The notes beneath the pieces are model-generated. The model was not told the origin of the DNA. It saw only the letters and a program-made list of their open reading frames with translations, and did not search any database. The position numbers were made by a program, and so were the translations under genes. Shown here one piece after another: positions 1 through 29,979 of a stretch of 29,979 nt of DNA; the stretch's first letter is position 1, and each line of letters starts with the position of its first letter. Source of the stretch: a virus; the IMG/VR virus record IMGVR_UViG_3300032087_002614, positions 1 through 29,979 of that record. The stretch is one strand, 5' to 3'.

Positions 1-230
1 AAACCGTTTGGACGATGAAAGATAGCAAGGATATTGATCCCAAAGTCATTTCCTGTATTAAATCGGTGACTATGACCAAACAAGGTCCAAAGATTGAGCT
101 TCATGATCAGCAAGGCGCTATTAAGCAGTTAACAGACTTACAGGGCTGGAGTTCAGCTAAGAAGTTTGAAGTAACTGGCAAAGACGGCGATCCAATAGCT
201 ATAACCAATATTGAGCGTAAAATTGTATAG
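1..230 (+). CDS. terS: Terminase small subunit, C-terminal part (partial at left edge)
   Basis: Only the 3' end of this gene lies in the window. The frame is open to the left edge, so the ATG at position 15 is probably internal. The visible residues have the pattern seen at the C terminus of Terminase_2/XtmA-type small subunits: a beta-strand-like segment, then a short 'LHDQQ' segment leading into 'AIKQL', where family members typically have 'LHDKxxALxxLG'. Small terminases recognise the packaging site and deliver DNA to the large subunit. The position directly ahead of the large terminase supports the call. The N-terminal DNA-binding region is outside the window, so the family cannot be fixed with certainty. 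In P22 the pac site lies inside the small-subunit gene; if that holds here, it lies to the left of this window. Confidence 0.7.
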   Translation, partial: TVWTMKDSKDIDPKVISCIKSVTMTKQGPKIELHDQQGAIKQLTDLQGWSSAKKFEVTGKDGDPIAITNIERKIV

Positions 231-253
231 ATATTCATTTTAATTGAATAAAG

Positions 254-259
254 TATAAT
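254..259 (+). promoter_or_regulatory. Possible -10 element upstream of large terminase
   Basis: A perfect TATAAT stands in the 74-bp AT-rich gap between the small and large terminase genes. No convincing -35 box lies 16 to 18 bases upstream, and there is no TG extension. It may be chance in AT-rich DNA or an activator-dependent promoter. Confidence 0.25.
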
Positions 260-304
260 AATATCGCGGTGATGTATTTCAAAAAGTGAATAAAACGTGA
301 ATAT

Positions 305-1606
305 ATGGCAACACTTCAAATAGAAACAGCTAAAGTTTTTGAACCATTACTTCAGCCAAGTCGCTACAAAGGCGCTTGGGGTGGGCGTGGCTCTGGTAAA
401 TCCCACTTCTTCGCCGGGTTAATGGTTGAAGACCACCTAAGAATACCCGGCCTCCGTTCAGTTTGTATTCGTGAAGTACAGAAAACGCTTAAAGAATCAG
501 CTAAGCGACTAATTGAAGATAAGATCAAAGAGTATGGGCTTGAGCAACAAGGCTTTAGAATACTCAACGATAGGATAGAAACGCCCGGCGGTGGTGTAAT
601 TATCTTCATGGGTATGGCTGATCACTCAGCCGAATCAATAAAATCACTAGAAGGGTTTGGTCGTGCTTGGGTTGAAGAGGCTCAAACGCTATCAAAACGC
701 TCACTTCAATTACTTCGCCCAACTATACGCGCCAAAGATTCAGAACTTTGGTTTTCATGGAACCCTAGCCGTAAAAGTGACGCTGTTGACGAGCTTTTAA
801 GATTGGCACCTCCAAGCAATTCAATTGTAGTAAGAGCTAACTGGAACGATAACCCTTGGCTTCCTGATGAATTAAATCAAGAGCGTATTGATGACGAGAT
901 AGCAAGACCTGATAGCTATGATCATGTTTGGAATGGTGGCTACATTACCGCTCAAGATGGCGCTTACTTCGCCAAAGTATTAAATAAAGCCAAAGCAGAA
1001 GGGCGAATAACTTTTGTTCCTCGTGATCCGCTGATGGCAACTTATACTTTTTGGGATATTGGCGGCACTGGTGCCAAAGCTGATGCTTGCTCAATATGGG
1101 TTGTTCAATTCGTAGGCAAAGAGATCAGGGTTTTAGATTATTACGAAGCGCAAGGGCAAGAATTATCTGAGCATGTTGGATGGCTAAGGAATAACGACTA
1201 CCAGAACGCCGAGGTATATCTTCCGCATGATGGTGTTAAGCATGACAATGTTTACCGAGTCACTTTTGAGTCAGCATTAAAGCAAGCTGGGTTTAAAGTT
1301 ACTATCATGCCTAATGCTGGTGCTGGCGCTGCTAATCAACGCATTGAAGCTGTTAGGCGTATATTTCCTCGCGTATGGCTTGATAAGGAAAAATGTGAAG
1401 GCGGCATTGAGGCGCTTGGCTGGTATCACGAGAAAAAAGACGAGCATAGGGATATTGGTTTAGGTCCTAATCACGATTGGTCAAGCCATGCTTCTGATTC
1501 GTTTGGGGCAATGGCTTTAGAAGCTGAAAAGATAAACCGACCTAGAAATAAACAGAAGCCAAAGCCAAGACCAAGAGCGGCTTCAGGTGGTTGGATGACA
1601 GGTTAG
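305..1606 (+). CDS. terL: Terminase large subunit
   Basis: The 433-residue protein is the ATPase-nuclease motor that packages DNA into the prohead. The N-terminal ATPase shows a Walker A motif GGRGSGKS at residues 26-33 and a Walker B-type AWVEEAQ at 121-127, with the catalytic Glu doublet. The C-terminal RNase H-like nuclease shows 'FWDIGG' around 249-254 (first acidic residue D251), 'PHDG' at 307-310 and 'SHASDSF' at 394-400, which supplies a late acidic residue. Length and motif spacing fit the PBSX/P22-type large terminases (Terminase_3 family). The start at 305 has no strong ribosome site, but Walker A so close to the N terminus is normal for the family. The stop overlaps the likely GTG start of the next gene. 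Confidence 0.96.
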   Translation: MATLQIETAKVFEPLLQPSRYKGAWGGRGSGKSHFFAGLMVEDHLRIPGLRSVCIREVQKTLKESAKRLIEDKIKEYGLEQQGFRILNDRIETPGGGVIIFMGMADHSAESIKSLEGFGRAWVEEAQTLSKRSLQLLRPTIRAKDSELWFSWNPSRKSDAVDELLRLAPPSNSIVVRANWNDNPWLPDELNQERIDDEIARPDSYDHVWNGGYITAQDGAYFAKVLNKAKAEGRITFVPRDPLMATYTFWDIGGTGAKADACSIWVVQFVGKEIRVLDYYEAQGQELSEHVGWLRNNDYQNAEVYLPHDGVKHDNVYRVTFESALKQAGFKVTIMPNAGAGAANQRIEAVRRIFPRVWLDKEKCEGGIEALGWYHEKKDEHRDIGLGPNHDWSSHASDSFGAMALEAEKINRPRNKQKPKPRPRAASGGWMTG

Positions 1607-1800
1607 TGAAGGACGTATGTTTAAGAAAGAAAGGTTTTGACACTCGCAAGATAGCTAAACAAGTGGCTAGGCGGCTACATTCTAAAAGAGGAATACGCTT
1701 AGCTGTTTATAAATGCCCTTATTGTGATTACTTTCACTTAACAAGCAAAATAACGGTAGCTTACAAGGTAAAAATTAGATGCGCTCATACGGGGAAATAA
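1606..1800 (+). CDS. Small CxxC/His zinc-finger-like protein
   Basis: This small basic protein (64 residues from GTG at 1606) is of unknown function. The GTG overlaps the terminase stop (TAGTG), a usual translational-coupling arrangement; an in-frame TTG at 1591 is possible but has no spacing for a ribosome site. The N-terminal half is basic and probably helical. The middle reads KCPYCDYFHLTS: a Cys-X2-Cys pair followed by an aromatic-His-Leu-Thr-Ser segment that recurs in small phage zinc-ribbon-like proteins, and a further Cys and His lie near the C terminus ('RCAHTG'). These four could bind one metal ion. It lies in a three-gene cluster absent from P22. A nucleic-acid-binding role is plausible but is inference. 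Confidence 0.65.
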   Translation: MKDVCLRKKGFDTRKIAKQVARRLHSKRGIRLAVYKCPYCDYFHLTSKITVAYKVKIRCAHTGK

Positions 1801-1961
1801 ACGAAGTCGATTTTAAACGGTTTGGTTATGATATTTATAACTTAGCTTTTAAGTATGAGTTGAGAAGTTACCACGGCAAAAAGTTTGTTTACGTTAATTC
1901 AATGGCTGAACTTAGAGAAGAGATTAATAAATTCAACGGGGAATATTATGAAGAAGACTAA
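1779..1961 (+). CDS. Small hypothetical protein
   Basis: I do not recognise this 60-residue protein. It is rich in Tyr, Phe, Glu and Lys and ends in an acidic tail (YYEED). Its start lies 22 bp inside the preceding gene and its end overlaps the next by 14 bp, so the three small genes are probably translated as a coupled group. An AAGGT lies upstream of the ATG as a modest ribosome site. No Cys pairs, membrane segment or known motif is seen. The main support for its being real is the tight packing and the lack of any better frame here. Confidence 0.55.
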   Translation: MRSYGEINEVDFKRFGYDIYNLAFKYELRSYHGKKFVYVNSMAELREEINKFNGEYYEED

Positions 1962-2073
1962 ATTCAAGTGTGATACCTGTAAAGTGACTGTAAAGCGTTC
2001 ACCTGATAAGATTATTACCAATAGGGGTAAACGATATTGCTCCGCTAATTGTAAGGGCAAAGATCATGGCTAA
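1948..2073 (+). CDS. Tiny CxxC...CxxxC zinc-finger protein
   Basis: This 41-residue basic protein starts at ATG 1948, which has a GGGGAA ribosome site just upstream; the open frame extends to 1885 but that start has no site and lies deep in the preceding gene. It has a Cys-X2-Cys near the N terminus (CDTC) and a Cys-X3-Cys near the C terminus (YCSANC), a layout like small treble-clef or MYM/TRASH-like zinc fingers, where the second pair starts a helix. It overlaps the portal start by 8 bp. Function is unknown. Confidence 0.6.
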   Translation: MKKTKFKCDTCKVTVKRSPDKIITNRGKRYCSANCKGKDHG

Positions 2074-4189
2074 GAAAAAATCAAAAGTAGAACAACTCTA
2101 CAATAAACAAGCAAAGAGAACTTCAGGCACAACCGAAGAAGATCGCGGCGTTCTTAAAGTAGCTCGTGAACGTGCTCGTGATGGCGCTACTTACTGGAAA
2201 GATAATTGGGAAGCTGCTGAAGATGATTTGCTTTTCTTGTCTGGTGAGCAATGGCCTTCACAAGTACGCACTGAACGAGAGCTTGAACAAAGACCTTGCT
2301 TAGTTAATAACGTATTACCTACCTTTGTTGATCAAGTGCTTGGTGATCAGCGACAAAACCGCCCGGCTATCAAAGTTAGCTCAACTGAAGTTACTCGTGT
2401 TCCTGATGCTGAAACTGGGGAAGATACGACACTTAAAATATCTAATGTGGCTGGTAAGAACGATTATGAGCTTGCTGAAGTGTTTACCGGGGTAATTAAG
2501 AATATTGAATATAACTGTGATGCTGAGACTGAATACGATATTGCTTTTCAGTCCTCAGTTGAATCAGGTATGGGTTATTTGCGTGTTCGTGCTGATTACT
2601 TGGCAGATGATAGTTTTGAACAAGACTTACTTATTGAGGCTATTCAAAATCAATTCGCTGTAACTATCGACCCTAACGCTAAGAAGCGTGATAAGTCTGA
2701 TATGAACTGGTGTTTAATTGATGACACTATGGAGAAGGAAGCATTCAAAGCAATGTACCCTGATGCTATTGCTGATCCTGTTTATGAAGATAGCGTTGCT
2801 GATTATGGCACTTGGTTCACTGAAAAGACTGTTCGTGTAAGTGAATACTTTACTCGTGAGCCAGTTACCAAAGAAGTAGCCCTTTTGAGTGATGGCCGCT
2901 CTTTTTGGTTAGATGAACTTGAACCGATTGTTGATGAACTGCTTGAAGCTGGTATTTCAATTGTTCGTACTCGTAAGGTTAAAACATTTAAAGTTTACTG
3001 GCGCAAGATTACCGGGTGTGATGTTCTTGAAGGTCCTATTGAAATCAAGTGCTCAACTATCCCAGTTATCCCGGTTTGGGGTAAGTCATTGACAATTAAA
3101 AAGAAAGAGATATTCCGCTCTATCATTCGCCATAGTAAAGACGCTCAGCGTATGGCTAACTATTGGGATAGCGCCGCAACTGAATCAGTAGCGTTAGCGC
3201 CTAAAGCTCCTTTTGTTGGTGCTGAAGGTCATGTTGAAGGTCGTGAAAATGAATGGGAGAACGCCAACACAACTAACCAAGCTATCTTAACTTACATTCC
3301 TCAATATCAAGGTGACCAAGGGCCACGAAGAGCACAAGCCGCTCAAACGCCAGCCGCCGAAATTACTTTAGGTATGAACTCAACCGAAAAGATTAAGTCA
3401 ACTCTTGGAATGTATGACGCTTCTCTTGGAGCTATGGGAAATGAAACTTCGGGCAAAGCAATTATCGCAAGACAGCGCCAAGGTGATCGCGGTTCGTTTG
3501 CCTTCATTGACAACCTAACTAAATCAATTCGCCGGGTTGGTAAGATACTCGTTGAAATGATCCCTTATATTTACGATACAGAGCGTGTTGTTCGCTTGAA
3601 GTTCCCTGATGAAACAGAAGACTTTGTTAAGTTGAATGAACAAATATTCGATGAAGAGTCTGGTGAGTGGGTAACTATCCATGATCTTAATGTTCAGAAG
3701 TATGATGTTGTTGTTACTACTGGCCCAGCTTTCGCAACTCAACGAATAGAAGCCGCTGAAGCAATGATTCAATTTGCTCAAGCTGTTCCTTCTGCTGCTG
3801 CTGTTATGGCTGATCTTATTGCTCAAAACATGGATTGGCCGATGGCGGACACGATAGCGCAAAGGCTTAAAAAGATAGTTCCACCAAACGTACTTACCAA
3901 GGATGAAAGGGAAGAGTTGCAAGAGGATGCACCAGAACAGCAAGAACCAACACCAGATCAACAGGTCGAAATGGCAAAGTCTCAAGCTGATATGGCACAA
4001 GCTGAAGCTGATACCGCTCAAGCACAGGCGGATATGTTAAAAGCACAACTTGAAACCGAAGACGCGCAAAGAAAGCTAGCTATGATAGATGATATGGCTG
4101 CTGGTGGTAATCAAATGGCTCAAGTTGTTCGTGAGTTAGTTGCCGATGCTTTAGCTGAAGTTATGGCAAAACAAACTCAGCAAGTGTAA
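2066..4189 (+). CDS. Portal protein, P22 gp1-like
   Basis: The 707-residue protein is close to P22 gp1 (725 residues) in length and sits at the same place, after the terminase genes and before scaffold. Portals form the dodecameric ring at one capsid vertex through which DNA enters and leaves. The N-terminal region has the 'ARDGATYWKDNW' and 'FLSGEQWP' segments, followed by 'NNVLPTFVDQVLGDQRQNRP', typical of P22-type portals. The C terminus (about 625-680) is a long Ala/Gln/Glu-rich helix with 'QADMAQAEADTAQ'-like heptads, matching the coiled barrel that P22 gp1 extends into the capsid. The start overlaps the stop of the tiny zinc-finger gene (ATGGCTAA). Confidence 0.93.
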   Translation: MAKKKSKVEQLYNKQAKRTSGTTEEDRGVLKVARERARDGATYWKDNWEAAEDDLLFLSGEQWPSQVRTERELEQRPCLVNNVLPTFVDQVLGDQRQNRPAIKVSSTEVTRVPDAETGEDTTLKISNVAGKNDYELAEVFTGVIKNIEYNCDAETEYDIAFQSSVESGMGYLRVRADYLADDSFEQDLLIEAIQNQFAVTIDPNAKKRDKSDMNWCLIDDTMEKEAFKAMYPDAIADPVYEDSVADYGTWFTEKTVRVSEYFTREPVTKEVALLSDGRSFWLDELEPIVDELLEAGISIVRTRKVKTFKVYWRKITGCDVLEGPIEIKCSTIPVIPVWGKSLTIKKKEIFRSIIRHSKDAQRMANYWDSAATESVALAPKAPFVGAEGHVEGRENEWENANTTNQAILTYIPQYQGDQGPRRAQAAQTPAAEITLGMNSTEKIKSTLGMYDASLGAMGNETSGKAIIARQRQGDRGSFAFIDNLTKSIRRVGKILVEMIPYIYDTERVVRLKFPDETEDFVKLNEQIFDEESGEWVTIHDLNVQKYDVVVTTGPAFATQRIEAAEAMIQFAQAVPSAAAVMADLIAQNMDWPMADTIAQRLKKIVPPNVLTKDEREELQEDAPEQQEPTPDQQVEMAKSQADMAQAEADTAQAQADMLKAQLETEDAQRKLAMIDDMAAGGNQMAQVVRELVADALAEVMAKQTQQV

Positions 4190-4197
4190 AATCCAAT

Positions 4198-4263
4198 TTG
4201 TGGCTAGGCTCATTACCGAAAGCGCGCTTCACCCAATGCGCGTTGCCACAATTCTTTATTGGG
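4198..4263 (+). other. Nested inverted-repeat RNA structure, possible pseudoknot
   Basis: The gap after the portal gene holds three overlapping perfect inverted repeats. An outer 7-bp stem pairs 4198-4204 (TTGTGGC) with 4245-4251 (GCCACAA). Inside it a 5-bp GC stem pairs 4223-4227 (CGCGC) with 4238-4242 (GCGCG). The loop of that inner hairpin contains CCCAAT (4232-4237), which can pair with ATTGGG at 4258-4263, outside the outer stem, giving a pseudoknot. No T-run follows a stem, so it does not look like a plain terminator. It could be an mRNA structure or processing site, or a remnant tied to entry of the downstream endonuclease gene. The pairings are read directly; the function is unknown. 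Confidence 0.45.
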
Positions 4264-4279
4264 ACTCTAGGGGTAGAGT
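4264..4279 (+). promoter_or_regulatory. Hairpin enclosing the ribosome-site region of the HNH gene
   Basis: A perfect 6-bp stem (ACTCTA 4264-4269, TAGAGT 4274-4279) with a GGGG loop ends exactly before the ATG at 4280. The loop and 3' arm contain the only purine-rich ribosome-site candidate (AGGGG), so folding should limit translation. Free-standing and intron-borne phage homing endonucleases such as T4 I-TevI are known to be held back by such hairpins; application here is inference. Confidence 0.5.
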
Positions 4280-4840
4280 ATGAAAAATTTAATATATGGC
4301 GTTGCCATTAATGACGCTAACTACAAAGTAAGACCAAGCAATTCTATATGTCCTTTTTATTCTATTTGGTATGGAATGATAAAACGCTGCTATTCTCAGG
4401 TGGCATTAAAAAACAACCCAGCATACAAAAACTGCTCTGTTTGTGAAGAATGGCTAGCCTTCTCTAACTTCAAAGCTTGGATGATCAAGCAAGAGTGGCA
4501 AGGCAAGCACTTGGATAAGGATATTATCAATATTGGCAATACAGTTTATTCTCCTGAAAACTGCTGCTTCGTTACTGTCGCTATTAATAACTTGATTTTA
4601 ACCAACCCAAAAACAAGAGGTAAATACGCAATAGGTGTTCACTTCGATAAGAGGCGCGGTAAATACCAAGCCAGCATAAAGGTTAATGGTAAAAATACGA
4701 ATATAGGCAGATATAATACCGAGAGCGAAGCGGCTAAAGCTTATAAGAATGCTAAAAAAGATATTCTTATTGCTGCTGCTAAAGAACAAACCGATCATAG
4801 AGTTAAGCTAGCACTTGAAAAAAGAGCAAGATTGATATAA
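4280..4840 (+). CDS. HNH-like homing endonuclease with AP2 DNA-binding domain
   Basis: This 186-residue protein has the layout of phage HNH/AP2 endonucleases. Residues 25-105 carry the N-terminal family pattern: an aromatic 'WYGMIKRCY' segment, 'YKNCSVCEEW' (49-58), 'FKAWM' (64-68), 'HLDKDI' (77-82) and 'YSPENCCFV' (90-98), which make up the degenerate nuclease fold. Residues 112-165 form an AP2-type domain ('GKYAIGVHFDKRRGKYQA', then 'IGRYNTESEAAKAY'), a three-stranded sheet plus helix that contacts DNA. Such genes are selfish: they cut alleles lacking them and spread by repair. It lies between portal and scaffold, which are adjacent in P22, supporting insertion. Both flanks contain hairpins. 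No intron core was identified, so I call it free-standing. Confidence 0.82.
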   Translation: MKNLIYGVAINDANYKVRPSNSICPFYSIWYGMIKRCYSQVALKNNPAYKNCSVCEEWLAFSNFKAWMIKQEWQGKHLDKDIINIGNTVYSPENCCFVTVAINNLILTNPKTRGKYAIGVHFDKRRGKYQASIKVNGKNTNIGRYNTESEAAKAYKNAKKDILIAAAKEQTDHRVKLALEKRARLI

Positions 4841-4852
4841 GTAAGCAATAGG

Positions 4853-4889
4853 GTTAAACTTGTTTTAACGTACCAGTGCGTTTCACTGG
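4853..4889 (+). other. Two hairpins between the HNH gene and scaffold
   Basis: Two perfect hairpins lie side by side after the HNH stop: GTTAAA 4853-4858 with TTTAAC 4864-4869 (5-nt loop), and CCAGTG 4873-4878 with CACTGG 4884-4889 (5-nt loop CGTTT). The second is followed by GCTAAAATT rather than a T-run, so intrinsic termination would be weak at best. They may mark the original portal-scaffold spacer or serve as mRNA processing sites. Confidence 0.4.
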
Positions 4890-4918
4890 GCTAAAATTCG
4901 TATCATTTAGGATATGCC

Positions 4919-5830
4919 ATGACTGAAGAAGTTACACAAGACGAAACTGCTGGTTTTGTCACAACATCAAGCGATTTACCAGAAGTTCAACCTGAGTCAC
5001 AGGAAGAGCAGACACCAACGGAAGAGGCCACTCCCGAAGTTGACGCTACTGTAGAAGAAGGGAAAGAAGCTGATAAAGAAACTGATGAACCCGGCACCGA
5101 TACCGCCGCCGATACCGAAAAGGCTAAAAAGTCTAACGGTGTTCAAAAACGTATTGATAAAGTAGTAAGGGAACGTGAAGAAGAACGCCGTAAAAGTGAA
5201 TCTTTACAGCGCGAACTTGACGAATTGAAGAAGGGTAAGCAACAAAAACCTGAAGAGCAAGCTGAAGTAAAAGAGCCTGTTGAATCTGATTTTGATACTT
5301 ACGATGAATATCTTGATGCTTTAGACAAGTTCGATAAGCAACCTGATCAGAAAGTCGAAAAGGAAACCGACACTGATAAGAAAGATAATGACTCGCAAGC
5401 AGATGAAGAATTGACCGACTCGCAGAAGACGGCCTTGGCCATTACACAAGAACGTGTTGCTTCTGCCGAAAAGCCTGAAGACTTTGATGCTGTTGCGCTT
5501 AATCCTGATCTTCCTGTAACTGGTGAAATGCTTGAAGCATTAGCTGAATGTGATGACCCGGCCAAGGTTATGTATCATTTAGGCCAGAACAAGGATCTTG
5601 CTACTGATATTGCTGGTCAATCACCAGCTCAACAAATGCGAGCAATCGCTAAACTTGATCTGACGGTGACGAGCAAACCGCCGAAACCGACAAAAACAAC
5701 TAACGCGCCGGAGCCTATTACTCCTGTTGGTGGTAGTGACGCACAAGAAAAGTCTCCTGAAGATATGTCTTTTGCTGAATACGAAGCCTACATGAATAAG
5801 AAAGAGCAAAAGCGTAAATCATCTTGGTAA
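4919..5830 (+). CDS. Capsid scaffolding protein, P22 gp8-like
   Basis: The product is 303 residues, the same length as P22 scaffold, and lies in the scaffold slot just before the coat gene. Scaffold guides coat assembly into a prohead and then leaves. The first 85 residues are very acidic and low in complexity (Glu, Asp, Thr, Pro). A charged helical stretch at about 75-110 (KRIDKVVREREEERRK and following) is a likely coiled coil. The last about 25 residues are helical and basic ('YEAYMNKKEQKRKSSW'), matching the coat-binding helix-turn-helix found at the C terminus of P22 gp8. Similarity is architectural; sequence in this family diverges fast. AGGAT lies upstream of the ATG. Confidence 0.85.
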   Translation: MTEEVTQDETAGFVTTSSDLPEVQPESQEEQTPTEEATPEVDATVEEGKEADKETDEPGTDTAADTEKAKKSNGVQKRIDKVVREREEERRKSESLQRELDELKKGKQQKPEEQAEVKEPVESDFDTYDEYLDALDKFDKQPDQKVEKETDTDKKDNDSQADEELTDSQKTALAITQERVASAEKPEDFDAVALNPDLPVTGEMLEALAECDDPAKVMYHLGQNKDLATDIAGQSPAQQMRAIAKLDLTVTSKPPKPTKTTNAPEPITPVGGSDAQEKSPEDMSFAEYEAYMNKKEQKRKSSW

Positions 5831-5845
5831 TTAGGAGAAGCTATC

Positions 5846-7099
5846 ATGGCTGTTCAAAATAATAATCTCTTAACAGATGACGTAATCGCAAAAGAAGCGT
5901 TACGCCTGTTAAAAAACAACTTAGTTATGGCTAAGTGTGTATATCGTAACTATGAAAAAACTTTTGGTAAGGTTGGCGATACTATTCGCTTGAAACTTCC
6001 TTATCGTGTTAAGTCTGCCAGTGGTCGCACGTTACAGAAGCAACCAATGGTTGATCAAACCATTCCATTTAAGATTGAGTATCAAGAGCACGTTGGTCTT
6101 GAATACACCGTCAAAGATAAAACTTTAGATATTACTCAGTTCTCTGAGCGTTACTTAAAATCTGGCATGGTTCAAATTGCTAACCAAATTGACCGCTCTT
6201 TAACTATGACGTTGAAGAAAGCGTTCCATTCTTCAGGTACTCCGGGTGTTCGTCCGGGTGCGTTTATTGACTTTGCTAATGCTGCCGCTAAGCAAACAAC
6301 TTACGCTGTTCCTCAAGATGGTATGCGCCACGCCGTACTTGACCCGTTCACTTGCGCTTCACTATCTGATGAAGTAACCAAGCTATTTAAAGAAAGCATG
6401 GTTGAACAAGCCTATAAGATGGGTTATCGCGGCAAAGTCTCTGAGTATGAAACTTATGAGTCTCAGAACTTGCCTAAGCATACTGTTGGTGATCACGGTG
6501 GCACTCCGCTTGTTGCTGGTACTGTTACTAATGGCGATACTGTTGCCTTTGATGGTGGTACAGCTTCAACAACTGGCTTCTTGCTTGCTGGTGATGTTAT
6601 TACCTTTGCTGGCGTATTTGGCGTTAACCCACAGAACTATGAAACAACTGGCTTGTTACAAGAGTTCGTTGTTTTAGAAGACGTTGATACTGATGGTGCT
6701 GGCGCTGGATCAATTAAGATTTCTCCAAGTCTTAACGATGGTACAGCAACAACTACTAACGCCGCTGGTGATACTATCAGCCTGAAGGCTTACCAAAATG
6801 TTACAGCTCTTCCGGCTGATAACGCGCCTATTACGGTTCTTGGTGCTGCCAATACAACTTACGAGCAAAACTACTTGTTCCACCGTGACGCTATCGCACT
6901 AGCAATGATTGATCTTGAGTTACCTCAATCAGCCGTTGTTAAGTCTCGCGCCGCTGATCCTGAAACTGGTTTGTCTCTATTAATGACCGCTGCTTATGAT
7001 ATTAATGAGCAAACGGAAATTACTCGTATTGATGCCGTATGGGGTGCCGATATGATTTATGGTGAGTTAGCTCTTCGTTTATGGGGCGCTGCTGCTTAG
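5846..7099 (+). CDS. Major coat protein, P22 gp5-like
   Basis: The 417-residue protein (P22 gp5 has 430) forms the HK97-fold icosahedral shell. The N-terminal region 'NNNLLTDDVIAKEALRLLKN' and the following 'VYRNYEKTFGKVGDTIRLKLP' are typical of P22-type coats. Residues about 215-330 are rich in Thr, Gly and Asp and contain 'GDVITFAGVFGVNP', which fits the inserted telokin-like I-domain of P22 gp5. The C terminus ('TEITRIDAVWGADMIYGELALRLWG') resembles the family's final strand. A strong AGGAG ribosome site lies 9 bases ahead of the ATG, and a terminator follows the gene, both fitting very high expression. Confidence 0.94.
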   Translation: MAVQNNNLLTDDVIAKEALRLLKNNLVMAKCVYRNYEKTFGKVGDTIRLKLPYRVKSASGRTLQKQPMVDQTIPFKIEYQEHVGLEYTVKDKTLDITQFSERYLKSGMVQIANQIDRSLTMTLKKAFHSSGTPGVRPGAFIDFANAAAKQTTYAVPQDGMRHAVLDPFTCASLSDEVTKLFKESMVEQAYKMGYRGKVSEYETYESQNLPKHTVGDHGGTPLVAGTVTNGDTVAFDGGTASTTGFLLAGDVITFAGVFGVNPQNYETTGLLQEFVVLEDVDTDGAGAGSIKISPSLNDGTATTTNAAGDTISLKAYQNVTALPADNAPITVLGAANTTYEQNYLFHRDAIALAMIDLELPQSAVVKSRAADPETGLSLLMTAAYDINEQTEITRIDAVWGADMIYGELALRLWGAAA

Positions 7100-7105
7100 T
7101 AGTTA

Positions 7106-7146
7106 ACCCAAGCTATAAAGCCCGGCACTAGCTGGGCTTTTTGGGT
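7106..7146 (+). terminator. Rho-independent terminator after the coat gene
   Basis: AAAGCCCGGC (7117-7126) pairs with GCTGGGCTTT (7131-7140) around the loop ACTA, with one G-U pair, and is followed by TT. ACCCAA (7106-7111) and TTGGGT (7141-7146) can extend the stem past a small bulge. A perfect 12-bp palindrome, TGAAAGCTTTCA, overlaps the end (7146-7157). Partial read-through is needed for the downstream virion genes, so it probably lowers their transcription relative to coat. Confidence 0.8.
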
Positions 7147-7181
7147 GAAAGCTTTCAACAACATTTAAAAGGTAATCCCTC

Positions 7182-7718
7182 ATGGAAAAAGTAATAAATC
7201 CAAAAAAAGCAGTATTCTTATTTAATGCCGATCACCCTAAAGGTGAAATGTTCACACTTACTCAAGAGCAACTTGAAGCTAAGCTTGAAGATGGTTGGTT
7301 TGATACTCCGGCTCGTTTAGATTTGCCAGAAGATAACGACACTGGTTTAACCGAAGAGCAAGTTTCTAACGCTCGCCCTGAAGACTTGGTTAAGCTTGTT
7401 GAGTCATACGGCTTTATCGTTTTAACTCCTGAGCAACTTAAAGCAGAAGCTAATAAAATGGCTGAGGCTGCTTTTAATCCGGCTAATTTAACTGATGAAA
7501 CAATCATTGAAGAAGCTGAGCGCCGTGGCTTAAAACAATCTGATGAAGGCGCTGACGAGCTTAACGCTTTACTTGATCGCTTTAATGAAGATCCTAAGTC
7601 TCTAAACAAAGAAGAGCATATTATTTTAGGTAAGTCTCTTGGTGTAACTCTTCGCTCAAACTTTGGTGAAGACACTATGATTGCTAAAATCACTGAAGCT
7701 TTAAACGAGGCTGAATAA
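7182..7718 (+). CDS. Hypothetical virion-module protein with C-terminal HeH/LEM-like motif
   Basis: The function of this acidic 178-residue protein is not known. The start is fixed by AAGGTAA upstream. The N terminus ('KKAVFLFNADHPKGEMFTL') may form beta strands and the middle is helical with many Glu and Leu. The C terminus, 'ILGKSLGVTLRSNFGEDTMI', has the 'LGV-x-LR-x-N-x(2)-E/D-T-L/M-I' pattern of small helix-extended-helix (HeH/LEM-like) domains often seen at the ends of phage capsid-associated proteins. P22 has no gene between coat and gene 4, so this is an extra member; a head-joining or capsid-accessory role is inferred from position only. Confidence 0.75.
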   Translation: MEKVINPKKAVFLFNADHPKGEMFTLTQEQLEAKLEDGWFDTPARLDLPEDNDTGLTEEQVSNARPEDLVKLVESYGFIVLTPEQLKAEANKMAEAAFNPANLTDETIIEEAERRGLKQSDEGADELNALLDRFNEDPKSLNKEEHIILGKSLGVTLRSNFGEDTMIAKITEALNEAE

Positions 7719-7719
7719 A

Positions 7720-8469
7720 ATGAGCGTAACGGTAGGGGGAATCATTAGGAGCGCCATGAGAAAGATTGGCGTTTTAGCTGCTGGTGAACCCCTGCCAGCA
7801 CATGAGGGTGATGACGCTTTAGAGGTTTTCAAGCAAATGGTTGATGCTTGGACTAATGAAACCTTGCTCATTCCTATTGTTGGCGTTGTCACTCATGCTT
7901 TGGTTGGTGATCAGTCTGAATACACTATTGGTATTTACCCTGAGCCAAAGCCAGCTCCATTACCTGACAACCATATTGAAACGGCTCGCCCTGAAAGAAT
8001 TATTGCCGCTTTCATTCGTGATCAATATCAAACCGATTACATTCAAGAGATTATTGACGTTAAAACATTCTCTCGTATTAGTCGGAAAACTAACGCTTCT
8101 CGCCCTTCTCGTTTTTATATTCGCGAAGGCTGGCCAATGAATACTATTTTATTTGAAGCCGTTCCTTATGATGGTGAAACGCTTCACCTTGAAGTTATTC
8201 AACCATTAAGTGAAATACTTCCCGTTGCCGGGTTAACAGAAGTTATCAACCTTCCACCGGGTTATGAACGAGCACTTATTTACAATCTTTGTTTAGAACT
8301 TGCTCCTGAATGGGGTAAGCAAGTAACGCCATTAATAGCAACACAAGCTGTTGAGGGTAAGAAGTGGCTCAAGCGAAATAATTACCGCCCCCTTGTTCTT
8401 GGTATGGATCGCGCTATTGCCACGCAGAGAAAAGGTATTGGTACCTATATTATCGAACAGGGGCCTTAA
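7720..8469 (+). CDS. Tail accessory factor, P22 gp4-like
   Basis: The 249-residue protein sits in the gene 4 slot, before the gene 10 homologue. P22 gp4 binds below the portal, forming the first extension of the neck after packaging. The N-terminal 'SVTVGGIIRSAMRKIGVLAAGE' followed by 'ALEVFKQMVDAWTNE' is the helical signature of this family, and the later 'RPSRFYIREGWP' and 'LPPGYERALIYNLCLELAPE' are also characteristic. It is longer than P22 gp4 (166 residues), with an extra central region. The start lies one base after the preceding stop, with GAGG upstream. Confidence 0.86.
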   Translation: MSVTVGGIIRSAMRKIGVLAAGEPLPAHEGDDALEVFKQMVDAWTNETLLIPIVGVVTHALVGDQSEYTIGIYPEPKPAPLPDNHIETARPERIIAAFIRDQYQTDYIQEIIDVKTFSRISRKTNASRPSRFYIREGWPMNTILFEAVPYDGETLHLEVIQPLSEILPVAGLTEVINLPPGYERALIYNLCLELAPEWGKQVTPLIATQAVEGKKWLKRNNYRPLVLGMDRAIATQRKGIGTYIIEQGP

Positions 8470-8471
8470 TC

Positions 8472-9833
8472 ATGGTTCAACGTCAAATACCTTTAGTTGC
8501 TAATACTGCTGAAGGCGACATTGCTGGTAGTGAAGAGCTAGTTAATGTTTTTCCTGAAAGAACAACTGGCGGCAAATATCCTTTTGTATTAAAAGGAACG
8601 CCCGGCCTAGCTTATTTTCTTGAGTTGCCAACATTCCCTGTTAAAGCCCTTCACTTCAATCGTGGAAGGGCTTTTGCTGTTACACCAACAAAGCTTTATG
8701 AAATTTTTGATAATGGCACCTATAAGGAGTTAGGTGATGTTGACTTTAAAGGTCGCGTTGTTATGGAAGATAACGGCCTTCAGATTGTTATGGTTGATGG
8801 ATTTAAGGGTTTTGCTTGGGACGCTCAGTCTAATGAAGTTAATGAGCTAACTGGTGATGGTTGGTACCCAGCAAGAACGGTTACTTATCAAGACGGTTAC
8901 TTTATCTTTGAAAGAAAAGATACTGGCCAATTTTTCATATCTGACTTGTTGAGCACTAATTTTGATCCTTTAGATTTTGCCAGCGCAGAAGGCCAGCCGG
9001 ATAAATTAGTTGCTGTACTTAGTGATCACCGTGAAGTATTCATGTTTGGCACTGAGACAATTGAAGTGTGGTACAACTCCGGCGCTGCTGACTTTCCTTT
9101 TGAGAGGAACCAAGGCGCATTCATGGAAAAAGGTTGTGCTGCCCCTTATTCAATAGATAAGCAGAATAACACTGTTTACTTTGTCGGTTCTGACTTGATG
9201 GTTTATCAACTTAACGGCTATGTACCAGTAAGGATAAGCACTCACGCAGTTGAACAAGACTTGTTGGGTGTTGATTTATCTGATTGCTTTGCGTACACCT
9301 ACCAAGAAAACGGACACTTGTTTTATCAACTAACCATACCGGGAAGAAATAAAACTTGGTGTTATGATATTTCAACGCAAGCTTGGCACGTTAGAAAGGA
9401 TTATCAATTTGGGCGACACCGTTCAGAGTGTGTAACATTCTTCGATAGTAAAACGCTTGTTGGTGACTTTCAGGCTGGTCGTATTTACCAAATGACTCAG
9501 CAATATTTTACTGATGATAACGAGCCTCTTGTTCGTGAATTTATTCTTCCAACACTAAACAACGGTAGAGAGTTCTTAACAATTAATAGTTTTGAGCTAG
9601 ATATGACAACTGGCATTCATAATGGAGAAGAGCCAGTTGGTACTTTGATGTTTTCTAAAGATGGCGGTAAAACTTGGAGTAACCAGAAGTTTTCTAGCAT
9701 GGGTGCTTTAGGTGAATACTTAGCTCGCGTTAAATGGAATCGTTTAGGTTGCGCTCGCCAGTTCGTTATTAAGTGCCGTATTTGTGCGCCTATGGCTATT
9801 GATATTGGTGGCGCTTGGGTGGAGGTTGAATAA
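8472..9833 (+). CDS. Packaged DNA stabilization protein, P22 gp10-like
   Basis: At 453 residues this is close to P22 gp10 (472), which plugs the lower neck and joins gp4 to the tailspikes and needle. The N terminus 'MVQRQIPLVANTAEGD' and 'ELVNVFPERTTGGKYPFVLKG' match the Phage_stabilise family pattern, and the middle has repeated beta-propeller-like strands. An AGGGG ribosome site overlaps the end of the preceding gene, which stops two bases before this ATG. The product ends at TAATG, coupling it to the tail-needle gene. Confidence 0.9.
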   Translation: MVQRQIPLVANTAEGDIAGSEELVNVFPERTTGGKYPFVLKGTPGLAYFLELPTFPVKALHFNRGRAFAVTPTKLYEIFDNGTYKELGDVDFKGRVVMEDNGLQIVMVDGFKGFAWDAQSNEVNELTGDGWYPARTVTYQDGYFIFERKDTGQFFISDLLSTNFDPLDFASAEGQPDKLVAVLSDHREVFMFGTETIEVWYNSGAADFPFERNQGAFMEKGCAAPYSIDKQNNTVYFVGSDLMVYQLNGYVPVRISTHAVEQDLLGVDLSDCFAYTYQENGHLFYQLTIPGRNKTWCYDISTQAWHVRKDYQFGRHRSECVTFFDSKTLVGDFQAGRIYQMTQQYFTDDNEPLVREFILPTLNNGREFLTINSFELDMTTGIHNGEEPVGTLMFSKDGGKTWSNQKFSSMGALGEYLARVKWNRLGCARQFVIKCRICAPMAIDIGGAWVEVE

Positions 9834-10843
9834 TGGCTTTAGATCCTAAAGAAAATTTAGTTTCACAACCGCCTTTAACAACGCCTATGGTTGGCAACAA
9901 CGGTATATTATCTAAAGCTTGGGCTATTTGGTTTAGAGATATGTATAACCGAGTGGCATACAAAGGCGGTAATGCTATTGATGAAATAGACCTTGAGCTT
10001 GATGGAACAATTGAAACTCTTGATGAAGTTATCGTTGTCGTTCTTGATCATGAAGAAAGAATTATTGTTAATGAATCTGATATTGCTCAAAACAAAACAG
10101 ATATAGCGACAAATAAACAAAACATACTTGATCTTGAGTATCGTGTTTTTGGCAATAATAGACCTAACGCATATGACGAGGATGCTGGTTATTCAGCTAA
10201 TGATTATATTATCAATCCTTCTGGTGATCCTCAAAGTTATTACCGGGCGATAGATGATATTCCAGCGCCAGCCGGGGCTTTTAACTCAAGTCTCTGGAAA
10301 AAAGTATCTCTAATTGATAATGACGCCTATATTGAGTTGACTCGTGAGCAAGCTAAAGCCTCTTTTGTTGCCGCTGGATATGGTGGTATTGGTGTTGATG
10401 CTGTAAAGGCTATTGGAACTATTGACTCAACTTTTCAAACTCTTGAAGGATTTGATACTGACCTAATAGCAACGCCTCTTGATGTAACTTACGACAAGGC
10501 TAATCACGGCGTTAATCTTGATAGGCAAGGTATTTGGGAATTTACATTAAAGATAACTTTAACTTTTGATGAAGTTAACGCTGGCCGTCAAATTCAGTTC
10601 AGATCGTACAACGCAACAACCGCAACGCCGGGCGGCATAGAGTTTAATTACTTTGTTGGTCGCAACCAAGCTGGTGTTAATATTCCTCTTACTATTGCTA
10701 TTGATGTGCCACCAGCTAACGTAGGTGACTTAATTCAACTTCAAGTTGGTAGTGCTTCAGATACTTTTACTAACTCAAGTAATATCGGTACTATTTACCA
10801 AGTAAAACATATTTCAGAAAGAAAAGAAGATTTAGGGGCATAA
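9833..10843 (+). CDS. Tail needle, P22 gp26-like, with beta-rich tip
   Basis: The 336-residue protein is in the gene 26 slot. Residues about 45-110 form a trimeric-type coiled coil; 'DHEERIIVNESDIAQNKTD' closely follows the heptad style of gp26 ('DHESRI...'). The needle plugs the portal channel and probes the envelope. Residues about 120-165 resemble a small carbohydrate-binding-type module (YSANDYII... YYRAIDD...  SLWKK). The C-terminal 150 residues are beta-rich ('YFVGRNQAGVNIPL'), which fits a jelly-roll knob like the Sf6 needle rather than the short P22 tip. GGAGG precedes the start; the ATG overlaps the preceding stop. Tip fold is inference. Confidence 0.75.
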   Translation: MALDPKENLVSQPPLTTPMVGNNGILSKAWAIWFRDMYNRVAYKGGNAIDEIDLELDGTIETLDEVIVVVLDHEERIIVNESDIAQNKTDIATNKQNILDLEYRVFGNNRPNAYDEDAGYSANDYIINPSGDPQSYYRAIDDIPAPAGAFNSSLWKKVSLIDNDAYIELTREQAKASFVAAGYGGIGVDAVKAIGTIDSTFQTLEGFDTDLIATPLDVTYDKANHGVNLDRQGIWEFTLKITLTFDEVNAGRQIQFRSYNATTATPGGIEFNYFVGRNQAGVNIPLTIAIDVPPANVGDLIQLQVGSASDTFTNSSNIGTIYQVKHISERKEDLGA

Positions 10844-11404
10844 ATGAAAGAATCAAATGTAGGAATGAGCGAAGAAAAATCACTGGCTTTAGTTAAGGCA
10901 GTTTCAGTTATTGCCACTGAAGAACGCCGGGAAAAACTAAACCAATTAGAAACAGCAATGTTACAAGAAGAACAAGTTAACATTCCTGTTGATCACCGTT
11001 TTTCTGGTGGTATTTATGCGCGTGAAATAACTATTCCTAAAGGCACTTTGTTAACTGGTCGTATTCATAAGTTTGATCACTTCGATATTATGCTTAGTGG
11101 TGACATTACTGTTTCAACCGATAGTGGCGAAGTTAAACGCCTTACTGGTTTAAATATTATGGAAGGTAAGGCTGGCAAAAAACGTGCTGGCTATGCTCAC
11201 GAAGATACTCACTGGATTACTTTTCATTGTGCTGAAGAGCGTGATCCTGAAGAAATGTATGAGTTTTTAACTTGCGGTTCATTCCAAGAGTTAGAAGAAT
11301 TTAATGTGATGCTTGAAAACGCTATGGCGCAAATAGAGCACGATGAACAAGTTTTAGCTGATCATGCTAAAGCCATTTGTTCTAAGGGGGAAGAATGTCA
11401 GTAG
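10844..11404 (+). CDS. Cupin-fold conserved phage protein in the gene 14 position
   Basis: This 186-residue protein holds a small cupin-like barrel at about 45-130: 'HRFSGGIYAREITIPKGTLLTG' then 'HKFDHFDIMLSGDITV' and 'AGYAHEDTHWITFHC'. The several His residues could bind a metal. Similar cupins are found in diverse podoviruses with no settled function. The N-terminal 40 residues are helical and charged, and the C terminus holds a second helical region ending in a Cys-containing tail. In P22 this position, between needle and gp7, is gene 14, but no sequence likeness to gp14 is claimed. AGGGG upstream supports ATG 10844; ATG 10865 is an alternative. Confidence 0.75.
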   Translation: MKESNVGMSEEKSLALVKAVSVIATEERREKLNQLETAMLQEEQVNIPVDHRFSGGIYAREITIPKGTLLTGRIHKFDHFDIMLSGDITVSTDSGEVKRLTGLNIMEGKAGKKRAGYAHEDTHWITFHCAEERDPEEMYEFLTCGSFQELEEFNVMLENAMAQIEHDEQVLADHAKAICSKGEECQ

Positions 11405-12102
11405 TTGCCGCCGCAGTAGTAGGCTCCGCAGTAGTCGGGGCTTACTCAGCAAACAAAGCAAGTAAAGCTCAGCAAAAGTCGGCTAAGGCTGGAATGGCCG
11501 CTGAAGAAAGAATGGCTGAAAGAAATCTTGAGTTTCAGCGTGAAATGGCTGATCAGCAACGTGAAGACTTTGCTCCTTGGCGTGATATTGGAGAGCAAGC
11601 CCTTAATTCTATTTGGGAAGGTGTTCAGTCTGGTGCTTTTGAAGTTGGCAATATTAACCTTGAAGACGATCCCGGTTATCGCGTTCGTATGGCTGAAGGT
11701 GTTGAAGCGATTGATGCTTCAGCCGCCGCTCGTGGCCGCTTACTTTCTGGTGCTCAACAAAAGGCATTAACTCAGTTTGGTCAAGAGCAAGGGAGTAAAG
11801 AATATGCTAATGCCTATGCTCGCGAAGCCAACAAGAAAGCTAGACAGTACAATATACTTTCAAACCTTTCTCAAGGTGGCCAAGCTTCCGCAGCCGGACA
11901 AGCGCAAACAACTGGCCAATTAGCTCAGACAGGTGGGAATATAATGTCGCAAACTGGTAGGGCGCAAAATATAGCAAACCAAAATGTTGGTGCTGCTCGC
12001 GCTAGTGGTTATCAAGATCAAGCTCAAGTTGTCAACCAAGCCGCTCAAAACTGGCTTACTTACAAAATGATGACTCCGACAACACCAGCGGCAGGAGGTT
12101 AA
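11395..12102 (+). CDS. DNA transfer (ejection) protein, P22 gp7-like
   Basis: The 235-residue protein starts with a small hydrophobic Ala/Val/Gly segment (residues 2-18) followed by a long Ala/Lys/Gln-rich helix, then 'QREDFAPWRDIGEQAL' and 'DDPGYRVRMAEGVEAIDASAAARG', a hallmark of phage DNA transfer proteins packaged in the head and injected with the DNA. The C-terminal half is rich in Gln, Ala and Gly, with repeated 'QAxxxGQ' units. AAGGGGGAAGA is a strong ribosome site inside the end of the cupin gene, which it overlaps by 10 bp. The order with the next two genes matches the P22 7-20-16 ejection cluster. Confidence 0.87.
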   Translation: MSVVAAAVVGSAVVGAYSANKASKAQQKSAKAGMAAEERMAERNLEFQREMADQQREDFAPWRDIGEQALNSIWEGVQSGAFEVGNINLEDDPGYRVRMAEGVEAIDASAAARGRLLSGAQQKALTQFGQEQGSKEYANAYAREANKKARQYNILSNLSQGGQASAAGQAQTTGQLAQTGGNIMSQTGRAQNIANQNVGAARASGYQDQAQVVNQAAQNWLTYKMMTPTTPAAGG

Positions 12103-12106
12103 GACG

Positions 12107-12964
12107 ATGGCAGCTAATAGATTTGGTATTGATGTTGGTGAATTATACCGCACCAAAGAAGCCGTTGAAGGAGCTCGCACTCGCAACAAGATGGCTTCGT
12201 TACAATTAGGTGAAGCAGAACGTGAGATCGCTGAGCGACCAGCTAAAGAAGCCGCAGCAAAGAAACGTAACGCTTTATTAACTGGCTTGCGTCAAAAGGC
12301 TGTAACTGGTGATACTGACGCACAACAACAACTTCTTGCTATTGATCCTGAAGGTGGAGCTTCATTTATTGAAGCTGTTGGCAAGATGGACGATAGAAAA
12401 TTAAAAGTTGCTCAACAAAAAGTTGATGAAATGGGGCAAATGGCCGCAACCGTTCTAAATGCTTCACCTGAAAAACAAGCAAGACTTTATCAGCAAATGC
12501 TTACTGCTTTACCGCCTGAGTCAGTTGCTAAGATGCCTAAAGAGTTGGACCTTAACTTTTTAGAAGTTTCACTTTCTAAAGCAATGGCAATGGATAAGAT
12601 CCTTGAGAATCCAAAAGCTATTCAGGTTGGTGGTGAAGACGTTGTTTACAAAGGTGGTCGAGAAGTTGAGCGAGCTAAGCGCCCGGTTAAAAAAACTGGT
12701 ACTGGTGATGGTGGCTTAAAGTCTGCTGATGAAAGCCTGATGTACCGCCAAGCCGCTGAACTAATGGGTGGTATGTTTGACGAAGCCGGAAACCTTAGAG
12801 CTTTAGATCCTGAAGTTCGCCCGAAGGTTCAAGCTATCGCAACTAGAGCTTCCGAGATATTTAAGCAAGGCGGCGTAACTCGAAGCCAAGCAGTGACAAT
12901 GGCCGCTGAAGAGGTTGAAGGTTCTGCTGGTGTAGATGATAATGACCCACTAGGATTAAGATAA
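12107..12964 (+). CDS. Putative ejection/internal virion protein (gp20 slot)
   Basis: The 285-residue protein lies between the gp7-like gene and the giant gene, where P22 has gene 20. It is mostly helical and rich in Ala, Glu, Lys and Gln, with a charged helix at about 15-75 and another at 105-175, and a C-terminal acidic end (DDNDPLGLR). No catalytic motif is seen. AGGAGG five to ten bases ahead of the ATG is an excellent ribosome site. The role as an internal, injected protein is inferred from position and composition. Confidence 0.7.
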   Translation: MAANRFGIDVGELYRTKEAVEGARTRNKMASLQLGEAEREIAERPAKEAAAKKRNALLTGLRQKAVTGDTDAQQQLLAIDPEGGASFIEAVGKMDDRKLKVAQQKVDEMGQMAATVLNASPEKQARLYQQMLTALPPESVAKMPKELDLNFLEVSLSKAMAMDKILENPKAIQVGGEDVVYKGGREVERAKRPVKKTGTGDGGLKSADESLMYRQAAELMGGMFDEAGNLRALDPEVRPKVQAIATRASEIFKQGGVTRSQAVTMAAEEVEGSAGVDDNDPLGLR

Positions 12965-12970
12965 TTACAA

Positions 12971-12996
12971 AGCCCTTTAATTAGGGCTAACCTTTT
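12971..12996 (+). terminator. Hairpin with T-run before the giant gene (possible attenuator)
   Basis: AGCCCT (12971-12976) pairs with AGGGCT (12983-12988) around TTAATT, then AACCTTTTT follows. The stem is short and the T-run is separated by four bases, so termination would be partial. It lies just before the strong ribosome site of the giant gene and may limit how much of that very long mRNA is made. Confidence 0.45.
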
Positions 12997-13010
12997 TAAG
13001 GAGGACCGCC

Positions 13011-16000
13011 GTGAGCGAGTTCATTCAAAACTTCCGCATTAAAAACCCTCAGTATGATGATATGCCTGATGACCAGTTGGTCACAGCTTTACATAATAAA
13101 TACTATTCAGATATTCCAGTTGAACAATTCAACCAAAAGATAGGCTTTCAATCAGTACAGACGTTAACGCCTGATCAGCCAATCGAACAACAACCAATTC
13201 AGCGACAAGAAATTGATGGCTTTACCGGGGCGGCAATGAAAGCGCCTGAAGATAAGTCAATGTTGGAGCTTGTTGGTGATAAGTTGGAAAATTGGGGTGC
13301 TGGCCTTGGTGAACGTGCTGGCGATCTTGGCGGCGCTTTACTTCAAACCATTCAAACAACTGGCGAAGGTCTTGAAGAGAAGTTACCTATGGGCGGCTTT
13401 GTTTGGGAAGATGGTGATATTATTCCTTCTTATAAGTCACCTGATGAATGGGCCAAGGTTGACGCTGAACCCATTCTAACTAAGGGCGCTGATGTTCTTA
13501 AAGGTGTTGATCTTGGTTATGAAGAGCAAGCTAATTGGGAAGGTGTTAAAAAAGCATTTTCTGAAGGTGGCCCGTTAAGTGGTTCAGCCTATGCCGAAGT
13601 TTTAGAGTATGGCCTTGAGCAAGGTATTAAATCTGTTCCTGATATGGTTGCCACTATCTACGCATTGCCAGCTTATATTTTTGCGCGTTCTGGTGAGATA
13701 GGGGAACAACGAGCAATTAACAAAGGTAAAGACAAGGCTGAGCTTGAAGATATTCTTGAGGCCGCTCCTTTTGCTGCTGCTTCTGCTTTGCTTGAGCGCA
13801 TTGGTGCCAAAGGCATGACTTCAGACGCTAAAGCTGAATTAGGCACCGAATTATTGAAAGCTGGCATTAAAGAGCAAACTAAGCGAGTTGCTAAAGCTGG
13901 TGGTAAGGCGTTAAGCAAGGAAGCCGCAACCGAAGCTGTTCAAGAAGGCATGATTGAATATGTTGGCGAGCGTTACGGCACTGATGCCAAAATGGATTTT
14001 ATGGAAGCTCTTGATCGTGCTGCTGCTGGCGCTGTTGCTGGTGGCGTATTTGGTGGCACAGTGGGTACAACTACCGCAACTGTAAACGAGATCAATTACT
14101 CGCCTGAAAAAGTTATTGCTCAGGCAATGGATGAAGAGTTAGCCAGTAAAGATATTAAGTCTGATGAAACCGCTATTGATTTACTTGACCCTGAACGAGC
14201 TCAACTTGAGAAAACAGATACTCAAGAAAAGTTTGAAGCTTCTGAGTTATGGCAAAACCTAACCAAAGAAGAGCAAGCAAAGTTTAAGGAAGTGCTAAAC
14301 GATGTTGAAAAGCCTGAAGTTAAACCTGAACTTGAAGTTGATATTAAAGAACAGCCTATTGATAAAGCTAAAATGCCTGAGCAAGAAGCTGTTGAAGTTG
14401 ATCTTCCTAAAGAGCCTGAAAGCGAAAAACCAGTTAAACAAAAAGTAACCGGGCTTGAAGTTGTTGAAGCTCCAATATCTGAAATAAAGATCAGTGAAGA
14501 CGTTCCTCAATTTAAGGAAGGTGCTGATATTAAAGGTGTAGTCGAGCCGTTAGGTGGTAAGTTTGAAAGAACTGGTGTTGCTCCTATTCAAATATGGGTT
14601 CGTAAAAATGGCGACAAAGAAGTAATAAGTGGTCGCCATCGTTTAGATTTGGCTGAGCGTAGTGGTGAAAAAACTATTCCGGCCCAATACCATTATGAGT
14701 CTAAAGGCTTTGGCACTGATCAAGCTGCCGCTTTAGATGCTGTTTTAAATATCCGTGAAGGTCAAGGTAAGGTAAAAGATTATGTCGATTTCATACAAGC
14801 AACAAAGCCAAGAAAACAAGAAGCAGAATCACAAGGATTATTGGCAAGGCAGACGGGGAAAAGGGCTTTCTCAATCGCAACTCAAGGAAGTGATGCGCTC
14901 GTTACCGCCCACAGAAACGATCAAGTAACTGATGAAGCTGCCACTCGCATAGCTGAAGCCGCGCCTCGTAATGAGTCGTTACAGGCTGTTGGTATTAAAG
15001 CAATACAGGAAGGTAAAACAATTACCGTTGCTGAAAACTTAGTTAAAGCTGTCAAATCAATGACTAGTGATCAACAACAATCTTCTGGTGATTTATTTGG
15101 TTTTGATGACTCAGCAATGATTGAAGCTGAGAACTTAGCTAAAGCAGCAAGCAAGAAGCAATCAGAAATTCAACGTACTTTATCAGCCGTTCAAGGTGCC
15201 GCTAAGCGTCCTGAACTTGCCGCCAAAGAAGGTGTTGACGTTAAAGATCCTGAAGCTGTAAAAGTTCGCATTAAAGAGTTAAAAAATCAAAAGCGTGATT
15301 GGTCCAACTGGCACACTAACCCGGCGCTTGTTTCCGAATTAAAAGGAAAAAAAGAACCTGAGCAAAAACAACAAGTTACAAAACAAGTTAAACGCAAGGT
15401 GTTTAATTGGGATTCTGTTGCCTTATCTAAAAACTACACAGCCAAAGAGCTTGATCAGTGGATTAAAGAATTAACCGCTGACCCTGATAATAAAAACCTA
15501 TCTGTCGGCATTGACCTTTACAACAAAGCGACAATGAAGAAGATAGATAAGCTTAGTTCTGCTGTTATGTTTTTACAGCAACAAGGCAAAGAAACCAGCG
15601 AAGTATCTGAAGTTGAAGCTGAGCGCATTAAGCAAGAGAAAGCTAAAGCGGCGGCTGACAAGAAGAAGCCTAAGTTATCTGAAGTTCTCAAAGAAGCCAG
15701 TGATGAAACATTAACTGAAGCTGACAAGGTACCTGAAGTTTATACTTCTTCTTCATACCGCAACTTTAGAAAGTCAGTAGCGGATCAAACCGCTACGGCT
15801 AAGCAGATTCTTGATGATGCTGAAAACCTGATCGCCAACAAAGATAAAATCATTGCTGAAATGAGCCAGCGTAAATTTACTAAGGCCATGCTTCAGGAGA
15901 TCATCAAGTCACCTCGTAACGATTTAAGTAAGCCTCAAATGGTTAAGCAAGCTTATGAATCAATGCTTTCTGATCATGTTATGGCTGATGCTACCTTTAC

Positions 16001-19000
16001 TATTTTTGGTGGTTCTCAATCATTTGAAGAACAGATTATTGAAAAGGTCCGTAAACAAACTCAAGCTGATGTTGATAAAGCTTATGAGAAGCAACGCGAA
16101 TACCGGGCGCAAGCTGAAAAGCGCAAAGATGAATTTGTTAAGGCACTAACTAAACCTGAAACACTTACTGAGTTTAAAGAGTTTATTCGTGTTCGCGGTA
16201 AAGACAAGATGACCGCTGAGCAACTTGCCAAGTATGACGAGTTAGTTAGTGAAACTTTAGCCACTGAGGAAAAGCCAGTTGTTGTATCTGGTGAAGTTGA
16301 AGCTATCCCAACTGAGCGAGCACAAACCAAGCACACTAAAACGGGCGCTGATCTCTTTGTCGTTAAGATGAAAGGTCGAGTTGATAAAGACAAGTTCCGC
16401 GAGTTAAGCGCAAAGGCTAAACAATTTGGCGGTTACTATTCTTCATACTCGAAAGGCGAAGCTATACCGGGCTTTCAATTTAAAACGGTTGAAGCGGCTG
16501 ATCAGTTTGAGCAATTACTATCTGGTAAAGATGTTGATAAAAGCGACTTCAACGAAGCAAAAGCTGAAGTTAAGCAATCAAAGAACGCCGATAAGCTTCT
16601 TGATATGGCTGAGAAGATGGAAAACAAAGCCAATGAAGAGATTAATCGACCAAGACAAGCTAACACAGCAAGACGCGCTTCAATGGCTGCTAACGCCACT
16701 GAGCGAGCTGAGAAGCAACTTGCTTTAGCCAAAACGGTTCGCAATATTGCCACTCGTTTACAGGAAGGCGATTTAACTCACTTAGGCAAGCTTAGCCAAG
16801 TAACGCAACTTGAAGAGCTTATATCTATTCAGAAGCGAGCTATACCTAATGATCTTTATGAGGCTGGTTCTTTTGATGGCTATTCAATTAGCCGACCTTT
16901 AAAAGAAGGTGTTACCGTTGATGATTATATTGCCAATGTTACCTTCCCCAAAATCGAAGTGTATAACCGCAATATTGAAAAGGTATCCGACAAGCTTAAA
17001 GGTAAAAAAGGTTTTGCTCGTTTATCTGCTGAGTTAAGACGTTTGCCAACTGGCAAGCGTGACGATCTTAATATTCTAAGTGAAGAGCAATTTACCAAGC
17101 TTAAAGAGGCAATCAAAAAAGACCTGATTGATATTTATGATATTGGCGGCTTTGCTGCTGATCAGTATCAAACTATCTCGCGCATTAAACGCTTAGGCAT
17201 TACCACTGAAGAACAACTTCGCGCTGCTATTCGTGAACTTGATTCGTTAAAGGTTGCTAAGCGAAAGGCTGATCCTATCAAGGCTTTAGAGCGTGATTTA
17301 GTTGGCAAGAAGATTGAAGGATTCTTTCCTACTCCAAAAATATTAGTTGATCAAATGATTGACTATGCCGACATTCAACCGGGCCATGAAGTATTAGAAC
17401 CTTCTGCTGGTAAAGGTAATATTGCTCAGGAAATACAACAGGCCGCGCCTGATGCTATTTTAGAGGTGGTTGAGTATAACGCCGGGCTTCGCGCTCTACT
17501 TGAAGCAAAAGGTTATAACGTAGTTGGTAATGACTTCTTAGAAGTAACTAAGAACTATGACCGTATTGTAATGAATCCACCTTTTGAAAACTTCCAAGAT
17601 ATTGACCATGTTAAACATGCTTTCAACCTATTAAAGCCCGGCGGTAAGCTGGTTGCTATTATGGGTGCTGGCGTTAAGAACTCACGCAAGAAAGCGGTTG
17701 AGTTTCGTGAATGGCTTGATGATGCTGGAAGTTATATTGAAGACTTGCCTGAAGGTAGCTTTAAAACTTCTGATCGTCCAACTGGCGTTTCTACTGTCAT
17801 GGTTACTATTGAAAAGAACGATAGCAATACTCTTGAGCGCAAGAAAGATGATAGCGAATACAAGCGCAAAGATACCAAGCCAGTTAAGCCGGGCGCTCGT
17901 ATATTTCACGCGCCGGGCCATAATTTTATTGGTTTATTCCGCTCGACTGGAATACCAGAACGCCGCGAGTTTGTTTATATCGAAGGTCGAAAGTTAAACA
18001 TTCCTGATAAGCCTCAACGCATTGAACCAATTATTTCTAAGTTGGTTAAGATAATGGGCCGTAGAATTTACTTTGGCAAAATCAAAGGTAAGTCTTCTGA
18101 AGGTTTTTACCGCCCTCAAGTTGGTGAGATCAGAACTCGCAAAAAGAATGATGTTGAAGTGCTTGCTCACGAAATGGCGCATTACTTAGATTTTTATTCA
18201 AATATTACTTTGCCAAACTTTAAAAAGCTTTATCAAGACCCTAAGTTTGTTGATGAAGTTAAGGCGCTTAGTTATACCGATGCTGACAATAAGATAATGG
18301 AAATTGAAGGCTTTGCTGAGTTTGTTCGCTTATGGCTTACCAATTCACAAGAAGCTTTAATTCGTGCGCCTAAGTTCTATGAGGCGTTTACTAACTTAAT
18401 GGCTCGTGACCGCAAGCTATTAAACCCTATGCGCGATATGCAAGATTTGATGCACAAATTTTACTTCCAAGGCCCTGATAAGTTGGGCCAAGCTTTAATT
18501 GGTAAAGATCCATCATTCAAGCAACGCTTTGATGAATGGGCTTATCGCCGTGATTCTCGCATTCGCCAACAAACAATTGACCGTTTTCATGCTTCAAGAA
18601 AAGTTGAACAAGAAATAACTCGTAAGATTGGTAATGTTCAAGAATCAGCTTGGAAACAGTTTAGGCTTGCCAATGGTGGTTCAGAAGGTATCAGTGATTA
18701 CATTATGAATTACGGCACTGTTAACTTTGATGAAAAAGGCGATCTTCAGCGTACTGGTCAAAGCTTACACGAAGTATTAGAGCCAGTTAAATCAATCAAG
18801 CTAAAGCCTGAGCACGAAGGCGATCAGAAAATTGATGTGCTACTTCGCTACTTTGCCGGACGAAGAGCTTTAGAGCTTCACCGCCAAGGTCGTGAAAACT
18901 TAATACCAAAAGAAACCGCTAAAGAATGGGCGCGACTTGGCAAAGATTACCCGGTGTTTGAGTCTATTCAGAAAGACTATCAAGCGTTTAATGATCGCAT

Positions 19001-21173
19001 GATGGACTTTTACGAAGAAGCCGGAATGATTACGCCTGAAGGCCGTAAGACTATGGGTAAAATGAACAAAGATTATGTTCCTTTTAATCGTATTCGTGAA
19101 CAATTAGCTGGTGGACCAACTGGCGTAGGTGGCGGCTTCCAAAAATTAAAAGGTGGAACCGCTAACCTAAATGATATTTTAGTTAATATCCAAGATGGCA
19201 TAACGGCTAATGTAAGATCAGCCTTAAACAATAGAGCCAAGCAAAGGCTTTATAAATATATTTCAGGTCATAAAGATGGAGCTATTTTTGCGACTAAGAT
19301 CGCGCCTGATTCCAAACCAGTACAAGTTTATGCTGATGAAATGGCGGCTAAGATAGGTAAGGTCCTTGAGGCTAATGGCGTTGTTATTGATGGCGACCTT
19401 GATTTAGCAAGCAAAGATTTACTTACCTTCTGGCAGCATGGCGTTAAGCCTCAGTTAAATGAGTCTGGTAACATTGTTGATTCAGTTATTATCAACGGGA
19501 AGCCAAAGTATTACGAAGTTCAAGATCCTTTGCTTCAGGAAATGCTTCTTTCTATGAACCCCGAAAGTTACAGCTCATTTATGAATGTAATGTTTGGTGT
19601 TAAAAACTTCTTCACCAGAATGATTACTTTGGGTATTGAGTTTACCGGGGCTAACTTGGTTCGTGATACAACCGGGGCGGCGTTCTTGAGTAAGAACAAC
19701 TTTAAGCCTTTTGTTGATTCGTTCAAAGGAATGTATTCATTTATCACTAAAGACGAACACTATCAGAACTTTATTAAATCTGGTGGCGGCTATTCTTCAC
19801 GCCTTGAGGCAATGACAAAAGAAGGTGCCGCACGAAGAAGAGTTAAACTTGATGAATTTGGCGTTATGACAATGCCCGAAAAGCTATTGTCTACAATAGA
19901 TAATATAGCCAGTGCCTTTGAATATGGAACTCGCATTGGTGAATTCAGACTTGCTAAGAAGAATATGAAATCTGATATGGACGCTGGTTTTGAGGCTAGG
20001 GAGATCTCAACCGACTTTAGCGTATTGGGAGCGAATAGGTTTTTAACTGGCTATATTCGCACTGTTCCATTCTTAAACGCTATGATCCAATCACAGGATA
20101 GAGTTTTCAGGGAAGCGGTCATTCGCAAGAAATACGATGGCAACCCAACAGCTTTAGCTATGAAGGCGTTCTTGGGTATCACCGTTCCAACTCTTATTCT
20201 TTACTTAGTGAATAAAGATGATGAAGACTATAAAGAAATACCAGATTACGAAAAAAGAACTAACTGGCATATTAAAGTTGGTGACGGGCAATTCGTTAAA
20301 ATACCTCGCCCTTATGATGTTGGTTTTGTTTACGCAACTATGCCTGAGCTTTTTGCTAAGTATATAGAAGACGATAAAGGCAAAGAATTTGCTGACGGTA
20401 TGTTGTGGACCTTAACTCAAATGTACGGGATTGATGGAACCCCGGCAATGATGACAGGTTGGTGGGATCTTGTTCGTAACGAGAAATGGACGGGTGCGCC
20501 TGTAGTACCTAAAGCTTTAACTGATGTTGAAGCGCCTGAGCAATACACATCAAATACCGCTGAAACTTTTGTTCGTATGGGTGAGGCTCTTGGTGTTAGC
20601 CCGGCAAAAGCTGAGCATATGTTCAAGGCTTACACTGGTTATCTTGGTGGTTACCTTCTTTGGGGTACTGACCATATGCTTTGGGATAAAGATAAATTTG
20701 GCGAAAAACCCGATAGTAAAGCTTCAGACAATGTTTTCTTGCGCCGCTTTCTTACTCCTGATGTTAGGCCAGCAACCGCCAATATGGAAAAGTTTTTTGA
20801 TTTGAAAGAAAAATCAGATCAGATTGTTGCTACCTTCAAACAGAAGACTGACGCAAGAAGATCGATAAAAGGACAAATGAAAGATCCGGGTAAATTTAAA
20901 AGTGATAAGTTCTTTGGTTTATCTGGTAAGGAAAAAGAAGTTTTGTTTGCTTTAAATGACTCCATGAACCAACTCATTAAATTAATGTATGGTAAGGAAG
21001 GTATAAAAACAGCGGAGTTAAAAATTAAGTATGATAAAAAACTATCTGGTATTGAGAAGCGTGAGGCACTTGATCAGCTTTGGCTTAGCCGTAACAAGGC
21101 GTTTATGCAATACTATCAAAAAGCTAATCAGGCTTTACTTAAAGCCAAGCAAGAATCAGAAAAGGGGAAATAA
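13011..21173 (+). CDS. Giant polyvalent virion protein: ParB-like, N6-adenine methyltransferase-like and zinc metallopeptidase-like domains
   Basis: The start is GTG, set by AAGGAGG at 12998-13004. The 2720-residue product fills the gp16 ejection slot. Domains seen: an N-terminal 'FRIKNPQYDDMPDDQL' helical unit (1-47) common in injected phage proteins; hydrophobic Ala/Gly segments near 207-228, 251-270 and 336-358; a ParB-like unit (about 483-560) with GRHR at 541-544, followed by helices to 680; a 'GGYYSSYSKG' domain around 1115-1170; a Rossmann methyltransferase (about 1435-1600) with EPSAGKGN at 1463-1470 and NPPF at 1522-1525, the adenine-MTase signature; a zinc protease with HEMAH at 1720-1724 and EGFAEF at 1766-1771; long helical regions; and near 2200-2450 a C-terminal region resembling large polyvalent protein-associated domain 38, with a membrane-like stretch near 2386. 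Polyvalent proteins are thought to enter with the DNA and counter host defence. Confidence 0.85.
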   Translation: MSEFIQNFRIKNPQYDDMPDDQLVTALHNKYYSDIPVEQFNQKIGFQSVQTLTPDQPIEQQPIQRQEIDGFTGAAMKAPEDKSMLELVGDKLENWGAGLGERAGDLGGALLQTIQTTGEGLEEKLPMGGFVWEDGDIIPSYKSPDEWAKVDAEPILTKGADVLKGVDLGYEEQANWEGVKKAFSEGGPLSGSAYAEVLEYGLEQGIKSVPDMVATIYALPAYIFARSGEIGEQRAINKGKDKAELEDILEAAPFAAASALLERIGAKGMTSDAKAELGTELLKAGIKEQTKRVAKAGGKALSKEAATEAVQEGMIEYVGERYGTDAKMDFMEALDRAAAGAVAGGVFGGTVGTTTATVNEINYSPEKVIAQAMDEELASKDIKSDETAIDLLDPERAQLEKTDTQEKFEASELWQNLTKEEQAKFKEVLNDVEKPEVKPELEVDIKEQPIDKAKMPEQEAVEVDLPKEPESEKPVKQKVTGLEVVEAPISEIKISEDVPQFKEGADIKGVVEPLGGKFERTGVAPIQIWVRKNGDKEVISGRHRLDLAERSGEKTIPAQYHYESKGFGTDQAAALDAVLNIREGQGKVKDYVDFIQATKPRKQEAESQGLLARQTGKRAFSIATQGSDALVTAHRNDQVTDEAATRIAEAAPRNESLQAVGIKAIQEGKTITVAENLVKAVKSMTSDQQQSSGDLFGFDDSAMIEAENLAKAASKKQSEIQRTLSAVQGAAKRPELAAKEGVDVKDPEAVKVRIKELKNQKRDWSNWHTNPALVSELKGKKEPEQKQQVTKQVKRKVFNWDSVALSKNYTAKELDQWIKELTADPDNKNLSVGIDLYNKATMKKIDKLSSAVMFLQQQGKETSEVSEVEAERIKQEKAKAAADKKKPKLSEVLKEASDETLTEADKVPEVYTSSSYRNFRKSVADQTATAKQILDDAENLIANKDKIIAEMSQRKFTKAMLQEIIKSPRNDLSKPQMVKQAYESMLSDHVMADATFTIFGGSQSFEEQIIEKVRKQTQADVDKAYEKQREYRAQAEKRKDEFVKALTKPETLTEFKEFIRVRGKDKMTAEQLAKYDELVSETLATEEKPVVVSGEVEAIPTERAQTKHTKTGADLFVVKMKGRVDKDKFRELSAKAKQFGGYYSSYSKGEAIPGFQFKTVEAADQFEQLLSGKDVDKSDFNEAKAEVKQSKNADKLLDMAEKMENKANEEINRPRQANTARRASMAANATERAEKQLALAKTVRNIATRLQEGDLTHLGKLSQVTQLEELISIQKRAIPNDLYEAGSFDGYSISRPLKEGVTVDDYIANVTFPKIEVYNRNIEKVSDKLKGKKGFARLSAELRRLPTGKRDDLNILSEEQFTKLKEAIKKDLIDIYDIGGFAADQYQTISRIKRLGITTEEQLRAAIRELDSLKVAKRKADPIKALERDLVGKKIEGFFPTPKILVDQMIDYADIQPGHEVLEPSAGKGNIAQEIQQAAPDAILEVVEYNAGLRALLEAKGYNVVGNDFLEVTKNYDRIVMNPPFENFQDIDHVKHAFNLLKPGGKLVAIMGAGVKNSRKKAVEFREWLDDAGSYIEDLPEGSFKTSDRPTGVSTVMVTIEKNDSNTLERKKDDSEYKRKDTKPVKPGARIFHAPGHNFIGLFRSTGIPERREFVYIEGRKLNIPDKPQRIEPIISKLVKIMGRRIYFGKIKGKSSEGFYRPQVGEIRTRKKNDVEVLAHEMAHYLDFYSNITLPNFKKLYQDPKFVDEVKALSYTDADNKIMEIEGFAEFVRLWLTNSQEALIRAPKFYEAFTNLMARDRKLLNPMRDMQDLMHKFYFQGPDKLGQALIGKDPSFKQRFDEWAYRRDSRIRQQTIDRFHASRKVEQEITRKIGNVQESAWKQFRLANGGSEGISDYIMNYGTVNFDEKGDLQRTGQSLHEVLEPVKSIKLKPEHEGDQKIDVLLRYFAGRRALELHRQGRENLIPKETAKEWARLGKDYPVFESIQKDYQAFNDRMMDFYEEAGMITPEGRKTMGKMNKDYVPFNRIREQLAGGPTGVGGGFQKLKGGTANLNDILVNIQDGITANVRSALNNRAKQRLYKYISGHKDGAIFATKIAPDSKPVQVYADEMAAKIGKVLEANGVVIDGDLDLASKDLLTFWQHGVKPQLNESGNIVDSVIINGKPKYYEVQDPLLQEMLLSMNPESYSSFMNVMFGVKNFFTRMITLGIEFTGANLVRDTTGAAFLSKNNFKPFVDSFKGMYSFITKDEHYQNFIKSGGGYSSRLEAMTKEGAARRRVKLDEFGVMTMPEKLLSTIDNIASAFEYGTRIGEFRLAKKNMKSDMDAGFEAREISTDFSVLGANRFLTGYIRTVPFLNAMIQSQDRVFREAVIRKKYDGNPTALAMKAFLGITVPTLILYLVNKDDEDYKEIPDYEKRTNWHIKVGDGQFVKIPRPYDVGFVYATMPELFAKYIEDDKGKEFADGMLWTLTQMYGIDGTPAMMTGWWDLVRNEKWTGAPVVPKALTDVEAPEQYTSNTAETFVRMGEALGVSPAKAEHMFKAYTGYLGGYLLWGTDHMLWDKDKFGEKPDSKASDNVFLRRFLTPDVRPATANMEKFFDLKEKSDQIVATFKQKTDARRSIKGQMKDPGKFKSDKFFGLSGKEKEVLFALNDSMNQLIKLMYGKEGIKTAELKIKYDKKLSGIEKREALDQLWLSRNKAFMQYYQKANQALLKAKQESEKGK

Positions 21174-21174
21174 A

Positions 21175-23949
21175 ATGCCTAAAGCTCAAGCTATGATAAT
21201 GCCGAAGAAATACTTCTTCGATAAAGACGGCAATCCGCTTGCCTTTGGTAAGGTTTATACTTATCAGGCCGGAACAACCATAGATAAGATAACTTACACT
21301 ACTGAAGATGGTGATGTTGCTAATCCTAACCCGGTAATATTAAACGGTGAAGGGTACGCTTCTATCTATCTTGATGGATCATATAATATTGTAGTTGATG
21401 ATCAGAATGATAATAACATTTGGACGGAAGATCCTGTTAGTTCAAGCATTGCTGAAGAGTGGGTTGGGTGCCAATCAGCAAATTACATATCTTCAACTAT
21501 ATTTTCTGTGGTAGATAATAAGACAGATTTATTTACAGAAGACAGAAAGGTAAGGGTAGATAATGGCACTGGCTCTTATTTTTACGCCTCAGTAATTTCC
21601 TCCTCATTTTCTGGTGGCGTAACAAATGTAACGCTTGATGATTCAATAGTTCAGGTTGGTATCATTGAAGCTTGCGTGTCTATCGTTACACCTGATAGCC
21701 AACAAGATGTTGATGACGTTATAGCTAAAGAATTAGGTTCTTATGCTTCATTAGTCTTTGATACGGTTGCTGATGTTGCTATCGGTGAAACTATCGGCGG
21801 AAAAACTGTAACAATTAAGGCTGGCGATAGAGTTATTGTTATTGAGAGAAATAACGCTGAGTTTGTTTGCGGCGCTGGAGCTGCTAACGGGTTTAATATT
21901 ATTGAAACTAGCGGCTCTGGTGTTGTTGCTACACTTGAAAATAATGGAGAAGTTGATCTTGTTAAGTGGGGTGCTGTTGATGGTCAGAATTCATCTGATG
22001 CTATCAATGCCGCTGCTCAATACGCTAGGGATAACTCATTGCCTTTAGTGTGCAATAGCGGAACTTTCTTGCTTGATTCTTTTGTTGATCTAACTGGCAT
22101 TAAGAATGTCAACCTTTCTTGTACTTTTGACACTACGGCACTTGATGAAACTGAATATTCTTGTGACGTTGGCGCAATGTCTCAAGGTACTGGTGGTACT
22201 TGGTTTTTACCTAATTTCACATCAAGCAACGCTGGAACATTTGAAGAAACCAAATTTCCTCAATTGCGCGTAGTAGGAACCAAAGGTATTGAAGTTCACT
22301 TTTCAAACATGAACTTTTTACAGTTTTATCAAGATGCCGCTGACACAAACAGAAGCTCTAACGCTTATAACGTAGTTAAATGTAACGGCATTATTGCGAA
22401 GCTCGAAGTAGATAGTGCGGCTGGTACAAGTTGGTTTAATGAAAATAAGTTTTTTGGTGGTCGCTTTTATCAGCACATCATCAAGTCAGATACTTACATT
22501 CATAATCACAACAAGTTTTACGAACCAACCTTTGAGGGCCGCAATGTAAATATTGACTGGAATAAAGCTTCTAGCAATCATATTTTTGGTGCTCGCTTCG
22601 AGGGTGTCGCAGCAACTAAAACAACAACTGCTACAACAATTAGCTTTGATTCCGTTAACGATAAAATAACCGCTCCAACTAACTTGTTTCCGTTTACTGT
22701 TGGTGAATATATTAATGTTCGCGGTTCAAGTAATGATAACCTTAATGAGCGTTACAAGGTTATTGCTACTGCTGTTGGTGAAATAACCGTTGAAGCTGGC
22801 TCTATTGCTGCTAGCGAATCCGCTGGTGATGAAATAACGATTGATAACGGCGCTCAAATTCGACTTCGTGAAGATACTGACAATAACACCATTCAGCAAA
22901 CTTGGATCAGCTCATTAAAGCCACGCGAAAAGGTTTATAAAATTGTTATTAACCAACGTGATGATGGCTTAGGAAATGACTTAAACCGATTGTGGTCTGA
23001 GCAGTACAATCCTGTTGTTATTCTTAACGTGTCTGGTGATATTCCATTGGTTCGCGACAATGTTGCTTCGGGAGGCATTAACAGTTCAACTATAACTGGA
23101 TTGCTAGACAACTTGGAAGAAGTAAATGTTTTCGCTAGGGGTAATGTTTACCCGGGTATCGAATCGCTTGCGTCTGTTTTTGGCTCAAGAAACTTAGCCC
23201 AATCAAACAAAATCCCAACTAAAAAAGGTGATATTTTTGGTGTTCGCTTTAAATTAACTCAAGGTGAGGTTAGGTACCAAGTTTGGACTTATGATCATGA
23301 TGGCGTTCTTCTTGATGATCCTGATGCGCTTGCTGATCCTGCGGCGGTTTATCAAGGTGGCGGCTATTGGCTAACCAACAACTTAACTCTGAATAGTGAG
23401 GATAGCGCAACTGGCATTTACTCTTTCAATGTTGAAAATGATGACGTTGGTTATATTCGCATTGCTATTGTTAATGGTTCAAGCGGAAACACCATTATCG
23501 AATACGCTACCGCTTATTATTTTGAGCCACCAAGGGGCGGAGAAAGAGCTATAGCAAAAGCTTCGCCTAAACCTAAAAACATGGCGCTTCCAAGCATTCC
23601 GATTCAAGGACACGTCCCTTACGGGGCAAAAGTCGAGGATAGCACAGGCGCAACTAACGGTTGGATGAATACTTTTGAATTAGTCACAAAACTAACCAGT
23701 GCTGTTGCCAATGGCGGCACTTCGGTTACTGTCGATGATGTTGCTCAAATACGACCTGTTGGTAATGTTGCTAACGGTGATATTGTAGGTGTTTTACTTA
23801 GTGACGGAACAACGCACTGGTCAACTGTTAGCGGCCTAAGTGGTAATACCTTTAATATTTCAGCTTTAACAAGCCCTGTTGGTGTTGCTGGTGTAACTGG
23901 TTTAGCTGGAGCCACTGTTGTATTTAATAGATGGACGGCAATTCCATAA
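21175..23949 (+). CDS. Tailspike with P22-type head-binding domain and pectate-lyase-like beta-helix
   Basis: The start is ATG 21175 (924 residues), with AGGGGA upstream and the preceding stop two bases before; the open frame extends to 21031 but that would run inside the giant gene. Residues 1-95 match the P22 tailspike head-binding domain: 'YFFDKDGNPLAFGKVYTYQAG', 'NPVILNGEGYASIYLDGSYN'. At about 259-305, 'VKWGAVDG' followed by 'AINAAAQYARDNSLPLV' and 'GTFLL' is the start signature of Pectate_lyase_3 beta-helices. A possible inserted small beta domain lies near 483-575, and the last 80 residues form another Thr/Val/Gly-rich module. It probably binds and may cut a surface polysaccharide; catalytic residues were not identified. 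Confidence 0.88.
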   Translation: MPKAQAMIMPKKYFFDKDGNPLAFGKVYTYQAGTTIDKITYTTEDGDVANPNPVILNGEGYASIYLDGSYNIVVDDQNDNNIWTEDPVSSSIAEEWVGCQSANYISSTIFSVVDNKTDLFTEDRKVRVDNGTGSYFYASVISSSFSGGVTNVTLDDSIVQVGIIEACVSIVTPDSQQDVDDVIAKELGSYASLVFDTVADVAIGETIGGKTVTIKAGDRVIVIERNNAEFVCGAGAANGFNIIETSGSGVVATLENNGEVDLVKWGAVDGQNSSDAINAAAQYARDNSLPLVCNSGTFLLDSFVDLTGIKNVNLSCTFDTTALDETEYSCDVGAMSQGTGGTWFLPNFTSSNAGTFEETKFPQLRVVGTKGIEVHFSNMNFLQFYQDAADTNRSSNAYNVVKCNGIIAKLEVDSAAGTSWFNENKFFGGRFYQHIIKSDTYIHNHNKFYEPTFEGRNVNIDWNKASSNHIFGARFEGVAATKTTTATTISFDSVNDKITAPTNLFPFTVGEYINVRGSSNDNLNERYKVIATAVGEITVEAGSIAASESAGDEITIDNGAQIRLREDTDNNTIQQTWISSLKPREKVYKIVINQRDDGLGNDLNRLWSEQYNPVVILNVSGDIPLVRDNVASGGINSSTITGLLDNLEEVNVFARGNVYPGIESLASVFGSRNLAQSNKIPTKKGDIFGVRFKLTQGEVRYQVWTYDHDGVLLDDPDALADPAAVYQGGGYWLTNNLTLNSEDSATGIYSFNVENDDVGYIRIAIVNGSSGNTIIEYATAYYFEPPRGGERAIAKASPKPKNMALPSIPIQGHVPYGAKVEDSTGATNGWMNTFELVTKLTSAVANGGTSVTVDDVAQIRPVGNVANGDIVGVLLSDGTTHWSTVSGLSGNTFNISALTSPVGVAGVTGLAGATVVFNRWTAIP

Positions 23950-23955
23950 CAAAAA

Positions 23956-23973
23956 GCCCGGTTAACGCCGGGC
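23956..23973. terminator. Hairpin terminator between convergent operons
   Basis: GCCCGG (23956-23961) and CCGGGC (23968-23973) enclose TTAACG. On the + strand the stem is followed by AATTCTTTT; on the - strand by TTTTTGTT, a good T-run. It should stop the leftward early operon well and the rightward late operon more weakly. The stop codon of the leftward NinG gene lies in the loop. Confidence 0.78.
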
Positions 23974-24633
23974 AATTCTTTTCTCTAAGATACGAGCGCG
24001 TTTATTGAAAATGCGCTTTATTCTTTTCAGGTATTCAATATCGCCTTTCTTTAGGTCAATATCATTGTTGTTTTCAAGGTATTCGACTTTGACTATGCCA
24101 ATTTTTTCAATTAAGTTTATTCGATAGTTAGCGTCAACGGTTGCCGCCTTAGCTGAAAACCTACCGCCACCACCATTACAAGATTTACATTGCTTGTGTA
24201 CGTTAAATAAAACAAACCTAAGCTGACCTTTAGCGCCTCGTGTCATAAAGTGGCCAGCGTCCCAACAACCGCCAACTTTCCAACCTTGTTCAGCCTCAAT
24301 TACTTCCCTTGGCTTTAAGCACGATATACAAGGCCGATCATAGTCTCTAAGGCGAATGTATTTGTTAAAAGCCGTTTGAGCTTCAGCCAACCATTTTGAT
24401 TTAGGTTTTATTGCTTCCTTCTGCTCCCTATGAAGCTTTCTAACGGCCTTTTCTTTTTTGACTTGTGATTGCTTAGCCTTGGTTATTTGCTTTTGTTTCT
24501 GCTTAGCTTGCTTATCCTGAGCAAATAAAACGGCGTGATCGTGACAACAAAACCACGCCAAAGGTGTTTTAATGCCTTCTTCAGCAAGTTTGTATTCGCT
24601 ACACTGTTTACACTTTCTTCGTTTGTTCGCCAT
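23962..24633 (-). CDS. ninG: NinG (lambda Rap-like) recombination endonuclease
   Basis: The 223-residue protein is the NinG/Rap family, a structure-specific endonuclease acting on recombination intermediates in lambdoid phages. An N-terminal Cys cluster (C8, C11, C29/C30, H31) resembles the NinG zinc finger. A basic helical linker (about 40-80) leads to the conserved core: 'PCISC' at 101-105, 'WDAGHFMTRGA' at 124-134, 'LRF' at 138-140, 'HKQCKSCN' at 146-153, and the C-terminal 'YRINLIEKIG'. These are the HNH-like signature of the family. It is the last gene of the leftward operon, overlapping the preceding one by 26 bp. In lambda it lies in the nin region downstream of O and P, as here. Confidence 0.93.
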   Translation of the reverse strand: MANKRRKCKQCSEYKLAEEGIKTPLAWFCCHDHAVLFAQDKQAKQKQKQITKAKQSQVKKEKAVRKLHREQKEAIKPKSKWLAEAQTAFNKYIRLRDYDRPCISCLKPREVIEAEQGWKVGGCWDAGHFMTRGAKGQLRFVLFNVHKQCKSCNGGGGRFSAKAATVDANYRINLIEKIGIVKVEYLENNNDIDLKKGDIEYLKRIKRIFNKRARILEKRIARR

Positions 24634-24808
24634 GACTACCCAACCAGTTTAATAATTTAATGATGAATGTTTGCTTATTTGGTTTGCGGTTGTAGCCACA
24701 CTTAAAGCAAAGCGCCTTTCGTCTTCTTTGTGGGTAATAGTAAGTGCCGGGCCATATGTCACAATGGTTTTTACACTTATGGTATTTGTTTGCTTTAACT
24801 AGCCTCAT
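24608..24808 (-). CDS. Small zinc-binding-type phage protein
   Basis: The 66-residue basic protein has two Cys sets, 'KCKNHC' near residues 11-16 and 'LCFKC' near 33-37, separated by 'GTYYYPQRRR'. This 'C-x(2-3)-C, GxxY, C-x2-C' layout is common in small phage proteins proposed to form a treble-clef zinc site. The start overlaps the upstream stop as ATGA, and the end overlaps ninG. I do not know its function. Confidence 0.68.
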   Translation of the reverse strand: MRLVKANKYHKCKNHCDIWPGTYYYPQRRRKALCFKCGYNRKPNKQTFIIKLLNWLGSHGEQTKKV

Positions 24809-25005
24809 TTCATGGACCTATATTTATTAAGATGATTTTTAAATTGCTCTTGCTCATGTTTAGGAAGTTTATTTATTTTAGCTTGAACGGCTGATCTTGT
24901 GATCTTGCCTCTTCTCATGTTGTTGATAAGAAGCGCCGCTTGTCGCTGAAGTTCAATATCTCGCCTTTCATGATCAGGCAACAAAGATAAGTTTGTGCTT
25001 TTCAT
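24805..25005 (-). CDS. Small hypothetical protein (possibly DUF3283-like)
   Basis: The 66-residue helical protein opens with 'NLSLLPDHERRDIELQRQAA' and ends with 'EQFKNHLNKYRSMK'. This reminds me of the short DUF3283 proteins of vibrios and their phages, but the assignment is from memory and tentative. No catalytic residues are seen. It starts at TAATG, overlapping the stop of the DUF1367 gene, and ends at ATGA with the next, so it is embedded in the operon. Confidence 0.65.
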   Translation of the reverse strand: MKSTNLSLLPDHERRDIELQRQAALLINNMRRGKITRSAVQAKINKLPKHEQEQFKNHLNKYRSMK

Positions 25006-25442
25006 TAGAAGAAGTTCATTAGTTGATTTTCAATGCCAACATCGGCACCGGGGAAAACGTGTTTTAATGCGGCTCTGATCAAAGCGTTATAGCACTCTTC
25101 AAACTCTTCCTGACTCATTGAAGAAAAGGCCAGTGACTTAGCTTCAATTCTTACTTCGCCGTGAATGTTGGCAAACTGATCATAGAAGCCAGCCAAGCAA
25201 GTTAAATGCTGTCTGAATATATCAAACTGCTTTGACTCGCTTTGAAACTCGTTATCACCTTTCCAATACTCAAAGCAGAAGTTGAAGAACGCGAAAACTT
25301 TACGGTGAAAAGCCGGGTTACGCGCAAGCTTAATTTCAACTGAATACTGGCCACCAGTTTTAAACTTGTTTAGCTTTTCAAGTTCCATATCAGAAGCCGG
25401 AACGAGCAAGCCGCCCGGCTGTTTAATCATTTCAATCTTCAT
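25005..25442 (-). CDS. DUF1367 family protein
   Basis: The 145-residue protein matches DUF1367: the N-terminal 'MIKQPGGLLVPASDMELEKLNKFKTGGQYSVEIKLARNP' region (a 'G-x-L-x-P' strand, then 'K.G..Y.V..K..RNP') leads to 'FHRKVFAFFNFCFEYW', the family core. These proteins are found in the nin or recombination regions of many lambdoid prophages, often beside NinB or NinG, and a role in DNA replication or recombination is presumed but unproved. It overlaps the upstream gene by 11 bp. Confidence 0.85.
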   Translation of the reverse strand: MKIEMIKQPGGLLVPASDMELEKLNKFKTGGQYSVEIKLARNPAFHRKVFAFFNFCFEYWKGDNEFQSESKQFDIFRQHLTCLAGFYDQFANIHGEVRIEAKSLAFSSMSQEEFEECYNALIRAALKHVFPGADVGIENQLMNFF

Positions 25443-25824
25443 CTTTCAAATAATCCTTTAAACAAACAAGAGCTTGAAGAATGTCGTGATGATAAATCTT
25501 ATGAAATCCGATAGGCGTATCAGGATAAAACTGTATTTCAACTAAATTATCCTTATCTCTGATAGACTCCCATATATCCATTGGTATGGTTTCGCCCGGT
25601 ATTTCTCCAAGATCAACAAGGTAATTTTCTACGTTTTCATAGTAATTTTTATGCTGGTTTATTTCTAAATGAAAGCCAGCTTTACATTGATTAACGACCT
25701 TGAAAAAGCTAGAAAAAATATCACAGCTATTCTCTAGCCACTCAACTCTTTCAACAAGTTTGTTTTTAGGAACTTCAAGAAGAGTGGCGCAACACTGAGT
25801 TTTAATAATCTCACTAGCTTTCAT
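25432..25824 (-). CDS. Hypothetical early protein
   Basis: I do not recognise this 130-residue protein. It is acidic, with a Cys pair near the N terminus ('TQCCATLL') and a C-terminal part that looks alpha/beta ('LVEIQFYPDTPIGFHKIYHHD', shown in part). No membrane segment or known motif is visible. The start lies in TAATG with the upstream stop, and its end overlaps the DUF1367 gene, so it is firmly part of the operon. Confidence 0.7.
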   Translation of the reverse strand: MKASEIIKTQCCATLLEVPKNKLVERVEWLENSCDIFSSFFKVVNQCKAGFHLEINQHKNYYENVENYLVDLGEIPGETIPMDIWESIRDKDNLVEIQFYPDTPIGFHKIYHHDILQALVCLKDYLKDED

Positions 25825-26027
25825 TAGTTTAGCCTCCCGGAATTTTTCCTTTCTGCTTCGGCAGTAAGTATTTTTTGCCTTTCTAAAAGCTGCTTGTAAT
25901 ATTCGGCTTCTTGCTGGCTTTGTCTTAACTCAGACTTTAAAAACTGAATTTGCCTTTCGTACTGGTGCTTTATTACATTTGCTTTCGCCTCACTAACGGC
26001 GAACATAGAGCCAAATAAGTTAAGCAT
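25824..26027 (-). CDS. Small coiled-coil protein
   Basis: The best start is the ATG at 26027, giving 67 residues, since GAGGAAA lies just upstream; the open frame continues to 26153 but that part reads out of frame through the preceding gene and is hydrophobic junk-like. The N-terminal 12 residues are hydrophobic ('LNLFGSMFAV') and the rest is one long charged helix ('HQYERQIQFLKSELRQSQQE') with heptad spacing. This could be a membrane-anchored coiled coil of the Rz-like type, but it lies in an early operon and no Rz1 partner is seen, so I give no function. Confidence 0.6.
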   Translation of the reverse strand: MLNLFGSMFAVSEAKANVIKHQYERQIQFLKSELRQSQQEAEYYKQLLERQKILTAEAERKNSGRLN

Positions 26028-26283
26028 TGCGAATTTCCTCAAGCTCTTCAATGATAGCTTCGCTAAGATCATCAAGCAGATAGCTAGCGTCATAAAGCTT
26101 TCGCTTGCCTTGCTCATAACCAATACAATACAAAGCGCAAACTTCATATTCATCTGGCTCAGCCGGGTAACAGTCTTCAGGTGCTAAGTGATAAACGCCT
26201 GGCGTTCCTTTGGTAAAGTTAAACTCAACCTGAAATTCAATTTCTTTACCAAGGATCTCAATTTGTAATTCTTCGGTATTCAT
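26020..26283 (-). CDS. Hypothetical early protein
   Basis: This acidic 87-residue protein has an N-terminal strand-rich part ('LQIEILGKEIEFQVEFNFTKG'), a central Cys and Pro-rich part ('PEDCYPAEPDEYEVCALYC'), and a helical acidic end. The start is supported by AGGAAG about eight bases upstream. Similar short proteins beginning with a 'V-x-F-x-Y/F' strand and 'GxPxxxxx' loop are found in many phages, but I cannot name a family. It overlaps the next gene by 8 bp. Confidence 0.7.
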   Translation of the reverse strand: MNTEELQIEILGKEIEFQVEFNFTKGTPGVYHLAPEDCYPAEPDEYEVCALYCIGYEQGKRKLYDASYLLDDLSEAIIEELEEIRNA

Positions 26284-26292
26284 TGTTATACT
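26263..26292 (+). promoter_or_regulatory. Possible antisense promoter opposite the early operon
   Basis: TTGTAA (26263-26268) and TATACT (26287-26292) are spaced by 18 bp on the + strand, opposite to the surrounding genes. Matches to consensus are 4/6 and 5/6. A transcript would start near 26299 and meet the terminator at 26335-26364. Confidence 0.35.
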
Positions 26293-26298
26293 TCCTAT

Positions 26299-26364
26299 TG
26301 CTTACTTTGGACGAGTTAAGTATTTTCATGTTGCGCCCTAACTTTAATCGGTTAGGGCTTTTTT
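26299..26364 (+). ncRNA. Candidate short antisense RNA
   Basis: Between a promoter-like pair and a strong intrinsic terminator lies a transcript of about 65 nt that encodes no protein. It is antisense to the leader between the methyltransferase stop and the next early gene, including the region just beyond that gene's ribosome site. The call rests on the two signals only. Confidence 0.3.
26335..26364 (+). terminator. Intrinsic terminator facing rightward, against the operon
   Basis: GCCCTAAC (26335-26342) and GTTAGGGC (26351-26358) form a perfect 8-bp stem around an 8-nt loop, followed on the + strand by six T. On the - strand, the direction of the flanking genes, the stem is followed by GCAACATG, with no T-run. 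It therefore points opposite to all nearby genes. It could stop antisense or read-through transcription, or end a short RNA. Confidence 0.65.
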
Positions 26365-26908
26365 ATTTCTGATAGAAACCTTCTCTAAAATCGTGATACA
26401 TAAACGAAGTGTTAGGTTTCTTGATTCCTAACGGTGTAAAGATGGCAACCAAACAGCTAAATTGAGGCCCTTGCTCCTTACCTTTCTTATCAAGAAACAT
26501 TTCGCCGCTTGGTTTTCGGTACTTAATACGAAAAGGCATTTCAATGATAGTATCAGCCCATTCTTTAGCATATCGAACATAAGCCGTTTCAGGATTGTTA
26601 GGCATAATAGCTGCAGTATTTTTAAAGCCTGAAGATGATTGCTCAACCGCTTTCTCAAGGAATGGTAAGATATTTGAGAAAGGTGGGTTACACCAGTTCC
26701 ATAAATCCCATTCCAATTCAAGGCAGTTTTCGCCTCGCTCAGCCAAACTATAACAAGTTGTCGCCTTCTTGGTTTGCTCAAGAGCGCAAACATCAAGCTC
26801 AAAAAACTCAATACCTAGCAGATCACAAAGCGATTCAATAAACCAAACTGGTGTTTGAGCTAAGTCCTTTTCGCTTTCTGGCGTAGTGCTTTCGTTGTAT
26901 TTACTCAT
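26363..26908 (-). CDS. Phage DNA N6-adenine methyltransferase (Dam_PF05869 type)
   Basis: The start at 26908 (181 residues) overlaps the upstream stop as ATGAGTAA with AAGGAATTG upstream; an in-frame start at 26950 is less likely. Residues 17-23 'AQTPVWF' and 37-42 'ELDVCA' fit the family's opening, and WCNPPFSNI at 72-80 holds the NPPF catalytic motif of N6-adenine methyltransferases. 'IMPNNPET' (101-108) and the C-terminal 'GPQFSCLVAIF' are also typical of PF05869, a family of about 170-190 residues found in many phages. It methylates adenine in phage DNA, probably to avoid host restriction. Target site is unknown. Confidence 0.9.
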   Translation of the reverse strand: MSKYNESTTPESEKDLAQTPVWFIESLCDLLGIEFFELDVCALEQTKKATTCYSLAERGENCLELEWDLWNWCNPPFSNILPFLEKAVEQSSSGFKNTAAIMPNNPETAYVRYAKEWADTIIEMPFRIKYRKPSGEMFLDKKGKEQGPQFSCLVAIFTPLGIKKPNTSFMYHDFREGFYQK

Positions 26909-27494
26909 TATTCTCAATTCCTTTTCTGTTGCGATAGTTTTGAATGCCATCGGTTATATGTTTTAAGCCTTGCGATTGCTCAGCCTTGTGGTTTTCTAAA
27001 GCTACTCGACCCGGTAATTTATCAGGCAAGGCTTCAACTGGTGTACGATCAAAGTTTCGGTAAGTGGCAATAAACTCTTTGTGTAGCCAAACAAGTTCAG
27101 CTTCAGTTTTTGCACAAATTGACTTCCAACCACCAACGGATTGAACGGCGGCTAACGCTTGTTTATCTTCAAGCTTTAAGCTTCCGTAGCTACCAATTCG
27201 CTTTATCTCGCCTAAGATAGCCATCCAAGCAAGTTCAGCTTTGTCTTCAACTTCCTGTTCATTCTGCTTAGTAGTACCAGAAACAAACCTTGTTAAGCTT
27301 GCTGGCTTTGGTGGGTACATACCCTGATCAGGGCAAGTCATATGAGAATAAACGGCGCTTTCAAATTGTTCTATTGAAAGTGGCTTTAACATTCTCCACC
27401 AGCCTTCAAGCTCTGAACGGCTAAATTCTTTACCGTAAGTGTCGGCAATAAGAGTTATTAGCTCTTTAAATTTTTGTTGATCATGACTTTCCAT
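26901..27494 (-). CDS. Helicase-loader-like replication protein (DUF6475 / lambda P position)
   Basis: The 197-residue protein follows the O-like gene, as P follows O in lambda. The N-terminal half 'LITLIADTYGKEFSRSELEGWW' and 'YPPKPASLTRFV' and the second half 'AWMAILGEIKRIGSYGSLKLED' and 'VGGWKSIC' followed by 'FIATYRNF' fit the DUF6475 layout found in phage replication modules. The likely job is loading the host replicative helicase at the phage origin, since no helicase gene is seen in the window. It starts at TAATG with the O-like stop and ends overlapping the methyltransferase start. Confidence 0.72.
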   Translation of the reverse strand: MESHDQQKFKELITLIADTYGKEFSRSELEGWWRMLKPLSIEQFESAVYSHMTCPDQGMYPPKPASLTRFVSGTTKQNEQEVEDKAELAWMAILGEIKRIGSYGSLKLEDKQALAAVQSVGGWKSICAKTEAELVWLHKEFIATYRNFDRTPVEALPDKLPGRVALENHKAEQSQGLKHITDGIQNYRNRKGIENNE

Positions 27495-28288
27495 TACTTC
27501 AACTCCACATCAATAATGTTATTAATAGTTTTCTCAGCCGCTTGGCTGAATTGCCTTTGCTGAGGTTGTTGGCCTACGTTATCCCTGAATTGCTCAAACT
27601 TGTCAGGGCGGCAAATCAAATCAATATCGTTGTATTTGGTTTGATTGTCATTTTGCCCCATATGGAAAGCTGATCTTGAGCAGTTGAAAATAGCCTGTTT
27701 AACTTCTTCAATTGGATAACCATCTTTAAGGCGATCAGATATAAGCTTTTCACGCTTCTTATTTAATCTGGTAGATGCGCCTTTTCTCATTACCTCCTTC
27801 CAATAATTGAATACTTCAAGAACTTCGTTGTTATTAGCTTTAGCTGATAACTTCTTATTACTTGTTTCTTGTTTATTGGTTAATGGTTCTTGGTTTATGT
27901 TTAATGTTTCTTGTTTAGCATTGCCTTCGCTTTGCGATTGTAATGCGTTCGCATTGCCTTCGCTTTGCGGTTGCTTCTTGTTCCAGCGAGCTTCGGCAGA
28001 CTTACGAGCCTTGTCAGACTTGGCTTTGAAAGCATCAACCTCTTTTTTTATGCGAGAATTTATGTAACCAGAATCAGTTTTAATAAAAAACTCTTCTAAT
28101 ACATACGCAATGCTTTCGGTATGCGTTCGCATTAAAATCTTCTTGGCGATCTCATTTATGTCGAGTGGAAGCGGCTCTTCGTGTAGATAGCACCAGTCCA
28201 TCATTCGCCTAAATGCTAAGTCCTCTAACAAATCAAGGTGATCTGTATGAGACTTGTAATCACCAATATTAAATTGGTAATAGTGCAT
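27494..28288 (-). CDS. Replication initiation protein, DUF1376 (lambda O-like)
   Basis: The 264-residue protein starts with a DUF1376 domain (about 1-95): 'YYQFNIGDYKSHTDHLDLLEDLAFRRMMDWCY' is the family opening (partly quoted), a winged-helix-like DNA-binding fold. A low-complexity linker (about 107-145) has an 11-residue repeat containing QSEGNA and then three 7-residue repeats beginning QET or QEP. The C-terminal region ('VFNYWKEVMRKGA', 'IEEVKQAIFNCSRSAFHMG') is typical of O-like proteins that contact a helicase loader. It should recognise the phage origin and recruit the next gene's product. The DNA encoding the linker is itself a candidate origin. It starts two bases after the HTH gene stop. 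Confidence 0.82.
   Translation of the reverse strand: MHYYQFNIGDYKSHTDHLDLLEDLAFRRMMDWCYLHEEPLPLDINEIAKKILMRTHTESIAYVLEEFFIKTDSGYINSRIKKEVDAFKAKSDKARKSAEARWNKKQPQSEGNANALQSQSEGNAKQETLNINQEPLTNKQETSNKKLSAKANNNEVLEVFNYWKEVMRKGASTRLNKKREKLISDRLKDGYPIEEVKQAIFNCSRSAFHMGQNDNQTKYNDIDLICRPDKFEQFRDNVGQQPQQRQFSQAAEKTINNIIDVELK
27863..27969. repeat. Candidate origin: 21-bp AT-rich tandem repeats next to 19-bp repeats
   Basis: Two exact 19-bp copies of GCATTGCCTTCGCTTTGCG lie at 27918-27936 and 27951-27969, 33 bp apart. Beside them are three AT-rich copies with a 21-bp period: TGTTTCTTGTTTA at 27863-27875 and 27905-27917, and TGGTTCTTGGTTTA at 27884-27897. A dyad AATGCGTTCGCATT (27942-27955) lies between the 19-mers. 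A diverged copy of the 19-mer (15/19) lies at 28107-28125. Lambda ori has the same plan, iterons plus AT-rich DNA inside gene O. Confidence 0.55.
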
Positions 28289-28290
28289 GG

Positions 28291-28494
28291 TTAGCTTTCC
28301 TCGCCAAGAGCAACAAACTCGCTCACTGGCATTTCAAAGTAATCAGCAATAGCAACAATACTTGATTGTTTTATTGAACCGCTTTTAAGCCAGTTAGAAA
28401 CTTGCTGGCTACTCGTTCCTAGCGCATCGGCTAGTTCTTTGTGCTTAATGCCCTTTTCGGCAATTGCTAGCCTTAGAGACTTACTTAAATTCAT
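28291..28494 (-). CDS. Small Cro/CI-type helix-turn-helix regulator
   Basis: The 67-residue protein is a single HTH_3 domain. 'IKHKELADALGTSSQQVSNWLKSG' (residues 16-39, read in parts) is the HTH, with 'QQVSNWLK' as the recognition helix, followed by a 'SSIVAIADYF' helix and a short tail. It has no C-terminal dimerisation or autocleavage domain, so it is Cro-like in size. It is the first gene of the leftward operon, with AGGAG upstream, and lies beside the divergent control region it probably binds. It may control both early operons. Confidence 0.86.
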   Translation of the reverse strand: MNLSKSLRLAIAEKGIKHKELADALGTSSQQVSNWLKSGSIKQSSIVAIADYFEMPVSEFVALGEES

Positions 28495-28528
28495 TTTTGG
28501 TTAAACTCCTACATGGTTGATATGGTGT

Positions 28529-28607
28529 AACTATAAACGGCCTAAATTAAAAAGTACAGAAAAAAATGAAATAAATGTTGATTTAATGAAGTTTAATGTT
28601 TATAGTT
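28529..28607. promoter_or_regulatory. Divergent early promoters with inverted-repeat operators
   Basis: AACTATAAAC (28529-28538) and GTTTATAGTT (28598-28607) are exact inverted copies. The right copy contains the -10 TATAGT (28601-28606) of a rightward promoter with TTGATT (28578-28583) 17 bp upstream. The left copy gives TATAGT on the - strand for the leftward operon, with a poor -35. An HTH protein bound at both would block each -10. Confidence 0.6.
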
Positions 28608-28633
28608 CAGTCATCACAACGGAGAAGCGCATT

Positions 28634-28807
28634 ATGAAAGCAAGAAAGTTACTTATTGGTTTGGTTGTATTAGGTTTGTTTGGTTTAGTTGGCTCAATGG
28701 ATTATCAAGACGAGTTAGCAGAAGAACGCCATTATTGCCAAATGGTTAAAGAAGGTAACTGGCCAGCTTTTAAAGATGGCGTTAACTGTAATGATTCGTC
28801 CAACTAG
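28634..28807 (+). CDS. Small membrane-anchored or secreted phage protein
   Basis: The start is ATG 28634 (57 residues), supported by CGGAGAAG; the frame is open upstream to 28517 but this crosses the promoter. Residues 4-20 ('KLLIGLVVLGLFGLVG') are a signal or single membrane segment after a basic N terminus. The rest, 'DYQDELAEERHYCQMVKEGNWPAF', fits a widespread small phage protein pattern with 'YC-x-M-V-x-x-G-x-W-P' and a second Cys near the end, suggesting a disulfide in the periplasm. It is the first gene of the rightward early operon. Function is unknown. Confidence 0.75.
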   Translation: MKARKLLIGLVVLGLFGLVGSMDYQDELAEERHYCQMVKEGNWPAFKDGVNCNDSSN

Positions 28808-28822
28808 CTAATAGGTATCAAC

Positions 28823-29092
28823 ATGGAAAAAGTAAAAGCACAATTATTCATTCACAAAGGCTTTGATGGTAAGCCAATGGTCGCAACTAATGATATGCGA
28901 TCTTATGGTTACGCTCTTCTTGGCACTCACGAAGTTGAAGTTCCAGTTCCTGAAACTGATGTTGTTGAAGCTGAAATTGAAGCTTTATATGAGCAAGCTG
29001 GAACCATTGAAGCTGAAGCTCTTGATAAGGTTTTAGTGTTAAGAGAAAAAGCCAGTAAGTTAAAAAAATTAAGAGGTGATAAAAGTGAGTAA
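28823..29092 (+). CDS. Small hypothetical early protein
   Basis: The 89-residue protein has an N-terminal strand-rich half ('KAQLFIHKGFDGKPMVATNDM', then 'YALLGTHEVEVPVPE') and an acidic helical second half rich in Glu and Ala that may form a coiled coil, ending in a basic patch. It overlaps the ERF gene by 8 bp (GTGAGTAA), so the two are coupled. TAGGTA lies upstream of the ATG. I do not recognise a named family. Confidence 0.72.
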   Translation: MEKVKAQLFIHKGFDGKPMVATNDMRSYGYALLGTHEVEVPVPETDVVEAEIEALYEQAGTIEAEALDKVLVLREKASKLKKLRGDKSE

Positions 29093-29828
29093 GTCAGAAT
29101 TAGTTACACAAGAACAAAGCTCATTACCTGTAATGGCTCAGCCTCACATGAGATTGATTGAAATCGCCGTTGAAAAAGGCGCTGATATTACTCAACTTGA
29201 AAAGCTTATGGATCTTCAAGAACGCTACGAAGCCAACCAAGCCAAAAAAGACTTCAACGAAGCAATGTCAAAGTTTCAAAGTCTTTTACCAACGATTGAG
29301 AAATCAGGCATTGTTGATTACACAACTAACAAAGGTCGTACTTACTACGATTACGCCAAACTTGAAGACATTGCTAAGGCAATTCGCCCGGCGCTAAAAG
29401 AAACCGGGTTATCTTATCGCTTCAGCCAATCTCAAAACCAAGGTTGGATCACTGTTACTTGTATCGTTACTCATGCCAGTGGTCATAGCGAAGTTAGCGA
29501 GTTAACTTCTCAGCCTGACGTTAGCGGCGGCAAGGACCCACTTAAAGCAATCGCTTCAGCTATTAGTTATCTAAGACGTTATACGCTAACTGGTAGTTTG
29601 GGTATTGTCGTTGGTGGTGAAGATGATGATGGCGGCAACCATGAAGAAGCCGTTGATGAATCAGCTTGTTACCCTGATGAAGAATTTAAGAAAAACTTCC
29701 CAAATTGGGAAAAGGCAATTTTAGCCGGAAAGAAAACGCCTGATCAAATTATCAAGTCTGGTAATGCTCAAGGTATAACTTTCTCAACTCAACAATTATT
29801 AACAATAGAAAAAGTAGGGAACGCATAA
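29085..29828 (+). CDS. erf: ERF family single-strand annealing recombinase
   Basis: The likely start is GTG 29085, placed by AGAGGTG at 29072-29078; a GTG at 29076 is in frame but lies within that site. The 247-residue protein belongs to the ERF family (PF04404): 'KKDFNEAMSKFQSLLPTIEKSG', 'YYDYAKLEDIAKAIRPAL' and 'GLSYRF' followed by 'TCIVTHASGH' and 'AISYLRRYTLTGSLGI' are the core, where the last contains the conserved 'YxRRYxLxxxLGI'. P22 Erf circularises the terminally redundant genome by annealing, needed when the host RecA path is absent. The acidic 'GGEDDDGG' follows the core as usual. Confidence 0.94.
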   Translation: MSKSELVTQEQSSLPVMAQPHMRLIEIAVEKGADITQLEKLMDLQERYEANQAKKDFNEAMSKFQSLLPTIEKSGIVDYTTNKGRTYYDYAKLEDIAKAIRPALKETGLSYRFSQSQNQGWITVTCIVTHASGHSEVSELTSQPDVSGGKDPLKAIASAISYLRRYTLTGSLGIVVGGEDDDGGNHEEAVDESACYPDEEFKKNFPNWEKAILAGKKTPDQIIKSGNAQGITFSTQQLLTIEKVGNA

Positions 29829-29829
29829 C

Positions 29830-29979
29830 ATGAAAATATTAAACCTCGTCCAAGGTTCAGCAGAATGGTTAAAGGCAAGAGAAGAGCACTTTAACGCAAG
29901 TGAAGCGCCTAGTATTTTTGGTGAAAGCAAGTACAAAAGCCGTACTGTTTTACTTAATGAAAAAAAAGGTGTTAAAGTT
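29830..29979 (+). CDS. YqaJ/lambda-exonuclease-type nuclease, N-terminal part (partial at right edge)
   Basis: Fifty codons are visible, starting at ATG 29830 with AGGGA upstream and one base after the ERF stop. 'LVQGSAEWLKAREEHFNASEAPSIFG' (quoted in part) follows the 'QGS-x-E-W-x(3)-R ... ASE-x(3)-xxG' opening of the YqaJ viral recombinase family. The catalytic Asp/Glu/Lys residues lie beyond the window. A 5'-3' exonuclease beside a single-strand annealing protein is the standard two-gene phage recombination pair. Confidence 0.85.
   Translation, partial: MKILNLVQGSAEWLKAREEHFNASEAPSIFGESKYKSRTVLLNEKKGVKV

Follow-up and report, generated by a model that had tools for sequence, protein, structure and literature searches.

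A probable lambda-type replication origin within the gene of its own presumed initiator, a DUF1376 protein of a viral genome record

Introduction

Proteins with a DUF1376 domain (PF07120), a domain of 'unknown function', are common in phages and prophages. In the IMG/VR record IMGVR_UViG_3300032087_002614 (record class linear; 29,979 bp, analysed over its whole length and referred to here as the window), the gene for one such protein is filled with short repeats where it codes for the linker between two domains. This raises the question of whether the repeated DNA serves only the protein that it encodes or is also the place where replication starts, as in gene O of phage lambda. The original prediction favoured an origin and named codon-level expansion of the linker as its main alternative. 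Here, we describe the gene and its repeats, the constraint acting on them and their occurrence among relatives, and we conclude that the locus is probably a lambda-type origin lying inside its own initiator's gene, with protein binding, strand opening, helicase loading and the start of replication here as inferences.

The initiator gene and its neighbours

The O-like initiator gene (27494..28288, minus strand) encodes 264 amino acids and matches DUF1376 with E=1e-18 and 67.9 bits, above the curated cut-off of 30.1 bits; its PHROG matches are named primosomal protein, replication initiation protein and replication initiation O-like. In the AF2 model, a confidently predicted DUF1376 N-terminal domain (about residues 1-105) is followed by a disordered linker (residues 109-149) and a helical C-terminal domain (residues 150-235). 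Many of the best structural matches of the N-terminal domain are winged-helix DNA-binding proteins, with Z scores of only 4-6 that make this fold a lead only; Foldseek returned nothing for the domain at E<=0.001, and the family profile, searched against PDB sequences, gave no convincing match (best E=0.23). The C-terminal domain has a weak PHROG DnaD match (E=0.0016), which gives no clear DnaD assignment.

The next gene in the operon (26901..27494, minus strand) encodes a DUF6475 protein (PF20081) and is presumed, from its position and a weak match to the PHROG helicase loader profile (5e-5), to specify a P-like helicase loader. The gene after the initiator is annotated as replication protein P in Shewanella phage X14, and a DnaB-like helicase or an IstB-like ATPase can occupy this position in other relatives. 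Immediately upstream of the initiator lies a small Cro/C1-type HTH gene (28291..28494, minus strand; PF01381), an order also found in X14 and 1.184.A. The nearest named relative found, Thalassomonas phage BA3, matches 59% of positions 25000-29979 at 86% DNA identity. GATC sites are not enriched in the initiator gene (4, against an average of 3.3 per 800 bp), and GC skew, a check suggested with the original prediction, is uninformative both in the window and in complete BA3, since its turning points track the direction in which the genes are transcribed.

Two tandem arrays in the linker DNA

The linker is encoded by two adjoining arrays. One (27861..27916, minus strand) consists of eight heptamers of the form AAMCANN, which on the coding strand read AAACAAG, AAACATT, AAACATA, AACCAAG, AACCATT, AACCAAT, AAACAAG and AAACAAG, and is the presumed unwinding element. 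Successive units start in codon phases 0, 1, 2, 0, 1, 2, 0 and 1. The tract had been described as AT-rich repeats of 21 bp at 27863-27917; it is indeed there, with a true unit of 7 bp, and because three heptamers make 21 bp the peptide has a period of seven residues, hence the longer period first reported. The other array (27919..27973, minus strand) comprises five tandem 11-bp units resembling CGAAnGCAnnG, two of them matching this consensus at 8/8 positions, one at 7/8 and two at 6/8, and presumed to be binding sites of the initiator. Two more 11-bp units are embedded in the codons of the DUF1376 domain (28108..28129, minus strand), and the only three exact matches to CGAAnGCAnnG in the window all fall within the initiator gene. 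The heptamers are 75% AT and the iterons 48%, compared with 59% for the window as a whole, and the AT-rich tract adjoins the iterons.

The longer repeats of the original prediction were all recovered and can be placed in these arrays. The two exact 19-bp copies of GCATTGCCTTCGCTTTGCG (27918-27936 and 27951-27969), 33 bp apart, fall inside the five-unit run, and the diverged third copy GCAATGCTTTCGGTATGCG (28107-28125; 15/19) corresponds to the in-domain 11-bp units. The 14-bp dyad AATGCGTTCGCATT (27942-27955), palindromic at 12 of 14 bases around a central TT, also lies inside the iteron run, and its 13-bp core ATGCGTTCGCATT recurs exactly at 28121-28133. Exact 13-mers repeated on one strand no more than 400 bp apart form nine pairs in the whole window, all in the initiator gene, against 0.3 expected from Markov shuffles. 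The repeats had been called in frame, which is correct for the 19-mers (33, 156 and 189 bp apart) and incorrect for the 13-bp core (178 bp apart, a frame shift of 1) and for the 7- and 11-bp units. The DNA around the in-domain pair (28090-28150, minus strand) can fold into a hairpin as RNA or as a single strand (z=-3.05).

Selection at the DNA level

To separate DNA periodicity from peptide periodicity, codons were exchanged among synonymous positions, which leaves protein and codon usage unchanged. For the initiator gene, the largest excess of self-match over the shuffles was at lags 7 and 11 (p=0.0005 each), and the other 23 tested ORFs or ORF segments of the window remained near background (strongest p=0.03, segment 15001-17000). 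Lambda gene O, a known origin put through the same test, yields lags 20, 23 and 24, which are the intervals between its annotated iterons (NC_001416). A first contig scan with the window protein as query found no relatives. Protein similarity identified 95 relatives (82 non-redundant genes obtained in scans with the N-terminal domain only and 13 phage homologues), a sample dominated by one clade because such scans retain the best matches to the window's domain. In these relatives, lag 7 is significant in 83%, lag 14 in 81% and lag 11 in 71%, compared with 1-14% for the control lags 4, 5, 6, 8, 9, 10 and 13. A held-out sample of DUF1376 genes, taken by Pfam only from one bacterial class and one further genome, contained ten analysable genes, five of which have a significant lag 7; two others, L485 and L487, have no significant lag 7 but contain two or more AACCA pairs spaced at 7 bp, and L492 and L493, both distant members, lack the arrays. 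A large subset of DUF1376 genes, and not the whole family, thus has this architecture.

Synonymous sites give the same result in 72 related genes, picked by peptide motif and not by codons. With the N-terminal domain as internal control, synonymous entropy relative to expectation averages 0.80 in that domain and 0.18 in linker codons 105-130 (Mann-Whitney p=9e-10, with columns taken as independent though the genes are related), so that nucleotides in the linker DNA of relatives are kept beyond codon need. One block of the control domain is itself near zero, and this block, codons 55-60, is the diverged third copy: Ser55 is TCG in 44/44 genes, His56 CAT in 67/69, Thr57 ACC in 28/28 and Cys59 TGC in 39/39. 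In the linker, one residue can have different fixed codons depending on position, alanine being GCG at 113, GCA at 115 and GCT at 124, and asparagine AAC at 114 and AAT at 123, for which codon bias or constraint on the protein only is insufficient. Moreover, the same DNA is read in different frames: in Vibrio phage 1.052.A, CTTATTAGAATGCGAACGCA in the domain (LIRMRTH) and CTTATCAGAATGCGAACGCA in the linker (LSECERNA) agree at 19/20 bases, and L387 and L079 hold further out-of-frame domain-linker copies (19/20 and 18/20). A domain-linker DNA match is significant at 0.05 in 23% of 98 genes, which marks the in-domain copy as a trait of some clades, not all. A function at the level of DNA is thus supported as far as sequence allows.

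The repeat plan among relatives

In 20 whole phage records the iteron pattern matched 17, mostly at two initiator-gene sites about 160 bp apart, and the reversed control pattern gave one match altogether. The iterons are associated with the initiator clade: CGAAnGCAnnG occurs in the window and many other phages, CGTTCAACGnn in another clade and ACCCAGTCGGTT-type iterons in PGA- and L027-like genes, and there are further types. The heptamer array, as AACCANN or variants such as CCCAATA, is common to several clades, on the coding strand and between the iterons and the C-terminal domain. Relatives with unrelated linkers devoid of repeats would have spoken against an origin; what we found is that the iterons differ and the iteron-plus-array plan is retained. 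A viral-contig scan for four tandem AACCANN units returned at least 120 stretches; among the matches listed, 80 were read, and about 76 of these are situated in linkers of this kind, with 72 in DUF1376 genes by HMM. At spacings of 8 and 6 bp, compared by gene context only and not by total counts, DUF1376 genes make up 24/80 and 13/80 of the matches listed, which also include simple repeats, PEPE-type proteins and intergenic (AACC)n.

The 8-bp matches contain a group of DUF1376 genes (L150, L153, L154, L163, L169 and others) with AACCA at this spacing (AACCANNN; AACCATCT units), so that the motif, and not its exact spacing, may be the conserved feature. At three further loci (L151, L152 and L164), ORFs of about 250-267 aa with no DUF1376 HMM match contain 8-bp AACCAATA-type arrays; these ORFs may be initiators from a different family that shares the tract. 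In Vibrio phage 1.183.O, an annotated CRISPR spacer match (L024:2861-2890) lies within the DUF1376 gene, close to where the linker repeats begin.

Domains and linkers also occur in different combinations. Eight sister-phage loci (L004, L005, L006, L011, L017, L022, L025 and L026) share the C-terminal domain and have several unrelated N-terminal domains; their linkers have repeats of their own (DSLNLIP, DKSRV and SDSDSD peptides), some with 5- or 7-bp DNA units. Repeats at this place next to the shared C-terminal domain include CCTGATT/CCCTTAA heptamers and AGTAG pentamers, some repeats being in frame. We count against an origin that some type-A domains are joined to foreign linkers, as we do the missing arrays of L492 and L493, the lack of 7/11-bp periodicity in E. 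coli ydaU and the weak fold match of the N-terminal domain. Where a type-A domain meets a type-B linker, the domain copy has more synonymous deviations (9/38 vs 9/320, Fisher p=1.6e-5), in genes that are few and partly near-identical and may represent perhaps three independent events.

A proposed model of initiation and its alternatives

The non-triplet units, their conservation as DNA and the AT-rich tract beside the iterons support the candidate origin, which has the predicted lambda-like placement, with multiple iterons in the linker DNA between the N- and C-terminal domains of an O-like gene. In the model that we propose, the predicted winged-helix-like N-terminal domain would bind the 11-bp iterons, five in the linker and two in its own codons, a step to which the link between iterons and initiator clade lends indirect support. 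As 11 bp is about one helical turn, protomers would stack on one face of the DNA, and the resulting nucleoprotein complex would strain and open the adjoining heptamer tract. The C-terminal domain and the presumed P-like protein of the next gene would then recruit the replicative helicase. The outlying in-domain pair may serve to tune or control initiation, to bind additional initiator, to autoregulate the gene or to form an RNA hairpin. More tentatively, and rather less likely than not, AACCA-type heptamers could be a common strand-specific element for opening or helicase loading, shared by many phage initiators whose recognition domains differ and read in single-stranded form (TGGT repeats) by the C-terminal domain or the loader, and the in-domain iterons would give the gene its own binding site a second time.

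The alternative that survives best, although we think it improbable, is a transcriptional or autoregulatory operator, through which the initiator or the HTH repressor encoded next to it would control the operon by binding the 11-mers, with the origin elsewhere. The gene has its in-domain pair close to the 5' end, the HTH gene is immediately upstream and the iterons change with the initiator clade, as operators would; the main site, however, lies about 320 bp into the gene, and an operator leaves unexplained the AT-rich heptamers, which recur just before the C-terminal domain across clades and next to unrelated N-terminal domains. An RNA-level element, either an mRNA hairpin or an antisense target, might freeze synonymous sites and would fit the in-domain hairpin and a weaker one in the linker (z=-1.97), but tandem direct 11- and 7-mers are not hairpin-like and the predicted fold leaves the heptamers unpaired, and we consider this very unlikely. 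It is hardly credible that the array is mainly a recombination boundary, that is, shared DNA for swapping N- and C-terminal domains between initiator modules: one C-terminal domain does occur with several unrelated N-terminal types, type-A domains do occur with type-B linkers, and BA3, despite 86% DNA identity over 59% of the region, has an initiator protein that is only 44% identical; against this, different linkers keep the repeat architecture without shared sequence (CCCAATA, CCTGATT/CCCTTAA, AGTAG), and homology needs neither tandem 7-mers nor iterons in a folded domain. Almost no weight is left for codon-level expansion, the growth of a low-complexity peptide linker by in-frame duplication, which has in its favour the predicted disorder, the in-frame 19-mers and the in-frame 6-, 15- and 21-bp repeats of some relatives with other N-terminal domains, but which cannot explain the arrays because neither 7 nor 11 is divisible by 3 and the units pass through all three codon phases, and which is ruled out as sole cause by these unit lengths, the position-specific codons, the out-of-frame copies and the loss of periodicity on synonymous shuffling.

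If the gene does contain an origin of this type, DUF1376 would have a function, that of a replication initiator, and a simple rule would locate origins from sequence: a linker whose tandem repeats have a non-triplet unit and whose synonymous sites are frozen. Odd linker peptides such as NHKPLTTNHKP, NQEPLTNNQEP and TQYPIPNTQYP would then be translated DNA heptamers. The locus would also offer a clean test case, in which one stretch of DNA codes for a folded domain and contains that domain's presumed binding site.

Comparison with known systems

In the open-access literature we found no paper tying DUF1376 to an origin, and no description in open-access papers of the heptamer tract, the helically phased 11-mers or the in-domain iteron pair. 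The DnaD recognition element of Bacillus subtilis oriC is a 5'-TnnT-3' motif (PMC10201434), which the repeated TGGT/TGTT opposite the heptamers fits (26 overlapping TnnT in 63 nt), although T-rich DNA always contains so short a motif. The Rac prophage of Escherichia coli has an active, normally repressed origin, oriJ (PMC3945230). YdaU, encoded by this prophage, belongs to DUF1376 as a distant homologue (28% over 132 aa), and ydaU (L479:5120-5977) has no significant 7- or 11-bp periodicity; it does have ATGTTCAAACA repeats, among them an 11-bp copy that is perfectly inverted (5511-5521 and 5568-5578) and others within the N-terminal domain, which make it a candidate for the place of oriJ. The BA3 initiator gene, BA3_0036, resembles that of the window in gene order, in the high identity of the surrounding DNA and in having its own linker repeats and an AACCA array, and differs in its protein (43.6% identical) and its unrelated iterons (GCTAACCCAGCGGAAACCGAAAGCAAAGC).

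An ori inside the initiator gene is a plan already known from lambda and Stx phages, where gene O likewise contains iterons and an AT-rich tract in the DNA of the initiator's linker, and in lambda the smallest unit that unwinds comprises two iterons and the AT-rich tract (PMC7466680). Lambda shares with the window the P-like gene after the initiator and the same statistical signature in the shuffle test. The lambda iterons are imperfect inverted repeats of 18-19 bp spaced at 20-24 bp, whereas those of the window are 11-bp tandem units, and the window further differs in its regular 7-bp AT-rich array, in the extra iteron pair within the folded N-terminal domain and in the nature of that domain, DUF1376.
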